Assembly: GCA_001596155.1 (NCBI GenBank)
Contig: CP014771.1
Location: 1,054,001 to 1,118,000 of the forward strand
From: Hymenobacter psoromatis
Lineage (GTDB): Bacteria > Bacteroidota > Bacteroidia > Cytophagales > Hymenobacteraceae
DNA: 64,000 nt
Direction of reading: 5' to 3'
Part shown: positions 1-64,000 of the stretch, piece after piece
Layout of the letters: the number at the start of each line of letters is the position of its first letter
Position numbering within the stretch: position 1 is the stretch's first letter
The notes under the pieces: generated by a model
The model's input: only the letters and a program-made list of their open reading frames with translations
Databases searched by the model: none
Told to the model about the DNA's origin: nothing
Position numbers and translations under genes: made by a program

Positions 1-2770
1 CGCGGGTGTTGGCGGGCTGGCCGGTTTGCTTGAACTGCTCAATATCGAGCAACAGCTGCTGAATGTGCTGGCGGGCGGTTTCGTTGGGGCGGTGCAGGTC
101 CTGCAACTCGTCGTCCAGCGCCTGGCGCTCGGCGGGGGCCGTGCGGGCAATGCCGGCCAGCAGCGTTTGCATATTTTTAGAGGCGTAGCGCTCGTAGTTA
201 CGGCACGCGCCGGCCAGCTCGGGCTGGGTCGCAAACCGCTCCAGCGCCCCGTACACCGCATCGTCGAGCCACAGCTCCTGGGCGGGCATGGGCTGCCACA
301 CGCGCTCGATGCGCCCCAGCGCCTGCACCACCACGCTTACTTGGTTCAGCACGCCATCGGCCAGGGCCAGGTAGGTAGCATTGAAGCGGTTGAGGTGCCG
401 CACGTGCCCCAGCTCGGCGGTGGCCTGGGCCTCTGATAGCAGCTTGGCATACAGCAGCTTCATCACCCCGTACACGTCACGCTTGATGGCGGCCGGCTCC
501 TGGTCCGCTGCTTCGAGCTGGCGGGTGCCGCTGAAGTAGAAGTAGGGCGCTTCGAGCAGATGCAGGTAGCGAAAGTCGCGCTTGCCAGCCTCGTCCTCCG
601 CCTCGTAGCCGGCCGCCGTCGGGTAGTATTGCAGGTTCACGCCGTTGCCGGCCGAGGGGTAGGTGGTGGCCACCAGCACCGGCCGGCCCTGCCAGAACAG
701 CTCATTGTATTGCCGGGCCAGCGTGGGGTCGGCGCGCTTCGCCTGCCCAAACCGCGCATCGTACAGCACTACGTAGCAGGCCAGGCGCTCGTCGGTGGCC
801 TCGTCGCGGTACCACACCTCGTAGCAGGGCAGCTGCGCCGACGAGCCGGGCAGCGGCGCGGCTCCGTACCAGCCATCTTCGTCGCCGCCCTTTTGCAGCA
901 GCAGCGCCACCTGCCGCACCGAGTTCAGGAATAGCAGATGGGTTTGGTCGGCGGGGAGTTCGCCGGCGGCGCTTTGGCAAGCCAGCCGGGCCAGCAGACC
1001 GAAAAAATGCCGTACCCGCCGCAGCCGGTGACCAGTGGGGCCGCTCTCGCCAAAGTTGTCGTGGTTGCGGGCAATGGCCGCCAGCTGCGGGCCGAAAGCC
1101 ACGTCCATATCCAGCGGCGCGGCCTGGTGCAGGGTAATGGTGTTGCCGCGCGCGGCGGCTTTGGCTGCGTTAGCCCGCTCGATATCCTGCTGGTCCTCCG
1201 CAGTAGTATCCAGGGGCTGAAAAGAGCTGGTGGGGTCCGAAGGGTGCGCCAGGCCGGCCCAGTCGAAGTTGCGCAGCACCCGGCCAATGTGCGCCGTAGC
1301 CGACAGCCCGAACACGAGGTGCGCCCGGCCCATCTCGCGCATCAGCGCCTCGGGGCTGGTGGGCAGCGAGCGGTAGCTGATGGCTACCTCGTGCGGGTCG
1401 GTGAGGCGGCTGCGGTCGGCCTCAATTTCGTACAAGCCAAAGCCATTGGCCAGCAGGTTGCCGTAGTTGGTTTCGTAAAACTCGGTCTGGTGGCTGACCG
1501 GCCGAATGCGCTGCACCTCGGCCCGGTAGTCGGTGTTGCCGAAGCATTGGCGCAGCAACTCGGGGTACACATCTTCGTGCTCGGTTTTCAGCCAGCTGAA
1601 TAGCCGGATAATATCCTTTACGGCCCGGTTCACCACGTCGAGCAGCACGAAGGCTTTTTGGCCGTTTTTGCTGGTTGTCAGCTCAAAGGTATTCGGGCGG
1701 CTGGGGGTGCGGCTCAGGTACACGGGCTGCTGCACCAGCGAGTAGTTCGACTGGAAAATTGCCTTGCCCCGCAGCTCTTTGTCCTCACTCACGAAGTGCG
1801 TGATATTGGGGAAATCAATGTCGTGCTTCTCCCTCAGCACTTCAATCTGAGCGCAGATTTTCGCCAGCCGGTCGCGGATGGGCTGCCAGCGGGCCTCGCA
1901 GGCCAGGTAGCCGCTGTAGGCCAGCTTTTGTTCGCTGATGCGCCGGTAAAACGTCTGCACCAGGCCGAAGGGGTCGCGCACCTCGCGGTCGTCGGCCAGC
2001 ATGGTCAGCAGGTCGTTTTCCAGAAAATCGAATTCATCGAACACGAACACGTAGCGGCCCGTGGCCGGAGCCGCCCACTGGCCCAGCCGCTGGGTCTTTT
2101 CGCCATCAAACACCCCGTGGAAAGCCTTCTGCACCGTCAGCAGCAGCAGCCGGCAGGCGGGCGTTTCCCGAAAGTGCAGGTAGGGAAACAGCGCCCGCCA
2201 CAGCGGCAGCTCTGCCAGCGTGCGGGCTTCCTGCTGGGTGGTCCTTTGCCCCTCGGCCGGGGTAGCGGTGGCGGCCAGCCGGGCCAGGGTCAGCAAGCCC
2301 TTGAGGGGCCGCAGCAGCTCGCGGGCCAGCTCGGCCACGTCAAACAGCCCCGCCAGCGCGGCCTCCTCCATTGCCTGCACCCGCGCTAGCCGGGTGGCCC
2401 GGCCCCGCAGTCGTTCCAGGGTGGTGGCGGTGAGCGGGTTGCGTTGGTTGTAGTCGGCGAGCAGGGCGGGGGCGGCCGGGTGGTCGAGCAGGCTGGCCAG
2501 CAGCCCTTGCGCCAGGGCTTCGCGCAGCTGGTCGGCATCGCGCTTTTGCTGCACGTGCAGGCCCTGGTCTTCGACCTGGGCGGCCATCTCGTCCAGCAGT
2601 TGAATGCGGTTAGCGACGTAGATGAACTTGGTATCGGCCGGGAAGTCGCCGGAGCGGAGCAGCGCGGCCAGGCTACTGGTTTTGCCCAGGCCGGTGCCGC
2701 CCAGCACCAGCTTCAGGCCCGTATCGTGGGCCAGCAGAGTGCGGCAGTAATAATCAGTGTAAGAACTCAT
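1..2770 (-). CDS. Large SF2 helicase, defence-island type (partial, C-terminus off the left edge)
   Basis: The reading frame starts at an ATG (2770-2768) and stays open for 923 codons to the window edge. Helicase motifs seen on direct translation: Walker A GGTGLGKT (residues 24-31), a DEFD box preceded by YVFVF (245-248), FGLSAT motif III (SAT 490-492), a motif IV-like LLFLNSVRQV, a motif V-like SAGNGVN, and motif VI QALGRIER (816-823). About 210 residues separate motifs I and II and 245 separate II and III. This spacing resembles XPD/DinG helicases more than compact DEAD-box ones, but I see no four-cysteine iron-sulfur cluster between I and II. It is transcribed divergently from the WYL regulator gene at 2919, so the two may share control. 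The exact family is not recognised; a Cas3-like or other phage-defence helicase is possible. Confidence 0.85.
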   Translation of the reverse strand, partial: MSSYTDYYCRTLLAHDTGLKLVLGGTGLGKTSSLAALLRSGDFPADTKFIYVANRIQLLDEMAAQVEDQGLHVQQKRDADQLREALAQGLLASLLDHPAAPALLADYNQRNPLTATTLERLRGRATRLARVQAMEEAALAGLFDVAELARELLRPLKGLLTLARLAATATPAEGQRTTQQEARTLAELPLWRALFPYLHFRETPACRLLLLTVQKAFHGVFDGEKTQRLGQWAAPATGRYVFVFDEFDFLENDLLTMLADDREVRDPFGLVQTFYRRISEQKLAYSGYLACEARWQPIRDRLAKICAQIEVLREKHDIDFPNITHFVSEDKELRGKAIFQSNYSLVQQPVYLSRTPSRPNTFELTTSKNGQKAFVLLDVVNRAVKDIIRLFSWLKTEHEDVYPELLRQCFGNTDYRAEVQRIRPVSHQTEFYETNYGNLLANGFGLYEIEADRSRLTDPHEVAISYRSLPTSPEALMREMGRAHLVFGLSATAHIGRVLRNFDWAGLAHPSDPTSSFQPLDTTAEDQQDIERANAAKAAARGNTITLHQAAPLDMDVAFGPQLAAIARNHDNFGESGPTGHRLRRVRHFFGLLARLACQSAAGELPADQTHLLFLNSVRQVALLLQKGGDEDGWYGAAPLPGSSAQLPCYEVWYRDEATDERLACYVVLYDARFGQAKRADPTLARQYNELFWQGRPVLVATTYPSAGNGVNLQYYPTAAGYEAEDEAGKRDFRYLHLLEAPYFYFSGTRQLEAADQEPAAIKRDVYGVMKLLYAKLLSEAQATAELGHVRHLNRFNATYLALADGVLNQVSVVVQALGRIERVWQPMPAQELWLDDAVYGALERFATQPELAGACRNYERYASKNMQTLLAGIARTAPAERQALDDELQDLHRPNETARQHIQQLLLDIEQFKQTGQPANTR

Positions 2771-2918
2771 TAGCGAAAATAAGGTGAGTAGACCAGCAGA
2801 AAAGCACGGGGTAGCCACTGCTGGTCTCCGGCGTTTTTTCCATCTTGTGTTCGCAAACCTCCCCCACCCCAGTCCAGCCTATCAAAACTGGTAATCTGAC
2901 TCGAAAATATTTTTCCTG

Positions 2919-3932
2919 ATGCCCGTTACTAAGTTGGCATACCTCCGCTACCAGACCATCGACCACTGCCTGAGAAACCGCCAGCGCATCTGGCAGGAAG
3001 CAGACTTGTTGCAAGCTCTTTCGCACGCGCACCGCGAGCACACCGGCTCGGACAAGGGCATTAGTCGCAGCACGCTTTTCACGGATTTGAAGGCTATGAA
3101 GCCGGGCGGGGCCACGGGCTTCGAAGCACCTATCGCGCACACCAAAGACAAAGGCTACCATTACACGCGGCCAGGTTATTCCATTTCCCAGTCGCCCGTT
3201 TCCGCCCCCGATGTAGTGGTGTTGCACCAGGCATTGCTGGCCCTGCGGGCCATTCGGGGCGTGGGGCTGGCCACGGCGCTGGACGACATTATTCGGCGGG
3301 TGGAAAGCCGGCTAGCCCTGACGGGCAGCACCAGCCCAATACCCACCGCCCTGCAATTCGAGGCCGCTCCCGACTACACGGGCACGCAGTGGCTACAGCC
3401 GCTCTACGAAGCCATTCAGCAGCGGCAGCCCCTGCGGCTGGCTTATCGGTCTTACCGGGCAGCGGAGGCCTCCCTGCATATCGTGCATCCGCACCTGCTG
3501 AAGGCGTATCTGCACCGCTGGTTTCTGGTGGGGCACTCGCCTACGGAGGCTGGCCCGCGGGTTTTCGCCCTCGACCGCATTACTGGCAGTGCGCCTACCC
3601 CCCTACCCTACGTGCCGGCGGCCGTGGATTTTGAAACCTATTTTCAGCACGTCATCGGCCCCACAGTGCCGCTTGGCGAAGTGCCGACTACCGTGCATCT
3701 GCGCTTTTCGGGGGGCCGCGCGCCCTACGTGCACACCAAGCCGCTGCACCGCAGCCAGTGCCTGGTGGCCGGCACGGCGGGCCTGGAACTGACGCTGCAT
3801 GTCATTCCCAACCCGGAGCTGGTCACGCAGCTGCTCAGCTTTGGGGCTGATGTGGAGGTGCTGGCTCCCGCCAAGCTACGGGCTACTATGCAGAAGCGGC
3901 TAGGGGCTGCTTTGGCCCGCTACGGTAGCTAA
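2919..3932 (+). CDS. WYL-domain transcriptional regulator
   Basis: This 337-aa protein has a predicted N-terminal DNA-binding helical region (about residues 8-65) and a central to C-terminal WYL domain. The typical Bacteroidota signature is visible: LRLAYRSYR (172-180), HPHLLKAYLHRWFLVGHS (190-207) and RVFALDRI (214-221). WYL proteins bind nucleic acid or nucleotide ligands and commonly control phage-defence loci and CRISPR arrays. The gene is divergent from the helicase (148 bp between starts) and about 100 bp upstream of the 77-aa protein/ATPase/Wadjet series. The natural inference is that it regulates one or both flanks. No exact TAnnTTTG element was found in the divergent spacer. Confidence 0.88.
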   Translation: MPVTKLAYLRYQTIDHCLRNRQRIWQEADLLQALSHAHREHTGSDKGISRSTLFTDLKAMKPGGATGFEAPIAHTKDKGYHYTRPGYSISQSPVSAPDVVVLHQALLALRAIRGVGLATALDDIIRRVESRLALTGSTSPIPTALQFEAAPDYTGTQWLQPLYEAIQQRQPLRLAYRSYRAAEASLHIVHPHLLKAYLHRWFLVGHSPTEAGPRVFALDRITGSAPTPLPYVPAAVDFETYFQHVIGPTVPLGEVPTTVHLRFSGGRAPYVHTKPLHRSQCLVAGTAGLELTLHVIPNPELVTQLLSFGADVEVLAPAKLRATMQKRLGAALARYGS

Positions 3933-4033
3933 AGCTGACACTTAGGCGGCGGCCGGTTTAGTTTAGGGTTTCAAAACAGCATCCCAGCGCTTCGGGAGTC
4001 TGTTTTCTTTTTTCCATCTATTCGCATCCTGCT

Positions 4034-4267
4034 GTGAGTCAATCCTTACCAATTTCTTCTGTATCACCCGCTTTTCAAAACCCTAATGCGGAGCTTGCCG
4101 CTGAGATAGCACGGGCCTTTCAGCAGGCGGGCCTCATCAATGCCGACGACCAAGCCCTTTGTGAGCAGATGCTGAATGGCACGGTCCCGGCCAATGCCAA
4201 CGCCTGGCAGCAGTTGCTGGAAATTCTGCCCTACCCCCCTACTTCTACTCAGCCCGATGCCCTCTAG
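4034..4267 (+). CDS. Small hypothetical protein, translationally coupled to the zinc-hook ATPase
   Basis: A 77-aa reading frame with a GTG start (4034-4036), predicted mostly helical and without a membrane segment or signal peptide. It is rich in Ala, Gln and Leu (for example AELAAEIARAFQQAGLI). Its last 11 bases overlap the ATG of the ATPase gene (4257), typical of translational coupling and of a partner protein made in fixed ratio. I do not recognise a family. The position, directly before an SMC/Rad50-like ATPase, would suit a small middle component of a multi-gene ATPase defence system, but that is inference. Confidence 0.6.
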   Translation: MSQSLPISSVSPAFQNPNAELAAEIARAFQQAGLINADDQALCEQMLNGTVPANANAWQQLLEILPYPPTSTQPDAL

Positions 4268-6215
4268 AATTGCGCAGCTAAAGCTGGCCAACTACCGGGG
4301 GGCATCTCAGCCCCTCACAGTCGCGTTCGACCAGCACAAAACCATCATCCTGATTTTTGGTGAAAATGGCACGGGTAAAAGCACCTTGGTTGATGCCATC
4401 GACGCGGTAGCAAACGAATCGCTGGGCTCCATCGCGGGGCGGGGGGCGGGGCAGGGGGTTCACCAGTATCTACGGTCTTTAGTGGCGGCGGGTCAGCCAG
4501 AGGTTGAGCTTGTTACCAAGGCCGGCCATAGCTGGCGGGCTACCCTCAAAGGCCGCCATATATTCGTGCAGGCCATTGGCAGCCACGGCTTGGCCCGGTC
4601 GCCGGTGCATGTGCTGCGCCGCGGCAAGCTGCTAAAACTGTTGGAAGACCGACCGGCCGACCGCTACGCCGCCATGAAGCACTTCCTGGACGTGGCCGCC
4701 GTGGAAGCCAGCGAAGCCGTTTTGCGCGCCAGTTATGCCGTTTTAGAAACTGATTATAAACAGCAGGAAACCACGCGCAAAAGCGATGAAATCTTATTGC
4801 GCGAAGAGTGGGAGCGCCATAAACTGCCGCACGAAACGGCTACTACCCCCCTGGAATGGGCGCAGGCCCGGCTACGGGTGAATATAGATACTTTACGCAA
4901 GAATGCCGCGCAGCTGGGAGCCATCCGGCAACTGCTCCTGAACCTGGCCACCACGACCGACCACACCCTGGCCCGCGGTAAAGAACGGCAGGCGGCCCAG
5001 GATGCTTACCAACAAACGCAGATTCAGCTCGCGGCCCTACCCCCCACTACGCAGCCGGCCGCGCTGGTGGCTGTGTTGCGCGATACTCTGCACTACTTGC
5101 AGCAACCGGGCAGCCACTCCGCTACCTGCCCGGTTTGCGCCGCTGCTACCGACGAATCTCAGTTGCGCACGCACCTCACCGAGCGCCTGCAAGCCCTGCA
5201 AACTACGGCTACCGTGGTAGATGCGGACCTGAACGCTGCCCAGGCGCTCCGGGTAGCCAATGACCGCTTGCAGCAGGCCAGCCGCAGCCTCACCAACCAG
5301 CTTGACCAGCTGGCTACTTTGCTGGCAATACGTACTCCTACCGCCCTGGCCACCTGCGCGCCAGCGTGGGCCACTTACCACGCGGCGGCCCCAACCGCCA
5401 CGAAGCCGAACCTGAAGACGCGGGCCGCTTATAAATTAGCCTGCCAGCTACAAACCCAGCTAGGTGACCTGGAGGCTGAAAGCCAGGCACTGACCACGCA
5501 AGTCGGGTTATTCGATTCATTGAAAAGCCGAATTGCCAACTCGGAGCATATTTCGCGCAAGCTGTCCGGGACCGATGCCAGCCGCCGCCGTCTCAAGCAG
5601 GCTTTGGACATCGTAACCGAGCAACGCAAACAGTTTACCCAGCGCGTGCTCAACTCCATCACGGCGGAGGTTAATCGGCTTTACGCAGCCATTCATCCCG
5701 CTGAAAATATCGGGCTCGACCGGCTCGAAATGGACCCCAATCGCCGGGCTTCGCTTACGCAACGGGTTAATTTCGTGGGCCATAGCGCCGACGTGCCCCC
5801 GCAAGCCTATTTCAGCGAGTCGCACCTCGATACGCTGGGCTTTTGTATGTGGCTGGCACTGGCCAAGCTCAGCGGGGCGCAGGAAGCCATTTTGGTGCTG
5901 GATGACGTATTTACCTCCGTTGATTTGGAGCACTTTCACCGCATTAGTGACTTGCTCGATGCCGAAGCGCCCTACTTCAAGCAGGTCATCATCGCCACCC
6001 ACAGCCGCCGCTGGTATGACCGCTACCAACGGCACCGCGACAACGTGCAACTACTGCGCCTGGAGCGTTGGTCGCTCGCGCAGGGCATTCGGGTATTCAG
6101 CGAAAAAACCTTTGTGGCCGAGCTGGAAACTTCTTTGGCCCAGGTGCCCCTCAACCGGCGCGATGTAGCCACGCAGGCGGGCATATTAGAGCGGTTTCCA
6201 AATCACTGTACATGA
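4257..6215 (+). pseudogene. N-terminal part of an SMC/Rad50-like AAA ATPase, truncated by an IS630 element
   Basis: The start is taken at ATG 4257 (MPSRIAQLKL...). Upstream in-frame codons only overlap the 77-aa gene. Features: Walker A GENGTGKS (35-42), a predicted helical, probably coiled-coil middle, a CPVC zinc-hook-like motif (Cys291, Cys294), a signature-like FSESHLDTLG, Walker B ILVLDDVF (Asp549-Asp550) and an H-loop ATHS (His582). This is the layout of RecF/SbcC/Rad50-type DNA ATPases. Native sequence ends at codon 644 (TTA 6186-6188). Eight foreign residues (ERFPNHCT) read from the IS end precede the stop. The lost C-terminal 150 residues continue at 7201. All ATPase motifs survive, so the truncated product might still fold, but the C-terminal domain is missing. 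Confidence 0.85.
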
Positions 6216-7198
6216 TAGCCACAATGGTCAAACCAGTTTTTGGCATCCTGTTCGGTTACCCACTCGGCGGCGGCCCGGATAGCTTCCTCCAGCAGGTCGC
6301 GGGTGCGGGCCTGGGCGGTGCGCAGCCACGTCTTGAGTTTGCTAAAAGCTAGTTCAATGGGGTTAAAGTCCGGCGAATAAGGCGGCAGGTAGCGTAGCCG
6401 CGCCCCGTAGCTTTTCACGATTTCATCCAAGCCTTCCACCTTATGCACCGACAAATTATCGAGCACCACCACGTCGCCCGGCCGCAGGCTGGGGCCGAGC
6501 ACCTGGTCGAGGTAGGCGGCAAACACGTCGCCGTTAACGGCCCCGTTGACGCTGAGCAACGCCCCGAGCCCGTCCGGGGTCAGGGCGGCGAGGAGTGTCA
6601 CGTTCGGGCCGTTGTGCAACGGCACAGCTTGGTCCAGGCGCTGGCCGGCCGGGGCCCGGCCGTAGCGGCGGCAATAAGTAAGGTTGGTGCTCGTCTCGTC
6701 CACGAACACGAAACGGGTAACATCCTCTTGCTGAATATCTTCCAAAAATAAGCGACGCAAGGCTACGACGCGTTCGGTGTCGCGCTCGGCAGCGTGGATG
6801 CTTTTTTTTTGCGGCCCCAGCCTAGGCTTTCCACTGCCCGCCATGTGCTCGTACGGCTCAGGACGGGGCCGTTGGCGGCGAGCAGGGCGGTGCCCAGTTC
6901 GGCCAGTGTCGCGTCGGGCTGCGCCACCAGGCAGGCCTGCAATAGGTCCCGGCCCGTCGGGTCCAGGCGCGGTGCCGCGCCGCCGCTCGCGGGCAGGGCC
7001 GCCAGTGAACCGCTCGTGCGCTGGCGGCGCAAAAGCTTGTCCACGAAGGAGATGGAAACGCTGAATTGCGCCGCCACTTGATAAATTCGGGCCTGCGGCA
7101 CGGCACACGCCGCCGCTACCCGTTCTCGCAAATCAATCGAATACGCTTTCATGCACAAAAGGTACGTGAGATTCTGTACACTGACTTGGAAACCGCTC
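6189..7198 (-). mobile_element. IS630-family insertion sequence (1010 bp)
   Basis: Terminal inverted repeats start GAGCGGTTTCCAA at both ends and match at 22 of 24 positions. The element is flanked by TA at 6187-6188 and 7199-7200, the dinucleotide target duplication expected for IS630/Tc1-mariner elements. It is inserted opposite to the host operon and splits the zinc-hook ATPase gene. Deleting it with one TA restores an uninterrupted reading frame. Ends and transposase both look intact, so the insertion is probably recent and the element may be mobile. Confidence 0.95.
6203..7152 (-). CDS. IS630-family transposase made by -1 frameshift over an A9 run
   Basis: Two overlapping frames. The first starts at ATG 7152 (MKAYSIDLRERV, a typical IS630 start) with helix-turn-helix sequence and ends at 6763. 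The second covers the catalytic domain and ends at 6203. They meet at a run of nine A on the coding strand (complement of 6802-6810) within LGWGRKKK / PQKKSIHAAE, a classic slippery site for -1 frameshifting. Catalytic DDE residues: Asp in FVDETS (codon about 6700), Asp in VVLDNLSVHK (about 6460) and Glu in NPIELAFSKLK (about 6355). An alternative is a simple one-base mutation in the A run. Confidence 0.9.
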
Positions 7199-7200
7199 TA

Positions 7201-7653
7201 TTGGAGGAACTACTGCAATCAATTGCTGCCCTGTACCGATGCCTCATGCCGCTGTACGAGACCCCAAAGTTTGTACTTCATGAATTACTAAGCGGCACCA
7301 CTAAAGTGCTGAAAATAGCAAAAGTGAAGCGCTTGAAACTGGTGCCAACCGGGCTGCCACTCCTCGACCCCAATAGCGTGGATGCGTGGGAAACCATTGA
7401 GATTTGGCCCTTATTTGCAGCGGTGAGCCGCCACAGTACCAACCCCCGCAATGCCGGAGTTCACTATAGCCAGCCAGGGCTGGAATTAGCAGATGAGGAA
7501 ATGGAGGCTTTCGCCACTGCGGCCTTGGCACTGGCGAAAGCCCTGACCTGCCCGATATGCTTCGAGCTTCCCCGCAAAATAGTAGCTGGCAGCTACTTAG
7601 GGTGCAACTGCCGAGTGAATAAAATGCAGTTGCTTCCTATTCAACGGCCTTAA
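7201..7653 (+). pseudogene. Severed C-terminal part of the zinc-hook ATPase
   Basis: These 150 codons continue in frame from codon 644 of the ATPase once the IS630 element and one TA are removed, joining as AGIL-LEELLQSIAALYRC. The total ancestral length is about 794 aa. The fragment carries a second cysteine motif, TCPICFEL followed by GCNC, which could bind a metal. Its TAA stop (7651-7653) directly abuts a GTG 7654 in frame with jetA, which ties the ATPase to the Wadjet operon. The frame is open back into the IS end, so a separate C-terminal peptide could be made from a rare start such as TTG near 7187; this is not established. Confidence 0.85.
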
Positions 7654-7677
7654 GTGAGCTACCCAATAACTTTCCCC

Positions 7678-9141
7678 ATGTCCTACCCACTCTACCGCAG
7701 CCTCTTCAGCGCCGACCGCGCCCCGGCAGCGGTGCGGGTGCTGCGCAGCCACGAGGCGGCGCTGGTGCTGTGCTTTTTGCAGGAGAATTTTAAGGCGGGC
7801 AGCTACGCGCCGGTGCGGGCCAACGACTGGCTGGCCGGGCAGCTGGCCGACTTTCTGGAAACCTGGGACGTGCGCGGGGACGACGACGCGGGCGACCTGC
7901 CGACGCTGGGCCTCTCGTGGGCTGAGCGGGCGGCCCGGCTGCTGCGCGACTGGGTGCGCAAGGGCTACCTCACGCTCTACACTGATGAGCAAGGCGCTGA
8001 CCAGCACACTCTTACACCCGAGCTAGAGAGTGTGCTCGATTGGGTGCAGTCGCTGCTGAACAAGCCCACGTTCGTGGGTACCGAGTCGCGGTTTCTGGAT
8101 ATTTTGCAGAAGCTGCGCGAGCTGGTGCAAAACTCGGCCGACGACTGGCAGGCCCGGCTGGCCGAGCTGGAAAAGCAACGCAGCGCCCTCGACGCGCAGA
8201 TTCGGGAGCTGAAGCTGACCAAAACCGTGCGCACCTACGAGAACTACGAAATCGCGGAGCGCTACCAAACGGTGAGCGGCGTGGCGCGGGGCCTGCTGCG
8301 CGATTTTCGGGAGGTGGAGGGCAATTTTCGGGACATTACCCAGCGCATCTACCAGCAGCAGGCGGCGGCCGGCCACACCAAAGGCGGCCTGCTGGGCCTG
8401 GCCCTCGATGCCCTCGACGAGCTGCGCCTCACGGCCCAGGGCCGCAGCTTTGAGGCATTTTACCGGCACCTGAACGACCCCCGGCAGCGCGCCGAGCTGG
8501 ATGCGCTGGTGCGCCAGGTGTTTGAGCTACTGACCGACCGGGGCCTGGCAGCCGGCGACGAGTTTCTGCGCAAAATCCGCCCGTACCTGCTCGGCGAGGG
8601 GCGCAAGGTGAATGACTCGTTTTATGCCCTGGCCCGCAAGCTGGAAAAGATACTTTCGGAGAAAAACCTGCGCGACCGGCGCAAGTCGCTGGCGCTCATC
8701 CACGACATTCGGGCGCTGGCCTTCGCCGTGATGGACAGCCCACCCACCGACCCGGCTTTTCTGGAGCTGGAGGGCCGCGCCGATTACCTCGCCACCGAAA
8801 GCACGGTGGCCCTCAAGGAGCGCGAAAGCGCCATTGTGCCCCGCGTGCTGGCCGTGGCCCGGCCCGAAGAGCCCGAGCTGGCGGCCCTGGTAAGCCCCCG
8901 CGTGGTGGACAAGGCCCGCCTCGCCGCCAACATCAGCGCCCTATTGCGCGACCAGAGCCAGGTAACGCTGCGGCAGGTGGTGGCCGCCCACGCCCTACGC
9001 CACGGCGTGCCCGAGCTGATGGCCTACGGCAGCATCGCGGCCAATTCGCCCAAGCACCTCATCAACCAGCAGCAAAAGGATATTTTTGACCTCGGCGACG
9101 GGCGCTGGTGCAAATTTCCCGAGGTTATTTTTTGCCGATAA
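7678..9141 (+). CDS. jetA: Wadjet protein JetA (DUF3375)
   Basis: JetA is the kleisin-like subunit of the Wadjet (JetABCD) SMC complex, which recognises and destroys small circular plasmids. The 487-aa product starts at ATG 7678 (MSYPLYRSLF). An in-frame GTG at 7654, abutting the stop of the preceding ATPase fragment, would add eight residues. The N-terminus (RSHEAALVLCFLQENF and following) and a predicted helical middle match the DUF3375 pattern. Synteny with DUF4194, SMC-like and DUF2220 genes downstream makes the identification firm. A 195-bp spacer carrying a long hairpin separates it from jetB, which is unusual because Wadjet genes normally overlap or abut. Confidence 0.93.
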   Translation: MSYPLYRSLFSADRAPAAVRVLRSHEAALVLCFLQENFKAGSYAPVRANDWLAGQLADFLETWDVRGDDDAGDLPTLGLSWAERAARLLRDWVRKGYLTLYTDEQGADQHTLTPELESVLDWVQSLLNKPTFVGTESRFLDILQKLRELVQNSADDWQARLAELEKQRSALDAQIRELKLTKTVRTYENYEIAERYQTVSGVARGLLRDFREVEGNFRDITQRIYQQQAAAGHTKGGLLGLALDALDELRLTAQGRSFEAFYRHLNDPRQRAELDALVRQVFELLTDRGLAAGDEFLRKIRPYLLGEGRKVNDSFYALARKLEKILSEKNLRDRRKSLALIHDIRALAFAVMDSPPTDPAFLELEGRADYLATESTVALKERESAIVPRVLAVARPEEPELAALVSPRVVDKARLAANISALLRDQSQVTLRQVVAAHALRHGVPELMAYGSIAANSPKHLINQQQKDIFDLGDGRWCKFPEVIFCR

Positions 9142-9181
9142 GGCGTAAGAATAATCAGCTAAAATCTTCATTACCTAAGAC

Positions 9182-9300
9182 TTAAGCAAATCGTCTGTCA
9201 TTGCGAGCGCAGCGCGGCAATCGCCCCAGAACGAAATCGTTCGGGTGTCGTTCCGGGGCGATTGCCGCGCTGCGCTCGCAATGACGGACGATTTGCTTAA
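9182..9300. repeat. Long palindromic repeat inside the Wadjet operon (GTCATTGCGAGC family)
   Basis: Two 53-bp arms (9182-9234 and 9248-9300) are reverse complements with two mismatches, around a 13-nt loop. Each arm carries the word GTCATTGCGAGCGCAGCGCG followed by GCAATCGC, which itself forms a TTGC/GCAA mini-stem. It sits between jetA and jetB, where transcription should be continuous, so it could act as an RNA processing, attenuation or termination element. Related copies occur at 24822 and 48871. Confidence 0.93.
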
Positions 9301-9336
9301 ATCATATACTATCACCCTACCAAAATCCCTACCCCC

Positions 9337-9924
9337 TTGCCCGCTCCCTACGCCTCCGTCATTATTAAGCTGCTGCAAAGCCACGCTCTTTACGACACCG
9401 ACGACCGCGCGCACTGGCAGCAGCTGGAGACGCACGAGACGGCCGTGCGGGCGCACTTTGCGCAGTTGGGGGTGGTGCTCGACCTGAACCGGGCCGATGG
9501 CTACGCCCGCCTCACCCAGCCCGAACCGGCCGACGACGACCCCGCCCCGCCCCTGCGTCTGCTGCGCCGAGTGCCACTCAGCTACGAGCAGGCGTTGCTG
9601 GGCGTGGTGCTGCGCGAATGGCTGGAAGAGCACGAAAGCAGCGCCCACGCCGCCAGCCCGCGCCTCTACGCTACCCGCGAGCAGCTGCGCGAGCGGGTGG
9701 AGCTGTTTTTTCGGCAGCAACCTAATCAAAAGGCTTTTTTGAGTAAGCTGGACACTATTATTGAGCGCCTGACGGAGCACGGCTTCCTGAAAATAACGCA
9801 CAAGGACGACCTTCATCCCGACCAGACGCGCTACGAGGTGAAGCCGCTGCTGAAGGCTAAAATCAGCCTCGAAAAACTGAGCGAATTTTTAGAAAAACTA
9901 CGAAACCATGCCGAGTCTGTTTGA
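9337..9924 (+). CDS. jetB: Wadjet protein JetB (DUF4194)
   Basis: JetB is the KITE-type winged-helix partner of the Wadjet SMC complex. The frame gives 195 aa from a TTG start (9337). No ATG or GTG is available between the in-frame stop at 9298-9300 and the conserved N-terminal region, so a TTG start is the best choice. Typical features are the N-terminal helix (YASVIIKLLQSHALYD), a central LSYEQALLGVVLREWLEEHE segment and C-terminal winged-helix-like sequence (TIIERLTEHGFLK). It overlaps jetC by 17 bp, indicating coupling. Confidence 0.9.
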   Translation: MPAPYASVIIKLLQSHALYDTDDRAHWQQLETHETAVRAHFAQLGVVLDLNRADGYARLTQPEPADDDPAPPLRLLRRVPLSYEQALLGVVLREWLEEHESSAHAASPRLYATREQLRERVELFFRQQPNQKAFLSKLDTIIERLTEHGFLKITHKDDLHPDQTRYEVKPLLKAKISLEKLSEFLEKLRNHAESV

Positions 9925-12900
9925 GGCGGTGGCCGGGCCGGCGGGCTACCGGCTCAAGCTGCTGGAGGTGTTCAACTGGGGCACGTTTCACGAGGGCGAC
10001 GGTGGCCAGGACATCTGGCGGCTGGTGCCCGATGGGCAGAATACGCTGCTGACGGGTAGCAACGGCTCGGGCAAAACCACCCTCGTGGATGGCCTGCTGG
10101 CGCTGCTGGTAAACCCCACGAAGCGGTTTTTCAACCAGTCGTCGGGGGCCGAAAGCCGGAGCGGCCGCAGCGAAGAATCTTACGTGGAGGGCCACTACGG
10201 CCGCACCCAGGACGAGGAAAAGCAGAACACCAAGCCCGAAAAGCTGCGGCCCAACCAGCGGCAGACCTACTCCATCCTGCTCGGCGTGTTCACCAATCCG
10301 CACAGCTTGCCTATCACGCTGGTGCAGGTGCGGTGGTTTGGCACAGGCGGGATGCAGCGCAAGTTTTTGGTGGCCAAAGCCGAACTGAACATTGCCGACC
10401 ACATTCCCTTTGGCACTAACACGCCCTGGGTGAACGGGTTGAAGAAGCGGTTCGCGCCGGGCGTGGTGGAGGACTTTCCCACGTTCGCGCCCTACGCGGC
10501 GGCGTTTCGGCGGCTGTTTGGCATGAAGGAAAAGGCCCTGACGCTGTTCAACCAGACGGTAGGCATGAAGGTAATCGGCAACCTGGACGATTTTATTCGG
10601 ACCAATATGCTGGAGGAAAGCACCGCCGAAGCCGAATTCAGCAAGCTGATGGGCAACTACCAGACCCTGCTCGTGTCGTACCGGGCGCTGGAAAAAGCCA
10701 AAACTCAGCTCGCGCTGCTGCGCCCGGTGCATGAGCGCAACCACGAATACGAGGACTTGCAACAGCGGCTGCGCCAGACGCAGGAGGATAAACGGCGGCT
10801 GGAACCGTGGTTTGCCCAGCAGCAAATTCGCCTCTGGACGGCCGAAACCGCCCGCCTCGACCGGGAGCTGGACCGCCTCGGCGGGCTGCTGGCCCAGCAG
10901 GAAGCCGACCTGGAAACCGCCGATGAGCAGCGCGTTCGGCTGGCCGGGCAGCTTGACAACGACCAGATTGGCCGCGAAATAAAGGAGCTGGAGCGCCAGA
11001 TTCGCGAGCTGGAAAAGAGCAAAAGCACCAAAGAGCAAGCCCTGAACAGCTACAACCGCCTGGCCCGGCAGCTGGAGCTGGTGGCCGACCCCGACGCGGG
11101 CCTATTCGAGGCCAACATTGCCCAGGCCGGGGCGGCCCGCCAGGCCACGCAGGCGCTTCAGCAGCAGCTCGCGGAGCAGAAATACGCCGCCCGCACGGCC
11201 CGCGACGCGCAAAAAGCTGATTTTGAGCGGCTGGAAGCCGACGTGACGCAGCTGCAAAAAAGCACGGGTAAGGTAACGGGCCGGGTAGCCGATATCCGGC
11301 AGGAAATCCTGGACGCGGTGGAGGCCAGTCCGGTCGATATTCCGTTCGTGGCCGAAATCATGCAGGTGAAAGCCGAGGAAAAAGCCGTGTGGAACGAGGC
11401 GATTGAAAAGCTGCTGCACAGCTTCGGGCGCGACCTGCTGGTGCCGGAGCACCTGTACGCGGCGGTGCGGGCGCACGTGCATCACGAGCGCGACCTGCGT
11501 GGCAAAGTCGTGTTTCATCGGGTGGATAACAAAACGCCCCGGCCCATTTTCCCGGATGCGCGGACGGTGGTGGCTAAGCTCGATTTCAACCCCAAAAGCC
11601 CGTTTGCGGCCTGGGCAGAAAACGCCGTGGCGGCGCGGTTCGGCTACGTCTGCACCGAGGATTTCACTACGTTCGAGCGGGCGGAAAAGGCAGTGCTGCC
11701 GTCGGGCCTTATTCGCAACAAAAACCGGCACGAGCGCGACGACTCGGCCGCCCACCGCCACATTCTGGGCTGGGACAACCGCGAATTATTGCGCGAATAC
11801 CAGCGTCGGGGCCGCGAGTTGAGCACGGCTATCAGCCAGGCGGAAAGTAATTTGCGGCGAATAGACAAAGAACTGGAACGCGCGGCGAAACGCGAAAAGG
11901 ACCAGGATGCTTTCCTGCTTTTCAACCAGTTTCCGAAGCTGGACTGGCAGGCCGACGCGCACCACGTTACGCAGCTGACGCGGCAAAAAGAGGCGCTGGA
12001 ACACGAAAACGCTTCCCTCAAAACGCTGAAAGAGCAGCTGGCCGCGCTCCGGCAAGACATTGATAAACTGAGTAGAGACCGGGAGCAGACCCGCGACGAG
12101 TTCAAGGACGCGGAGAAGAGCCTCCAGGCCCTGGCGGCGGAGCAACGGGAACAGCAGCACCTGCTCGAAACCTTCGACGCGGCTGACCTGGCACCGCCCG
12201 CCGCCGGCCTGGCCGCGCTGACGGAGCCCGTGCGCGAGGCGCTGACGTATGGGCAGTTTTTCGTACAAAAGGAGCAGCTGGAACGCATGGTAACGCAGCA
12301 GTTGGCCGCCCTGCACCACGACAAGGAAACGCAGAAAAAAGCCATTCGGGAGGCCATGCGGGGCTTTTTGCTGCCGGGCGAGGAGGTGCTGCGCAAGTTT
12401 GCGGACTGGCACAGCGACACCCGCGAGCTACGCAATGAAATGGACCAACTGGCCGAATACCTGGACCGCTATGCGCAAATCCGCAACGAGCAACTGGCGG
12501 AGCTGGAAACCCGCTTCCGCGATGAGTTCAACCGGGGCGTGACCAAGGCGCTGACCGACTACTGCCAGTCGCTGGAGACGCAGCACGAGGCCATTTGCGA
12601 CACGATAGACGAGATAAACCAGTCGCTGCGCGACATTGATTTTAACCTCAACCCGGATACCTATATCGAGCTGGTCCGCACCGACTCGCGCACGCCCAGC
12701 ATCCGCGCCTTCCGCGAGGAGCAGCTCAAAAGCTGGGTGCCCGACCTGACGCTACTGGATTTTGCCGCCGACCCCAAGGAGGCGCAGCTGGCGCATTTCG
12801 TGGCGCACATTCAGCCCTTCATCACCGAGCTGCAAGCCAGGGAAAACGAGAAATGGCGGCAGCAGGTAGCCGACGTGCGCAACTGGTCCACCTTCAAGGC

Positions 12901-13348
12901 CCGCGAGTATTACCGGGCCGACAAAAGCCTGAAAAGCGTGTACGAAAGCTCGGGCAGCCTCTCGGGCGGCGAGGGCGCGCAGCTGGCCTACACGGTGCTG
13001 GGCGCGGCCATCGCGCACCAGTTTGGCATTGGGCGGCGCGCGGCGCAGGTGGCCCGCTCGTTCCGTTTTATCGTTATTGATGAGGCTTTTAGCAAGCTTG
13101 ATGAGGACAAGTCGAAGTACCTGCTCAACCTCTGCCGCAGCCTGGGCTTGCAGCTAATGGTGGTGACGCCGCTTACTTCCCTACCCCTGCTGGAGAAGGA
13201 TGTCGAAGTCATTCACTGGGTAACCAAGGGCAAGCCCGACACCCGCAAGTCGGTGGTCGTGGACGTGCCCATTGGGCGCTACGCGGAGCGGAAAGAAGCC
13301 TTGCTGGCCGAATCGGAAGCCGAAGAAGCCGCCGCCGCCCATGATTAG
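9908..13348 (+). CDS. jetC: Wadjet SMC-like ATPase JetC
   Basis: This is the DNA-translocating motor of the Wadjet complex (MukB/SMC-like). The 1146-aa protein has Walker A GSNGSGKT (50-57), two long predicted coiled-coil stretches (roughly 270-470 and 640-830) around a hinge-like middle, ABC signature LSGGEGAQ (1018-1025) and Walker B FIVIDEAF (Asp1058, Glu1059). All elements required for ATP hydrolysis are present, so the protein should be active. It overlaps jetB by 17 bp and jetD by 8 bp. A possible alternative is a generic SbcC-like ATPase, which the neighbouring genes exclude. Confidence 0.95.
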   Translation: MPSLFEAVAGPAGYRLKLLEVFNWGTFHEGDGGQDIWRLVPDGQNTLLTGSNGSGKTTLVDGLLALLVNPTKRFFNQSSGAESRSGRSEESYVEGHYGRTQDEEKQNTKPEKLRPNQRQTYSILLGVFTNPHSLPITLVQVRWFGTGGMQRKFLVAKAELNIADHIPFGTNTPWVNGLKKRFAPGVVEDFPTFAPYAAAFRRLFGMKEKALTLFNQTVGMKVIGNLDDFIRTNMLEESTAEAEFSKLMGNYQTLLVSYRALEKAKTQLALLRPVHERNHEYEDLQQRLRQTQEDKRRLEPWFAQQQIRLWTAETARLDRELDRLGGLLAQQEADLETADEQRVRLAGQLDNDQIGREIKELERQIRELEKSKSTKEQALNSYNRLARQLELVADPDAGLFEANIAQAGAARQATQALQQQLAEQKYAARTARDAQKADFERLEADVTQLQKSTGKVTGRVADIRQEILDAVEASPVDIPFVAEIMQVKAEEKAVWNEAIEKLLHSFGRDLLVPEHLYAAVRAHVHHERDLRGKVVFHRVDNKTPRPIFPDARTVVAKLDFNPKSPFAAWAENAVAARFGYVCTEDFTTFERAEKAVLPSGLIRNKNRHERDDSAAHRHILGWDNRELLREYQRRGRELSTAISQAESNLRRIDKELERAAKREKDQDAFLLFNQFPKLDWQADAHHVTQLTRQKEALEHENASLKTLKEQLAALRQDIDKLSRDREQTRDEFKDAEKSLQALAAEQREQQHLLETFDAADLAPPAAGLAALTEPVREALTYGQFFVQKEQLERMVTQQLAALHHDKETQKKAIREAMRGFLLPGEEVLRKFADWHSDTRELRNEMDQLAEYLDRYAQIRNEQLAELETRFRDEFNRGVTKALTDYCQSLETQHEAICDTIDEINQSLRDIDFNLNPDTYIELVRTDSRTPSIRAFREEQLKSWVPDLTLLDFAADPKEAQLAHFVAHIQPFITELQARENEKWRQQVADVRNWSTFKAREYYRADKSLKSVYESSGSLSGGEGAQLAYTVLGAAIAHQFGIGRRAAQVARSFRFIVIDEAFSKLDEDKSKYLLNLCRSLGLQLMVVTPLTSLPLLEKDVEVIHWVTKGKPDTRKSVVVDVPIGRYAERKEALLAESEAEEAAAAHD

Positions 13349-14495
13349 CCTGCCCGAGCTGCGCGCCAAAGCCCTGCGCCGCTACCCCCGCGTGCTGCGG
13401 GCGCACCTGGCTGGCGAAGTCCTTTTCCCGCTGCTCATCCCAACCGACAAAACCCTGGACCGCGGCCAGGGCCACGAACACATTCATGCCCAGCAAAGGG
13501 AGCTGCTAGCCCACGCGAAAAACCGCACGGGCCACGGGTACTGGCTCACTACCAGGCTAAACCGCAAAACCGGCCAGAGTGAAATCAAGCGCGTTGAGTT
13601 TGAAACCCTAACTGACTACCTATCCTTTATGGATAAAACGGCCGAGTTCGCGGTTTTTGAAAGCAACGCGGCCCTAACGGCGGCTACCGTGCCCACGCTG
13701 CTCCCGCTACCCGCCCTACCCCCCCTGCTGCTCGACTACGCCGCCGCATGGCCCGATTTGCTGCTGGTGTGCCAGTATTTTCAGCAGCACCCGCAGCCCA
13801 ATCAATACGTGCGCAACTTGCCGCTGGCGCTGCCTACCAAGTTCATTGAGCGGCACCAATCGGCCTTGCGCCCGCTGCTGGACGCGCTGATTCCCGCACC
13901 ACTTCGAGCCGACGAAAGCGATTTTTTCCGGCGCTTTCACCTGCTGCTGGAGGAGCCCGGCATCAAGCTGCGCTTCCTGGATGCGGCGCAGCGGCTGCAC
14001 CCGGCCGTATCGCAGTGCAGCCTGTGGGTCAGCGAGTTTCGGCAGCTAAACCTAGCCAGCCAGCGAATATTTATCGTCGAAAACCTGACGACTTTCCTGT
14101 CCTTTCCGCCCGTGCCGGAGGCAGTTGCTATCTGGGGCGGCGGCTTCGCGGTGAGCCTGCTGGCCGGGGCCGACTGGCTGGCAACCAAGCAGTTGTTTTA
14201 CTGGGGCGACATCGACGTACACGGCTTCCAGATTCTGGCCCGGATTCGGACGCACTACCCGGCCATTCGCTCCTTATTGATGGATGAAGCCACCTTTGCC
14301 GCGCATCACCGGGGCGAGCAGGGCGACCAGTTTCAGGCGGCCGCCCTACCCCAGCTCACGGCGGCCGAGCAGCCGCTCTATGATTCTTTGCTGCGCACCA
14401 ACGCGCGCCTGGAACAGGAAAAACTGCCCCTGGCTTACGTAATGGCGGCCATCGCGCAAGCCACCGGCCACCCTACCCGGCGCGGCGCACCTTAA
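13341..14495 (+). CDS. jetD: Wadjet nuclease JetD (DUF3322-DUF2220, Toprim-like)
   Basis: JetD is the topoisomerase VI-like subunit that cleaves the extruded plasmid. The start is ATG 13341 (MISLPELRAK), overlapping the jetC stop by 8 bp, giving 384 aa. The N-terminal half matches the DUF3322 pattern. The C-terminal half holds the Toprim-like metal site: Glu247 in FIVENLTTF and the acidic pair in WGDIDVHGF (Asp290, Asp292). With these residues intact the nuclease should be functional. It is the last gene of the operon; the next gene is convergent on the other strand. Confidence 0.94.
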   Translation: MISLPELRAKALRRYPRVLRAHLAGEVLFPLLIPTDKTLDRGQGHEHIHAQQRELLAHAKNRTGHGYWLTTRLNRKTGQSEIKRVEFETLTDYLSFMDKTAEFAVFESNAALTAATVPTLLPLPALPPLLLDYAAAWPDLLLVCQYFQQHPQPNQYVRNLPLALPTKFIERHQSALRPLLDALIPAPLRADESDFFRRFHLLLEEPGIKLRFLDAAQRLHPAVSQCSLWVSEFRQLNLASQRIFIVENLTTFLSFPPVPEAVAIWGGGFAVSLLAGADWLATKQLFYWGDIDVHGFQILARIRTHYPAIRSLLMDEATFAAHHRGEQGDQFQAAALPQLTAAEQPLYDSLLRTNARLEQEKLPLAYVMAAIAQATGHPTRRGAP

Positions 14496-14592
14496 CTTGC
14501 GGTGGCCAGCATTTCGTTTGTTTTTATGCCTAACGACCCCGCCGCCGACTCCATTATTGACGTAACGGGTCTTCTTCTGCCCTACCCCCTCC

Positions 14593-15321
14593 CTACTGCC
14601 GCAGGCCCACCAGCGCGGCACCGGTCAGGATGGCTTTGGCACTGTCGGCGAAATGGTACTGTAGCTGCGGAATGGCCAGGTTGTAGAGCTGCAATTCGCT
14701 CTGGTGGTTGAGGGCCAGATTAGCCGCCGCGATGCGGTTGTCCTGGCCCATTTGCAGAATGGAGTGGCTGCCGGGGGTAGCGCCCGCCACGACCCGCAGA
14801 AACTTCAGGTTATTCTTAATCAGCTCGATGTGCGTCGCATTATCTTGCTGCACACTCAGGCTATCCTGCGTGAAGCCTTCCACGACAACCGGGCTGGCCG
14901 CGAAGAAAATCTCCTGCTTATCGCGGTGGCGCGCGCCGTTGAGCGCGTAGTCCGCATTGGCCGTGAGCTGGGTGAGCTGCGGGCAACTGATGACCACCGC
15001 CGTCTGCCCCAGCGGCACGCGCTGGTCGGGAAACGCGGCCGTAATTACCAGGCGGCTACCCTGCTGATGCACTTGCACATACTTGGCCGCCCGCGGGCTG
15101 ATGCGCACCCGGTAGGGGCCGGCGATAATCTTAATGCCCACCACACCGGCGGCCGGCGCTTCTACTTCGGTAAAGTTGCTAAACTTGAGCGTGGCGTAAT
15201 CGTGCAGCGGGTCTTTGAAGGCGCCCGAGCGATACTCGGCGCGCAGGGCCATGTTGTAGGCCGTGAGCGAGGCCAGCAGCACGAGCAGCGCGGCCAGCAG
15301 GAAGGTGGTGCTAGTTTTCAT
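14593..15321 (-). CDS. Exported DUF2807-like protein of the GntR/ABC operon
   Basis: A 242-aa protein starting at ATG 15321 (MKTSTTFLLA), with an N-terminal hydrophobic segment (about residues 6-20) that may be a signal or anchor. The rest is beta-rich with regularly repeating short strands (TQLTANADYAL, HIELIKNNLKFLRV), similar to DUF2807 'head GIN' adhesin-like beta-helix proteins of Bacteroidota. It is the last gene of a four-gene minus-strand operon and overlaps the GntR gene by 11 bp. Its function is unknown; a cell-surface or periplasmic role is inferred. Confidence 0.65.
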   Translation of the reverse strand: MKTSTTFLLAALLVLLASLTAYNMALRAEYRSGAFKDPLHDYATLKFSNFTEVEAPAAGVVGIKIIAGPYRVRISPRAAKYVQVHQQGSRLVITAAFPDQRVPLGQTAVVISCPQLTQLTANADYALNGARHRDKQEIFFAASPVVVEGFTQDSLSVQQDNATHIELIKNNLKFLRVVAGATPGSHSILQMGQDNRIAAANLALNHQSELQLYNLAIPQLQYHFADSAKAILTGAALVGLRQ

Positions 15322-15709
15322 GGGGGGTAGGCGCAAGGGTTGCGGCTTGCGCCGTTTTGAAAGCTTCGTAGCGCTGGGCCAGCTCGGCAAGGCTGATGTC
15401 GAGCAGCGAAATAGTGTTGAAAAACGCGGGCAGCTCGTGCTGCAAAAACCGCTCGCGGCGGTGGGCGCGCACCTGCGCCGCGCCGGCCGGAGCCACGAAC
15501 AGGCCCAGGCCGCGCCGATTATACACCACGCCCTGGCTTTGCAGCAGCTCGTAGGTGCGCATCACGGTGTTGGGGTTGACCTGCAGCTCGGCGGCCAGCT
15601 CGCGCACCGACGGGATTTTGTGGTCGGGCGGCCACTGCTGACGCAGCACCTGCTCGCCCACGTAGCTGGCTATCTGGAGATAAATCGCCTCATTATCGTT
15701 GAATTCCAT
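15311..15709 (-). CDS. GntR-family (YtrA-type) transcriptional regulator
   Basis: A 132-aa protein with an N-terminal winged helix (YLQIASYVGEQVL, KIPSVRELAAELQVNPNTVMRTYELL, read here in two parts) and a short C-terminal tail, the size and layout of YtrA-type GntR repressors. These normally regulate the ABC transporter operon they lie in. It sits 3 bp after the permease gene and overlaps the DUF2807-like gene, so autoregulation at the promoter upstream of 17315 is likely. Confidence 0.9.
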   Translation of the reverse strand: MEFNDNEAIYLQIASYVGEQVLRQQWPPDHKIPSVRELAAELQVNPNTVMRTYELLQSQGVVYNRRGLGLFVAPAGAAQVRAHRRERFLQHELPAFFNTISLLDISLAELAQRYEAFKTAQAATLAPTPHEN

Positions 15710-15712
15710 GCG

Positions 15713-16465
15713 CTAGAGCTGTTTTTCGGTGAGGCGGGCGTAGGCCGCCGCCCACAGCAGCGCGGCCAGCACCAGGGGCACCAGCGCCAGCCACTGGAGC
15801 TGGTGGTCGGGCACGCTCACTACCCCCGCATCGAGCACCGCCGCGCCGAAGGGAAAAGCCTGGTGCAACTTGCCGCCCAGCATCCGGGCAACTACCTGAT
15901 AATTAAGCACCCCAGCCAAGAGAGCCAGTCCAAAGCCCAGGAAGGCGACCCTGACCGGCTGGAGGCGCTGGAAGAAAATACTACCCCACAGCGCCAGCCC
16001 GTGCAGCACCAGATATAGGCGCACCACCCGATAAATTGGCTCCGAAAACAAGGGCACCAACGTCTTATCCTTCACCCCCATAGCGTTTACTACCAGCCAG
16101 TCGGCCAGGTAAAACGCAATAGTAAAAACCACCAGAAAAACCGGCAGCGAAAACAGCCACGCCACCCCAAACTTTTCTAGCTGCGAGGCCGGCAGCGTGA
16201 GCGCCAGCGCGGCCTGCCGCCCCGCGCCATACTGCCCCAGCACCGTGCTTGTGAAGAAGCTGCCCGCCGCCAGCACGAACATCGTGAAAAAGACACCCTG
16301 CATCTGCTGGTTCAGGCGGCCACTATTGAGATAGGTGATGAAGCCCAGCACCAGCACCATGCCGCCCAGCAGCACGGCCGCGCTCATGAGGTAGGTCTTC
16401 CAATGCTCGGCGGTGTGCTTGCGCAGTAGGCGGCCAAAGCGCGCGAGGTTAATGTACTGGCTCAT
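15713..16465 (-). CDS. ABC transporter permease-like membrane protein
   Basis: A 250-aa integral membrane protein with about six hydrophobic segments (for example AVLLGGMVLVLGFITYL, VFFTMFVLAAGSFF, LVPLVLAALLWAAAYA). It overlaps the upstream ATPase gene by 17 bp, the normal arrangement for a two-component ABC transporter, and lies 3 bp before the GntR gene. The substrate cannot be read from sequence. Related GntR-linked ABC-2-like transporters are often tied to envelope stress or antibiotic responses (family knowledge). Confidence 0.8.
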   Translation of the reverse strand: MSQYINLARFGRLLRKHTAEHWKTYLMSAAVLLGGMVLVLGFITYLNSGRLNQQMQGVFFTMFVLAAGSFFTSTVLGQYGAGRQAALALTLPASQLEKFGVAWLFSLPVFLVVFTIAFYLADWLVVNAMGVKDKTLVPLFSEPIYRVVRLYLVLHGLALWGSIFFQRLQPVRVAFLGFGLALLAGVLNYQVVARMLGGKLHQAFPFGAAVLDAGVVSVPDHQLQWLALVPLVLAALLWAAAYARLTEKQL

Positions 16466-17315
16466 GTTGCAATTGAAGTTGGGTGAGGTAAGTGGCCAGG
16501 GTAGTATCGGGGCCGGTGAGGGCGTTGAAGAGCAATTCCAAATCGACTTTGCTACCCCCTCCGCCGTCGTGGTTGGGCCGAATAACTTGCCGACCGCGCA
16601 CCGACGGCTCGGCGTAGAGGGCTTCGGGCGCGGCCACGCCCACCGGCGCGGTGCCGAAGCTGAGCTTACCGGCCAGCTCGTCGATGCTGGCGTTCAGCAC
16701 GATGCGGCGCTGGTGCAGCACCAGCACGGTATCAATCAAGCTGTCGAGGTCGCGCACCTGATGGGTCGAGATGATGACGCAGCGGTCCGCGCCGAGCGCG
16801 CCGGCCACGAGCTTGCGAAACTGCGCCTTGCTGGGAATGTCGAGGCCATTGGTGGGCTCGTCGAGCACCAGCAGGCCGGTATTGGTGGCCAGGGCGAAGG
16901 CGATGAGCGCCTTTTTCTGCTGGCCGTAGGAGAGCGCCGGGAGCTTGGTGAGCGCCGGCACGTCGAGCTCGCGCAGGTATTCGTGGAAGGCTGCCGCCTC
17001 GAAGCGGGGGTAGAAAACGCCCGTGCTGGCCGCCAGTTGCGTGGCCGACACGGGCGGCACCTGCACGTCTTCGGGCAGAAAAAACAGGTCTTCGAGCGTG
17101 GCGGGCCGGCGCAGAGCGGCAGCGTGGCCCTCCACCTCGCAGCTGCCGCTGAGCGGGAAAGCCAGCCCCACGATGTTTTTGAGCAGCGTGGACTTGCCCG
17201 CGCCGTTCTTGCCCAGCAGGCCGTAGATGTGGCCCCGGCGCAGGTCCAGACTGAGATTTTCGAGCTGAAGTACCCGGCGCGAGTACCCGAAGTGCAGGTT
17301 ACGGATGCGGACCAT
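16449..17315 (-). CDS. ABC transporter ATP-binding protein
   Basis: A 288-aa ATPase with Walker A GKNGAGKST (near residue 36), signature-like LSYGQQKK in place of LSGGQ, Walker B LLVLDEPTNGLD and the switch histidine in IISTHQ. The C-terminal 70 residues are an extension after the core domain. It is the first gene of the operon ATPase-permease-GntR-DUF2807-like and pairs with the overlapping permease gene. Confidence 0.93.
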   Translation of the reverse strand: MVRIRNLHFGYSRRVLQLENLSLDLRRGHIYGLLGKNGAGKSTLLKNIVGLAFPLSGSCEVEGHAAALRRPATLEDLFFLPEDVQVPPVSATQLAASTGVFYPRFEAAAFHEYLRELDVPALTKLPALSYGQQKKALIAFALATNTGLLVLDEPTNGLDIPSKAQFRKLVAGALGADRCVIISTHQVRDLDSLIDTVLVLHQRRIVLNASIDELAGKLSFGTAPVGVAAPEALYAEPSVRGRQVIRPNHDGGGGSKVDLELLFNALTGPDTTLATYLTQLQLQHEPVH

Positions 17316-17639
17316 AGGATAGGTGGTTTGGAGTATTAGGTTTCTAGTACACTACAAATGTATAACACCTGCCGCTGGTTGGCTCACATTCGGCGAAAAA
17401 TATTCTCAGCCCCCTTTGGCGGGGGTGGCCCCTACCCCCCCTCGGCGGCCGGATGGCGCTGGGACCCCCGACCGCAAAGCAGCACGTGTTATTCATAAAT
17501 GCTTCATAAACAAGCAAAAAGCTCGGGGATTTTATCGACCGATGGGCAACTTTTGTGCGCATTGCCAGTAAACCCCAAACAGTAGCTGCCCCTACCCCCG
17601 CCGGGGGAATCACCTTCCTTTTCCACTTTTCTCCTTCTT
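17316..17639. other. Divergent intergenic region between ABC operon and GH1 gene
   Basis: This 324-bp spacer contains the minus-strand promoter candidate at 17355-17362 and, towards the GH1 gene, GC-rich stretches with two CTACCCC words (near 17434 and 17590), a short AT-rich patch (about 17490-17520) and CAACTTTTG near 17549, one base off a -7 consensus for the + strand. No conserved small gene is evident. Confidence 0.5.
17355..17362 (-). promoter_or_regulatory. Candidate Bacteroidota -7 promoter element of the GntR/ABC operon
   Basis: The minus strand reads TACATTTG, an exact match to TAnnTTTG, about 40 nt before the ATPase start. Just downstream lies TAGTACACTA (17345-17354) with TAGT/ACTA arms, a plausible GntR operator over the transcription start. 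No clear -33 TTG was found. Confidence 0.5.
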
Positions 17640-18953
17640 ATGCCAGCCCAGTTTCTTTTTGCCACCGGCATTGAAAATAGCTACCCTACCATCCACAACG
17701 GCAAGTTTCGCCAGGACGAGATGGAAAAATGCGGCCACTATAAATTCTGGAAAAAGGATTTTGACTTGGTGCAGGAGCTGGGTATCGAATACCTGCGCTA
17801 TGGCCCGCCCATTCACAAGACGTGGATGGGGGTAGGGAAGTACGACTGGTCGTTTGCGGACGAGACGTTTAACGACCTGCGGCGGCGCAGCATCATTCCC
17901 ATCGTGGATTTGTGTCACTTTGGGGTGCCCGACTGGATAGGAAATTTTCAGAATCCCGATTTTCCAAAGCTGTTCGCGCAGTATGCCGCCGACTTTGCCA
18001 AGCGCTTTCCGTGGGTGCAGCTCTACACGCCGGTGAACGAGATGTATGTCTGCGCCGAGTTTTCGGCCCTCTACGGCTGGTGGAATGAGCAGCTGGCCAG
18101 CGAGAAATCGTTCGTGACGGCGCTGAAGTACATCGTGAAGGCCAATGTGCTGGCCATGCATTCCATTCTGGCGGTGCGGCCCGACGCGCTCTTTATTCAG
18201 AGCGAATCAAGCGAATATTTCCACGCCTCGGACCCGGCCGCCATCAAGCCCGCCGAGCTGCTGAACGCCAAGCGCTTTTTGTCTTTGGACCTGAACTACG
18301 GTCAGCGCGTGGACTCCGACATGTATGAATACCTTATGGACAACGGGATGACCCGCGACGAGTATCATTTCTTTTTGCAAAATGACCTGCGTCACCAGTG
18401 CATCATGGGCAACGACTACTACCGCACGAACGAGCACCGCGTGCGCGACGACGGCAGCACCGTGGCCTCGGGCGAAATATTTGGCTACCACGTCATTACC
18501 ACGCAGTACCACAACCGCTACCAGCTGCCCGTGATGCACACCGAAACCAACCTCTGGCAGGGTCCCAACGGCGACGAGGCCGTGAACTGGCTCTGGAAAG
18601 AGTGGGCCAACGTGCTGCGGGTGCGCAATGATGGGGTACCCATTCTGGGTTTCACTTGGTATTCGCTCACCGACCAGGTGGACTGGGACACGGCCCTGCG
18701 CGAGAACAACGGCACCCCGAACCCGCTGGGTCTCTATGACTTAAACCGCAATATCCGGCCGGTGGGCGAGGCGTATAAAAAGCTCATCAGCCAGTGGAAA
18801 GAGGTGCTGCCCACCCAGACCGCGTGCCTGCAAATACCCCTGGTGATGCCCAACCAAGCCGGCCAGAACTGGGTCCAGCAGGCGCATGTCGAAGCGCAGA
18901 CGCTGCAAGCCGACCAGGCAACCGTCGATGCCAACGATAGAAAGCAAGACTAG
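17640..18953 (+). CDS. Family 1 glycoside hydrolase-like protein
   Basis: A 437-aa cytoplasmic-looking protein (no signal peptide) with the TIM-barrel pattern of GH1 beta-glycosidases. The acid/base glutamate is in YTPVNEM (Glu134; usual motif NEP) and the nucleophile in MHTETNLW (Glu302; usual motif TENG). Other family patterns are LGIEYLRYG and GFTWYSLTDQVDW. Both catalytic glutamates are kept, so hydrolase activity is likely, but the altered motif neighbours place it in a divergent subgroup and the sugar substrate is unknown. An SDR gene follows 31 bp downstream, suggesting joint sugar metabolism. Confidence 0.85.
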   Translation: MPAQFLFATGIENSYPTIHNGKFRQDEMEKCGHYKFWKKDFDLVQELGIEYLRYGPPIHKTWMGVGKYDWSFADETFNDLRRRSIIPIVDLCHFGVPDWIGNFQNPDFPKLFAQYAADFAKRFPWVQLYTPVNEMYVCAEFSALYGWWNEQLASEKSFVTALKYIVKANVLAMHSILAVRPDALFIQSESSEYFHASDPAAIKPAELLNAKRFLSLDLNYGQRVDSDMYEYLMDNGMTRDEYHFFLQNDLRHQCIMGNDYYRTNEHRVRDDGSTVASGEIFGYHVITTQYHNRYQLPVMHTETNLWQGPNGDEAVNWLWKEWANVLRVRNDGVPILGFTWYSLTDQVDWDTALRENNGTPNPLGLYDLNRNIRPVGEAYKKLISQWKEVLPTQTACLQIPLVMPNQAGQNWVQQAHVEAQTLQADQATVDANDRKQD

Positions 18954-18984
18954 CATTAATCTTCGCACCTTTTTATTTAACTCC

Positions 18985-19722
18985 ATGAGATTCAAGGACA
19001 AAGTTGTTATTATCACCGGCGGGGCCGGCGGCATTGGGCTGGCCACGGCCCAGCGCCTGGCCTCGGAAGGCGCGCGCATCGTACTGGCCGATATCAGCCA
19101 GGACAACCTCGATAAGGCATTGCCCGAGGTGCAGAAAGCCGGCGCGCCCGAAGTGCTGCTCAGCATTTGCAACGTGGCGAAGGAGGACCAGGTGATTGCC
19201 ACCGTGAAAGCCACGCTTGACAAATTCGGCCGGCTCGATTCCATCGTGAATAACGCGGGGCTGATGCGCTTCAAACCGCTGGAAGAACTAACGGCCGACG
19301 ACTGGATGGCCACGCTGAATGTGGACTTGCTGGGCGCATTCTACTTCGTCAAGCAGGCATTTTTGAACATGAAGCCTGGCGGCACGGTCGTCAACGTATC
19401 GAGCATTCACGCCATCGAAACGGAGGCGCTGGTAACGCCCTACGCCGCGGCCAAGGCGGCGGTGCTCTCGCTCACGCGCTCGGCCGCTATTGAAGGCAAG
19501 CCTAAAGGGTTGCGTATCAACGCAGTGCTGCCAGGCGCGATTGACACGCCCATGCTCTGGGACAACCCCAACGTGAAGTCAGGGGTAGAAAAAATCAATC
19601 CCAGCGACGTGGGCAAGCCCGAAAACGTGGCTGCCCTCATCGCCTACCTGGCCTCCGACGAGTCGGAGTTCGTGCAGGGCACGATGGTGCGGGTAGATGG
19701 TGGCCGATTGGACCATTTGTAG
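18985..19722 (+). CDS. SDR-family NAD(P)-dependent oxidoreductase
   Basis: A 245-aa classical short-chain dehydrogenase starting at ATG 18985 (MRFKDKVVIITGG). It has the dinucleotide motif TGGAGGIG (11-18), NNAG (89-92), the catalytic Ser140, Tyr153 and Lys157 (YAAAK), and the usual C-terminal VDGG. The family oxidises or reduces alcohols, sugars or ketones with NAD(P). It follows the GH1 gene in the same direction and ends just before a strong hairpin (19725-19797). The substrate is not predictable. Confidence 0.93.
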   Translation: MRFKDKVVIITGGAGGIGLATAQRLASEGARIVLADISQDNLDKALPEVQKAGAPEVLLSICNVAKEDQVIATVKATLDKFGRLDSIVNNAGLMRFKPLEELTADDWMATLNVDLLGAFYFVKQAFLNMKPGGTVVNVSSIHAIETEALVTPYAAAKAAVLSLTRSAAIEGKPKGLRINAVLPGAIDTPMLWDNPNVKSGVEKINPSDVGKPENVAALIAYLASDESEFVQGTMVRVDGGRLDHL

Positions 19723-19724
19723 AA

Positions 19725-19797
19725 TGCGGGGCTTGCCCCCGCCCGTCGTTGAACTACTCCTACGTTCGTTCAACGACGGGCGGGGGCAAGCCCCGCA
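19725..19797. repeat. Perfect 30-bp palindromic hairpin (GGGGCTTGCCCC type)
   Basis: Arms 19725-19754 and 19768-19797 are perfect reverse complements with a 13-nt loop. Each arm contains its own small inverted repeat GGGGC-TT-GCCCC. It lies between convergent SDR and SpoIIAA-like genes and could serve as a bidirectional terminator, but it lacks a T run. Confidence 0.93.
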
Positions 19798-19812
19798 CCC
19801 TACCTAGGAGCG

Positions 19813-20217
19813 TTAAGCTGACTGATATACCTGCTTGGTCGCCAGCTTGGCGGGGTCCGCACCCAGCGCCCAGCGCAGGGCTTCGGCTTTCTGGTCGGTC
19901 GGAAAGTGCTTGACCTCGGCCGGGGTGATGGTATTCATCACGGAGGATGCGGCGCTGAGCAGCGTGCTGTCGTCGCTGACCACGGCGGCGCGGTTGAAGT
20001 CGCTGAAGTGTTTCGCGTCCAGCTTCACTTCTTCCCAAAGCGCAGGCAGCGTTACCGCATCGAGGCTGGCGACTTCCAGGTACACGTTGACCTTGCCGAA
20101 TCGCTGCACTTTCGCATTCAGAATGGGCACCACGCTGGCGTAGTCTGCTTTGGTGAGCTTGCCGGCGATGGTGAAGCTTAATAGGTTTTGGTCGGGATAA
20201 TCAACGGCGTTGAACAT
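19813..20217 (-). CDS. SpoIIAA/STAS-like protein
   Basis: A 134-aa soluble protein matching the SpoIIAA-like (DUF3478) family: an N-terminal LLSFTIAGKLTKADYASVV strand-helix pattern and a C-terminal EALRWALG helix. Family members adopt a STAS-like fold with poorly known roles in stress or lipid binding. It is single-gene, convergent with the SDR gene and divergent from the cytochrome oxidase cluster. Confidence 0.8.
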   Translation of the reverse strand: MFNAVDYPDQNLLSFTIAGKLTKADYASVVPILNAKVQRFGKVNVYLEVASLDAVTLPALWEEVKLDAKHFSDFNRAAVVSDDSTLLSAASSVMNTITPAEVKHFPTDQKAEALRWALGADPAKLATKQVYQSA

Positions 20218-20434
20218 GAGAAGGGGGGTAGGAAATAAATTGAAAAAGAGAGCGACCAGTCGGCCTACCGGCTTTCATACCCGGAAATCCAATGGGAGGT
20301 TGCCTCTTAATGAGCACTAAAGCATTAATTCACAAAGAGTTCATGTGCTTTTTTTAAGCTGGCAGGCTTAACTTAGGAGGCCGGTGATTGCCCCAGCGGG
20401 CGGCAACCCCTGGCCTTCGCACTCCCTCTCCGCT

Positions 20435-21367
20435 ATGCGTTCTATCTTTTCCACTTCTACCGTCGAGGCCGAGCGGCTCCACACGCTCGACTTGTATTTT
20501 ATCATCGCCGCAGCGGTGGTGTTCCTGACGGTGTTTGGGGCCACCACGTATTTCTCGTGGAAATACCGCCACCGCGACCACGACGACCAGGCCGAGCCGC
20601 AGCAAACCTCCAGCAACCTCAAGCTGGAATCGGTGCTGGTGGGCGTTCCGACGCTGCTAATCGTGGCATTTTTCTTTCTGAGCTTCAATACGACCAGGGC
20701 CGTGCTGCCGCCGGCCGGCGATACCGTGCCGACGGTGCGCATCACCGGGCATCAGTGGTGGTGGCAGGCCAGCTACCCCGGCACCAACGTGCAGACTGCC
20801 AATGAGATTCACTTACCCATCGGCCGGCGCTTACTCATCGAGGGCACTTCGGCCGACGTGATTCATGACTGGTGGGTGCCTTCGTTTGGCGAGAAGATGG
20901 ATGTGGTGCCGGGCCTGCGCAACCACGTGTGGGCCACCATCAAAGAGCCCGGCATCTATGAAGGTGCCTGCAACGAATTTTGCGGGCAGCAACACGCCTG
21001 GATGCGCATCCGGGTAGTGGCCCATACCCCGGCCGACTACGCCCGGTGGCTGGCCGCCGCCGCCCGCCCCGCCGCCGAGCCGGCCGACCGGCTGGCGCAA
21101 GCCGGCGCGCAGGTTTTCGCGCGGGCCGCGTGCAGCAGCTGCCACCAGATTCGGGGCACCGCCGCCCAAGGTCAGCAAGGCCCCGACCTCACGCACTTCG
21201 GCAGCCGCGAAACCATGCTCGCCGGCCTGCTTCCTAATAACCAAGTCAACCTGGCCAACTGGCTCCGCAACCCGCAGGCGCTGAAACCGGGCGCGCATAT
21301 GCCGCGGTTCATTTTCGCGCCGGATACTATTCGGGCGCTAACGGCTTATTTATCAGGACTTAAATAG
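20435..21367 (+). CDS. coxB: Cytochrome c oxidase subunit II with fused cytochrome c (caa3 type)
   Basis: A 310-aa protein from ATG 20435 (an in-frame GTG at 20384, 3 nt after AGGAGG, would add 17 residues). It has two transmembrane segments (about 18-40 and 62-84), a CuA domain with ligands Cys179, Glu181, Cys183, His187 and Met190 (CNEFCGQQHAWM) and an upstream His in DVIHDWW. A C-terminal cytochrome c domain carries the haem site CSSCH (233-237) and a likely distal Met in GAHMPRF. It accepts electrons through its own tethered haem c. First gene of the caa3/bc cluster. Confidence 0.95.
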   Translation: MRSIFSTSTVEAERLHTLDLYFIIAAAVVFLTVFGATTYFSWKYRHRDHDDQAEPQQTSSNLKLESVLVGVPTLLIVAFFFLSFNTTRAVLPPAGDTVPTVRITGHQWWWQASYPGTNVQTANEIHLPIGRRLLIEGTSADVIHDWWVPSFGEKMDVVPGLRNHVWATIKEPGIYEGACNEFCGQQHAWMRIRVVAHTPADYARWLAAAARPAAEPADRLAQAGAQVFARAACSSCHQIRGTAAQGQQGPDLTHFGSRETMLAGLLPNNQVNLANWLRNPQALKPGAHMPRFIFAPDTIRALTAYLSGLK

Positions 21368-21379
21368 TTGAGAAGAACG

Positions 21380-21476
21380 GTCATGCTGAGCTTGCCGAAG
21401 CATCTCTGCCGCGTAAGTAATCCTGACGTTTGAAGTTACTTACGCGGTAGAGATGCTTCGACAAGCTCAGCATGAC
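21380..21476. repeat. Palindromic repeat between coxB and coxA (GTCATGCTGAGC family)
   Basis: Arms 21380-21420 and 21436-21476 (41 bp, two mismatches, 15-nt loop). Each begins GTCATGCTGAGCTTG and contains an inner ATGCT/AGCAT mini-stem. It separates coxB from coxA and may tune their relative expression. Confidence 0.93.
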
Positions 21477-21530
21477 GGTCTGCTAAAAACTTTCAATAGC
21501 TCCTTTATCAAAAATCAGCACCTCAAACCC

Positions 21531-23222
21531 ATGTCTCCGCCCCCCGTTCTCGTGCCCGAACCCGTGGAGGTCCTACCCGGCCTCAGCCTGGATACTGACC
21601 AGGGGCTGCTCCAGTGGATTTCGTCCGTGGACCACAAGCAACTGGGTATTATGTACTTGTGGACCGCACTGCTGTTCATGCTGGTGGGCGGGGCTGAGAT
21701 TCTGCTGATACGCGTGCAGCTGGCGGTGCCACGCAACACGTTTATGGGGCCGGAAACGTATAACGAGCTGTTTACGATGCACGGCACCACGATGATATTC
21801 TTCGTGGCCATGCCGGCCATTTTTGGCTTCGCTACCTACTTCGTGCCCCTCATGATTGGGGCCAACGATATGGCCTTTCCGCGCCTGAACGCGCTGAGCT
21901 TGTGGCTCACCGTGTTTGGCGGCCTGCTGATGTATTTCAGCTTCGTGGCGGGCGGCGCGCCCAACGCGGGCTGGTTCAACTACGCCCCGCTCAACGGCTA
22001 CAACTATTCTCCGCAGCCAGGCATCGACTATTATTGCGCGGGGCTGCTGCTGGCCGGCATCGGCACAGTTTCGGCTTCTATCAATCTGATAGTAACCATC
22101 TTGCACTACCGCACGGCGGGCATGACGCTGCGCATTATGCCGGTGTTCGTCTGGATGATGCTCGTCACGGCCGGCCTCGTGATAGCCGCTTTTCCGTCCT
22201 TGAACGCGGCGCTGGCCATGCTGCTGCTCGACCGCCGGCTGCACGCCCACTTCTTTGACGTGCATGATGGCGGCTCGGCGCTGCTCTGGCAGCATTTGTT
22301 CTGGCTGTTCGGGCACCCGGAAGTTTATATCGTAATTCTGCCCGCCTTCGGGATGCTGTCGGAAGTTTTCTCCACGTATTCGCGCAAGCCAGTGTTTGGC
22401 TACGCCTTTATCGTGGGCTCGGGCATTGTCATCGGGCTGCTGGCGTTTGGGGTGTGGGTCCACCACATGTTTGCGGTGGGACTGGGCAACACGGCCAATA
22501 ACTTCTTCGCGGCCAGCAGTATGCTCATCGGCATCCCGACGGGCGTGAAGGTTTTCAACTGGCTGGCAACGATGCACGGCGGCTCCATCCGCTTCACGAC
22601 TTCCATGAAATTCGCGACTGCCTTTTTGGTCGAGTTCACCATTGGCGGGCTCAGCGGCATTGCCTTCGCCATCGTGCCGATTGACTTGCAGCTCACCGAC
22701 ACCTACTTCGTGGTGGCGCACATTCACTACGTGCTTATCGGCGGCACGCTGTTTGGGCTGCTGTCGGGCTTGTTTTATTGGTTTCCGAAGATGAGCGGCC
22801 GGATGCTGAACGAGCGGCTGAGCAACTGGTTTTTCTGGCTGTTCACGATTGGCTTCAACGTCACGTTTATGATTCAGCACGTGCTGGGCACCATCGGGAT
22901 GCCGCGCCGCGTGTACACCTACCCCGACCTGCCGGGCTGGGGCACGCTCAATCTGCTGTCCACCATCGGTAGCTTTCTGATGGGCGCGGCCACCCTGCTA
23001 CTGGTCTATATCGTTTTGCGGGCGCTGCGCAGCGGCCCCCGCGCCGGGGCCGACCCCTGGGATGCCTACACCCTGGAATGGACCACGACCTCGCCCCCGC
23101 AGCTGCAAAATTTCGACCGCGTGATTCCGGTGGCCAGCGTGCGGCCGTTCCGCGACTTCAAGCGGCCCGATGATGCCGACCACCTAAAACCTGGTAAAAA
23201 GAAAGGAGTACATGGCAAATAG
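21531..23222 (+). CDS. coxA: Cytochrome c oxidase subunit I
   Basis: A 563-aa haem-copper oxidase core starting at ATG 21531 (MSPPPVLVPEP). Visible ligands and key residues: haem a His in TMHGTTM; the CuB site and proton donor in GHPEVY (His, Glu and the cross-linked Tyr); VHHMF (two CuB His); and VVAHIHYV (haem a3 and haem a His). About twelve hydrophobic segments are present. It reduces O2 to water and pumps protons. It overlaps coxC by 11 bp. Confidence 0.97.
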   Translation: MSPPPVLVPEPVEVLPGLSLDTDQGLLQWISSVDHKQLGIMYLWTALLFMLVGGAEILLIRVQLAVPRNTFMGPETYNELFTMHGTTMIFFVAMPAIFGFATYFVPLMIGANDMAFPRLNALSLWLTVFGGLLMYFSFVAGGAPNAGWFNYAPLNGYNYSPQPGIDYYCAGLLLAGIGTVSASINLIVTILHYRTAGMTLRIMPVFVWMMLVTAGLVIAAFPSLNAALAMLLLDRRLHAHFFDVHDGGSALLWQHLFWLFGHPEVYIVILPAFGMLSEVFSTYSRKPVFGYAFIVGSGIVIGLLAFGVWVHHMFAVGLGNTANNFFAASSMLIGIPTGVKVFNWLATMHGGSIRFTTSMKFATAFLVEFTIGGLSGIAFAIVPIDLQLTDTYFVVAHIHYVLIGGTLFGLLSGLFYWFPKMSGRMLNERLSNWFFWLFTIGFNVTFMIQHVLGTIGMPRRVYTYPDLPGWGTLNLLSTIGSFLMGAATLLLVYIVLRALRSGPRAGADPWDAYTLEWTTTSPPQLQNFDRVIPVASVRPFRDFKRPDDADHLKPGKKKGVHGK

Positions 23223-23784
23223 CGCCCCCAGCACCCGGCTCCTGATGCAGTTAGTCGTCTTCACCGAATCCCTGTTTTTTCTGGCCTTGCTCATGGCCTT
23301 CGTGTTCTTCTCGCTCGCGCCGGGCTTTCGGCAGCAGCAGTTGGCCGCGCTGGATTTGGGCCGCACCGGTGCGTTCACGCTGGTGCTGTTCAGCAGCAGC
23401 TTTACATATTGGCGGGTGGAGGTCAGCGCCCAGCGCGGCGCTACCGGCGCGCTCAAGTTCTGGCTGCTGGCGACCATCGCCCTGGGCGTGACGTTTTTGC
23501 TGGGTCAAGCCTGGGAGTTTCACGGCCTTTTCGGCCGCCACATTGACTTGGCCAGCAACACCTTCGGCACCAGCTTTTTCACCCTCACCGGCTTCCACGG
23601 CCTGCATGTATTCGTAGGGCTCGTCATCCTGAGCATCCTCGCGGGCCTGGCCTTCGCGGGCGATTACAACCGCCCGGCTTCGTCCGTTTTTCACTCCATC
23701 GGCATTTACTGGCACTTCGTGGACATCGTGTGGGCGGTCGTGTTCACGGTCGTGTACGTGCTGCCGCACTTTAGCAGGTTTTGA
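23212..23784 (+). CDS. coxC: Cytochrome c oxidase subunit III
   Basis: A 190-aa membrane protein with five hydrophobic segments, the short five-helix form of subunit III. Typical residues include the Glu in GQAWEFHGL and FTLTGFHGLHVFVGL, and the C-terminal IGIYWHFVDIVW. It lies in the caa3 complex beside subunit I and is translationally coupled to coxA by an 11-bp overlap. Confidence 0.94.
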   Translation: MANSAPSTRLLMQLVVFTESLFFLALLMAFVFFSLAPGFRQQQLAALDLGRTGAFTLVLFSSSFTYWRVEVSAQRGATGALKFWLLATIALGVTFLLGQAWEFHGLFGRHIDLASNTFGTSFFTLTGFHGLHVFVGLVILSILAGLAFAGDYNRPASSVFHSIGIYWHFVDIVWAVVFTVVYVLPHFSRF

Positions 23785-23805
23785 TGAGTAGTCGTTCTAG
23801 CGTGC

Positions 23806-23928
23806 GCCTCACGAGACCCCTTTGGGGCCGGCCCCCTCTCCGAAAAAGGAAAGGGGGAGCCAGACGCAAGCGCAAGACCGGTGCCCCTCTCCTTTTCGGA
23901 GAGGAGGTCAGGGGGTGAGGCGCTCGTT
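23806..23928. repeat. Imperfect palindrome with CCCCTCTCC hairpins between coxC and ctaG
   Basis: The region reads GCGCCTCAC...CCCTCTCCGAAAAAGG on one side and returns as CCTCTCCTTTTCGGAGAGG...GTGAGGCGC. It belongs to the same sequence family as the large palindrome at 43090 (CCTCACCCCCT + CCCCCTCTCC + hairpin). Arms are imperfect, so this copy has partly decayed. Confidence 0.75.
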
Positions 23929-23960
23929 GAACGATTAAACACTGGTAATCAACTACAACT

Positions 23961-24812
23961 ATGAATCCTTCTTCCATCTGGCTGCAATGGGACCTGAATC
24001 CGGCGGCGCTGCTGCTGGCGGCGGGGCTGGCAGCGGCGTATTATGGGCTGGCGGGCGGGCGCTGGCAGCCGCGGGCGGGCTACTATGCAAGCGGGCTGGC
24101 GCTGTTTCTGCTGGTGGAGCTGTCGCCGCTGCACTATTTGGGGATGCACGCGCTGTTCAGCGCCCACATGGTGGTGCATATCGTGGTGCTGCTGCTGAGC
24201 GGGCCGCTGCTAGTGCTGGGCCTACCCCCCCGGCCCACGCCGAAGGCCGCCCGGTGGCTGGCCGCTTTTTCGCGCTGGCTGGGCGCGCACGTGGGGTTGG
24301 CCTGGGCGGCGGGGGTAGGGATTATGTGGCTGCTGCACGTGCCAGCCGTGTTCGATGCGTCTTTTGAGGGGATGCACCAGGCGTTCAGCGCCTGGCCGCT
24401 GCTGCACGCGGGCGGGATGCTGCTGGCGGGCGTGCTCTTCAGCTGGCCGATATTCGGGCCGGTGCCAAAGTACCGGCTGCACCCGATGGCGGGGGTAGTG
24501 TACCTGTTTACGGCCTGCGTGGGCTGCTCGCTGCTGGGCCTGCTCATCACCTTCGCCCCGGCCGATACCTACCAGCACTACGCCCGTGCCGCCTGGTGCG
24601 GCACCCCCGGCCTCGCCCCCGATTTTGCCGCCAACCCCCTGGGCCTCAGCCTGGCCGAGGACCAGCAGGCGGCCGGCCTCATCATGTGGGTGCCATGCTG
24701 CTTCATCTACCTCACCGGCTGCCTGGTGCTGGTGGCCCGGTATTTCAGCGAGTCGGAGCCAATTGAAGAGTTAGTTTCTGAGCGGACGGAATTATCCCAA
24801 ATGAGCCATTGA
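23961..24812 (+). CDS. ctaG: CtaG-type cytochrome c oxidase (caa3) assembly membrane protein
   Basis: A 283-aa polytopic protein with about seven hydrophobic segments and conserved histidines in ALFSAHMVVHIVVLL, FEGMHQAF and PLLHAGG, the pattern of the CtaG (caa3_CtaG) copper-assembly family. It probably delivers copper to the oxidase. It has GC-rich codons like its neighbours and sits between two palindromic repeats in the cox cluster. Confidence 0.88.
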   Translation: MNPSSIWLQWDLNPAALLLAAGLAAAYYGLAGGRWQPRAGYYASGLALFLLVELSPLHYLGMHALFSAHMVVHIVVLLLSGPLLVLGLPPRPTPKAARWLAAFSRWLGAHVGLAWAAGVGIMWLLHVPAVFDASFEGMHQAFSAWPLLHAGGMLLAGVLFSWPIFGPVPKYRLHPMAGVVYLFTACVGCSLLGLLITFAPADTYQHYARAAWCGTPGLAPDFAANPLGLSLAEDQQAAGLIMWVPCCFIYLTGCLVLVARYFSESEPIEELVSERTELSQMSH

Positions 24813-24821
24813 AAATCGTCC

Positions 24822-24919
24822 GTCATTGCGAGCGAAGCGCGGCAATCGCACCCGCACGACACCCGCGCCGGTCGTTCGACCATCGTTCGGATGCGATTGC
24901 TTCGCAAGCTCGCAATGAC
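24822..24919. repeat. Palindromic repeat (GTCATTGCGAGC family) after ctaG
   Basis: The left arm (GTCATTGCGAGCGAAGCGCG + GCAATCGC) and right arm (complement: GTCATTGCGAGCTTGCGAAG + CAATCGC) pair over about 32 bp with a few changes. The inner TTGC/GCAA mini-stem is kept although the inner sequence differs between arms. It is followed by an AT-rich spacer up to 24964. Confidence 0.88.
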
Positions 24920-24964
24920 GAATGATAATTCATAACTCATCATTTATAATTCATAATTAAAAAA

Positions 24965-25183
24965 ATGCCTACCCCCAATCCCCGCGCCGAACCGCAGCCC
25001 GCCGACTGGGCCAAGGCCCGCCCCGAGAAGCTGCCCGAGCCCACCTACTGGCCGTTCGTGCTGGCGCTGGGGCTGACGTTTATATTCTGGGGCCTGCTCA
25101 CGACCTGGATTATCCTGGCGGCGGGCGTTATCATTTTTATCATCGCCCTCGTGGGCTGGATTAACCTTTTGCGCCATGAGTGA
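24965..25183 (+). CDS. Small two-helix membrane protein of the oxidase cluster
   Basis: A 72-aa protein with a proline-rich N-terminus and two hydrophobic helices (WPFVLALGLTFIFWGLL and ILAAGVIIFIIALVGWI). It overlaps the Rieske gene by 8 bp. Its size and position fit a small accessory subunit of a caa3 oxidase (subunit IV-like), but no diagnostic motif is visible. Confidence 0.7.
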   Translation: MPTPNPRAEPQPADWAKARPEKLPEPTYWPFVLALGLTFIFWGLLTTWIILAAGVIIFIIALVGWINLLRHE

Positions 25184-25769
25184 GGAAACGCTCCCTACCC
25201 CCCCCACCTCTACCCCCTCGCCCGCGGCGCAGGCCAGTGACCCCGGCGCGGACGCGGATGCCCGCGCCGAGCGCGAGGGCGAGCCGCGCCGCGATTTTCT
25301 GGTCAAGCTCACTTTTGGGTTAGGCGGCGTGGCGGCGCTGGCCATCGGCGTGCCCGTGGTGAGTGCCGTGCTGGCCCCGCTGCTGGAGCCCGCCCCCCAA
25401 ACCTGGCGCAAAGTGGGCACGCTGGCCGATTTCGCAGTGGGCTCCACACATTTGGTCAAGTTCGAGAATGCTAATGCCAAAGCTTGGTCAGGCATGACGA
25501 GCGAGTCGGCGGCCTGGCTGCGGCGCGAGTCGGAAAAGGAGTTTATCGCCTTTTCGGTCAATTGCGCGCACCTGGGCTGCCCCGTGCGCTGGGAGCAGGG
25601 CGCGGGCCTGTTTATGTGCCCCTGCCACGGCGGCATTTATTACAAAGACGGCACCGTGGCCGCCGGCCCGCCGCCCCAGGGCCTCACGCAGTACCACATC
25701 CGGGTGGCCGGTAATGATGACGTGGAGCTTTTGACCGCGCCGATTCCGATTACGAATATGACGAGCTGA
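25176..25769 (+). CDS. qcrA: Rieske 2Fe-2S protein of the cytochrome bc complex
   Basis: A 197-aa protein with a disordered N-terminus, a Tat-like motif (RRDFLVKL) and one membrane anchor (about residues 42-68), followed by the Rieske domain. Cluster ligands are CAHLGC (Cys130, His132, with Cys135 as structural disulfide) and CPCH (Cys148, Cys150 as disulfide partner, His151). It takes electrons from quinol and passes them to haem c. It is coupled to the preceding small membrane protein gene and precedes the cytochrome b gene after a hairpin. Confidence 0.94.
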   Translation: MSEETLPTPPTSTPSPAAQASDPGADADARAEREGEPRRDFLVKLTFGLGGVAALAIGVPVVSAVLAPLLEPAPQTWRKVGTLADFAVGSTHLVKFENANAKAWSGMTSESAAWLRRESEKEFIAFSVNCAHLGCPVRWEQGAGLFMCPCHGGIYYKDGTVAAGPPPQGLTQYHIRVAGNDDVELLTAPIPITNMTS

Positions 25770-25802
25770 GCGGTCTGTTGCAGCTTTATGGTTGGGACCT
25801 GG

Positions 25803-25896
25803 GGCGGGCTGCCGGCTTTTCGCCGGCTGTCCGCTCTCTAAAAGAACAATGGCGCGAACGATGAGCGGACAGCCGGCGAAAAGCCGGCAGCCCGCC
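25803..25896. repeat. Perfect 33-bp palindrome (GCCGGC-loop-GCCGGC type)
   Basis: Arms 25803-25835 and 25864-25896 are perfect reverse complements with a 28-nt loop. Each arm is itself a hairpin, GCCGGC-TTTTC-GCCGGC. It separates the Rieske gene from the cytochrome b gene within one direction of transcription. Confidence 0.93.
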
Positions 25897-25976
25897 TCAA
25901 CGGCTCCATTAGCGCAGCGTTCCGACGCTTCCTCCCCGAATCCCTACCCCCCTATCCTTATCCTATCCCACAGTCT

Positions 25977-27368
25977 ATGAGTTTTTTACGAAAAGTCGGG
26001 GCCTGGCTCGACGACCGGCTGGGCATCTCCGATACGCTGATGCCGCTGGCCCGGCACCTGGTGCCGCCGGGGGCCAAGTGGAGTTACGTGTTTGGCAGCG
26101 CCACGCTGTTTTGCCTCATCCTGCAAGTAGTGACGGGGGTAGCGCTCACGCTGCTCTACCAGCCGACTTCGGAGTCGGCGTATAAGTCGCTGGAATTCAT
26201 CACGCACCAGGCAGTTTTCGGGCGCTTGCTGCGGGGCATTCACTACTTCGGGGCCTCAGGTATGATAGTGCTGGTGGGCATCCACATGCTGCGGGTTTAC
26301 ATCACGGCCTCGTACAAGTTTCCGCGCGAGATGAGCTGGATAAGCGGGGTTTTCCTGCTGTTTCTGACCCTGGCGATGGGCTTCACCGGGCAGCTGCTGC
26401 GCTGGGATTCCAATGGCGTGTGGTCGGCAGTGGTGGCGGCCGAGCAGGCAGGTAGGGTGCCGATTATTGGCACTTACGTGGCCCGGCTGTTGCTGGGCGG
26501 CGACACCATCGGCGGGCAGTCGCTGAGCCGGTTTTACTCCTACCACACGCTGCTGTTTCCGGCCATGCTGTTCGGGCTGGTGGGCTTTCACCTGTATCTG
26601 GTGTTTCGCAACGGCGTGTCGGAGCCGACCAAAGTCGGCCAGCTCGTGGACCCCAAAACCTACCGCAAGTGGTACCAGGACATGCTCGATAAGGTGGGCG
26701 TACCGTTCTGGCCCTACGCCGCCTGGCGCGACGTGGTATTTAGCGTGGCCGTGGTAATGGGCATTTTCACGCTGGCCCTCGTCTTCGGCCCGCCCGAGCT
26801 GACGCAGCCGCCCTCCCCGGCTACCATCTACACCAACCCGGCCCCCGATTGGTATATGCTGCCCATCTTCGCGCTCTACGCCCTGATGCCGCCGGCCATC
26901 GAGTCTTACCTCATCATCATCGCGCCGCTGCTAACCATACTGGCGCTGCTGGCCCTACCCTTCATCTCCAACGCCGGCGAGCGCAGCCCCCTGCGGCGGC
27001 CCTGGGCGGTGTTCGGCGCGGGCACGGTGGTGACGCTGGTTATCGCCCTGCTCGTGCTAGGCGAGCAAGCGCCCTGGTCGCCCAAGTTCGATGCCAAGCC
27101 CCTGAACACCAAGCTCATCAACTCAAACAACCCGCAGATAGTGGCGGGCGCGGGCTTGTTTTACAATAAAGGCTGCATCTACTGCCACCTCCTGGACGGC
27201 CACGGCGGCCACCGCGGCCCCGAGCTAACGGAAGTCGGCCGCCGCCTCAAAACCGACGAGCTGCGCATTCGCATCGTGAACGGCGGCGGCAACATGCCCG
27301 CCTACGGCGGCGTAATTTCCGAAAAGGAATTGGCCGACGTTATCGCCTTTCTGGAAACGCGGAAGTAG
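25977..27368 (+). CDS. Cytochrome b fused to a C-terminal cytochrome c domain
   Basis: A 463-aa protein. The N-terminal part is a cytochrome b with haem-ligand His pairs in RGIHYFGASG / GIHMLRVY and YSYHTLL / GFHLYLVF, and a Qo-site motif PDWY in place of PEWY. Three further hydrophobic segments follow (about 285-365). The C-terminal domain carries haem c site CIYCH (400-404) and a distal Met in GGGNMPAYGG. No separate cytochrome c1 gene is present, so the fused domain probably replaces it. The stop is 5 bp from the convergent DnaJ-like gene. Confidence 0.93.
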   Translation: MSFLRKVGAWLDDRLGISDTLMPLARHLVPPGAKWSYVFGSATLFCLILQVVTGVALTLLYQPTSESAYKSLEFITHQAVFGRLLRGIHYFGASGMIVLVGIHMLRVYITASYKFPREMSWISGVFLLFLTLAMGFTGQLLRWDSNGVWSAVVAAEQAGRVPIIGTYVARLLLGGDTIGGQSLSRFYSYHTLLFPAMLFGLVGFHLYLVFRNGVSEPTKVGQLVDPKTYRKWYQDMLDKVGVPFWPYAAWRDVVFSVAVVMGIFTLALVFGPPELTQPPSPATIYTNPAPDWYMLPIFALYALMPPAIESYLIIIAPLLTILALLALPFISNAGERSPLRRPWAVFGAGTVVTLVIALLVLGEQAPWSPKFDAKPLNTKLINSNNPQIVAGAGLFYNKGCIYCHLLDGHGGHRGPELTEVGRRLKTDELRIRIVNGGGNMPAYGGVISEKELADVIAFLETRK

Positions 27369-27373
27369 CGCAA

Positions 27374-28528
27374 TTATAGCTGAATAAACATCGGCCCCGG
27401 CCCTTCCTTGGGTATCCGGTAGGTTTTCAGAAATGCCTTCACCGCCGCCGGGTCGTGCTCGAAGGCCAGCACTTCGGCCGCCAGCTGCTTAATTTTCTGC
27501 TCTAATTGCTGCTTTTGCAGCCGGTAGTCGTAGTCCAGCGCGGCGGGGGTAGGCGTGAAGTAATACGGCTTGCCGGTGAAGCCCGACAGCTCTTCCTGCT
27601 CCTGAAACATGGCTTCGTCCAGCTCGCGCACCTGCTCCTTGAGCAGCTTATTGTAGTAACGCAGCTGGTCTTCAGCCAAGTTTTCGAGGTGGGCCTGGTC
27701 AATGCGCTGCAACTCCAGCTGCAAGCGCAGCAGCGTCAATAGCTCGCCAGCCTCATAGGCGGTCGTGACCCGCTTCATCAGCTCGGTTTTGCGGATTTTC
27801 TCGGTCTCGTCGGGTTCCAGGTCGGGGTGCAGGGCTTTTACCAGGTCGCGGTAGAGGGTACGCACGGCCTGGGTAACGTTTTGTTCCTCAGCCTGCTTTT
27901 TATCGGCGGCGGCCTGCTGCTTAGGAGTTTTTTTACGCTGGGCGCGGCGCTCGGCGCGTTCGGCTTCCTGCTGTTCGTGGGCTTCCTGCTCGGTCGCCAG
28001 TTGCCGGTGCAGGTACGCCTGGAATTTCTCGGGCGTGCTCACGTCGGCATCAGCATCGAACTTGATGCCGAACTGCTGGCTGAACATTTGCTTCATCATC
28101 TCGGCGGTTTCGGCATCAGCCGCCGCCGCTTCCTCCGCCGATTCGGGGTCCTCGTACTTGTCGAGAATAGCCTGAATTTCGGGGTGCCCTTGCTGGGGCA
28201 GGTCGTAGCAGCCATCGAGCAGAATGGACACGATTTTGGCGCGCTCGCCCTTGGTCAGCTTGTAGGTATCGTGCGCGCGGTCGAGCACCCGCGCCAGGCC
28301 GGCGCGCGTGTCGTTGTGCCGAGCTTGCAACGGCCGGTACTCGGTTTGCACCCGCTGGCGCAAGTGGGTAGCGGCCTCTCGAAAATCGTGCACGTCTTTT
28401 TCGAGCTTGGCAATGCGTTTGGTGAGGCGGTTAAATTCCTTCTGAGCCTTGGAGAGCGCTGAGTTATCGGCGCTGGTAGCAGCAATGTGGACTACTTGCG
28501 CTTGGGAAACAACTGTTTTTTTGGCCAT
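27374..28528 (-). CDS. Coiled-coil protein with a degenerate J domain
   Basis: A 384-aa protein starting at ATG 28528 (MAKKTVV; another ATG lies two codons upstream). The N-terminal half is charged and probably coiled-coil. The middle contains RTLYRDLVKALHPDLEPDE followed by a helix ending LLTLLRLQLEL, a J-domain with an intact HPD motif. The C-terminus is again coiled-coil. It may recruit DnaK to an unknown partner. It is convergent with cytochrome b and monocistronic. Confidence 0.75.
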   Translation of the reverse strand: MAKKTVVSQAQVVHIAATSADNSALSKAQKEFNRLTKRIAKLEKDVHDFREAATHLRQRVQTEYRPLQARHNDTRAGLARVLDRAHDTYKLTKGERAKIVSILLDGCYDLPQQGHPEIQAILDKYEDPESAEEAAAADAETAEMMKQMFSQQFGIKFDADADVSTPEKFQAYLHRQLATEQEAHEQQEAERAERRAQRKKTPKQQAAADKKQAEEQNVTQAVRTLYRDLVKALHPDLEPDETEKIRKTELMKRVTTAYEAGELLTLLRLQLELQRIDQAHLENLAEDQLRYYNKLLKEQVRELDEAMFQEQEELSGFTGKPYYFTPTPAALDYDYRLQKQQLEQKIKQLAAEVLAFEHDPAAVKAFLKTYRIPKEGPGPMFIQL

Positions 28529-28647
28529 GAGCATGCGGGGTAAGAGATGCCGCAAAATAACGCCGTTTCGGCGTTCTATTACGTGACACAGCCTAGCCGA
28601 AAAAACAGCAATAGCAACACTGCGCTAAACTCGCGTCTATTATGAAC

Positions 28648-29175
28648 TCAATCCATAACTAACGCCACTAACCCCTGACTACGCCAATTATCAGATAATT
28701 GTCGTAGCGCTTGCAATTCGCTGTCTGACTCAATTTTTATTAGATATTTGCTTTCTTCGCTAGTGCCTTTATACACAACTATTACTGTACCATTCCCTGA
28801 ATGAGGACCACCTCTACCTATTTTTTCTTGACCGCTATAGCCATCTACATTAAATACAATACTTTTAAGTTTAGACATGGGTATCATTTGCATTCCAATT
28901 AGCAAAGACTGCTCATTAAAACCGATAATCTCCACATTTCTAGGATAATAAAGGTTTGCGCCTTTTACATAAGACAACAGAGCTAGACTGACCTGAACAA
29001 ACACAAAAAAGCCAAAAATAATTAATGAATATTTAAAAATAAAGAAATTATTTATTACTCGGCCGAGGAAAGCACCAAAACAAGCCAGTAAATTAATTAC
29101 TAGACAAGCGATATTCACTTTTCTGACCCACTCCTTTTTTTCTAGGCGGGTAGGCAGGAAAATAGTTGTACTCAT
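28648..29175 (-). CDS. AT-rich hypothetical membrane protein
   Basis: A 175-aa protein with two hydrophobic segments (about 20-42 and 50-72) and a C-terminal soluble part of about 100 residues that ends in a helix (SDSELQALRQLSDNW). No family is recognised. Base composition is strikingly AT-rich compared with both neighbours, and codon choice (AAA, ATT, TTA) follows. It starts 3 bp beyond the stop of the acyl-CoA carboxylase gene on the same strand, suggesting insertion by horizontal transfer immediately behind that gene. Confidence 0.7.
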   Translation of the reverse strand: MSTTIFLPTRLEKKEWVRKVNIACLVINLLACFGAFLGRVINNFFIFKYSLIIFGFFVFVQVSLALLSYVKGANLYYPRNVEIIGFNEQSLLIGMQMIPMSKLKSIVFNVDGYSGQEKIGRGGPHSGNGTVIVVYKGTSEESKYLIKIESDSELQALRQLSDNWRSQGLVALVMD

Positions 29176-29178
29176 ATT

Positions 29179-30807
29179 TCACACCTGAATAACCCCCACA
29201 TTATACGCCCGCTCAATCGGCGCATGATTCGCCGCGCTTATTCCCTCCGCAATCACTTTCCGGGTTTCCAGCGGGTCAATTACCGCATCGACCCACAGCC
29301 GCGCCGCGGCGTAGTAGGGCGATAATTGCTCCTCGTAGCGGGCTTTAATACGGTCGAGCAATTCCTTTTCGGCTTCGGGGGTAATGACTTCGCCTTTCGC
29401 TTTCAGCGAAGCCACCTGGATTTGCAGCAGCGTATTGGCGGCCGCCGCGCCGCTCATTACGGCGAGCTGGGCGCTGGGCCAGGCCACGATGAGGCGCGGG
29501 TCGTAGGCTTTGCCGCACATGGCGTAGTTGCCCGCGCCGTAGCTGTTGCCGATGATGACCGTGAACTTCGGTACCACGCTGTTGGCCATTGCGTTGACCA
29601 TCTTCGCGCCGTCCTTGATGATGCCGCCCTGCTCGCTGGCCGAGCCCACCATGAAGCCCGACACGTCGTGCAGAAACACCAGCGGGATGCGTTTCTGGTT
29701 GCAGTTCATGATGAAGCGGGCCGCCTTGTCGGCCGAGTCGGAGTAGATGACGCCGCCCATCTGCATCCCGGTTTTCTTGCTTTTCACGATTTTGCGCTGG
29801 TTGGCCACGATGCCCACTGCCCAGCCCTCGATGCGCGCCAGCCCGCAAATGAGCGTCTGGCCGTAGAGGTCCTTGTAGGGCTCAAACTCCGAGTTATCCA
29901 CCAGGCGCTTGATGATTTCCATCATGTCGTAGGGCTTGGCGCGGTCGCTGGGCAGCTGGCCATATAGCTCGACTTCGGGTAGCGCGGGGGGGGTAGGCGC
30001 GGCGCGGCTGAAGCCGGCAGTGGGGGTAGCCCCCAGCTTGTCGAAGATGTTGCGGATGTGGTCGAGCGCCTCCTCATCGGTGTCGAACTTATAATCCGTC
30101 ACGCCCGACACTTCCGAGTGCATGGCTGCGCCACCGAGCGCCTCATTATCAATGGTTTCGCCGATGGCCGACTTCACCAAATACGAGCCGGCCAGAAACA
30201 CCGAGCCAGTGCCGCTCACTATCATCGCCTCGTCGCTCATGATGGGCAGGTAGGCCCCGCCCGCCACGCACGGCCCCATGATGGCCGAAATCTGCACGAT
30301 GCCCATACTCGACATCACCGCGTTGTTGCGAAAAATGCGGCCGAAGTGCTCCTTATCCGGGAAAATTTCGTCCTGCATGGGCAGATATACGCCCGCCGAA
30401 TCCACAAGGTAGATAATCGGCAGCCGGTTTTCCAGGCTGATTTCCTGGGCGCGCAGGTTCTTTTTGGCCGTGATGGGAAACCACGCGCCGGCCTTCACAG
30501 TGGCGTCGTTGGCCACCACCACGCACTGCCTACCCTGCACGTAGCCCAGCACGACGACCACGCCGCCCCCTGGGCAGCCGCCTTCGTCCTGGTACATGCC
30601 CTCGCCGGCGAAAGCGCCGATTTCGACCTGCGCCGCGTCCTTATCCAGCAGGTAGTCAACGCGTTCGCGGGCGGTGAGCTTGCCCTTGGCTCGGTGGGCG
30701 GCGATGCGCTTCTCGCCGCCGCCGAGGGCCACGCGGGCCAGCTTCTGGCGCAGCTGAAAAGTAAGTTGCTTGAGATGGTCTTCGTTGCGATTAAACTCGA
30801 TATTCAT
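29179..30807 (-). CDS. Acyl-CoA carboxylase, carboxyltransferase (beta) subunit
   Basis: A 542-aa biotin-dependent carboxyltransferase closest in pattern to methylcrotonyl-CoA or propionyl-CoA carboxylase beta chains. Motifs include the N-terminal LTARERVDYLLD, the crotonase-like core with GPCVAGGAYLP and SGTGSVFLAG, and the C-terminal half GNSYGAGNYAMCGKAYDP with PSAQLAVMSGAAAANTL. It transfers carboxyl from biotin to an acyl-CoA in leucine or odd-chain catabolism. The biotin-carrier alpha subunit is not in the window. Which acyl-CoA is used cannot be decided by eye; the methylcrotonyl type is the better guess. Confidence 0.93.
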   Translation of the reverse strand: MNIEFNRNEDHLKQLTFQLRQKLARVALGGGEKRIAAHRAKGKLTARERVDYLLDKDAAQVEIGAFAGEGMYQDEGGCPGGGVVVVLGYVQGRQCVVVANDATVKAGAWFPITAKKNLRAQEISLENRLPIIYLVDSAGVYLPMQDEIFPDKEHFGRIFRNNAVMSSMGIVQISAIMGPCVAGGAYLPIMSDEAMIVSGTGSVFLAGSYLVKSAIGETIDNEALGGAAMHSEVSGVTDYKFDTDEEALDHIRNIFDKLGATPTAGFSRAAPTPPALPEVELYGQLPSDRAKPYDMMEIIKRLVDNSEFEPYKDLYGQTLICGLARIEGWAVGIVANQRKIVKSKKTGMQMGGVIYSDSADKAARFIMNCNQKRIPLVFLHDVSGFMVGSASEQGGIIKDGAKMVNAMANSVVPKFTVIIGNSYGAGNYAMCGKAYDPRLIVAWPSAQLAVMSGAAAANTLLQIQVASLKAKGEVITPEAEKELLDRIKARYEEQLSPYYAAARLWVDAVIDPLETRKVIAEGISAANHAPIERAYNVGVIQV

Positions 30808-30845
30808 ACTCGGTTAGCTGGGTGGGAGGGGGTAGGGAGAACAAA

Positions 30846-30872
30846 AAACCCACCCCTGTTCGGGGCGGGTTT
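30846..30872 (-). terminator. Intrinsic terminator of the MCE gene
   Basis: On the minus strand AAACCCGCCCC pairs with GGGGTGGGTTT around a short loop and is followed by a T run (GGGTTTTTTGT). It is 29 bp after the MCE gene stop and before the carboxylase start. Confidence 0.85.
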
Positions 30873-30900
30873 CAAAGATACTAGGCAGGGTAGCGGCGGC

Positions 30901-31920
30901 TTAGTTAGTGATGGCCGGGGTAGTGCTCACTTTTTTGGTTTCGGTGGTTACTGAGCCGTCGGGGTTTTTGGTGGTTTCCTGCTTGGTTTTGTCTTTGCCG
31001 CCGCCAAAAACCGAGAAATGCACGTAGCGCTTGGGATTGGCCTTCATGTCTGAAATCAACTCATTAGAGCTGGCGGCCGTGGCGTTGAGGTTGCGGTAGA
31101 GCGTCGAGTCATTGATGAGCTTGCCGAGCGAGCCCTTTTTGTCGTTCAGCGCCGCGCTCACGCCCTTCAGCGAGGTCTGGGCTTCCACCAACGTCGAGTT
31201 CAGGTTGCGCAGGGCCGGGCCCACGGGCGCGGTCTTGAGCGAATCGGAAAGCTGCCCGAAATTGCTGACGATGCGGTCGAGCTTGCCGGTGGTCTTGTTC
31301 AGCGCCTTGCTCATCTGGGCAAAATTGCGGGTTATCTCGTTGATATTGGCCTGGTTGGCCACGATGAGCTGCTGCAAGGCCACCGTGCTTTCGCGTGCGC
31401 CGACTAGCGTTCCCCGAATGTTAGTTTCGGCATCCTTGTTAATAATACCGTTTACATGTTGCAACGTGGAGTCTAGGCTGGAAATCAGGGGTAGAGCGCG
31501 GGCCTGCAAAGCCGCCGCGATGCCAGCGATGCCCGCCGAGGAAGTCGTTTGCAAATCTTCGCCGCCACTGAACTTCTTGGTGTCGCGGCCCAGCGTCAGG
31601 TTAATGGTTTTGGAGCCCAGCAACGAGCCACCCAGCGAGGCCACGGTCGAGTCGCCGAGTTGCAGGCCTTTTTGCAGCTCCAGCGCGGCGCGCACGGTAT
31701 TGTCGTGGGTGGGTTGCAGCTCCAGGTTTTTTACCTGCCCCACTTTGATACCGTTGAGGATAACCGGAGCCCCCACGTTAAGCCCATCCACGTTCGGGTA
31801 CACGGCGTAGTACGTGCGGTCGCTGGACAGCAAGTTGCTGCCCCGCAAGAAGTTAAACCCAATGGCCAGGGCCACGAGTGCTACCACGGCCAACAGGCCG
31901 ACTTTTATTTCTTTAGACAC
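30901..31920 (-). CDS. MlaD/MCE-family lipid transport protein
   Basis: A 339-aa protein with an N-terminal transmembrane anchor (KVGLLAVVALVALAIGFNFL), an MCE domain (YAVYPNVDGLNVGAPVILNG, KVGQVKNL) and a long predicted helical region (about residues 140-285). MCE proteins form periplasmic hexamers that carry phospholipids between membranes. The Mla ATPase and permease genes are not adjacent. A polar low-complexity C-terminus rich in Lys and Thr follows. Confidence 0.9.
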   Translation of the reverse strand: MSKEIKVGLLAVVALVALAIGFNFLRGSNLLSSDRTYYAVYPNVDGLNVGAPVILNGIKVGQVKNLELQPTHDNTVRAALELQKGLQLGDSTVASLGGSLLGSKTINLTLGRDTKKFSGGEDLQTTSSAGIAGIAAALQARALPLISSLDSTLQHVNGIINKDAETNIRGTLVGARESTVALQQLIVANQANINEITRNFAQMSKALNKTTGKLDRIVSNFGQLSDSLKTAPVGPALRNLNSTLVEAQTSLKGVSAALNDKKGSLGKLINDSTLYRNLNATAASSNELISDMKANPKRYVHFSVFGGGKDKTKQETTKNPDGSVTTETKKVSTTPAITN

Positions 31921-32059
31921 AGGAAGGTAGATTTAAGCTGATGTTAGCCACTTAGGGGAGGGGTAGGCGGCCCGCATGGTTGCAGCGGGCGCGCGGAATA
32001 TTGCTTTTAACGGCAAACGGGGCCCTTATGTTGGGGCGGTGAGTAAGCGCGGCCGTAGC

Positions 32060-32941
32060 TTACCCGGCCGGCGTGCCCTCCAGGTCGCGCTTATACGCGC
32101 GAAAGGCGCGGTAGATGCCATTGGCAATGGCGTGCTGGCCGGCGCTGCTATTGAGGTAGTTCTCCTCAGTGGGGTCGGTTAGAAAGCCGGCCTCGACCAG
32201 CACGGAGGGCATGGCAGATTTCCAGAGCACCAAAAAGCCGGCCTGCTTCACGCCGCGCGAGCTACGGCCCACGCTGGTGCGAAACTGCCGGTCAATGCGC
32301 TGGGCCAGGCGCAGCGAGTTGGTGATGTAGGCGCTCTGGAAAAGGGAAAACAGGATGTGCGACTGCGGCGAGCGCGGGTCGAAGCCGTCGTAGCGCTGCT
32401 TGTAGTTTTTCTCTTGCAGAATAACCGAGTTTTCGCGCTGGGCCACGCCCAGGTTGGCGGTAGTTTTGTGCAGGCCCATCGTCCAAACCTCGGTGCCGCG
32501 CGAGCCGCGGGGGCCGGCGTTGCAATGCACCGAGATGAAGAGGTCGGCATGGTTGCGGTTGGCGATGGCGGCGCGCTCATCGAGCCGGATAAACACGTTG
32601 GTTTTGCGGGTGTAGATGACCCGCACGCCCGGCATGTTCGTCTCAATCTGGTGGCCCAGGTCTTTGATAATGGCCAGGGCCACGGTGGCTTCGTGGGCGT
32701 CGGCCCCGTTGCAGCCAATGTCTTTGCCGCCGTGGCCGGCGTCGAGCACCACGGTGCGCAGGCGGTAGCGGGTGCGGTCGTAGCCGGGCAGGCTATCGGG
32801 AGTGCCTTCCTGGCTGAGCGCGCTATCCGGCGGCACCGTTTGGGGTGGCCGGCGTTGGGTAGGCACCGGCCGCTCAGCGGGTGAGCTGGCGGCGAGCAGC
32901 TGGCAGCTTAGCGCGAGCAGGAAGGGTGCAATAATCCGCAC
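32060..32941 (-). CDS. N-acetylmuramoyl-L-alanine amidase (Amidase_3)
   Basis: A 293-aa exported protein (signal sequence ending about LLAASS). The catalytic domain shows the zinc ligands His in VVLDAGHGGKD, Glu in DAHEATV and His in FISVHCN, and the catalytic Glu in LVEAGFLT. It cleaves peptide stems from peptidoglycan, acting in cell separation. A proline-rich linker (about residues 22-50) joins signal and domain. It is divergent from the LptD-like gene, and the 94-bp spacer contains both promoter candidates. Confidence 0.94.
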   Translation of the reverse strand: MRIIAPFLLALSCQLLAASSPAERPVPTQRRPPQTVPPDSALSQEGTPDSLPGYDRTRYRLRTVVLDAGHGGKDIGCNGADAHEATVALAIIKDLGHQIETNMPGVRVIYTRKTNVFIRLDERAAIANRNHADLFISVHCNAGPRGSRGTEVWTMGLHKTTANLGVAQRENSVILQEKNYKQRYDGFDPRSPQSHILFSLFQSAYITNSLRLAQRIDRQFRTSVGRSSRGVKQAGFLVLWKSAMPSVLVEAGFLTDPTEENYLNSSAGQHAIANGIYRAFRAYKRDLEGTPAG

Positions 32942-33000
32942 GTTGGTCGTTGGGGAAAAAACCAGGCCCCTGGCAACCCTTTGGAGGGTAGGCGGCCTCT

Positions 33001-33008
33001 TATCTTTG
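33001..33008 (+). promoter_or_regulatory. Candidate -7 element (TATCTTTG) for the LptD-like gene
   Basis: An exact TAnnTTTG match 27 nt before the GTG start, with TTTGG about 17 nt upstream as a plausible -33 element. Confidence 0.65.
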
Positions 33009-33018
33009 TAGGAAGCCT

Positions 33019-33026
33019 CAAAAGTA
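33019..33026 (-). promoter_or_regulatory. Candidate -7 element (TACTTTTG) for the amidase gene
   Basis: An exact TAnnTTTG match on the minus strand, about 78 nt before the amidase ATG, overlapping the leader of the divergent LptD-like gene. No convincing -33 element. Confidence 0.5.
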
Positions 33027-33035
33027 ATTCACCCG

Positions 33036-36000
33036 GTGGCTTTAGCTAACTTGCTCCTCTTCAACACGCTGTTTTCGGGTCTTTTTTGCCGCGGCCGCTC
33101 GGGCCTGGTGGCCGGGCTGGCGCTGTGGCTGCTGGCGGGCCTGGCGCCGGCCCTGGCCCAGACGACTACGCCTACCCCCACCAGCTCGCCGGGCATCGAC
33201 CCCGGCAACACCCGGCGGCCCGGCTCGGTGCCGACCCAGCCGCTGCGTAACCTCAACTATGACCGCAACGCGCCCCAGAGCCCGCCGCCGCCCGGCGTGT
33301 CCAACCCCGGCCAGCCTTCCATGCCGGGCGTGTCGCGCCGGCCCGCGCCCAGCCTCACGCCCGACAGCACCGGCCTGCTCGCCGACACCAGCCGCCGCGT
33401 GCGCGACTCGCTGAACCTGGTGGTGCTGCGCCGCCGCAGCCAGGTCGAAACCAAGGTCAACTACTCCGCCAAAGACTCGATTCAGTTTGACGTGACGGAG
33501 AAGATTGCCAAGCTCTACACTAAATCGTCGGTGGACTATGGCAAGATGAGCCTCAAGGCGGCGCTCATCACCGTGAACTACGGCAACAGCACGGTGCAGG
33601 CCGTGGGCCGCCGCGACTCGGTGAAGCATAAAATGGCCGACCAGCCGTTGTTTAAGGACGCGGAGGGCACCTACTCGGCGGGCAGGATTAACTATAATTT
33701 CAAAACCAAGAAGGGCAAAATCGCGGAGGTCGTGACCCAGCAGGGCGAGGGCTACATTCACGCCGAAGTGGTGAAAAAGCTGCCCGACAACGACTTCTAC
33801 GGCCTGAACGGCCGCTACACTACCTGCAACCTGGAGCATCCGCACTTCTACATTCAGGCGGGGCGCATGAAGGTGATACCGGGCCAGAAGGTAATAACCG
33901 GGCCGTTTCACATGGTCATTATGGACGTGCCGCTGCCCATCGGGCTGCCGTTTGGCTACTTCCCTACCCCCCACGCGGGGCGCGGGTCGGGCTTCATCAT
34001 CCCCACGTTTGGGCAGGGCGCGCAGCGGGGCTACTCACTCACGAATGGCGGCTACTACTGGGCACCGAACGACTACATCGGCTTGCGCGTGACGGGCGAC
34101 ATCTACGCCGGCAACGCCGACCGCTTTGGCGGCTGGGGCTTATCAACGGAGCTGACGTATCGCAAGCGCTACAAGTACCAGGGCAGCTTCCGGTTTACGT
34201 ACGCGCAGCAGCCGGTGTCGCCGCTGCTCAGCACCTCAACTATTACGAATACTGATTATCTCTACGCCAACTCTATTAATACCTTTTGGATAAGCTGGAG
34301 CCACTCGCCTACCCCCCTGCCGGGCGGCGGCGTGTTCTCGGCCAGCGTGCAGGCGGGCAGCAGCTCGTATAACAAGGTGAATACGCTGAACTCCCGCCAG
34401 CTGCTGTCGGCCGCGTTCAACTCGACGGTCAGCTACAGCAAAACCTCGCGGCGGCTGCCCATCAACTACTCCATTCAGCTGGCGCAGAGCCAGAACGTGC
34501 AGACGGGCGTGATGGCCTTCACGCTGCCTTCGGTGAACGTGGGCCTGGCGCGGCAGTACCCGTACCAGCTCTTCAAGAAGCAATCGACGGGCGCCTGGTA
34601 CGAGCAGTTCGCGGTGAGCTACAACCTGGTGGCCCAGAACCAAATCAGCAGCCTGGTGCCGGCCCGCTCGCTCGCCGGCAACATTCCGCTGCTGGGCGGC
34701 AGCAGCACGGCCTACAACATTCCGGTTGGCTTTAAGAGCATCACCCAGCTGCTGCGCAATGCCCAAAACGGCATGCAACACCAGTTTCAGATTACGCTGC
34801 CCTCGGCGGCGGTGCTGAGCCGCCACGTGCAGATTACGCCCTCGGTGAACTACGGCGAAACCTGGTACTCGCAGCGGCTGGGCTACTCGTTTGTGCCGGC
34901 CCCGGTGAATGCCGTGCGGGTTGATACCACGTTTGGCTTTAGCCGGGCTTATTCGTATTCGGCCAACCTGTCGGCCACTACCAACTTTTATGGCCAGGTG
35001 ACTTTCAAGGGCGACCACTACGTGAAGGCCATTCGCCACAAGGTGACGCCCAGCCTGAGCTACGCCTACTCGCCCGACCTGGCCACCAGGTCGCAGTACG
35101 CGGCCTTCACGGGTGGGCAAGCGGACTTCAACAACCTGCAGAGCGCCTACTCGACGCAGTTTCTGGACCCGCGCCAGTTCACGCGCTACCAGGGGGCGTA
35201 TAACAACTCGGCCTCGTCGCGCGTGAGCCAGGTGTCGCTGAGCGTTCAGAACAGCATCGAAATGAAGGTGCGCAACAGCCGCGACACCACTGGCACCGAC
35301 CCCTACCGCAAAGTGAGCCTGGCCGACGGCATCGACCTGAACGTGGGCTACAACTTCGCGGCCGACACGCTCAAGCTCTCAAACCTGAACCTGGGCTACC
35401 GCGTGCAGATTGCCAAAAAGCTGAATGTGGTGGTGAGCAGCTCGTTCTCGTTTTACCAGCGCGACTCAACCGGGCGTATTCTTAATCGGTACCTGCTTGA
35501 CCTGGAAAAGAACCAGAATGGTGTTAGAAACTACCGCCTGGCCCGCCTGCTGGCGGCCAACCTGAGCCTGGGCTACCAGTTTAACCCCGCCGCGCGGCCC
35601 AAGAGCAAGGCCAATATCCCCAGGACCACGGCCCCCAGCAACGACCCGATACTAGGTTCGCCCCTGCAGCAGCAGATTTACGCCGACTACCTCGACTTCG
35701 ACATTCCGTGGGAGGCCAATTTGCAGTACACGGCCAGCTACACCACGGCCAACGCGCCCATCCGGCCCATTTTGTACGGCTCATTGCCGCTGCTCTCGGG
35801 CAGCTCCGTCACGGCCAGCGGCTCGGTCAAGCTCACGCCCAACCTGCGCCTGAGCACCAGCCTCAACTACAATTTCACCCAGAACACGCTGGTGTACCCC
35901 ACCGTCAACTTCACCCGCGACCTGCACTGCTGGCAGATTTCGGGCCTCTGGATACCCGTGGGGCCTTATCGGGGCTACAATTTCACCATCGCCGCCAAAA

Positions 36001-36056
36001 GCAGCCTGCTGCAGGATTTGAAGCTAAACCGGAACAAGACGATTTTGAACCGGTAG
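33036..36056 (+). CDS. LptD-like LPS assembly outer-membrane protein
   Basis: A 1006-aa protein with a GTG start (33036), no ATG alternative near it, and a hydrophobic signal region ending in APALAQ. After a Pro/Thr/Ser-rich stretch comes an OstA-like beta-jellyroll (SIQFDVTEKIAKLYTKSSVD, DAEGTYSAGRINYNFKTKKG read in parts) and then a long series of Tyr-rich beta strands forming an outer-membrane barrel. Members insert lipopolysaccharide in the outer leaflet. It is unusually long in the barrel part, as is typical for Bacteroidota LptD-like proteins. Confidence 0.88.
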   Translation: MALANLLLFNTLFSGLFCRGRSGLVAGLALWLLAGLAPALAQTTTPTPTSSPGIDPGNTRRPGSVPTQPLRNLNYDRNAPQSPPPPGVSNPGQPSMPGVSRRPAPSLTPDSTGLLADTSRRVRDSLNLVVLRRRSQVETKVNYSAKDSIQFDVTEKIAKLYTKSSVDYGKMSLKAALITVNYGNSTVQAVGRRDSVKHKMADQPLFKDAEGTYSAGRINYNFKTKKGKIAEVVTQQGEGYIHAEVVKKLPDNDFYGLNGRYTTCNLEHPHFYIQAGRMKVIPGQKVITGPFHMVIMDVPLPIGLPFGYFPTPHAGRGSGFIIPTFGQGAQRGYSLTNGGYYWAPNDYIGLRVTGDIYAGNADRFGGWGLSTELTYRKRYKYQGSFRFTYAQQPVSPLLSTSTITNTDYLYANSINTFWISWSHSPTPLPGGGVFSASVQAGSSSYNKVNTLNSRQLLSAAFNSTVSYSKTSRRLPINYSIQLAQSQNVQTGVMAFTLPSVNVGLARQYPYQLFKKQSTGAWYEQFAVSYNLVAQNQISSLVPARSLAGNIPLLGGSSTAYNIPVGFKSITQLLRNAQNGMQHQFQITLPSAAVLSRHVQITPSVNYGETWYSQRLGYSFVPAPVNAVRVDTTFGFSRAYSYSANLSATTNFYGQVTFKGDHYVKAIRHKVTPSLSYAYSPDLATRSQYAAFTGGQADFNNLQSAYSTQFLDPRQFTRYQGAYNNSASSRVSQVSLSVQNSIEMKVRNSRDTTGTDPYRKVSLADGIDLNVGYNFAADTLKLSNLNLGYRVQIAKKLNVVVSSSFSFYQRDSTGRILNRYLLDLEKNQNGVRNYRLARLLAANLSLGYQFNPAARPKSKANIPRTTAPSNDPILGSPLQQQIYADYLDFDIPWEANLQYTASYTTANAPIRPILYGSLPLLSGSSVTASGSVKLTPNLRLSTSLNYNFTQNTLVYPTVNFTRDLHCWQISGLWIPVGPYRGYNFTIAAKSSLLQDLKLNRNKTILNR

Positions 36057-36075
36057 GCGGGTAGATAGGTAGCGT

Positions 36076-36190
36076 GACAAACAAGAACGTCATTCCGAGC
36101 TTGCCGAGGAATCTCGCGCGCATCGCTGGACGAGGCCGGACGATGCGAGCGAGATTCCTCGGCAAGCTCGGAATGACGTTCTTGCTTGTC
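36076..36190. repeat. Palindromic repeat (GTCATTCCGAGC family)
   Basis: 50-bp arms 36076-36125 and 36141-36190 with two mismatches and a 15-nt loop. The core GTCATTCCGAGCTTGCCGAG + GAATCTCG has an inner TTCC/GGAA mini-stem. It sits between convergent genes (LptD-like and RNA ligase-like). Confidence 0.94.
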
Positions 36191-36223
36191 TGTTATTCTG
36201 GTAATAAACGCTTCCCTACCCCC

Positions 36224-36763
36224 CTATCTCCCGCCGAACTCAAACACGTCTTCGCGCACGAACATGTCGCCTTCGGGGCGCAGGATGGCGATGTTGCTGA
36301 TGGCCAGTTCTAGGTTAAAGGTCTGATTATTCAGGAATTGCAGCACCGGACCCAGCAGCTCGGGCGTGGTGTCGTGCAGGGCCAGTGACACGTGGGGCAG
36401 CCACAGGTCGGGGGCGCTGAACTTGTCGGTGCGCGAGCACAGCGGGCCGGCGATGTTGAATATCTGGTGGTGAAGCTCGTTGAGGGCATCGGAGCGCAGC
36501 ACGGGGATGTAAATCACGGGGCTGTCGCCCGGAAACATGCCCAGCCCGGTGGTGTGCGCGATGAAGGAGGGGGTAGTGGCCGCGATGTCGCGCAGGGCGG
36601 CTTTGAGCGTTACCAGATTGGTGGGCTCCACAATCTGGTAGGTGAGGTGCGGCTCGGGCGTGGCCTGCACATCGGTCAGGCCGAATTCCGTTTCCAGGCT
36701 TTTGATGAGGGCATTGATGTGGTCGGAAGCCGGCGAGGGCAGCAGCGAAGTGATGGCGAGCAT
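36224..36763 (-). CDS. 2'-5' RNA ligase / phosphodiesterase family protein
   Basis: A 179-aa protein of the 2H phosphoesterase superfamily, with both signature motifs: PHLTYQ (first HxT) and PHVSLA (second HxS). These proteins hydrolyse or join 2'-5' or cyclic phosphodiester bonds in RNA. Two His motifs about 85 residues apart are as expected. It is monocistronic and convergent with the LptD-like gene. Confidence 0.85.
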   Translation of the reverse strand: MLAITSLLPSPASDHINALIKSLETEFGLTDVQATPEPHLTYQIVEPTNLVTLKAALRDIAATTPSFIAHTTGLGMFPGDSPVIYIPVLRSDALNELHHQIFNIAGPLCSRTDKFSAPDLWLPHVSLALHDTTPELLGPVLQFLNNQTFNLELAISNIAILRPEGDMFVREDVFEFGGR

Positions 36764-37110
36764 GAGGCGGAGGACGGGGCGAAAACGAGAGGCGCGGGCG
36801 CGGCCCTAAAGCTACGGAGCCGAGATTTTGCAGGGGGGTAGGCCGCACGGGAACTTGCACGCGGCCCACGTCCTACAGCTGTTTTAGGGTTGGTATGCAG
36901 AATTAAAAATTTAGGGTTTACGCAAATCACCAGTAGCGCTCTGCGCACCTCCGCGTTTTCCTCTGCGCACTTCTGCGGGAACCTAACGTTGAAAGCAATT
37001 TGCGTAAGTCCTAAAATTAAAAATGATAAATGATAAATTTGACCGTCGGGTTTTTAATTTATCATTTTTAATTCAAGCAGCGTACGCGGCCCCTACCCCC
37101 TCAAATATCC
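36764..37110. other. Gene-free stretch with nested AT-rich inverted repeats
   Basis: This 347-bp spacer contains TTACGCAAAT (36918-36927) pairing with ATTTGCGTAA (36998-37007), flanked on both sides by similar TTTAGG/CCTAAA and AT-rich sequence. The loop is rich in CTCTGCGCAC words. A separate perfect 15-bp AT-rich inverted repeat follows (37016-37030 with 37058-37072). It resembles a small non-autonomous repeat element. No gene is evident. Confidence 0.6.
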
Positions 37111-38112
37111 TTAAAACGACACTTTGATGAGGGCAAACTGCGACACGGGCGGCGTTTGCATGGCCTGCAGCGCGTCGAGGTGCGAGGCGAGCACGTAGCT
37201 GGTCACGCCGGCGCGCCGGGCCAGCGTGGTGGGATACACCGCGCCGGTGGCGAAACTGCCCAACGCGCTCACGCTGGCAAAATCGTCGGTCGTGACAACC
37301 CGGTACACCTTGCCCTGTGAGTTGCAGGAGGCCAGCAGGGTCGTGTTGTCGATAAGCTGCAAGCCGTCGTCATTGGTGAGGTCCACGCCGGTGAGGGTCA
37401 CTTTGCTAAAGCTCGCGGGGTTGGCCAGCGGCACTTTGAGGAGGGCGCCCTCATCGGACTTGGCCACGAGCAGGTAGCCATTGGGATGGTACACGATGCC
37501 GTTGAGGCCAAACTTGCCGGCGGGCGCGGCCAGGGCGATATTTTCCAGAAAAACCGTGGCAACTCCTTGCGCATCAACCTTGTAGATAATGGGTGCATAG
37601 CTATCGGTGACGTAGGCATTGCCCTGGGCATCGACGGCAATATCATTGGCGAAGTGGGCGGCGTAGGCGGGGCGCAGGCCGCCGAGGTCCACGTAGCCGG
37701 TTTTGGTGCCGGTGCCGCGGTCGAAGCTGGCCAGGGCGGCGAGCTTGCCCTTGGTGGCGGCGGTAGTGCGGGCGGCGTTGTAGCCGGGGTCCGACACGGC
37801 CACGAGCAAGCGATTGCGGGCCGCATCGAGGTGGAGGCCGATGGTCGAAATCAGCAGCGGGTCGTCGGCGAAGCTGGCGTAGGTGCCATCGTCCGTTACC
37901 TGGCCGATGCGGCCGGCGGTTTGGGAGCTAACCAGAAAGTGCGCCTGCTGGTCGTCGTACTGGGTGCCTTCGGGGTAGAGGCCGGCCTGGGTGAAGGTGA
38001 CGGCGGCCGGCAGCACGGGCACGTTGGGGCTGTCTTTGTCGCAGGCCGCGAGGGCCAGGCTGCCGCCCATCAGGCCGAGGCAAGCCAGGTGAGAGAGGGA
38101 GAATCTGCGCAT
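37111..38112 (-). CDS. Exported lipoprotein, SMP-30/NHL-like beta-propeller
   Basis: A 333-aa protein with a lipoprotein signal (SLALAACDKD). The body has repeated beta-propeller strand patterns such as NDIAVDAQGNAYVTDSYAP, GLNGIVYHPNGYLLVAKSD and DGLQLIDNTTLLAS, similar to gluconolactonase/SMP-30 and NHL proteins. The substrate is unknown and metal ligands cannot be assigned. It is divergent from the AsmA-like gene. Confidence 0.75.
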   Translation of the reverse strand: MRRFSLSHLACLGLMGGSLALAACDKDSPNVPVLPAAVTFTQAGLYPEGTQYDDQQAHFLVSSQTAGRIGQVTDDGTYASFADDPLLISTIGLHLDAARNRLLVAVSDPGYNAARTTAATKGKLAALASFDRGTGTKTGYVDLGGLRPAYAAHFANDIAVDAQGNAYVTDSYAPIIYKVDAQGVATVFLENIALAAPAGKFGLNGIVYHPNGYLLVAKSDEGALLKVPLANPASFSKVTLTGVDLTNDDGLQLIDNTTLLASCNSQGKVYRVVTTDDFASVSALGSFATGAVYPTTLARRAGVTSYVLASHLDALQAMQTPPVSQFALIKVSF

Positions 38113-38189
38113 CGGAAAAGGAAATTTTTGGATATACGAAAGGCTGAGGCTGGCTCCTGTACGGGCTGCCGGGGGGGCAGGGTTGGGTA

Positions 38190-40427
38190 ATGGGCAACCC
38201 CTACCCCCCGCTTTTCCGTTTAACAGTACTTCATCTTGACACCTTGGCTGAATCTCCTACCCCCTCCCTTTCGCCCGCCACCCACCACTGGGGCCGCTGG
38301 GTACTGCTTGGTTTGGCACTGCTGGTGCTGGCCGCCTTAGGCTGGCTGAAATGGGGCCTCGACCCCTGGCTGCGCGGCAAGCTGGAACGAGCAGTGACCA
38401 CCCAAACCCACGGCCAATACGCGCTGCACGTGGCCGGCTTGCGCACCAAGCTGCTGGCGCGCAGCCTGCACCTGCGGGGCATTCTACTCCGCCCCTCCAC
38501 CGAGCAGCTGGCCGATACGCTGCCCCACCTCACGGTCCACCTGGCCCGCCTCGACCTGAGCGGCGTGGGCCTGCTGGCGCTGCTGCGCGGCCGCACCGTG
38601 CCCATCGACAGCCTCTCCCTCGACTCACTGCACCTCGACGTGGCGGCCCTGGCCCGGCGGCCCGCGCCGCACCCTACCCCCCCCTTTTACCAGCAACACC
38701 CGCTGCGGCTGGGCTACCTGGCCCTGCGCCACGCGGGCGGCAGCTTTGGGCCAGCCGAAACACCTACGGGCCAGCTGCGCGAGGCCACGGTGAGCGCCCG
38801 CGACCTGCTCCTTACCAGCGCCGGCGCGGCCGATACCCAGCGGCTGGCCTTCGCGGCGGGGTGGCGGGCGGTGCTGCGGCAGCCCGCGGGCAAGCTGGGT
38901 GGGCACACCATCTCGGCGCGGCTGGTTGATTTTTCCAGTGATAAGCAGTTTTTTGGGCTCGATTCGCTGCGCATTGCGCCGCCCGCGCCGGGGCAGGGCA
39001 AGCCGGGCGCGGCGCGCGTGTCGTTCGCGGTGCCCAGCCTGTGGGTGCGCGGGCTGCGGGCGGCGGCCTGGCAGCATTTGCACCGCCTGCGCGCCGACTC
39101 GGTGCGGCTCACTACCCCCCGCCTCACCTTCGAGCCGCCCGCGCAGGCCCCGCCGCCGGTCTGGAAGCTGCTGAAGCCGCTGTTTGACCAAGCCGATGTG
39201 CGGCAGCTGGCCATCGGCGACGGCTACCTGGCCGTGGGGGGCGTGGCTGAAAAGCCGGCGGTGCGGCACCTGTTTGGGGTGGCGCGCGGGCTGCGCATCG
39301 ACTCGGCGGCGGCCCAGCCGGGCGCGAAACGCGTGCTCTACGCCCGCGGCTGGACGGGCCGCACCGGGCGCATTACGGCCACGTTTCAGCCGCCGGTGTA
39401 CCTGGCCAGCATCGAGCACGCGCTGCTGAACACGGACGAAAAAACGCTGCGCCTCACGGGGCTGGCGCTGCGGCCCACGCTGTCGGCGGCGCAGCTCAAC
39501 CGCCGCAGCGGCTACCAGACTACCCTGCTGCGCGTACTTATGCCGGAATTGCGGGCGGAGGGCTTCGATTTTTACCGGCTTTCCGACGACAGCCACCTCC
39601 AGATTGCGCGCGTGGTGGCCGAGCGGCCCTACCTCGCCACCCACAGCGACGGCCGCGGGCCCATCAATAAGAGCCCCTCTATCATTACCCCCGAGAATAT
39701 GCGCAGCCTGCGCGCCCACCTTGACGTGCGCCAACTCGATGTGCGCGGCGGCACCATCGCGGCCGTGTACCGCGGCCCCCGCACGCCGCTGCCGGGCACG
39801 TTTACGCTTAACCGCCTGAATATTACGCTGCGCAACGTCAGCAACGACCCGCGCCGCATGAGCCTGGCCCACCCCCTCACCGGCGAGGCCACGGGCTACT
39901 TACAAAACCAGTCCCGCGCCGAAATTCACCTCACCACTTCGCTGCTCGACCCGCAGGGCCGCCAGCACCTGTGGGGCACGTTTGGGCCGGCACCGCTCAG
40001 CCTGCTCAACTCCATTACTACCCCTACCCGCCTCATTACTTTCAAAAGCGGCCAGGTCCAGCGCATCACTTTTGATGAGCGCCTCGACCGCCAGCGCGTC
40101 AGTGGGCCTATCCAGGCCACTTATACCGATTTGAAAATCAATTACCTGGGTTATAAAGATGGCCAGGTGAAGAAGACATTTCTCAACCGCGTCAAGAGCG
40201 GGCTGGTCAACGGCCTAGTCATTCGTGACCAGAATCCGCGGCCCGGCGGGCGCTTCGTGGTGGGCCAGATGGCTTCGCGGCGCGAGCTGCAGTTTTCGAC
40301 CTTCACGGCGTGGCGGCAGGGGCTGCTGTGCGGGCTGCTGCAAAGCGTGGGCGTGCCCGACAAGCTGGCCCAGCAGTTCAGCCAGTCATCGGACCCCACG
40401 CCCCTACCCCCCCCCGACGCGCGCTAG
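38190..40427 (+). CDS. AsmA-like / DUF748-type membrane-anchored protein
   Basis: A 745-aa protein with one N-terminal transmembrane helix (WVLLGLALLVLAALGWLKWG, about residues 36-55) followed by a long beta-rich periplasmic part with the start KLERAVTTQTHGQYALHVAG that is characteristic of AsmA-like proteins. These are suspected bridge-like lipid transporters between membranes. The start codon is uncertain (ATG 38190 or a later TTG). It ends in a proline-rich tail and is convergent with the phosphoesterase gene. Confidence 0.72.
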   Translation: MGNPYPPLFRLTVLHLDTLAESPTPSLSPATHHWGRWVLLGLALLVLAALGWLKWGLDPWLRGKLERAVTTQTHGQYALHVAGLRTKLLARSLHLRGILLRPSTEQLADTLPHLTVHLARLDLSGVGLLALLRGRTVPIDSLSLDSLHLDVAALARRPAPHPTPPFYQQHPLRLGYLALRHAGGSFGPAETPTGQLREATVSARDLLLTSAGAADTQRLAFAAGWRAVLRQPAGKLGGHTISARLVDFSSDKQFFGLDSLRIAPPAPGQGKPGAARVSFAVPSLWVRGLRAAAWQHLHRLRADSVRLTTPRLTFEPPAQAPPPVWKLLKPLFDQADVRQLAIGDGYLAVGGVAEKPAVRHLFGVARGLRIDSAAAQPGAKRVLYARGWTGRTGRITATFQPPVYLASIEHALLNTDEKTLRLTGLALRPTLSAAQLNRRSGYQTTLLRVLMPELRAEGFDFYRLSDDSHLQIARVVAERPYLATHSDGRGPINKSPSIITPENMRSLRAHLDVRQLDVRGGTIAAVYRGPRTPLPGTFTLNRLNITLRNVSNDPRRMSLAHPLTGEATGYLQNQSRAEIHLTTSLLDPQGRQHLWGTFGPAPLSLLNSITTPTRLITFKSGQVQRITFDERLDRQRVSGPIQATYTDLKINYLGYKDGQVKKTFLNRVKSGLVNGLVIRDQNPRPGGRFVVGQMASRRELQFSTFTAWRQGLLCGLLQSVGVPDKLAQQFSQSSDPTPLPPPDAR

Positions 40428-40489
40428 CTCTTGAGTCTGAATATTTTGGGGAAATGGCTTTCCATCAGGCTGCACTGGCGCGCGCGGGC

Positions 40490-42931
40490 CTAATCGTCGT
40501 CGTCTTTGCGCTTAGGGGTAAGCTGCAAAAACGCGCCGCGCCGGGGCGCGGGCATGGTCGAATTTTCGCCCTTCACCGACTTCCAGACTACCTCGTTCAG
40601 GTCTAAATCGGGCACGGCATCTTCGTGGGCGAAGTCGAATTTGGCCGAGCGCTCGGCGCTGTGGTTCCAGGCGGTGTTGCGGGTGTCGAGCGGAATCTGG
40701 TTGGGCTTGGCTTCGTACTTCGCCAGGTTGGGCGTGGCCTGAAACACGCCGAACAGCGGCCGGGCGGCGGCATCGTACTGGCTCATGGGGGGTAGGCCGA
40801 GCAGCAGTTCCATCGTGCGCATCACGCCGGCCGTGGTGTAGAGCGTGTGGTCCACGAAATTGTGGCGCACGTGGGGGCCGATGACATAGGCCGGCGAGCG
40901 GTGGGCGTCGATGTGGTCGGAGCCGTTCTGGGCGTCGTCTTCGAGCACGAAAACCACCGACTCGCCCCAGATGCTGCTCTGGGCCAGGTGCTCCACGAGG
41001 CGGCCCAGGGCCAGGTCGTTGTCGGCCACGGCGGCCGTGGGCCGCACCTTACCCAGGCGCTGACCGCTGGTGTGGTCGTTGCTGAGGCGGATGGTGCTGA
41101 ACTGCGGCACCGCGTTTTTAGCGAGCAAAGAGTCAAAATCCTGCGCCCAGACGCGCTCACGCTCCTGGTCCGTCACGTCCATATTGAAGCCCGGCGATTT
41201 CGGGCAGACGTGCCCGCGCAGCGACTTAAGGGGCGTTTTGCCATCTTCCGCAAACTCGCCGTAGGTGCGGTACGTGAGGCCCGCGCGCTGGCAGTAGTCC
41301 CAGATGAAGCCGTCGCGGGGGTAGGCGATTTTGCGGGTGCCCTCAAAGTCGTAGGTGCCGCCGCGCCCGCCGTAGCTGATGGGCCACGACTTCTCCACGT
41401 AGTCGGTGGCGTAGGCGGCGGTGCTCCAGTTGTGGCCGTCGGCGCTCACCTCGGCGTTCACGTAAAAATTATCGAGCAACACAAACTCGCGGGCCAGCGC
41501 GTGGTGGTTGGGCGTCACTTTCTGGCCAAAAATGCACAGCGCCGTGTCGCCCTCGCCCTCGCGCACATCGCCCATAATCTGGTCGTAGGTGCGGTTTTCC
41601 TTGATGATGTAGAAGACGTGCTTGATGGGCGACTTGTCGCCTACCCGGCGCGGCACGGGGTTGCCGGCCTCGCCCAGCGCCAGTTTTTCGCGGGCGGGCG
41701 TGAAGGGCGTATTGTCATACACCTGCCGGGTATAGGCCTTAAGGCGCGCCGCGTCGGGACTCGGAATAAAGAGCAGCGTGCCCTTAAACAGGCTGCCGAT
41801 GTACTGCACCTCGCGCTGCTCAGCGCTGCCCAGCTGGTAGCCGCTGTCGTCTTTTTTGCGCAAGGGCTGCGGGCCGTTGGGATTGGCCAGGCTGGTGAGG
41901 CCTTTGCCGCTGGCCACCAGTATTTTACTGCCCTGCACGCGCACGCAGGTGGGGTACCAGCCCGTGGGGATAAAGCCCCGGCTGGCGCTGTGGCCGGGCT
42001 GGCGCACGTCGAACACGGCCAGGCAGTTGTTGTCGGCGTTGGCGATGTAGAGCGTCTTTTGGTCGGCCGACAGGGCCAGGCCGTTGGTGGTGGAGCCGGT
42101 GAGGCGCGTGGGGTAGAGCGAGGTGGAGATGGTTTCGAGCACCTTCCAGGCCTTCGCGTCGATGACTGACACGGAGTTGTCGTTGGCATTGGCCACGAAC
42201 AGATAGCGGCCGTCGCGGCGCTGAATCACCTCGTTGGGGTGGCTGCCGGTGGGTAGGCCGGGGCGCAGGCGGCCGGTGGCGCGGTCGTAGGCCAGCAGCT
42301 TATCGCCGCCCCAGAGCGTGATATACACCACCTTGCCATCGGCCGACAACAGGCAGCCGTAGGCTTCGGCGCCCAGCTTCACCTTGCTCAGCGTGCGCTT
42401 GCTTTTGAGGTCCACGACGTAGAGCGCGCTGTCCTCCTTGGTCACGGTGTAGAGGCGCTGGCCGGCCGCGTCCACGGCCAGGCCGGTGGGGCTGATTTTG
42501 GCCTTGGGCCAGGGCCGGCCGAGGCGCAGCGTATCGGGCGCGCCGAGCTTGCGCCCGGCCGTGGGATAGGCCAGAATAATATTGTCGTTGCCGCCCGAGG
42601 CGTAGAGCCGCTCGCCCTTCGCATCGAAAGCCAGCCCGTACCACGCCTTGCCGATGGGCCGCTCGTCGAGCAGCTTTTCGGTGCCGGGGTCAATAAGCTG
42701 AATGCTCTGCTTGCCCTGCCCGTTGTTGGTGACGGCCAGCATGTTGCCGCCCGGCGCGAGCTGCATATTCAGCGGCAGGTCGCCGAGCGGCAGCGGCCGG
42801 CCGGCCGGCGTGAGGCTCCAGCCATTCGGCAGCAGGATTTTCGCCGCCTGCGGGTCGTTGGTAGGGCGTTGGGCGTGGGCCGTGCCGGTGAGCAGGGCCA
42901 GGGCCGCCACGGCGGAAAGCAAGCGTTTCAT
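40490..42931 (-). CDS. YncE-like beta-propeller fused to a phosphoesterase (alkaline phosphatase superfamily)
   Basis: An 813-aa exported protein (signal ending GTAHAQ). Residues about 40-350 form a YncE-type propeller with repeats such as GLAFDAKGERLYASGG and GLALSADQKTLYIANAD. From about 440 on there is a phosphoesterase (phospholipase C/acid phosphatase-type) domain: FYIIKENRTYDQIMGDV, ADGHNWSTAAY, and VFVLEDDAQNGSDHIDAHR, which holds acidic and His metal ligands. It probably hydrolyses phosphoesters in the periplasm. Confidence 0.85.
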   Translation of the reverse strand: MKRLLSAVAALALLTGTAHAQRPTNDPQAAKILLPNGWSLTPAGRPLPLGDLPLNMQLAPGGNMLAVTNNGQGKQSIQLIDPGTEKLLDERPIGKAWYGLAFDAKGERLYASGGNDNIILAYPTAGRKLGAPDTLRLGRPWPKAKISPTGLAVDAAGQRLYTVTKEDSALYVVDLKSKRTLSKVKLGAEAYGCLLSADGKVVYITLWGGDKLLAYDRATGRLRPGLPTGSHPNEVIQRRDGRYLFVANANDNSVSVIDAKAWKVLETISTSLYPTRLTGSTTNGLALSADQKTLYIANADNNCLAVFDVRQPGHSASRGFIPTGWYPTCVRVQGSKILVASGKGLTSLANPNGPQPLRKKDDSGYQLGSAEQREVQYIGSLFKGTLLFIPSPDAARLKAYTRQVYDNTPFTPAREKLALGEAGNPVPRRVGDKSPIKHVFYIIKENRTYDQIMGDVREGEGDTALCIFGQKVTPNHHALAREFVLLDNFYVNAEVSADGHNWSTAAYATDYVEKSWPISYGGRGGTYDFEGTRKIAYPRDGFIWDYCQRAGLTYRTYGEFAEDGKTPLKSLRGHVCPKSPGFNMDVTDQERERVWAQDFDSLLAKNAVPQFSTIRLSNDHTSGQRLGKVRPTAAVADNDLALGRLVEHLAQSSIWGESVVFVLEDDAQNGSDHIDAHRSPAYVIGPHVRHNFVDHTLYTTAGVMRTMELLLGLPPMSQYDAAARPLFGVFQATPNLAKYEAKPNQIPLDTRNTAWNHSAERSAKFDFAHEDAVPDLDLNEVVWKSVKGENSTMPAPRRGAFLQLTPKRKDDDD

Positions 42932-43247
42932 ACGTATTCGGAGTAAAATCAGAACGCGGCAAAGGTCGGGCGGGCGCGCGGCTTTGGTGTTACGCGGAAG
43001 TTACGAAGCAGGAGACACCTTGCGGGTGCCTCCCATACCTCTCGCTAAAAGAGTGGAAGACGCTGAACTGCTGTTACGCCCTCCACGTCAACCTCACCCC
43101 CTAGCCCCCTCTCCTGCGGAGAGGGGGAACTAGCTCTAGCTCTAATTTCAACTTAACTATTTGATTTACAGTCTAAAAATAAACTAGAGCTAGTTCCCCC
43201 TCTCCGCAGGAGAGGGGGCTAGGGGGTGAGGTTAACGCGAGAACGAC
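42932..43247. other. Spacer containing a very long palindrome
   Basis: This 316-bp gap between two minus-strand genes holds a sequence without recognisable genes (42932-43089) and then the 50-bp-arm palindrome described separately (43090-43233), which ends about 15 bp before the next gene's stop codon. CAAAGGTC at 42961-42968 is one base short of a minus-strand -7 element for the phosphoesterase gene. Confidence 0.55.
43090..43233. repeat. Perfect 50-bp palindrome (CCTCACCCCCTAGCCCCCTC family)
   Basis: Arms 43090-43139 and 43184-43233 are perfect reverse complements with a 44-nt AT-rich loop. Each arm has an inner hairpin CCCCCTCTCC-TGC-GGAGAGGGGG and a CTAG-rich inner end. It lies just behind the metalloprotease gene. 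Related to the degraded copy at 23806-23928. Confidence 0.95.
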
Positions 43248-45791
43248 CTACCGCACCACGTCATCCCCCAAAAAACCCATTCCCGGCATCCCAATAGGCG
43301 CGCCGGGCGGCTGGTCCAGCGCCGGGGCGGGCGTGAATTTGTTGGGGTCGTCCTCGAACTTTCTGATTTGCGATAAGCCGAAGAGCAGGTTGGCTTTTTG
43401 GCGGGGCTCGGCGGTGGGTAAGCGGGTGGTCATCCACTGCTTGAGCTGGTCCAGTTCGAGCAGGCTTTCACCGCGCACGCTCTCCGAAAGGTCGGGGGTA
43501 GCGGCCAGCCGGAGCAGCGATTTCAGGGTGAGATTATTCACGACTACCTGAATTTCACCGGGGTAGCCGGCGGCCAGCGGCGTTTTCCAGGTTTGGGCTA
43601 ACACCTTATCCACCACCGGCATAAAGCCCGGCTGCTGGGCGTCGCGGGCGTGGTACTCAATGAGGCGCGCTGCCCGCTCGGCGTTCAGCAGGGCCGCCAG
43701 GGTAGGCGCGGCGGCGGCCTCGGCGGCGGCTAGCGGGTCGAAGGAGATGCCGGTGTGGCTGTCGAAATCCTCCATCGTGCTGGCGTAGCCGGCGGGGTGA
43801 GGCGGGAGTTGGGTGAGCAGCTTTTCGGGCAGCGCCAGGGCGGCGGGGGTGATGGTGGCCAGCAGCGCATTCAGGGCGCGCCACTGGTCGGCGGGGGGCA
43901 CCAGGCGGGTCGGCACCTGGCCGTCATCCTTCACGGCGGGCGTGAAGTAGAGGCCGCCCAGGGTTTTGGCGGTGGCGGCCACCTGGTAGCGGTGCAGCAG
44001 GTATATCGGCACCAGCACTTCCTCCAGGGTGGCGAGGGGCGCGCCGGGCGGCACGGCATTAGCCGAGAACGTGTCGAGCACGTGCCGCCGCACGGCCATC
44101 AGCTGCGTAAGCTGGGCCACGGGGTCGGCGCCATCGTCCCACTGGCTCGACAGCGGGTGTAGCGCGATGGTGGGGTCGTAGGCAAACAGGTGGCCCTGCG
44201 CCAGCGTTTCGCGCATAATGGCCGCCAAGCCAGCCGCTTCGCTAGTGCCCTTCGGGAAGTCCTGGTAGCCCCACAAAATGGCCCGCTTGTCCCAGCTGCC
44301 GATGCCGGCGGCGTAGGCCTGCGACACATCCACGGTGCCATCGGGCTTCAGCGTGATGCGCGGGAAGGGGTAGTCCATCACGGAGGTGCGGCCGCGGACG
44401 CTAGCAGCGAAGTTGTGGTAAAGCCCCAGCGTGTGGCCGATTTCGTGGGCCGAAAGCTGCCGGATGCGGGCCAGCGCCATTTCCTCCATCGCCTTGGGCA
44501 CCGGCTGGCCCGGTTTGTAGGGCTGAAGCAGGCCCTCGGCCAGCAGGTAGTCCTGGCGGTGGCGGTCCGAGCCCAGCGTCACTACCCCCTTAATAATCTC
44601 GCCAGTGCGCGGGTCGATGTACGACGAGCCGTAGGAAAACGCCCGTGGGTTGCCAGCGCGGGCCACCCAGTTTACCACGTTGTAGCGAATGTCCATCGGG
44701 TCAGCCCCCTCCGGCAGCTCCTTTACCACAAACGCATTGCGGTAGCCAGCCGCCTCAAACGCCTGGTTCCACCAGCCGCCGCCCTCGATGAGGGCCCGTT
44801 TGATGTCGGGCGGCGCGCCCCGGTCCACGTAGTACACAATGGGCTCGACGGGGTCGCTGATTTTGGCACCGGGGTTTTTCTTGGCCAAGCGGTGCCGCCG
44901 GATGGAGCGTTGCGTCAGCGACTCGGTCATGGGGGCCGAAAAATCAAGGTAGGTGAAGGGATTGAAGCCGGCGCGCGGGTCAAAAGGCCGCATTTCGAAG
45001 CCGGGCAGGGGCAGCTCCACCAGCGACTGATGCATCCGCACGGTCACGGCATTGGGGTCGGGCGCGAGGCCGGCGCTGCCCTGGCCAAAGTCGAGCCCCC
45101 CCGCACCAGGCCCGCCCACGAAGGTGATAAGCGCCTCAAACTCGGTGTTTTTTGGAAAATTCCTGGTGCCATTCGGGTCCACCAGCGAGCGGGTTTCGTC
45201 GAAGCGGTAGGGGGTAGGCGGCGGCCCGCCCGCCCCGCTGCGCAGCCCCGCGAAGCTGCGCCGACCCAGCTGGTCGGTCAGCTTCTGGCTGTCGCGCACC
45301 AGAAAGGGCGTGAGGTCGAGCAGCACCTTATTGCCTTCCACGGCCACCGGCACGAAGCCCCAGATGACGGACTTGGCAAAGGCGCTTTCCACCGCGCGCT
45401 GCTCGTCGGGGTTTTTGCCGGTGGCGCGGTAGCTTAGGTTGGGCTCCAGCAGCAGCACCTTTGGCCCCATTTTCACAAACCGAACCAGGCTGGCGGCCGC
45501 CGCGCCGCGCTCCGGCCCGCCCAGCCCTACCCCATCGGTGAGGGAGCTGAAGTAGAGAAAGTCCTGGTCAAAGCGCTCGACCTCCAGGTATATTTTGCCC
45601 GTCTTCTCGTCGTAATAAAACGGAAAATAGCCGTCGAATTTCTTCAGCCCCTGCGTAATAGCGCTGAGCGAGGTGGCCACCGGCCTGACTTCGGCGCGGG
45701 GGGTAGGGGCCGCGCCGGGCGCGGTGGTTTGGGCGGCGGCCAGCTGGCTGGCCGCCAGCAGCGCCACCAACGCAAGGGAGAGGTGCTTCAT
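43248..45791 (-). CDS. Zinc metalloprotease of the DUF5117/DUF5118 type
   Basis: An 847-aa exported protein starting at ATG 45791 (MKHLSLALVALLAASQL, signal peptide). Residues 40-330 match the DUF5118/DUF5117 pattern (KKFDGYFPFYYDEKTGKIYL). The catalytic domain has the extended zinc site HEIGHTLGLYH (His449, Glu450, His453, His459). The C-terminus is helical. Targets are unknown. Bacteroidota often carry several such exported proteases. Confidence 0.9.
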   Translation of the reverse strand: MKHLSLALVALLAASQLAAAQTTAPGAAPTPRAEVRPVATSLSAITQGLKKFDGYFPFYYDEKTGKIYLEVERFDQDFLYFSSLTDGVGLGGPERGAAAASLVRFVKMGPKVLLLEPNLSYRATGKNPDEQRAVESAFAKSVIWGFVPVAVEGNKVLLDLTPFLVRDSQKLTDQLGRRSFAGLRSGAGGPPPTPYRFDETRSLVDPNGTRNFPKNTEFEALITFVGGPGAGGLDFGQGSAGLAPDPNAVTVRMHQSLVELPLPGFEMRPFDPRAGFNPFTYLDFSAPMTESLTQRSIRRHRLAKKNPGAKISDPVEPIVYYVDRGAPPDIKRALIEGGGWWNQAFEAAGYRNAFVVKELPEGADPMDIRYNVVNWVARAGNPRAFSYGSSYIDPRTGEIIKGVVTLGSDRHRQDYLLAEGLLQPYKPGQPVPKAMEEMALARIRQLSAHEIGHTLGLYHNFAASVRGRTSVMDYPFPRITLKPDGTVDVSQAYAAGIGSWDKRAILWGYQDFPKGTSEAAGLAAIMRETLAQGHLFAYDPTIALHPLSSQWDDGADPVAQLTQLMAVRRHVLDTFSANAVPPGAPLATLEEVLVPIYLLHRYQVAATAKTLGGLYFTPAVKDDGQVPTRLVPPADQWRALNALLATITPAALALPEKLLTQLPPHPAGYASTMEDFDSHTGISFDPLAAAEAAAAPTLAALLNAERAARLIEYHARDAQQPGFMPVVDKVLAQTWKTPLAAGYPGEIQVVVNNLTLKSLLRLAATPDLSESVRGESLLELDQLKQWMTTRLPTAEPRQKANLLFGLSQIRKFEDDPNKFTPAPALDQPPGAPIGMPGMGFLGDDVVR

Positions 45792-45954
45792 GCGGAGAGT
45801 ATCAGGGTTTAGCTGCCGCAGTATAGCACCTAAATCAGATTCTGTCTGCTTTTTCGAAGAAGTCCTGGTGGTTGGCAGCAGTAGGATGCCCGAAAACACC
45901 AAAATTCGGCACTGCTGGCGCAGGCCGGGTAGTGCAATGCCAGGCCGCGCGCGG

Positions 45955-46602
45955 CTAGCGGCGGCTGCGGCGGCCTTTGGCTCGGCTGCCGGGGGTAGGC
46001 AGCAGCGTCACGTTCAGGGGCTGGGCGTCGCGGCTCACAGCCGTTTCGTCCTCATAGCCGCCGTAGCCCACTACGAAGGTATTTTCGCCGGTGGGCACTT
46101 CGAGCGAGTAGCTGCCATTGGCGTCGGTGCTGGTGCCTTTGGTGCTGCCGCGCAGCATCACGGTAGCCCCGATGAGGGGGTGGCCGCTCTCGTCGAGCAC
46201 CCGGCCGGCCTGGGTGCGGGTGGTGGGCGCGGCGGGCACCGGCTCGGGGGCTGGGGCTGCGGCAGCGGGCGCTTCACTAGGGGCCGGTTCGGCTTCCGCT
46301 ACGGGCAGCGAAGCCACCCGCAACTTGGCAGGGCCTACTTTGGGTTTGCTTACCACCGGAATAGCTACCGGCGCGGACGCTTCGGGGCTAGCAGCAGCGG
46401 CTGGGGTAGCCGCCACCACGGGCGCGGTGGCAAGGATAGGCGTGGCGGCCGGCGGGGCGGCGGTGGCTTCCGGCGTGTGGCTGCAACCGGCCAGCGCGGC
46501 CACGAGCAGCAGCCCGGCAAGGCCCCGAGCGATAGGTAAAGGAATGGCGGCGGGCGGCGGAGCAGTAGCCAGCAGTTTGCGGAGCGTAGAAAGGGAATTC
46601 AT
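45955..46602 (-). CDS. Lipoprotein with carboxypeptidase-regulatory-like domain
   Basis: A 215-aa protein from ATG 46602 with a lipoprotein signal (LLLVAALAGCSH), a long Ala/Pro-rich linker (about residues 50-130) and a C-terminal CarboxypepD_reg-like domain (GRVLDESGHPLIGATVMLRG, TDANGSYSLEV). This domain is the same as the N-terminal module of SusC-type transporters. The protein ends in a basic tail, KGRRSRR. It could be a surface-exposed structural lipoprotein; no catalytic residues are seen. Confidence 0.75.
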   Translation of the reverse strand: MNSLSTLRKLLATAPPPAAIPLPIARGLAGLLLVAALAGCSHTPEATAAPPAATPILATAPVVAATPAAAASPEASAPVAIPVVSKPKVGPAKLRVASLPVAEAEPAPSEAPAAAAPAPEPVPAAPTTRTQAGRVLDESGHPLIGATVMLRGSTKGTSTDANGSYSLEVPTGENTFVVGYGGYEDETAVSRDAQPLNVTLLPTPGSRAKGRRSRR

Positions 46603-46680
46603 AAGAATACTTGGAAAACAGCGCAGCAAGATAAGCGGCTATCGCCTAAGCGCCAAGCGTCCTACCCCCCATACGCGAAA

Positions 46681-46723
46681 TAGCCTCCCGGCCACCGGCC
46701 CAAGGGCAGTGGCCGGGAGGCTA
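46681..46723. terminator. Strong hairpin, probable terminator
   Basis: TAGCCTCCCGGCCAC (46681-46695) pairs perfectly with GTGGCCGGGAGGCTA (46709-46723) around a 13-nt loop. It lies directly after the stop of the 46745-47191 minus-strand gene. No T run is present on either side. Confidence 0.75.
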
Positions 46724-46744
46724 CTAATAGCCAATAGGGCGTGC

Positions 46745-47191
46745 TTAGTTGCTGGTTTCGTCCTGGGGCTTGCGGGCGGGGCCGCTGGTGTGGTCGTCGC
46801 CGAGCTTCTGGTCGTGCATCCGAATGCCTTCGCCCAGCTCATAGCTGCCCTCTTCGGTGAAGCCGGGTCCCTGGGCCTGCTCGCCGGCGGTGCTGTGGTT
46901 GTTGCCGCCCTGGGGCTCGGTTTCGGAGCCGCCGATGTGCAGGTTTTCGAGCTGGTCTTTCTGGTCGCTGCGCTGCGTGTAGCCGTTGGCACCTACGTTG
47001 CGGTGGGCGCTGGCGTCGTCGCTGCGCTTGTTGTTGCTCTGGTCTTCCTGGTAGTCGCGCTGCTTGGCCAGCTCCTCGTTGTGGCCGGCCGGAATGCTGT
47101 TGGTCGGGTTCTGGTTGGGCGCGTCAACCTGCTGGCCCGGCTTTTTGGGCGTGGTGCCGTCTTCTTCGAATAACTCGTCGCTGAGAATCAT
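46745..47191 (-). CDS. Hydrophilic, disordered hypothetical protein
   Basis: A 148-aa protein with almost no hydrophobic residues, rich in Asp, Glu, Asn, Gln, Gly and Ser (for example NVGANGYTQRSDQKDQLENL). It is predicted to be intrinsically disordered, similar in character to stress-response or desiccation proteins. No family is recognised. It has its own hairpin terminator downstream. Confidence 0.65.
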   Translation of the reverse strand: MILSDELFEEDGTTPKKPGQQVDAPNQNPTNSIPAGHNEELAKQRDYQEDQSNNKRSDDASAHRNVGANGYTQRSDQKDQLENLHIGGSETEPQGGNNHSTAGEQAQGPGFTEEGSYELGEGIRMHDQKLGDDHTSGPARKPQDETSN

Positions 47192-47323
47192 GTGGGAGGG
47201 TTTACGTAGTTACTAGTTTAGGGTGTAGCCTGCCCGGTGTACGCGCCCCCCAGCCCGAAGTTTGGCCCGCAGCCGCCGGCCTGGCTTTTTCTTTGTCTTT
47301 TGATTCACCTCTCCCCTACCCCT

Positions 47324-47557
47324 ATGGATTTCGCCAAGCTCTACCGCCCCACCCTGTTCAACTCCTGGCAGTTCATCGCCTTCGTGGGCTTGCTGATGAG
47401 CGGCGGGGCCGAAGTGCTGCTGCGCTACGTGGTGCGGCGGCCGCTGCCGGCCGGCTACGGCTGGCTCTACGTGTGCTGGGTGGCGCTGTTTGTGGTGGGC
47501 GCGCTCGTCAACCTATTTGGCAAGCCTACCCCGCCCGGCCACCATCACCACCATTAA
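47324..47557 (+). CDS. Small two-helix membrane protein with a natural poly-His tail
   Basis: A 77-aa protein starting at ATG 47324 (MDFAKLYRPTLFNSW) with two hydrophobic segments (about 13-31 and 44-64) and a C-terminus of PPGHHHHH. No family is recognised. It precedes the RND efflux genes on the same strand by 132 bp. The His tail could bind metals, fitting a link with efflux, but this is speculation. Confidence 0.6.
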   Translation: MDFAKLYRPTLFNSWQFIAFVGLLMSGGAEVLLRYVVRRPLPAGYGWLYVCWVALFVVGALVNLFGKPTPPGHHHHH

Positions 47558-47689
47558 TACGGCTGTTGCCGGTCCTTAATTACTCACTCAGCAGCGGCCG
47601 GATGTGGGGGTTGGCCGGGATAATCACGGGCTTCGTCTCTTTTCGGCCCCAACCCCGACCCTACCCCCCCGCCTTTGCGTTATAAGGCG

Positions 47690-48865
47690 ATGCGAACTCG
47701 ATTACCAGGCCTCGCGGCCGGGCTCCTGGCCCTTCTCAGCACGGCTGCCTGCGGCTCTAAGAAAGACGCCACCGCCGACGGAAAAGGCGGCAAGGGCGGC
47801 CCCCAGGCCGTAAAATCTTACCCCGTGCTGGTGGTCCGGCCCGATACGGTGACGCTCTTTCAGGATTATCCAGCCACTATTCAGGGCCAGCAAAACGTGG
47901 AAATCCGGCCCAAGGTGGATGGTTCCGTGGCGGCTATTTACGTGGATGAGGGGGCCAGCGTGACGAAGGGCCAGAAGCTCTTCCAAATCTCGGCCCCGCA
48001 GTATGAGCAGGCCGTGCGCACGGCCGCGGCCGGCATCAAAACGGCCCAGGCCGACGTGGACGCTGCCCTCATGGGCGTGAAAAAAGTGCAGCCGCTGGTG
48101 GCCCGCGGCATCATCAGCAAGTATGAGTTGGAGGGCGCGCAGTACACCCTGGAGGCCAAGCAAGCCGCCCTGGCCCAGGCCCGCGCCGCGCTCGTCAACG
48201 CCCAAACCAACCTCGGCTACACCACCATCTACAGCCCGGTTACGGGCGTGATGGGCACGATTCCGAACAAAGTCGGCTCGCTGGTGAGCAGCACCTCGAC
48301 CGACCCGCTGACCACGATTTCGAGCATCGGCAGCGTGTACGCCTACTTTTCGCTCAGCGAAAAGGCGCTGCTCAGCTTTGCGCGCCGCCGGGCCGGCAAC
48401 ACCTTGCAGGACAAGCTCGCGCACGTGCCCGACGTGAGTCTGGTGCTGGCCGACGGCAGCCTGTATGGCTACAAAGGCCGGGTCGAAACGGCCATTGGCC
48501 AGATAAATACCGAAACCGGGGCCAGCAGCTTCCGCGCCACGTTTCCCAATCCGCAGGGCCTGCTGCGCAGCGGCAGCAGCGGCTCGGTGCGCACCTATCA
48601 GCCCATGAAAGATGCCATCATCATCCCGCAGAGCGCCACGTATGAGCTTCAGGGCAAACGCTTTGCCTACGTGGTGGGTGCCGACACGGCCGCCCACGCC
48701 CACCTGCTCACCGTGGTGCCTACCCCCGACGGGGCCTCCTTCGTGGTGCAAAAAGGCCTGAAAGCTGGCCAGGAAGTGGTGCTGCAAGGCATCAGCGACC
48801 TGAAGGAAGGCATGAAAATCCGCCCAAAAATGACGACCGATGACAAGACGAGAATGGAGGGGTAG
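47690..48865 (+). CDS. RND efflux periplasmic adaptor (membrane fusion protein)
   Basis: A 391-aa lipoprotein (STAACGSKK lipobox) from ATG 47690. It has the lipoyl/biotinyl-like half motifs GQQNVEIRPKVDGSV and YVDEGASVTKGQKLF, a helical hairpin region (about 95-175), and TTIYSPVTGVMG. The adaptor bridges the RND pump and the outer-membrane channel. It is the first gene of a three-gene efflux operon, with pump and channel downstream. Confidence 0.93.
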   Translation: MRTRLPGLAAGLLALLSTAACGSKKDATADGKGGKGGPQAVKSYPVLVVRPDTVTLFQDYPATIQGQQNVEIRPKVDGSVAAIYVDEGASVTKGQKLFQISAPQYEQAVRTAAAGIKTAQADVDAALMGVKKVQPLVARGIISKYELEGAQYTLEAKQAALAQARAALVNAQTNLGYTTIYSPVTGVMGTIPNKVGSLVSSTSTDPLTTISSIGSVYAYFSLSEKALLSFARRRAGNTLQDKLAHVPDVSLVLADGSLYGYKGRVETAIGQINTETGASSFRATFPNPQGLLRSGSSGSVRTYQPMKDAIIIPQSATYELQGKRFAYVVGADTAAHAHLLTVVPTPDGASFVVQKGLKAGQEVVLQGISDLKEGMKIRPKMTTDDKTRMEG

Positions 48866-48870
48866 CACCG

Positions 48871-49018
48871 TTTGTCCTTGCGAGCATGTTGCGCATCAAG
48901 CAAGGGCGAAGTGGAGCGCGGCAATCTTTCCTGCACGATAGGATTACTAATCTAAATTAAGCGAACTACAAGGAAAGATTGCCGCGCTTCACTTCGTTGA
49001 GCTCGCAATGACAAATGC
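48871..49018. repeat. Palindromic repeat (GTCATTGCGAGC family) with an insertion in one arm
   Basis: The right arm reads, in complement, GTCATTGCGAGCTCAACGAA + GTGAAGCGCGGCAATCTTTCC. The left arm is the same design with about 17 extra bases and GTCCTTGCGAGC. It separates the adaptor gene from the pump gene. Confidence 0.85.
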
Positions 49019-49050
49019 CTTTTAATTAGTATGTTATCTGAAAAAACCTC

Positions 49051-52000
49051 ATGCTGAAAATATTCATTGAGCGGCCCGTGCTCTCCACCGTTATCTCGGT
49101 TATTTTGGTGCTGCTGGGCGTGCTGGGGCTGCTGTCGCTGCCCATCGCGCAATACCCGGATATTTCGCCGCCTACCGTGCAGGTTTCGACCAGCTATGCG
49201 GGGGCCAACGCCGATGTGGTGCTCAAGAGCGTGATTGTGCCGCTGGAAGAGCAGATAAACGGCGTGGAGGGCATGACCTACATGACCTCCTCGGCCACGA
49301 ACACTGGCTCGGGTAGCATTCAGGTGTATTTTAACGTGGGCACCGACCCCGACCAGGCGGCCGTGGACGTGCAAAACCGGGTGGCCAGCGCTACCAGCCT
49401 TTTGCCGCAGGAGGTGACGCTGGCCGGCGTGACGGTGCGCAAGCAACAGAGTAGCAACCTGTTAATTTTCGCGCTCTACAGCGACAACTCGGCCTACGAC
49501 CAGACGTTTTTGCAGAACTACGCCCTCATCAACATCGTGCCGCAGCTGCAACGGGTGAACGGCGTGGGCGCGGCCAATGCCTTTGGCTCGCGCAACTACG
49601 CCATGCGCATCTGGCTCAAACCCGACGTGATGGCCATTTACGGCCTCACGCCGGCCGATGTCACGGCCGCGCTGGCCGACCAGAACGTGGAGGCCGCGCC
49701 CGGCTCGTTCGGCGAAAACTCGGACCAGAGCTTTCAATACGTCATCAAGTATACCGGCAAGCTAATTTCGGCCGAGCAGTTTGGCAATATCGTGCTGCGG
49801 AGCACGGCCCAGGGCCAGCTGCTGCACCTGCGCGACGTGGCCCGCCTGGAGCTGGGCGCGCAGTCGTACAGCAGCAACAGCGCCACGTTTGGCAAGGCTT
49901 CGGTGGGTATTTCGGTGAACCAAACGCCCGGCTCCAACGCCCGCGAGGTTATCCAGAAGTCTATCGCGGTGCTGGAAACGGCCAAGGCCGACTTTCCGGA
50001 CGGCATTCACTACACCAACCTGGTGAACATCAACGACTTCCTGGATGCTTCGATTGATAAAGTGCTGCACACGCTGCTGGAATGCTTCGCGCTGGTGTTC
50101 CTGGTTATTTTTATCTTTTTGCAGGATTTTCGGTCCACGATTATCCACGGCGTGTCGGTGCCGGTGTCGATTATCGGCACGTTTTTCTTCCTGAAAGTTT
50201 TCGGCTATAGCATTAACTTATTGACGCTCTTTGCGTTGGTGCTGGCCATTGGCATCGTCGTGGACGATGCCATTGTGGTGGTGGAGGCCGTTCATGCCAA
50301 GCTGGAACACGGCTACACCTCGCCGCGCCGCGCCGCCATCGATGCCATGAGTGAGATAACCGGGGCCATCGTGAGCATCACGCTGGTGATGGCGGCCGTG
50401 TTCCTACCCGTCACGTTTATCACGGGCTCGGTGGGCGTGTTCTATAAGCAGTTCGGCATCACGCTGGCGGTGGCCATCCTGATTTCGGCCGTCAATGCCC
50501 TCACGCTGTGCCCGGCGCTGGCCGCCCTTTTCCTGAAGCCGCCGCACCACGAGGAAGACAAGCAGGCAGAGAAAAAAACCCTCATGCAGCGTTTCAGCGT
50601 GAGTTTTAATGCCGCCTACGACGCGCTGGTGGCCAAATATACCCGCGTGGTGGAGTTTCTGATGAGTCGGCAGTGGGTGGCGCTGCTGGGCGTGGCGGGC
50701 TTCGCGGGCGGGCTCTACTGGCTGATGAGCAGCACGCCGAGCAGCTTCGTGCCCAACGAGGACATGGGCACCATTTTCGTGAACGTGTCCCTACCCCCCG
50801 CCTCCACCCTGGAGCGCACCACGGCCGTGAACACGGAGGTCGATAGCCTAATTCGGACCATTCCGGCGGTGCAGGGCACGCTGCGCATCTCGGGCCAGAA
50901 TTTTCTGGCCGGGCAGGGCAGCGCCTACGGCCTGGTGGTGGTGCGCCTCAAGCCCTGGAGCGACCGCCCGGACATGAACAACGAGCAGGTTATCAAGAAA
51001 ATAACCCAGCTCACTTCCCACATCCGGGCCGGCGACATTCGTAGCATTTCGCAGCCTACCATCACGGGTTTTGGGGCCACGGGCGGCTTCACGTTTCAGC
51101 TTCAGGACCGGGGCGGGCACACCACGGCCGAGTTTTACAAAGTGGCCCAGAACTTCCTGGCGGCGCTCAACAAGCGGCCCGAGATTCAGTACGCCAGCAC
51201 GGCCTTCAACCCCGGCTTTCCGCAGTACCAGATGGCCGTGAACGTGGCCAAGGTGAAGCAGGCCGGCCTGACGGAGGCCAACATCCTGAACGCCATGCAG
51301 GTGTATTACGGCGGCTCGTATGCGTCTAATTTCAACCAGTTTGGCAAGCAATACCGGGTGATGGTGCAGGCCGACACGTCCTACCGCGCCAGCCCGGCCG
51401 GTCTGAGCCAGATATTCGTGCGCAACGCCAGCGGCGCGATGGCCCCGATTACCGAATTCATCACCATGACGCGGGTTTTCGGCCCCGAAAGCCTGTCGCG
51501 CTTCAACCTGTTTACGGCCATCGCCGTGAACGGCTCGCCCCAGGAGGGCACCAGCTCGGGGCAGGCGCTGGTGGCCATCGAGGAAGTGGCCAAGCAGCTG
51601 CCGGCCGGCTACGGGTTCGAGTTTTCGGGCATCAGCCGCGAGGAGCAGGGTAGCGGCCGGCAGTCGCTCTACATTTTTGCGTTGTCCTTAGTATTCGTGT
51701 ATTTGCTGCTGAGCGCGCAGTACGAGAGCTACCTGTTGCCCTTCGCGGTACTGCTGTCCCTACCCATCGGCCTGAGCGGCACGTACTTATTCGCCAAGAT
51801 TTTTGGCATTGACAATAATATTTACCTCCAGATTTCGGTGATTATGCTCATCGGGCTGCTGGCCAAGAACGCGATTCTGATTATCGAATTCGCGCTGGAG
51901 CGACGGCGCGACGGCGGCATGAGCATCGCGGAGGCGGCCTTGGAAGGAGCCAAAGCCCGCCTGCGCCCGATTCTGATGACCTCGTTTGCCTTCATATTCG

Positions 52001-52305
52001 GACTCCTACCCCTGCTGTTTGCCAGCGGCGCGGGCGCGCACGGCAACCGGAGCATCGGGGCCGGGGCCATCGGCGGAATGCTGTTTGGCACGCTGCTGGG
52101 GGTGTTTTTCGTGCCGGCGCTGTTCGTCATTTTTGAAGGCTTGCAGGAGCGCATCAGCGGCCCGCCCAAAACGCAGGCGCAGATTGAGAAAGAGGAAGCC
52201 GACGGCGGCCCCCAGGCCCCACCCAAGCCCGGCGAGCCGCAGCCGAAGGAAGGGCCGCAATCGCGCCCCGAGCCGATTGAAGAATTGCTGAATGAGAAGG
52301 TCTGA
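49051..52305 (+). CDS. RND multidrug efflux pump, HAE1 (AcrB-like)
   Basis: A 1084-aa inner-membrane pump starting MLKIFIERPVLSTV, with twelve hydrophobic segments and two large periplasmic loops. The proton-relay acidic pair is in GIVVDDAIVV (Asp405, Asp406). The internal GAGAHGNRSIG pattern and IFIFLQDFRS are typical of the HAE1 family. The tail is extended (about 45 residues, rich in Pro, Glu, Gln) compared with AcrB. It exports hydrophobic drugs or bile-like compounds with its adaptor and channel. Confidence 0.95.
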   Translation: MLKIFIERPVLSTVISVILVLLGVLGLLSLPIAQYPDISPPTVQVSTSYAGANADVVLKSVIVPLEEQINGVEGMTYMTSSATNTGSGSIQVYFNVGTDPDQAAVDVQNRVASATSLLPQEVTLAGVTVRKQQSSNLLIFALYSDNSAYDQTFLQNYALINIVPQLQRVNGVGAANAFGSRNYAMRIWLKPDVMAIYGLTPADVTAALADQNVEAAPGSFGENSDQSFQYVIKYTGKLISAEQFGNIVLRSTAQGQLLHLRDVARLELGAQSYSSNSATFGKASVGISVNQTPGSNAREVIQKSIAVLETAKADFPDGIHYTNLVNINDFLDASIDKVLHTLLECFALVFLVIFIFLQDFRSTIIHGVSVPVSIIGTFFFLKVFGYSINLLTLFALVLAIGIVVDDAIVVVEAVHAKLEHGYTSPRRAAIDAMSEITGAIVSITLVMAAVFLPVTFITGSVGVFYKQFGITLAVAILISAVNALTLCPALAALFLKPPHHEEDKQAEKKTLMQRFSVSFNAAYDALVAKYTRVVEFLMSRQWVALLGVAGFAGGLYWLMSSTPSSFVPNEDMGTIFVNVSLPPASTLERTTAVNTEVDSLIRTIPAVQGTLRISGQNFLAGQGSAYGLVVVRLKPWSDRPDMNNEQVIKKITQLTSHIRAGDIRSISQPTITGFGATGGFTFQLQDRGGHTTAEFYKVAQNFLAALNKRPEIQYASTAFNPGFPQYQMAVNVAKVKQAGLTEANILNAMQVYYGGSYASNFNQFGKQYRVMVQADTSYRASPAGLSQIFVRNASGAMAPITEFITMTRVFGPESLSRFNLFTAIAVNGSPQEGTSSGQALVAIEEVAKQLPAGYGFEFSGISREEQGSGRQSLYIFALSLVFVYLLLSAQYESYLLPFAVLLSLPIGLSGTYLFAKIFGIDNNIYLQISVIMLIGLLAKNAILIIEFALERRRDGGMSIAEAALEGAKARLRPILMTSFAFIFGLLPLLFASGAGAHGNRSIGAGAIGGMLFGTLLGVFFVPALFVIFEGLQERISGPPKTQAQIEKEEADGGPQAPPKPGEPQPKEGPQSRPEPIEELLNEKV

Positions 52306-52353
52306 GGGTGGCCCTACCCCCCGCTGCCGCGTACAAGCCTTAAATTTAGTGAG

Positions 52354-53895
52354 ATGACCGCCAGTAATTTATCCCGGTTTTTACTACCCCTGCTCCTGCT
52401 CGCGGCCGGCAGCGGCTGCGGCGTGCTGCATCCCTACGGCCGACCCAACACCGCCACCACCGGCCTCTACCGCGACGTGGCCACCACCGACACCACGACC
52501 CTGGCCACGCGCCCCTGGCAACAGCTCTTTACCGACCCCTTTCTGCAAAAGCTCATCGCCGAAGGCCTGACCAACAACCGCAACCTGCAAGTGGCCGACG
52601 CCCGCATTGCCCAGGCCCAGGCCCTGCTGGCCCAGAGCCGGGCCGCCTTCCTGCCCAGCCTCAACGGGCGCGCCACTACGACCCTCTCGCGGGTGGGCGG
52701 TACCCTGGTGAGCACCGGCACGGGCGGCAGCACCACCACCACGGGCGGCACCGGGGGCACGGGCACCCCTGGCACGCCCACTACCCCTGGCACGCCCACC
52801 ACGCCCGGCACACCGGGCACGCCCACCACGCCCGGCACGACGACCACCGACCAATCGAGTATCGTGACGGGCGGCGCGGCCCACCAGTACTTGCTGGGCC
52901 TGAGCAGCAGCTGGGAGGCCGACGTGTGGGGCAAGCTGCGCAGCACCAAGCGCTCCTACGCCGCCAACGTGCTGCAAAGCGAAGCCTACCGGCGCGTGGT
53001 GCAAACCCAGCTCATCGCCGACATTGCCGACAATTACTACTCACTGCTGGCCCTCGATAAACAGCTCGAAATAACCAGCCAAACGGTGCAGAACCGCATT
53101 AAGGACGTGGAGGTGCTGAAGCTGCTGCTGGAAGGCGACGTGGTGAACGGCGCCGACGTGGCCCAGAGCGAGGCCCAGCGCTACGCCGTCGAAGTCACGG
53201 TTCCGGACTTGCAGCGCAACATCCGGCAGGCCGAAAATCTGCTGGCAACGCTGCTTGGCCGCTCGCCCGGCCCCATTGAGCGGAGCACGCTGGCCGCCCA
53301 GGCCCCGGCGCCGGCCCTGCTCACGGGCGTGCCCAGCCAGCTGCTGCGCAACCGCCCCGACGTGGTGCAGGCCGAGTACGTGTTTGCCACGACGTTTGAG
53401 CAGAGCAACGCGGCCCGCACCTATTTCTACCCCAGCTTCACGGTCACGGCCAACGGCGGGCTGACCAGCACCACGATTCAGAACCTGTTTTCGCCCACCG
53501 CCATTTTTGCCAGCGTGGTGGGGGGCCTCGCCCAACCCATTTTCAACCAGGGCCTCAACCGCCTGCGGCTGAACCGCTCGCTGGCCTTGCAGCAGGAATA
53601 CCTCGCTACCTACCAGCAAACGATGTTTACGGCCGGGCAGGAGGTGTCGAATGCCCTATTCTCTTACCAGAGCGCCGCCGATAAAATTCGGATTCGCGCG
53701 CAGCAGCTCGAAGCGCTGGAGAGGGCCGTAGATTATACCCACGAGCTGCTGCGCGCCGGCTTCACCAACTACACCGCTGTGCTCACAGCCCAGCAAAGCC
53801 TGCTGCAAGCCCAGCTCAACAGCGTGAACGACGAGCTTCAGCAGCGCCAGGCCGTGACGGACCTCTACCACGCGCTGGGCGGCGGCTGGCGCTAG
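52354..53895 (+). CDS. TolC/OprM-type outer-membrane channel of the RND operon
   Basis: A 513-aa outer-membrane lipoprotein (LLLAAGSGCGVL signal) of the NodT/OprM family: RPWQQLFTDPFLQKLI, NRNLQVADARIAQAQALL, LGLSSSWEADVWGKL and PSQLLRNRPDVVQAEY. A Pro-Gly-Thr repeat (about residues 125-165) sits between beta strands, in a predicted extracellular loop, an uncommon feature. The gene ends 5 bp from the convergent toxin gene. Confidence 0.92.
   Translation: MTASNLSRFLLPLLLLAAGSGCGVLHPYGRPNTATTGLYRDVATTDTTTLATRPWQQLFTDPFLQKLIAEGLTNNRNLQVADARIAQAQALLAQSRAAFLPSLNGRATTTLSRVGGTLVSTGTGGSTTTTGGTGGTGTPGTPTTPGTPTTPGTPGTPTTPGTTTTDQSSIVTGGAAHQYLLGLSSSWEADVWGKLRSTKRSYAANVLQSEAYRRVVQTQLIADIADNYYSLLALDKQLEITSQTVQNRIKDVEVLKLLLEGDVVNGADVAQSEAQRYAVEVTVPDLQRNIRQAENLLATLLGRSPGPIERSTLAAQAPAPALLTGVPSQLLRNRPDVVQAEYVFATTFEQSNAARTYFYPSFTVTANGGLTSTTIQNLFSPTAIFASVVGGLAQPIFNQGLNRLRLNRSLALQQEYLATYQQTMFTAGQEVSNALFSYQSAADKIRIRAQQLEALERAVDYTHELLRAGFTNYTAVLTAQQSLLQAQLNSVNDELQQRQAVTDLYHALGGGWR
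52761..52838 (+). repeat. In-gene tandem repeat encoding PGTPTT units
   Basis: About four copies of an 18-bp unit (GGCACGCCCACCACGCCC with variants) encode GTPTTP repeats in the outer-membrane channel. Such DNA can change copy number by slippage, giving loop length variation on the cell surface. Confidence 0.85.
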
Positions 53896-53900
53896 GCAGC

Positions 53901-54200
53901 TTAGCCGGGCAGTGCCAGCGCATCGGGGTCGCGGCGCGCATCAACTACGCCCACTATTTCAATAGCCACAGGCTGCACGCGGTAGTAGAGGCTGACCGTG
54001 GCCGACACCACGCAGCGCCGCAGCAGCGGGCGCAACGGGGCCACCGGATACATTTCCGGCATCTGCTCAATCAACCGGACTTTGTCGGCAATGGCTACCA
54101 ACAAATTCGTGCGCGCCGCTGGCGAGTACTGACCGGCCTGGGCGGCCAGCGCCTCCACATTTTCAATCGCACTCGGTGAGAAAAAGATAGGTAAGCTCAT
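53901..54200 (-). CDS. RelE/ParE-family toxin
   Basis: A 99-aa protein with the ParE/RelE pattern: FFSPSAIENVEALAAQ at the start, VRLIEQMPEMYP in the middle, and SLYYRVQPVAIEIVGVVDARRDP at the end. ParE toxins poison gyrase and RelE toxins cut mRNA; the lack of clear RelE catalytic residues favours a ParE role. It overlaps the antitoxin gene by 4 bp and is the second gene of the pair. Confidence 0.85.
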   Translation of the reverse strand: MSLPIFFSPSAIENVEALAAQAGQYSPAARTNLLVAIADKVRLIEQMPEMYPVAPLRPLLRRCVVSATVSLYYRVQPVAIEIVGVVDARRDPDALALPG

Positions 54201-54463
54201 ACCTTGTCTTCTTGTTGTAACCGGGCGAATACCTCTGCGGCCGGAATGCCCTGCCCAGCATCCAACTGCTGCATACTCTGGTCTAACCGCCTGAGCCAGG
54301 CCGGGCTAAGCTCCGGCTCCGGCGCTTCGAGGGCCGTTTGGGGGAGCAGCAGCAACAGGGCCGCCCGTAGCACGGCCTCATCCTGAATCTGGTCGATAAC
54401 CTGGTGCAGCTGGGCGCGGGAATCGCCCTGGGCAAGCGAGGGGTAAGCAGAGAGGGTTTCCAT
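54197..54463 (-). CDS. Antitoxin paired with the ParE-like toxin
   Basis: An 88-aa protein preceding and overlapping the toxin gene (ATGA-type junction). The C-terminal helix (WLRRLDQSMQQLDAGQGIPAAEVFARLQ, described in pieces) matches the toxin-binding tail of antitoxins that accompany ParE toxins in Bacteroidota. The N-terminal part probably binds DNA and autoregulates. No recognised domain name can be given. Confidence 0.75.
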   Translation of the reverse strand: METLSAYPSLAQGDSRAQLHQVIDQIQDEAVLRAALLLLLPQTALEAPEPELSPAWLRRLDQSMQQLDAGQGIPAAEVFARLQQEDKV

Positions 54464-54846
54464 AGACCTAAAGTAAGCGCCAACTGACTGATTGCAGGCC
54501 GTGACTATTTTGCGGCTTTTTTATGGGTCGGAGTTTTCAGTAACCCCATGCAAAAAATCACTTCGAAATCTCTATCTTGACTAACCAAACATTCTGAGTG
54601 GCGGTTAAAATGCGGCTAAGGCCAACTGTGTGTTGCATGGCTCAAGATGCATGGCTCACAAAGCCAGCTTTACGAGCCTACTTTTTGAGCCATGTTAGCA
54701 GCTAGGAATAGGCGCTTACAGCAGTGGCTCAGCCAGGTGCGCCTTTTTGGCGCAGCTAAGACCTTAAACTGTCTATTCTCTCCCACCCATCTCCACCGTG
54801 CTAGTTGTAGTTTTGACTTTCCCTCATTCCAAGGTCAGCTAGCCTT
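54464..54846. other. Gene-free AT-richer spacer with a promoter candidate
   Basis: This 383-bp gap is lower in GC than its neighbours. It contains the direct repeat GCATGGCTCA (about 54636 and 54649) and the exact -7 match TAGTTTTG (54808-54815), 32 nt before the TonB-domain gene. No conserved gene is apparent; a short frame at 54692-54907 is not supported. Confidence 0.5.
54808..54815 (+). promoter_or_regulatory. Candidate -7 element (TAGTTTTG)
   Basis: An exact TAnnTTTG match, 32 nt before the start of the TonB-domain gene at 54847. No clear -33 TTG at the expected distance. Confidence 0.45.
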
Positions 54847-55941
54847 ATGCCATCCTCCCGATTACGCACTAGTCGTGTGGCCTCCCTCATGCTTGGCAGG
54901 TGGTTAGCGGGGCTCTTACTTGGCGCACTAGGAGTGGCCGGTTTTCTGCCGGCCGTCGGCCAACCCATCACCCCGCCGACTACCGCCCTGCCCTATACCT
55001 CCGTCGAGCAGCGGCCCCAACTACCCGGTGGCGGCGGCCTGACCGCGATGGTAGATGCCGTACAACAGCGCATCGTACTGCCCGCCAATGCCCCGCTAGC
55101 TGACCGCTCCGTATCCACGCAGTTTGTAGTGGGTACAGCTGGCCAAATTGAAGATGTCGAGGTGGTATCAGGTACCAACCCTATCGTTGATGCGGCCGTG
55201 CTGGCGGCCGTACGGCGACTGCCGGCCTTCGTACCGGGTCGGCAGCATGGGCAGCCCGTGCGGGTGTTGTGTACGCTGAGTATTACCCCGCCGAATCGCA
55301 CGCTAGATGCGCCCCCACCACCGCCCCAGACCACGGACGAACTCGTCGAAACCCGCACGTTGCTGCTGGGCGAGGCTAACCGCCAACCTGGGGAGGCCGA
55401 CATTACGTTTGTGCAGCGGGTGCTCCCGCTCGCTTTTATTGAATCCAAGGACTTGCTAGCCGCTATGTGGCGGCCGAGCGCCTATGGCAAGCAACTGTTT
55501 TTCGCCAGGCCCAGCACGGGAGAGGATGAGCAATCGCTCGATTTAGTGCTGCTGGACCCGTTTGTTCCAGACCACTACGCAGTACACACCTTCACTATCC
55601 CCGCGCTGTCTCACTTTATTATTGCCTCGCAGGGCGAGGCGACCAGCCTACTAGCTATTTTCTTTGCCGACGTCAATCAGGATGGTCAAAAAGAGCTACT
55701 AATCTTGAGCAAGGGTAGCCAGGTCGAGCCAGAAGGCTGGACAACCCATTACCAAACGCAGGTTTTTCAGTATCTGGGGTTCACTAGTACGGGTCGGCCC
55801 CAATACTGCGAAGACACGGCTCCTCATGACTACCTCGATGAGCTCTCTACCGTCAGCGCCGTGCGGCGGGCCTTGGCTCAGCATCAACTCCGCCGCAAAG
55901 CTCCGCCTCGCCCAGCCACGGCTAAGTTACCGCGGAAGTAA
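54847..55941 (+). CDS. Exported protein with a TonB C-terminal-like domain and a VCBS/FG-GAP-like end
   Basis: A 364-aa protein with a signal sequence or anchor (WLAGLLLGALGVAGFLP). Residues about 55-150 match an energy-transducer TonB C-terminal domain (RIVLPANAPLADRSVSTQFV, AAVLAAVRRLPAFVPGR). The rest is unlike TonB and contains FADVNQDGQKELLIL, a pattern of calcium-binding FG-GAP/VCBS repeats. The order of domains is unusual and the function unknown. Confidence 0.65.
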   Translation: MPSSRLRTSRVASLMLGRWLAGLLLGALGVAGFLPAVGQPITPPTTALPYTSVEQRPQLPGGGGLTAMVDAVQQRIVLPANAPLADRSVSTQFVVGTAGQIEDVEVVSGTNPIVDAAVLAAVRRLPAFVPGRQHGQPVRVLCTLSITPPNRTLDAPPPPPQTTDELVETRTLLLGEANRQPGEADITFVQRVLPLAFIESKDLLAAMWRPSAYGKQLFFARPSTGEDEQSLDLVLLDPFVPDHYAVHTFTIPALSHFIIASQGEATSLLAIFFADVNQDGQKELLILSKGSQVEPEGWTTHYQTQVFQYLGFTSTGRPQYCEDTAPHDYLDELSTVSAVRRALAQHQLRRKAPPRPATAKLPRK

Positions 55942-56071
55942 GAGCTGGCCCGAGTCATTACTTGAACGTTCGTTTAGAAAACGTGACAAGGATAAAAGAG
56001 ACATTTCTTAGTCGCTCTTTTAACAACTGACTCACTAGTTAGCATCACGGCGCAGCCCTATCTTCAATCCT

Positions 56072-56647
56072 ATGCAGCTACTATTGCTCGAAGATATTAG
56101 ACGCTTTCTAGAGGAAGAATTTGTTGGCGTTGAGCCGGAGTTCGTGGACGGGTTGCTTCTTAATTCCTTTTGCCTTAGCACCTTCGAAATTCAGCGCGTT
56201 GAGCACTTGCTAGACATGGGGGAATTACCGGCCAGTTTCACCGACCTGATTCAGACCTATGATTTTGGGAATTTCTCCCTGTTCAATGCGGAATTTGGCG
56301 TTGGCTGTACGGGTTCGCTAGACTGGCTGCTTGCTCATAATGACTTAACACAGTTTGGCTTTGAGTCCTTTTTAGCTGAAGCACACCAGCTAGGCTTGGT
56401 CCTCATAGCTAATGGTGACCCCTTTGCCTTTTTTATGCAGGTGCGAACCGGCATTATCACTGCGATGACTTCTGAGCAGTCTTTCGCTACCCTATTGCCG
56501 GTTGCTGGTTCCTTTCCGCACTTCATCCAAGGTCTGGGCACAGCCTATCAGGCGCTTAGAAGGAAGCAATTGCCCGGGTTTAGAGAATTAGCTCGCCAGG
56601 AGTTTGGAGAAGCTGCTTACCCTTTCTGGCACGAGCTCACGTTGTAA
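56072..56647 (+). CDS. SUKH (SMI1/KNR4)-family immunity-like protein
   Basis: A 191-aa protein whose pattern (YDFGNFSLFNAEFG, SLDWLLAHNDLTQFGFESFLAEAH) and helical/beta layout resemble SMI1/KNR4 (SUKH) proteins. In bacteria these mainly neutralise polymorphic toxins delivered by contact-dependent or type VI/IX secretion. Base composition is AT-richer than the flanking chromosome, suggesting transfer. No toxin gene is in the window. The next element is the interrupted CdiI-like gene. Confidence 0.65.
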   Translation: MQLLLLEDIRRFLEEEFVGVEPEFVDGLLLNSFCLSTFEIQRVEHLLDMGELPASFTDLIQTYDFGNFSLFNAEFGVGCTGSLDWLLAHNDLTQFGFESFLAEAHQLGLVLIANGDPFAFFMQVRTGIITAMTSEQSFATLLPVAGSFPHFIQGLGTAYQALRRKQLPGFRELARQEFGEAAYPFWHELTL

Positions 56648-56692
56648 TTAATGAGACCAGATGAATAGAACTTTGGAGCTGTAGGGCGGTAA

Positions 56693-56854
56693 TCCTTTTC
56701 CCTTTGGTTTCTTGGAAAGGTCGAATTACATAATCCAAGTTACAAGCGCAGTCTTGGAATCGGTATGGGTTTTGGGCCAGCTGGCCGCTATGGCCAGCGT
56801 GGTACTTTTATGGGTTACGAGTGCCAAGAGCCGTTAACTATTCTCTTCAAGAGC
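56693..56854 (+). pseudogene. Possible coding remnant upstream of the CdiI-like gene
   Basis: Translation in the frame of the downstream gene, starting after a stop at 56690-56692, gives a protein-like segment with SYKRSLGIGMGFGPAGRYG and GTFMGYECQEPLTILFKS. Glycine-aromatic patterns like this occur in toxin or immunity proteins, but I recognise no family. It may be an N-terminal extension of the CdiI-like gene (an ATG at 56765 is available) or the end of a decayed gene. Low confidence. Confidence 0.3.
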
Positions 56855-56921
56855 ATGAGCTTTGTAGAAAAATATCCTAGACTGTGGAATTTCTTTGCAG
56901 CTTACTTCCCTGATGCTGATT

Positions 56922-58108
56922 CAGGGCAAAAGCACCAAAAGGTAAGTTAGCGACCTTTGGGGATGGAAGAAGAAGTAGCGGATTTCTTTTGGCAGGTAAC
57001 GGACTATCGGGTGGAGGGGCGCTGTCTACACGAGCTAAGCGATATTATTTGGCTGGTGCTATGCGGCTTACTGGCTGATTGCGAAGATTTTGAGCAGATT
57101 TATGATTACGCCTGCGACAAACAGGCCGTGCTCGCTCAGTTTCTGAGCTTGCCCGCCGGCATCCCCTCGTCTTATACGTTGCAGCGCGTGTTCAGCCGCC
57201 TGAATCCCGTCGAACTTGAAGCCAGCCTCACCCACTGGGGGCAGGACATTATGCGGGTCCTGGCTGGGCAGCAGCTGGCCATCGATGGCAAGCAGGTGCG
57301 CGGCACCTGCCTGCCCGGCCAGCGCCAGGCCAGCGTGCAGCTGGTCAGCGTCTGGGCGACCGAACAGCGCCTATGCCTGGCCCAGACCCAAGTGGCCAGC
57401 AAAGCCAACGAACTCGTGGCCATCCCCCAAGTGCTCGACCTGGTGGAGGTAGCCGGCAGCGTGGTGAGCATCGATGCCATCGGCTGTCAGCGCGCCATTG
57501 CCACGACGCTGGTCGAGCGCCGGGCTGATTATGTGCTGGCCCTCAAGCAGAACCAGCGGACCCTCTTCGAGCAAGTGCAGGCCCACCTTGCCCCGCTACT
57601 GCGGCAGGAGCCGGCCTTTGTGAGCCGCGAAAAAGACCACGGCCGCGGCGAGGAACGCCGGGTATGGGTGAGCCGGAACCTGAATCTGGTGGAGGAAGCT
57701 GCCGAGTGGGCGGGCCTGGCGGCGGTGGTCTGCGTGCAGACCCGGCGCTGGCAACAGGGGCGGGAGCAGCACAGTACGCGCTACTACCTGAGCTCGCTGG
57801 CGCAAGCGAGTGCGGGCGAGTTGGCGGGCTATGTGCGCGGGCACTGGGGCATCGAAAACGACCTGCACTGGCACCTGGATGTCACCTTTGCCGAGGATGC
57901 CTGCCGGGTGCGCCAGGGCCACGCCCCGCGCAACCTCTCTACCCTACGCAAGCTGGCTCTCACCCTCTTACGACGTGAGCCAACGAAGATGAGTCTGCCA
58001 CGCAAGCGCAAGAAAGCGGCTCGCGATGATGACTACCTCCGACAATTGCTCCGCCAGCTAGCTCCACAGCCCCCAGACGCTAACTAACCGTTTGGTGCTT
58101 TTGCCCTG
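56922..58108 (+). mobile_element. ISAs1-family insertion sequence (1187 bp)
   Basis: Terminal inverted repeats begin CAGGGCAAAAGCACCAAA at the left and the same in complement at the right end. The target-site duplication GATGCTGATT is present at 56912-56921 and 58109-58118. The element is inserted in the CdiI-like gene. Intact repeats and a full-length transposase suggest a recent, possibly active copy. Confidence 0.95.
56963..58087 (+). CDS. ISAs1-family transposase
   Basis: A 374-aa transposase starting at ATG 56963 (an in-frame TTG two codons upstream is an alternative). The N-terminal domain includes DIIWLVLCGLLADCEDFEQI. The DDE catalytic residues are in QLAIDGKQVRG, SVVSIDAIGCQ and HWGIENDLHWHLD, and the C-terminal LRKLALTLLRRE is typical of the family. 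No frameshift or stop interrupts it. Confidence 0.95.
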   Translation: MEEEVADFFWQVTDYRVEGRCLHELSDIIWLVLCGLLADCEDFEQIYDYACDKQAVLAQFLSLPAGIPSSYTLQRVFSRLNPVELEASLTHWGQDIMRVLAGQQLAIDGKQVRGTCLPGQRQASVQLVSVWATEQRLCLAQTQVASKANELVAIPQVLDLVEVAGSVVSIDAIGCQRAIATTLVERRADYVLALKQNQRTLFEQVQAHLAPLLRQEPAFVSREKDHGRGEERRVWVSRNLNLVEEAAEWAGLAAVVCVQTRRWQQGREQHSTRYYLSSLAQASAGELAGYVRGHWGIENDLHWHLDVTFAEDACRVRQGHAPRNLSTLRKLALTLLRREPTKMSLPRKRKKAARDDDYLRQLLRQLAPQPPDAN

Positions 58109-58417
58109 GATGCTGATTTGGATAATCTAACTGATGAGGTTGTTGTGGCTGAATACAAAGCGGAGATACAAGAGGATGATTTACAGCAAGTAGTAGCGGA
58201 ATTAGATAAGCTGATAGTCGATACTTCGTGCTGGGAGCAAGCAGCTGATGACGCAAACCGCTATTTTGCTACTCAAGAGGAAAATTTAGCTTGGTTACGA
58301 ATGGTCAGAAGAGAACTAGCAGGCTAGTGCCGGCTATAGTATCTCGATTTTACGTTCTGGAAACGGTCGTTTACAACACGTAAAACTCGCCTCAGTCAAA
58401 ATAATCCCATTTCCCCA

Positions 58418-58726
58418 CTACCCCTTCGGCGTGGGCACGGGTTTTTCGGGTTCACCCAGCTGCTTGAAGTGGTGCTTGAAAAACACTAGCAGCAGCGTAA
58501 AAAACAGGTTGACGCCGTTGCCGAACAGGATGGGCAGGTTGTGTTCGTAGGCGCCATAGACCAGCCACAGCACCATACCGCTGGCCCCCACCGCCAGCAT
58601 GGGCCCACTCAGGCCGTTGGAGGAGCGGGTGCGCCAGGTCTGCACCACCTGCGGAAAAAACGTGAGGGCCGATAGCGCGGCGGCTACCAGCCCAATGTCA
58701 CTGACGAGGCTCGGGGAAAGTTGCAT
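58418..58726 (-). CDS. SemiSWEET sugar transporter (MtN3-like)
   Basis: A 102-aa protein with three transmembrane segments, the half-size form of SWEET transporters that dimerise. The signature PQ motif is in LTFFPQVVQTWRTRSSNGLS. It starts at ATG 58726 (MQLSPSLVSDIG). It would passively carry sugars across the inner membrane. Confidence 0.9.
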   Translation of the reverse strand: MQLSPSLVSDIGLVAAALSALTFFPQVVQTWRTRSSNGLSGPMLAVGASGMVLWLVYGAYEHNLPILFGNGVNLFFTLLLVFFKHHFKQLGEPEKPVPTPKG

Positions 58727-58795
58727 AACTGCCTGATACGCGAAACGGCGCGGGCGGTAGCGCCTACCCCCCACCTTGTTTATAAGCAGCGAATA

Positions 58796-58873
58796 GGTAG
58801 CGTGGACGTTGCGAGTCCGCGTGTGCGAACGGCGAGTTGCCCGCACGCGCGGACTCGCAGCGTCCACGCTACC
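58796..58873. repeat. Palindromic repeat (GGTAGCGTGGACG... type)
   Basis: Arms 58796-58827 and 58842-58873 (32 bp, two mismatches, 14-nt loop). It occupies the spacer between two minus-strand genes (SemiSWEET and methyltransferase). Each arm contains a smaller symmetric pattern GCGAGTCCGCG. Confidence 0.93.
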
Positions 58874-58875
58874 CG

Positions 58876-59490
58876 TTAGCGGTACATGAATACCGTGAAA
58901 TCGCCCTGCCAATAGCCTTGGCGCAACACTACTTTCGGTGCCAGCGTTTCGCAAAAAGCAACGATATCGGCCGGGTCGTAGGCGGCCAGCGGGCCGCCGC
59001 CCGGCGGCTCCCAGTCGAGCAGGTTGAAGCCCAGACCCAGGCGGCAGCCCGCAAACAGCAGCTCGATGGCCTGGTACACGAAGCGGGGCTCGCGGTGGCG
59101 GTAGCTGAGCGCGCCGCTGGCCAGCACGTAGTCGCTGAGGGGCAGCGGCCCGCGCAGGAAGTCGCCCTGGCTCAGGGTGATGTCCGGGGCGTGGTAGTAG
59201 CGGGCCTGGGCCACGGCGAGCAGTTCGGCCATTTGCTCGATGCCGCTGTAGCGCACGCCGGCAAAGCGCTGTTTGAGAAAGGGATACAGGTCGGAGTAAC
59301 CACTACCCACGTCGAGCACCGAGCAGTGCGCGAGGTCGCCAATCTGGGCCAGAATCTGGAAGCGCACCTGCTGGCCCTCGGGGTGCCAGCCCAGCGCGCC
59401 GGGGCTGCCCGCGCCATACTCAGCGATGCGCCCCCGGTGGAAGCGGGAAACGGCGGCATTATCGAGCAGACGGCCCAGGCGTTTGCGCAT
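58876..59490 (-). CDS. SAM-dependent methyltransferase
   Basis: A 204-aa protein starting at ATG 59490 (MRKRLGRLLDN). The SAM-binding motif I is CSVLDVGSGYSDLYPFL, with motif II around YSGIEQM and motif IV-like DYVLASGALSYR. Substrate unknown. The stop lies 2 bp from the palindrome at 58796-58873. Confidence 0.85.
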   Translation of the reverse strand: MRKRLGRLLDNAAVSRFHRGRIAEYGAGSPGALGWHPEGQQVRFQILAQIGDLAHCSVLDVGSGYSDLYPFLKQRFAGVRYSGIEQMAELLAVAQARYYHAPDITLSQGDFLRGPLPLSDYVLASGALSYRHREPRFVYQAIELLFAGCRLGLGFNLLDWEPPGGGPLAAYDPADIVAFCETLAPKVVLRQGYWQGDFTVFMYR

Positions 59491-59554
59491 AAGAAAATGG
59501 GGTGAACTGGGGTGGCGGGTTTCATTTATTCGGCCCACAAAGGAAACGCAAAAG

Positions 59555-59654
59555 AGAACGTCATTCCGAGCTTGCCGAGGAATCTCGCTCGCATCGTTTG
59601 GGTATCATCCAACGAAGCGCGCGAGATTTCTCGGCAAGCCCGGAGTGACGTTCT
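59555..59654. repeat. Palindromic repeat (GTCATTCCGAGC family), more diverged copy
   Basis: Arms 59555-59598 and 59611-59654 (44 bp, five mismatches). Core GTCATTCCGAGCTTGCCGAG with the inner TTCC/GGAA mini-stem in the left arm. The right arm has changes (CTCCGGGC, AGAAATC) that weaken the inner stem. Same family as 36076. Confidence 0.9.
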
Positions 59655-59671
59655 GCACTCCCTACCCCCCT

Positions 59672-60127
59672 TTAGTTAGCCAACCCGCGCAGCACCTCCT
59701 TGGTCTTGCTCACGTGGTTGGTGGCACCGCTCATCGAATCGAAGATGTAGGCGATTTTGCCATCTTTACCAATCACGAACGTGACGCGGCCGGGCAGCAG
59801 GCCCAAGAACGCGCGCGGCACCTCGTACTGCTTGCGCAGCTGCCCACCCGTGTCGGCCAGCAGCGGGAAGGGTAGGCGGTGCTTCTGGCTGAACTTCTGG
59901 TGCGAGGCCTCGCTGTCGGAGCTGACGCCCACTACCACCGCGCCCAGGTCCAGGAAATCAGCGTATTGGTCGCGAAAAGCGCAGGCCTCGGCGGTGCAAC
60001 CCGGCGTGTCGTCCTTGGGGTAGAAGTACAGCACCACGGGCTTGCCGTGCTGGTCGGCCAGGCGAAAAGTGTCGCCCTTGTCGGTGGGCAAGGTAAAATC
60101 GGGGGCAAGGTCGCCGAGCTGGAGCAT
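59672..60127 (-). CDS. bcp: Thioredoxin-dependent peroxiredoxin (Bcp type)
   Basis: A 151-aa thiol peroxidase with peroxidatic Cys44 in DDTPGCTAEACAF and a second cysteine, Cys49, five residues on, the classic Bcp resolving position. It reduces hydroperoxides with thioredoxin. It ends with the common VLRGL helix. Confidence 0.94.
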   Translation of the reverse strand: MLQLGDLAPDFTLPTDKGDTFRLADQHGKPVVLYFYPKDDTPGCTAEACAFRDQYADFLDLGAVVVGVSSDSEASHQKFSQKHRLPFPLLADTGGQLRKQYEVPRAFLGLLPGRVTFVIGKDGKIAYIFDSMSGATNHVSKTKEVLRGLAN

Positions 60128-60189
60128 TGGTGAACTGGTGAGTTAGTGAGATGGTAACTGCTGTTAGGCACTATCTTATTCGAGATGGC

Positions 60190-60294
60190 AACGGGGAGTA
60201 GCGCGAACTTTGTAGTTCGCGCTACTCCCCGCGCCGTTCTACTGGCTTTAACGGCGCGGGGACGCGAACTACAAAGTTCGCGCTACTCCCCGTT
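60190..60294. repeat. Double-hairpin palindrome (GGGGAGTAGCGCG type)
   Basis: Arms 60190-60238 and 60250-60294 pair with one 4-5-bp deletion in the right arm. Each arm also contains its own hairpin: GGGGAGTAGCGCGAAC-TTTGTA-GTTCGCGCTACTCCCC in the left copy. It lies between Bcp and hydrolase genes. Confidence 0.92.
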
Positions 60295-60368
60295 GTGTAA
60301 CAACAGTTAGTAAATTAGTGAGAAGTGAACAGGCAAGGCTGCATTTGTTCTCCATCTCACCTCCTCCC

Positions 60369-61319
60369 CTACTTCGTGAGCCAGCCGTTGGCATCCATCC
60401 AGTTTTGGAGGAGGTCCATCCACTGGGTCTTGGTGGTTTGGTTGTTCAGGCCGAAGCCGTGGCCGCCCTGGGGGTAGATGTGCATCTCGGCGGGCACGTG
60501 GTGGTGGTGCAGCGCCTGGTAAAAAATCAGGCTATTTTGCACGGGCACCGTCTTGTCATCTTCGGCGTGCACGAGGAAGACAGGGGGCGTTTGGGCGCTC
60601 ACCTGCAGCTCGTTGGAATACTGCCGAATCTGCTCGGCGCTGGGGCTGGTGCCCAGCAAATTATCGCGTGAGCCCTTGTGCATGATGCTGTCGGCGAAGC
60701 TGATGACCGGATACAGCAGCACCAGAAACGCTGGCCGCACCGAAGCCGGGCCGGGGTTGTCGCCCACCGGCCGGGCAAAATGGGTGCCCGCCGAAGAAGC
60801 CAGGTGCCCGCCCGCCGAGAAGCCCATCATGCCAATGCGCTCGGGATTGAGGTTGTATTTGGGGGCCAGCTGGCGCACCAGGCGCAGGGCCTGCTGGGCA
60901 TCGAGCAGCGGCGCAATGGATTTGTCGGTCTGGCTGTGGTCGTTGGGCAGGCGGTATTTGAGCACGAAGGCGGCCACGCCCATTTCGTTGAGGCGCTTGG
61001 CCACGTCGTAGCCCTCCTTATCAATGGCCAGCCGGGCGTAGCCGCCGCCGGGGCAAATGATAACCGACGTGCCAGTAGCTTTGGCGCGGTCGGGGATGAA
61101 GACCGTGAGCGTGGGCTGAATGACGTTGGAGATGCGCACGCCGGCCGCCTCCGTCACGCTGGCTTCCTGCACCTGGCTGGGCTTGGAATCGGGGATGACG
61201 CCCGAGTAGAGGGGTAGCACGGGCGCGGCCGTGCCGGCGGCTGTGGTTTGGGCGCGCAGGTGGGCGGGCAGGGCGAGGCTAAAAATCCCCAGGGCGAGCA
61301 GCAGGATGGTTTTTTTCAT
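60369..61319 (-). CDS. Exported alpha/beta hydrolase (acetyl-xylan-esterase / BD-FAE-like)
   Basis: A 316-aa secreted protein (signal ending HLRAQ). The triad is Ser in MGFSAGG, Asp in LVHAEDDKTVP and His in GGHGFG. Oxyanion-type motif ICPGGGYARLA precedes it. Patterns match carbohydrate esterases of the alpha/beta hydrolase family (xylan or feruloyl esters). The neighbouring peptidase is divergent. Confidence 0.85.
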   Translation of the reverse strand: MKKTILLLALGIFSLALPAHLRAQTTAAGTAAPVLPLYSGVIPDSKPSQVQEASVTEAAGVRISNVIQPTLTVFIPDRAKATGTSVIICPGGGYARLAIDKEGYDVAKRLNEMGVAAFVLKYRLPNDHSQTDKSIAPLLDAQQALRLVRQLAPKYNLNPERIGMMGFSAGGHLASSAGTHFARPVGDNPGPASVRPAFLVLLYPVISFADSIMHKGSRDNLLGTSPSAEQIRQYSNELQVSAQTPPVFLVHAEDDKTVPVQNSLIFYQALHHHHVPAEMHIYPQGGHGFGLNNQTTKTQWMDLLQNWMDANGWLTK

Positions 61320-61404
61320 AAATTTCAGGTTGTGGATAAAAGTGCGGGGGTAGGGCGACCAAGGAGTGCGGCCGCACGGCCGGCGCGCCGCCTACCTTTC
61401 GGAT

Positions 61405-63273
61405 ATGAAAACGCGCTATTCCGAATTTCGTTTTGCCCGGCCCTGGCCGGTGCTGGCCGCGCTGCTCACCGCCTGCGCCCCCACGGCAAAGGTTCCGGTG
61501 GCTACTGCCCCCGCGCCGCCGGCCGCCGCGGCCGCCCCTACCCCTCCCGATTACCGCGCCCAGGCCGAGGCCTTTCTGGCAACTTATACGGCTGAGTATG
61601 TGCGCCTCTACACGCAGTCGAGCGAGGCCGAGTGGACCAGCAACACGCACATCGTGCCCGGCGACACCACCAACGCCGGCCGCACCGCCCGCGCCAACGA
61701 GCGCATGGCCGCCTTCGCCGGCTCGGCCGCAAACATTGCCCGGCTGCGCGAATTACTGGCCCACAAAGACCAGCTGACGCCGCTGCAAACCAAGCAGCTT
61801 GAAACGGCGCTCTACAACGCCGCCAACTCGCCCCAGACCGTGGCCGACCTGGTGAAGCGCCGCATCAAGGCCGAGGCGGCGCAGACCGAAAAGCTCTACG
61901 GCTTCGACTATAAATACGCGGGCAAGAGCGTCACTACCAACGACATCGACGCGCTGCTGCGCACCGAAACCAACCCGCGCAAGCGCCAGCAAATCTGGGA
62001 GGCCAGCAAAGAAATCGGCCCCACGCTCAAGCCGGGTTTGCTGAACCTGCGCGACCTGCGCAACCAGACCGTGCAGGCGCTGGGCTACCCCGATTTTTTC
62101 TCGTACCAGGCCAGTGACTACGGCCTCACCCGCGAGGAAATGATGCAGCTCGTGCGCAAGCTCAACGACGAGCTGCGCCCGCTCTACCGCGAGCTGCACA
62201 CCTACGCCCGCTACGAATTGGCCAAAAAATACCACGCCAAACAGGTGCCCGACTACCTGCCCGCCTCCTGGCTGCCCAACCGCTGGGGCCAGGACTGGGG
62301 CAGCCTGGTGACCGTAAAAGGCATTAACCTCAACGCCGCCATCGCCAAAAAAGGCCCCGAGTGGCCCGTGCGGCAGGCCGAGCGTTTTTACGAAAGCCTG
62401 GGCTTCCCGGCGCTGCCGCCCAGCTTCTACGAGAAGAGCAGCCTCTACCCCCTACCCCCCGGCGCGGCCTACAAGAAGAACAACCACGCCTCGGCCTGGC
62501 ACATGGACCTGAACCAGGACGTGCGCAGCCTGATGAGTGTGGAGCCCAACACCGAGTGGTACGAAACCACCCACCACGAGCTGGGCCACATCTATTACTA
62601 CCTCACTTACACTAACCCCGACGTGCCGCCGCTGCTGCGCCAGGGCGCCAACCGCGCCTACCACGAAGCCATCGGCAGCATGATGGGCCTGGCGGCCCAG
62701 CAAAAGCCCTTTTTGGTGGGCCTGGGGCTGGTGGATGCTAAAACCCAGACCGACCAAACCCAGCAGCTGCTGAAGGAGGCGCTGCAATACGTGCCGTTTA
62801 TCCCGTTTGCCTCGGGCGTAATGAGCGAGTGGGAAAACGCTTTTTATGCCGAAAACCTGCCCGCCGACCAGCTCAACGCCAAGTGGTGGGCGCTCTGCAA
62901 GCAGTATCAGGGCATGGTGCCCCCTACCCCCCGCGGCGAGGAATACCTCGACCCGGCCACCAAAACCCACATCAACGACGACCCCGCGCAGTACTACGAC
63001 TACGCCCTGAGCTACGTGCTGCTGTTTCAGCTGCACGACCACATTGCCCGCCAGATTCTGCACCAGGACCCGCACGCCACCAACTACTACGGCAGCCGCG
63101 AAGTCGGCCGGTTTTTGCAGGATATCATGCGCCCCGGCAGCAGCCGCGACTGGCGCGTGGTGCTGAAAGAAAAGACCGGCGAAGACCTCTCAGCCCGCGC
63201 GATGGTGGATTATTTTCAGCCCCTGATGACCTATCTGCAAGCGCAAAACAAGGGGCGCAACTACACGATGTAA
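61405..63273 (+). CDS. M2-family peptidyl-dipeptidase (ACE-like metalloprotease)
   Basis: A 622-aa exported lipoprotein-like protein from ATG 61405 (ALLTACAPTA lipobox). The active site is HHELGHIYYY (His391, Glu392, His395) with a downstream Glu in AYHEAIGSMMG as third zinc ligand. ACE-like residues LYKYAGKS-type and QYYDYALSY are also present. It removes dipeptides from peptide C-termini. Its length and layout match bacterial M2 peptidases. Confidence 0.92.
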   Translation: MKTRYSEFRFARPWPVLAALLTACAPTAKVPVATAPAPPAAAAAPTPPDYRAQAEAFLATYTAEYVRLYTQSSEAEWTSNTHIVPGDTTNAGRTARANERMAAFAGSAANIARLRELLAHKDQLTPLQTKQLETALYNAANSPQTVADLVKRRIKAEAAQTEKLYGFDYKYAGKSVTTNDIDALLRTETNPRKRQQIWEASKEIGPTLKPGLLNLRDLRNQTVQALGYPDFFSYQASDYGLTREEMMQLVRKLNDELRPLYRELHTYARYELAKKYHAKQVPDYLPASWLPNRWGQDWGSLVTVKGINLNAAIAKKGPEWPVRQAERFYESLGFPALPPSFYEKSSLYPLPPGAAYKKNNHASAWHMDLNQDVRSLMSVEPNTEWYETTHHELGHIYYYLTYTNPDVPPLLRQGANRAYHEAIGSMMGLAAQQKPFLVGLGLVDAKTQTDQTQQLLKEALQYVPFIPFASGVMSEWENAFYAENLPADQLNAKWWALCKQYQGMVPPTPRGEEYLDPATKTHINDDPAQYYDYALSYVLLFQLHDHIARQILHQDPHATNYYGSREVGRFLQDIMRPGSSRDWRVVLKEKTGEDLSARAMVDYFQPLMTYLQAQNKGRNYTM

Positions 63274-63524
63274 CCGGCTGGTAGCCCGCGCGAATAATAA
63301 ATTCAGCCCAAGTAGCAAGACAAAAGCAATGCGTGGCGAGGCTGATGTTTCTACTTGATTATCAGCCTGCTACGGTCTAGCTATTGGCTACTTACCTACT
63401 TCTACTTTAGCAGGTTAGCGTGTTTTTATCGCAGAAAACACCTGCATTGGAAGCCGTTGCGAGCAGCAGTTTATAGCCTACCAAAGCCAGGGCTTAAAAC
63501 GTGCGGGGAATTTACTGGACCTCT

Positions 63525-64000
63525 TCAATACGTGAATGCCCTACCCCCTACCATCACCTCCTGCGTCTGCGCATCGAAAGTGGCTTTGAGGCCGGTGTGG
63601 GCGGCTGCCGTGGTCATGATGTTGGCGATGGAGTGGCTGTAGCCGGCCTCCACGGGCGCGTGGGGCGGTTGGCGGCTGCGTATGCACTCCATCCAGTTGC
63701 GGATGTGGTTGGAGGTGAGCACGTCGCCGCCGGTATTGGCCGAGGCTACTACGGTTTCGGTGCTGGCCAGGCTGAATTCGGGCAGCAGGTTGGGCGGCAG
63801 GTGCATGGCGTCGGCGAAGGGCTTGGTGAGGCCGCCGGTGGGCGACACGCGGTTGGTATTCAGGTTCAGCTCGCCGCCGTTGGAGTAGTAGATTTCGGCC
63901 GGATGCTCGTCGCCGTTGTCCATGCGCGAGGCAAACGTGACCTGGAAGCCGGTGCTCGGGTCGGCGGCCGGGCCGTAGTCGAACACCGCCGTGATGGTGT
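63525..64000 (-). CDS. Gfo/Idh/MocA-family oxidoreductase (partial, C-terminal part only)
   Basis: The frame runs from the stop at 63525 to the right window edge and reads back into VFDYGPAADPSTGFQVTFAS. The C-terminal signature RNWMECIRSRQPPHAPVEAG...HSIANIMTTAA is that of Gfo/Idh/MocA dehydrogenases, which oxidise or reduce sugars using NAD(P) bound in the missing N-terminal half. The gene ends about 250 bp after the M2 peptidase stop and is convergent with it. Confidence 0.85.
   Translation of the reverse strand, partial: TITAVFDYGPAADPSTGFQVTFASRMDNGDEHPAEIYYSNGGELNLNTNRVSPTGGLTKPFADAMHLPPNLLPEFSLASTETVVASANTGGDVLTSNHIRNWMECIRSRQPPHAPVEAGYSHSIANIMTTAAAHTGLKATFDAQTQEVMVGGRAFTY

What the first reader, a model, noticed from the sequence alone, without database searches (positions are those of the whole stretch)
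2771..14495. Wadjet operon with an upstream WYL / 77-aa / zinc-hook ATPase module
WYL regulator, 77-aa protein, SMC/Rad50-like ATPase and JetABCD are all on the + strand. The 77-aa gene overlaps the ATPase by 11 bp, and the ATPase stop abuts an in-frame jetA GTG (7653/7654) once the IS630 is discounted. Known Wadjet systems consist of JetA-D. A second DNA-scanning ATPase joined to the operon is not part of the standard description that I know and could be an accessory sensor or effector.
Basis: partly seen in the sequence, partly recalled or inferred. Interest (0 to 1): 0.85.

Follow-up and report, generated by a model that had tools for sequence, protein, structure and literature searches.

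The report
Suspected RNase guard upstream of Wadjet
In two species of the bacterial genus Hymenobacter, a plasmid-destroying defence operon (Wadjet) is preceded by a small protein and a DNA-repair-like ATPase whose tail looks like an RNA-cutting suicide enzyme; the same pair usually sits in other defence systems, and in this strain a jumping gene has cut it in two.

Summary
The features exist: WYL regulator, 77-aa gene, Rad50/SMC-like ATPase split by an IS630, complete type I jetABCD. Corrections: jetA most likely starts at ATG 7678, not GTG 7654, and the ATPase ends in a predicted HEPN domain. Folded alone, that domain aligns best to HEPN proteins (Foldseek alone not significant), and its R-[N/D]-x(3-4)-H motif is kept in 56 of 56 relatives. 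With its zinc-hook it resembles the RNases RloC/PrrC. Its usual home is not Wadjet: of 78 sampled loci, 61 have an upstream SNF2 helicase, 64 the small partner, 2 type I R-M genes, 1 an operonic Wadjet. In 120 Hymenobacter genomes, 2 of 9 Wadjets carry it: this genome and H. setariae. In both, homology to a relative lacking the pair begins at the jetA start, so the pair was gained or lost at the same point in two Wadjet lineages. Best reading: a portable small-protein + ABC-HEPN guard cassette recruited in front of Wadjet. RNase activity and coupling to Wadjet are inferred. Here IS630 cuts inside the HEPN domain, probably disarming it while Wadjet stays intact.

The parts
2919..3932 (+). WYL/WCX transcription regulator, 337 aa
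   Evidence: Pfam WYL 54.6 bits, WCX 54.5 bits; 67% identical in H. setariae at the same place
4034..4267 (+). 77-aa small partner (p77), GTG start, overlaps the ATPase by 11 bp
   Evidence: member of the small-partner family by HMM, 24 bits versus 6.4 for the best of 1000 shuffles; dN/dS about 0.14
4257..6188 (+). 5' part of the ABC-HEPN gene: SMC/Rad50-like ATPase head, coiled coil with CPxC hook, first helix and beginning of the second helix of the predicted HEPN domain
   Evidence: fold of the intact H. setariae homologue
6189..7198 (-). IS630-family insertion, TA on both sides, splits the ABC-HEPN gene just before the invariant Glu of HEPN helix 2
   Evidence: DDE_3 domain; ends and TA; second identical copy at G000:C3:3493298-3494307
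7199..7653 (+). 3' part of the ABC-HEPN gene: rest of the HEPN domain with the RNAGVH motif and a C-terminal Cys cluster
   Evidence: tblastn 67% to H. setariae residues 648-791; motif printed
7678..9141 (+). jetA (start ATG 7678)
   Evidence: PADLOC JetA1 548 bits; start by comparison with G099
9337..9924 (+). jetB
   Evidence: PADLOC JetB1 216 bits
9908..13348 (+). jetC
   Evidence: PADLOC JetC1 1053 bits; PDB 8dk2 JetC E=2e-47
13341..14495 (+). jetD (Toprim nuclease)
   Evidence: PADLOC JetD1 360 bits; PDB 7til JetD E=2e-20
1..2818 (-). part (runs off the window) of a divergent DdmD-like gene that lies at the same place in H. setariae
   Evidence: 80% identical to the 1241-aa gene of H. setariae; PDB DdmD chains E=3e-5 for the H. 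setariae protein (the name DdmD from PADLOC, and recall)

Best explanation
p77 plus the ATPase is a two-gene guard (abortive-infection) cassette that works like PrrC/RloC. [quoted passage not shown] It then cleaves RNA (tRNA is the likeliest target by analogy), arresting the cell. The small protein is probably the adaptor or inhibitor that ties it to the partner. The cassette normally sits between an SNF2 helicase and type III-like Mod/Res genes. In Hymenobacter it was placed in front of jetABCD, where it would act as a second line behind Wadjet. In the window strain IS630 has cut inside the HEPN domain, so the effector is probably dead while Wadjet remains intact. Shown here: family, gene order, IS insertion, and (as predictions) HEPN fold and motif. 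Inferred: RNase activity, silencing, coupling to Wadjet, role of p77.
Confidence: 0.5

Rival explanations
1. Independent defence gene pair in a defence island: p77-ABC-HEPN has its own trigger and is only co-transcribed with, or parked next to, Wadjet (as are the DdmD-like pair and WYL).
For: Wadjet adjacency in only 2 of 11 Hymenobacter genomes with the ATPase and 1 of 78 genome-contig loci; the 9 other Hymenobacter copies sit beside different genes (eight next to or within 3.4 kb of an E2-E1-JAB gene, one at a contig end); a Wadjet as close as 97% in JetA occurs without it in G099.
Against: The joint is tight (9 and 24 bp), co-directional, and lies at the jetA start in two Wadjet lineages 61% identical in JetC; in most of the sampled family the pair is inside, not beside, a DNA-targeting operon.
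Confidence: 0.38
2. Accessory DNA sensor for Wadjet: the ATPase scans DNA and hands circular plasmids to JetABCD; no RNase role.
For: Rad50/SMC-like head with hook, co-directional position.
Against: In the passages read of PMC10586767 purified JetABCD cleaves circular DNA by itself, with JetABC as sensor; the conserved HEPN motif in 56 of 56 has no place in this model; most relatives lack Wadjet.
Confidence: 0.07
3. Lamassu-like system: the ATPase is an LmuB-type SMC and a neighbour is its effector.
For: Best PADLOC model is LmuB (86 bits).
Against: No LmuA or LmuC match listed for the eight window proteins scanned (the lists of the ATPase and of JetC were cut at 25 rows); an effector-like domain is in the ATPase itself; the usual neighbours are R-M genes.
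Confidence: 0.03

Closest known systems
RloC (ABC ATPase with zinc-hook and HEPN anticodon nuclease)
   Same: Rad50-like head, CxxC zinc-hook coiled coil, C-terminal HEPN domain (here predicted), similar size (RloC 658-897 aa in PMC2610378)
   Different: Order of conserved residues differs (here Glu643 ... Arg724 ... His729; the triad given in PMC2610378 is Arg320-Glu324-His356); has a regular small partner gene; mostly embedded in multi-gene DNA-targeting operons, whereas RloC was rarely linked to type I R-M
PrrC (guard of type Ic R-M)
   Same: ABC-HEPN gene lodged inside R-M operons; here between hsdM and hsdS in L041
   Different: PrrC is about half the size and without the hook insert (PMC2610378); here the main hosts are SNF2/type III-like loci and, in two species, Wadjet
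Wadjet type I (JetABCD)
   Same: All four genes, in order, complete
   Different: Two extra co-directional genes and WYL in front of jetA
Lamassu LmuB
   Same: SMC-like head and coiled coil; best PADLOC score
   Different: No LmuA or LmuC seen next to it; carries its own effector-like domain
Hma / BREX-related DUF499 systems
   Same: ATPase (often HEPN-fused) with SNF2 helicase and methylase (PMC12839542, passages)
   Different: There the ATPase is a DUF499 AAA+ protein with N-terminal HEPN; here an ABC/SMC protein with C-terminal HEPN, and the nuclease set is type III-like

Membership tests
Wadjet type I | JetA, JetB, JetC, JetD of type I in one operon | tested here: met
   Best PADLOC models JetA1 548, JetB1 216, JetC1 1053, JetD1 360 bits
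Wadjet type I | Cleaves circular plasmids | not testable with these tools
   Needs an assay
HEPN superfamily | Rx4-6H motif with polar residue after R | tested here: met
   56 of 56 rows of A2; RNAGVH in the window
HEPN superfamily | Four-helix HEPN fold, acidic residue in helix 2, motif after helix 3 | tested here: met
   On predicted folds only and by second-look alignment; the Foldseek search alone was not significant
HEPN superfamily | RNase activity | not testable with these tools
   No assay
RloC | ABC head with zinc-hook coiled coil and C-terminal HEPN | tested here: met
   (HEPN as a prediction)
RloC | Catalytic residues in the PrrC/RloC order (Arg, Glu, then His) | tested here: inconclusive
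   Conserved order here is Glu643, Arg724, His729, unlike the order given in PMC2610378; no RloC sequence was compared. Not filed as RloC
PrrC | Invariable link to type Ic R-M | tested here: not met
   Type I R-M genes in 2 of 78 loci; subtype not tested
Lamassu | LmuA and/or LmuC next to LmuB | tested here: not met
   None listed for the eight window proteins at E 0.1 (two lists cut at 25 rows)
Hma / BREX-related | DUF499 AAA+ ATPase | tested here: not met
   Pfam at E 0.1 lists ABC/SMC-type families, no DUF499, for the ATPase 5' part

The most novel reading that the evidence does not exclude
A portable guard cassette (small adaptor + ABC-HEPN RNase) plugs into unrelated DNA-targeting defences: SNF2/type III-like R-M, type I R-M and, in Hymenobacter, Wadjet. 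Wadjet would then have a suicide back-up that fires when the plasmid cutter is blocked, and the window strain would be a natural disarmed mutant.
Probability: 0.33. Interest if true: 0.82.

Novelty: new variant of a known kind. Interest (0 to 1): 0.6.

Why it matters
If true, PrrC-style guarding is not a peculiarity of restriction-modification but a more general add-on, and Wadjet, described as JetABCD alone in the passages read here, can be wired to programmed cell arrest. The family also marks a recurrent, cross-phylum operon (SNF2 helicase, small protein, ABC-HEPN, Mod, Res). For its ATPase the Pfam, NCBIfam and PADLOC scans gave only general ATPase models or models of other proteins, and for its small protein nothing above a cut-off.

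Tried and rejected
Lamassu membership was rejected (no LmuA/LmuC listed). Membership in RloC or PrrC is not claimed (context differs, residue order seems to differ); 'works like' was kept. A Wadjet-wide accessory was rejected: 11 of 11 further jetA loci of the phylum have no ATPase, p77 or WYL relative within 8 kb upstream (I chose 11 of the 59, because most of the 59 belong to one genus). JetD_C was searched in the genomes of the 78 loci: 15 have a match over the cut-off (7 of 50; 8 of 28). Many of the 78 contigs end sooner, so these are lower bounds.

Led nowhere: the viral-contig scan gave 19 loci, of which only L086 covers nearly the whole protein, in the usual SNF2 setting. A terminator between WYL and p77 stayed undecided. 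A first GyrB comparison used a wrong frame and was replaced. Contexts of the 11 unnamed database proteins nearest the window (P0003-P0013) could not be fetched, because metagenome scans were capped at 0, so the Wadjet-linked clade may be larger than two. Literature: in searches (listings with the starts of abstracts) no title or abstract start joins Wadjet to HEPN or to such an ATPase; of the five papers of one search I saw passages of three. The ABC-ATPase classification paper 10.1093/nar/gkaa726 (recalled) is not held and may already describe this family.
Full report
What is in the window. The window lies in a 5.24-Mb contig of genome G000. I take the genus to be Hymenobacter, because its nearest named homologues and several same-genus contigs match Hymenobacter records; family and phylum names below follow from that. 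From 2919 to 14495 the + strand reads WYL, p77, ATPase (interrupted), jetA, jetB, jetC, jetD. The four jet genes are complete and type I by their best models; JetD aligns to solved JetD across the Toprim part, with the VEN and YWGD(I/M)D segments matched, and JetC to solved JetC over residues 16-1096.

The interruption. A 1010-bp IS630-type element lies at 6189-7198, with matching inverted ends and a TA on each side. An identical copy sits elsewhere in the genome, so the insertion is probably recent. In homologues the protein runs on without a break at this point, with the segment QAG(V/I)LLEELL or a variant of it; the insertion falls just before the Glu that is invariant in the family (E643 in H. 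setariae numbering). The 5' piece keeps the ATPase head and hook, the 3' piece the RN...H motif.

jetA start. The nearest relative of this Wadjet, G099 (JetA 97%, JetC 94%, GyrB 97%), shows no blastn match upstream of window 7674 in its jetA region, and has the ATG that corresponds to 7678. The abutting in-frame GTG 7654 is therefore most likely not the start; the gap between the ATPase stop and jetA is 24 bp, and 9 bp in H. setariae.

What p77 is. A model built from 50 small upstream proteins of other loci, which did not include p77 or its H. setariae counterpart, scores p77 at 24.0 bits; the best of 1000 shuffled sequences of the five candidates tested scored 6.4. It has an equally placed counterpart in H. 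setariae and dN/dS about 0.14. It is the regular small partner of this ATPase family.

Upstream on the same strand: SNF2 helicase within 4 kb in 61 of 78 (58 of the 70 with at least 3 kb upstream), small partner within 400 bp in 64 of 78 (76 have at least 300 bp upstream). Downstream: Mod-like methylase in 49 of 78, Res-like helicase-nuclease in 45 of 78, both in 41 of the 60 with at least 6 kb downstream. Type I R-M genes: 2 of 78, L041 in Pontibacter (hsdM - small protein - ATPase - hsdS - hsdR) and L065 (hsdM divergent, 0.9 kb away). Wadjet genes inside the fetched loci: 2 of 78, H. setariae (L008, operonic) and an Elusimicrobiota genome (L016), where jetA to jetD relatives lie 3.3-8.7 kb upstream on the other strand of a canonical SNF2 locus; JetD_C searches of the whole genomes add L079 (12 kb) and a weak match near L046 (14 kb). 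L053 is a Hymenobacter E2-E1-JAB locus. The other 13 of 78 have none of the SNF2, Hsd, Jet or E2-E1-JAB neighbours, several of them contig ends or distant relatives. Neighbours of one canonical and two type I loci were named by Pfam and PADLOC: SNF2-related (DrmD-like), N6_N4 methylase (type III), ResIII (type III), HsdM/S/R.

In Hymenobacter. Of 120 genomes, 9 have this JetC and 11 a full-length ATPase of the family, counting the window's two pieces as one (54 of the 120 have some match at E 0.001, the rest being short matches to the general ATPase motif or other weak hits). Five genomes have both (G000, G033, G087, G096, G099); the two are adjacent only in G000 and G033 (H. setariae) and lie on different contigs in the other three. 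In 204 genomes of the family one more has the ATPase (G648; its coordinates equal those of the Pontibacter type I locus, so I take it to be the same). In 395 genomes of the phylum 59 have JetA over the cut-off and 4 the ATPase at 1e-30 (one of them a partial match), with one overlap, the window's own genome; only the best two or three first-look candidates per genome were scored there.

How the join arose. JetC falls into lineage A (window, G099: 94%) and lineage B (G033, G096, G020, G087: 79-89%), about 59-61% between them. The ATPase module is in front of jetA in one member of each and absent there from its near relatives. Window against G099: homology covers jetABCD and reaches the gene beyond jetD, and stops at 7674, 4 bp before the jetA ATG. 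G033 against G096: homology (84% over 7969 bp) covers jetABCD and beyond and stops within the first codons of jetA. Between window and G033, in contrast, the upstream block (DdmD-like gene, WYL, p77, ATPase 5' part) is 76% identical in DNA over 6.2 kb. So module-plus and module-minus alleles differ at the same point in both lineages. Two gains, or one old gain with several losses, are both possible; synonymous differences are of the same order for module and jet genes (pS 0.57-0.78 and 0.42-0.54), so I do not choose. Either way the module is not needed for a Wadjet to be kept, and it is cleanly joined to it.

Mechanism. PrrC is held silent by the R-M enzyme it is linked to and released when a phage peptide blocks that enzyme; RloC adds a zinc-hook and is thought to respond to DNA damage (PMC2610378, passages; PMC3710099 section 10). 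The present family has RloC's architecture and PrrC's genomic habit, plus a small partner. I therefore commit to a guard cassette with an RNase effector; for Wadjet the guarded state (JetABCD blocked or saturated) is a guess. The independent-system rival is nearly as likely. The strain's IS insertion inside the HEPN part fits, but does not prove, a costly effector.

Known or new. HEPN guards of R-M systems are known and were proposed to be common there (PMC3710099, section 10). WYL regulators near Wadjet are known (PMC9122601, one passage). I found no paper that links an ABC-HEPN protein to Wadjet in the listings of searches; one relevant paper was not readable.

Noticed in passing
window 1-2818 (-) and G000:C3 1051004-1053295; L160 14701-18426; L231 323-2602; L229; L230: Divergent to WYL lies a 1241-aa DdmD-like gene (PDB DdmD chains E=3e-5, PADLOC DdmD 24 bits) with a co-directional 708-759-aa partner that matched nothing in PADLOC, Pfam or PDB sequences; a DdmDE-like pair beside Wadjet in two species, and without Wadjet next to it in G020 and G024.
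   Followed up: partly
L016 113-17984: Elusimicrobiota genome: jetABCD relatives divergent from a canonical SNF2-small-ABC-HEPN-Mod-Res operon.
   Followed up: partly
L151-L157, L216, L217: Hymenobacter and Fibrella loci, several on plasmids: p77-ATPase near an oppositely oriented unit of a 376-aa protein (weak LmuA/MBL models; named CobQ in the Fibrella record) and an E2-E1-JAB protein, mostly with a WYL gene; beside WYL in G133 a Mokosh MkoC-like gene (929 bits).
   Followed up: partly
cluster C8, e.g. L038 10185-12011: Nine loci carry a gene of one cluster near the ATPase; the one member scanned (L038) matches AIPR/AbiU.
   Followed up: no
L218 (G285:C11 upstream of jetA): Another Wadjet of the phylum has a co-directional type III Mod/Res-like pair directly upstream of jetA.
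   Followed up: no
L144 8075-12444 (G099): In the closest Wadjet relative the place in front of jetA is taken by a co-directional helicase gene and, further up, a McrC-like gene.
   Followed up: partly
window 21374-21466; L144 6389-6513: The jetA-jetB gap of G099 holds a repeat that matches a window repeat in both orientations, so it is palindromic.
   Followed up: no
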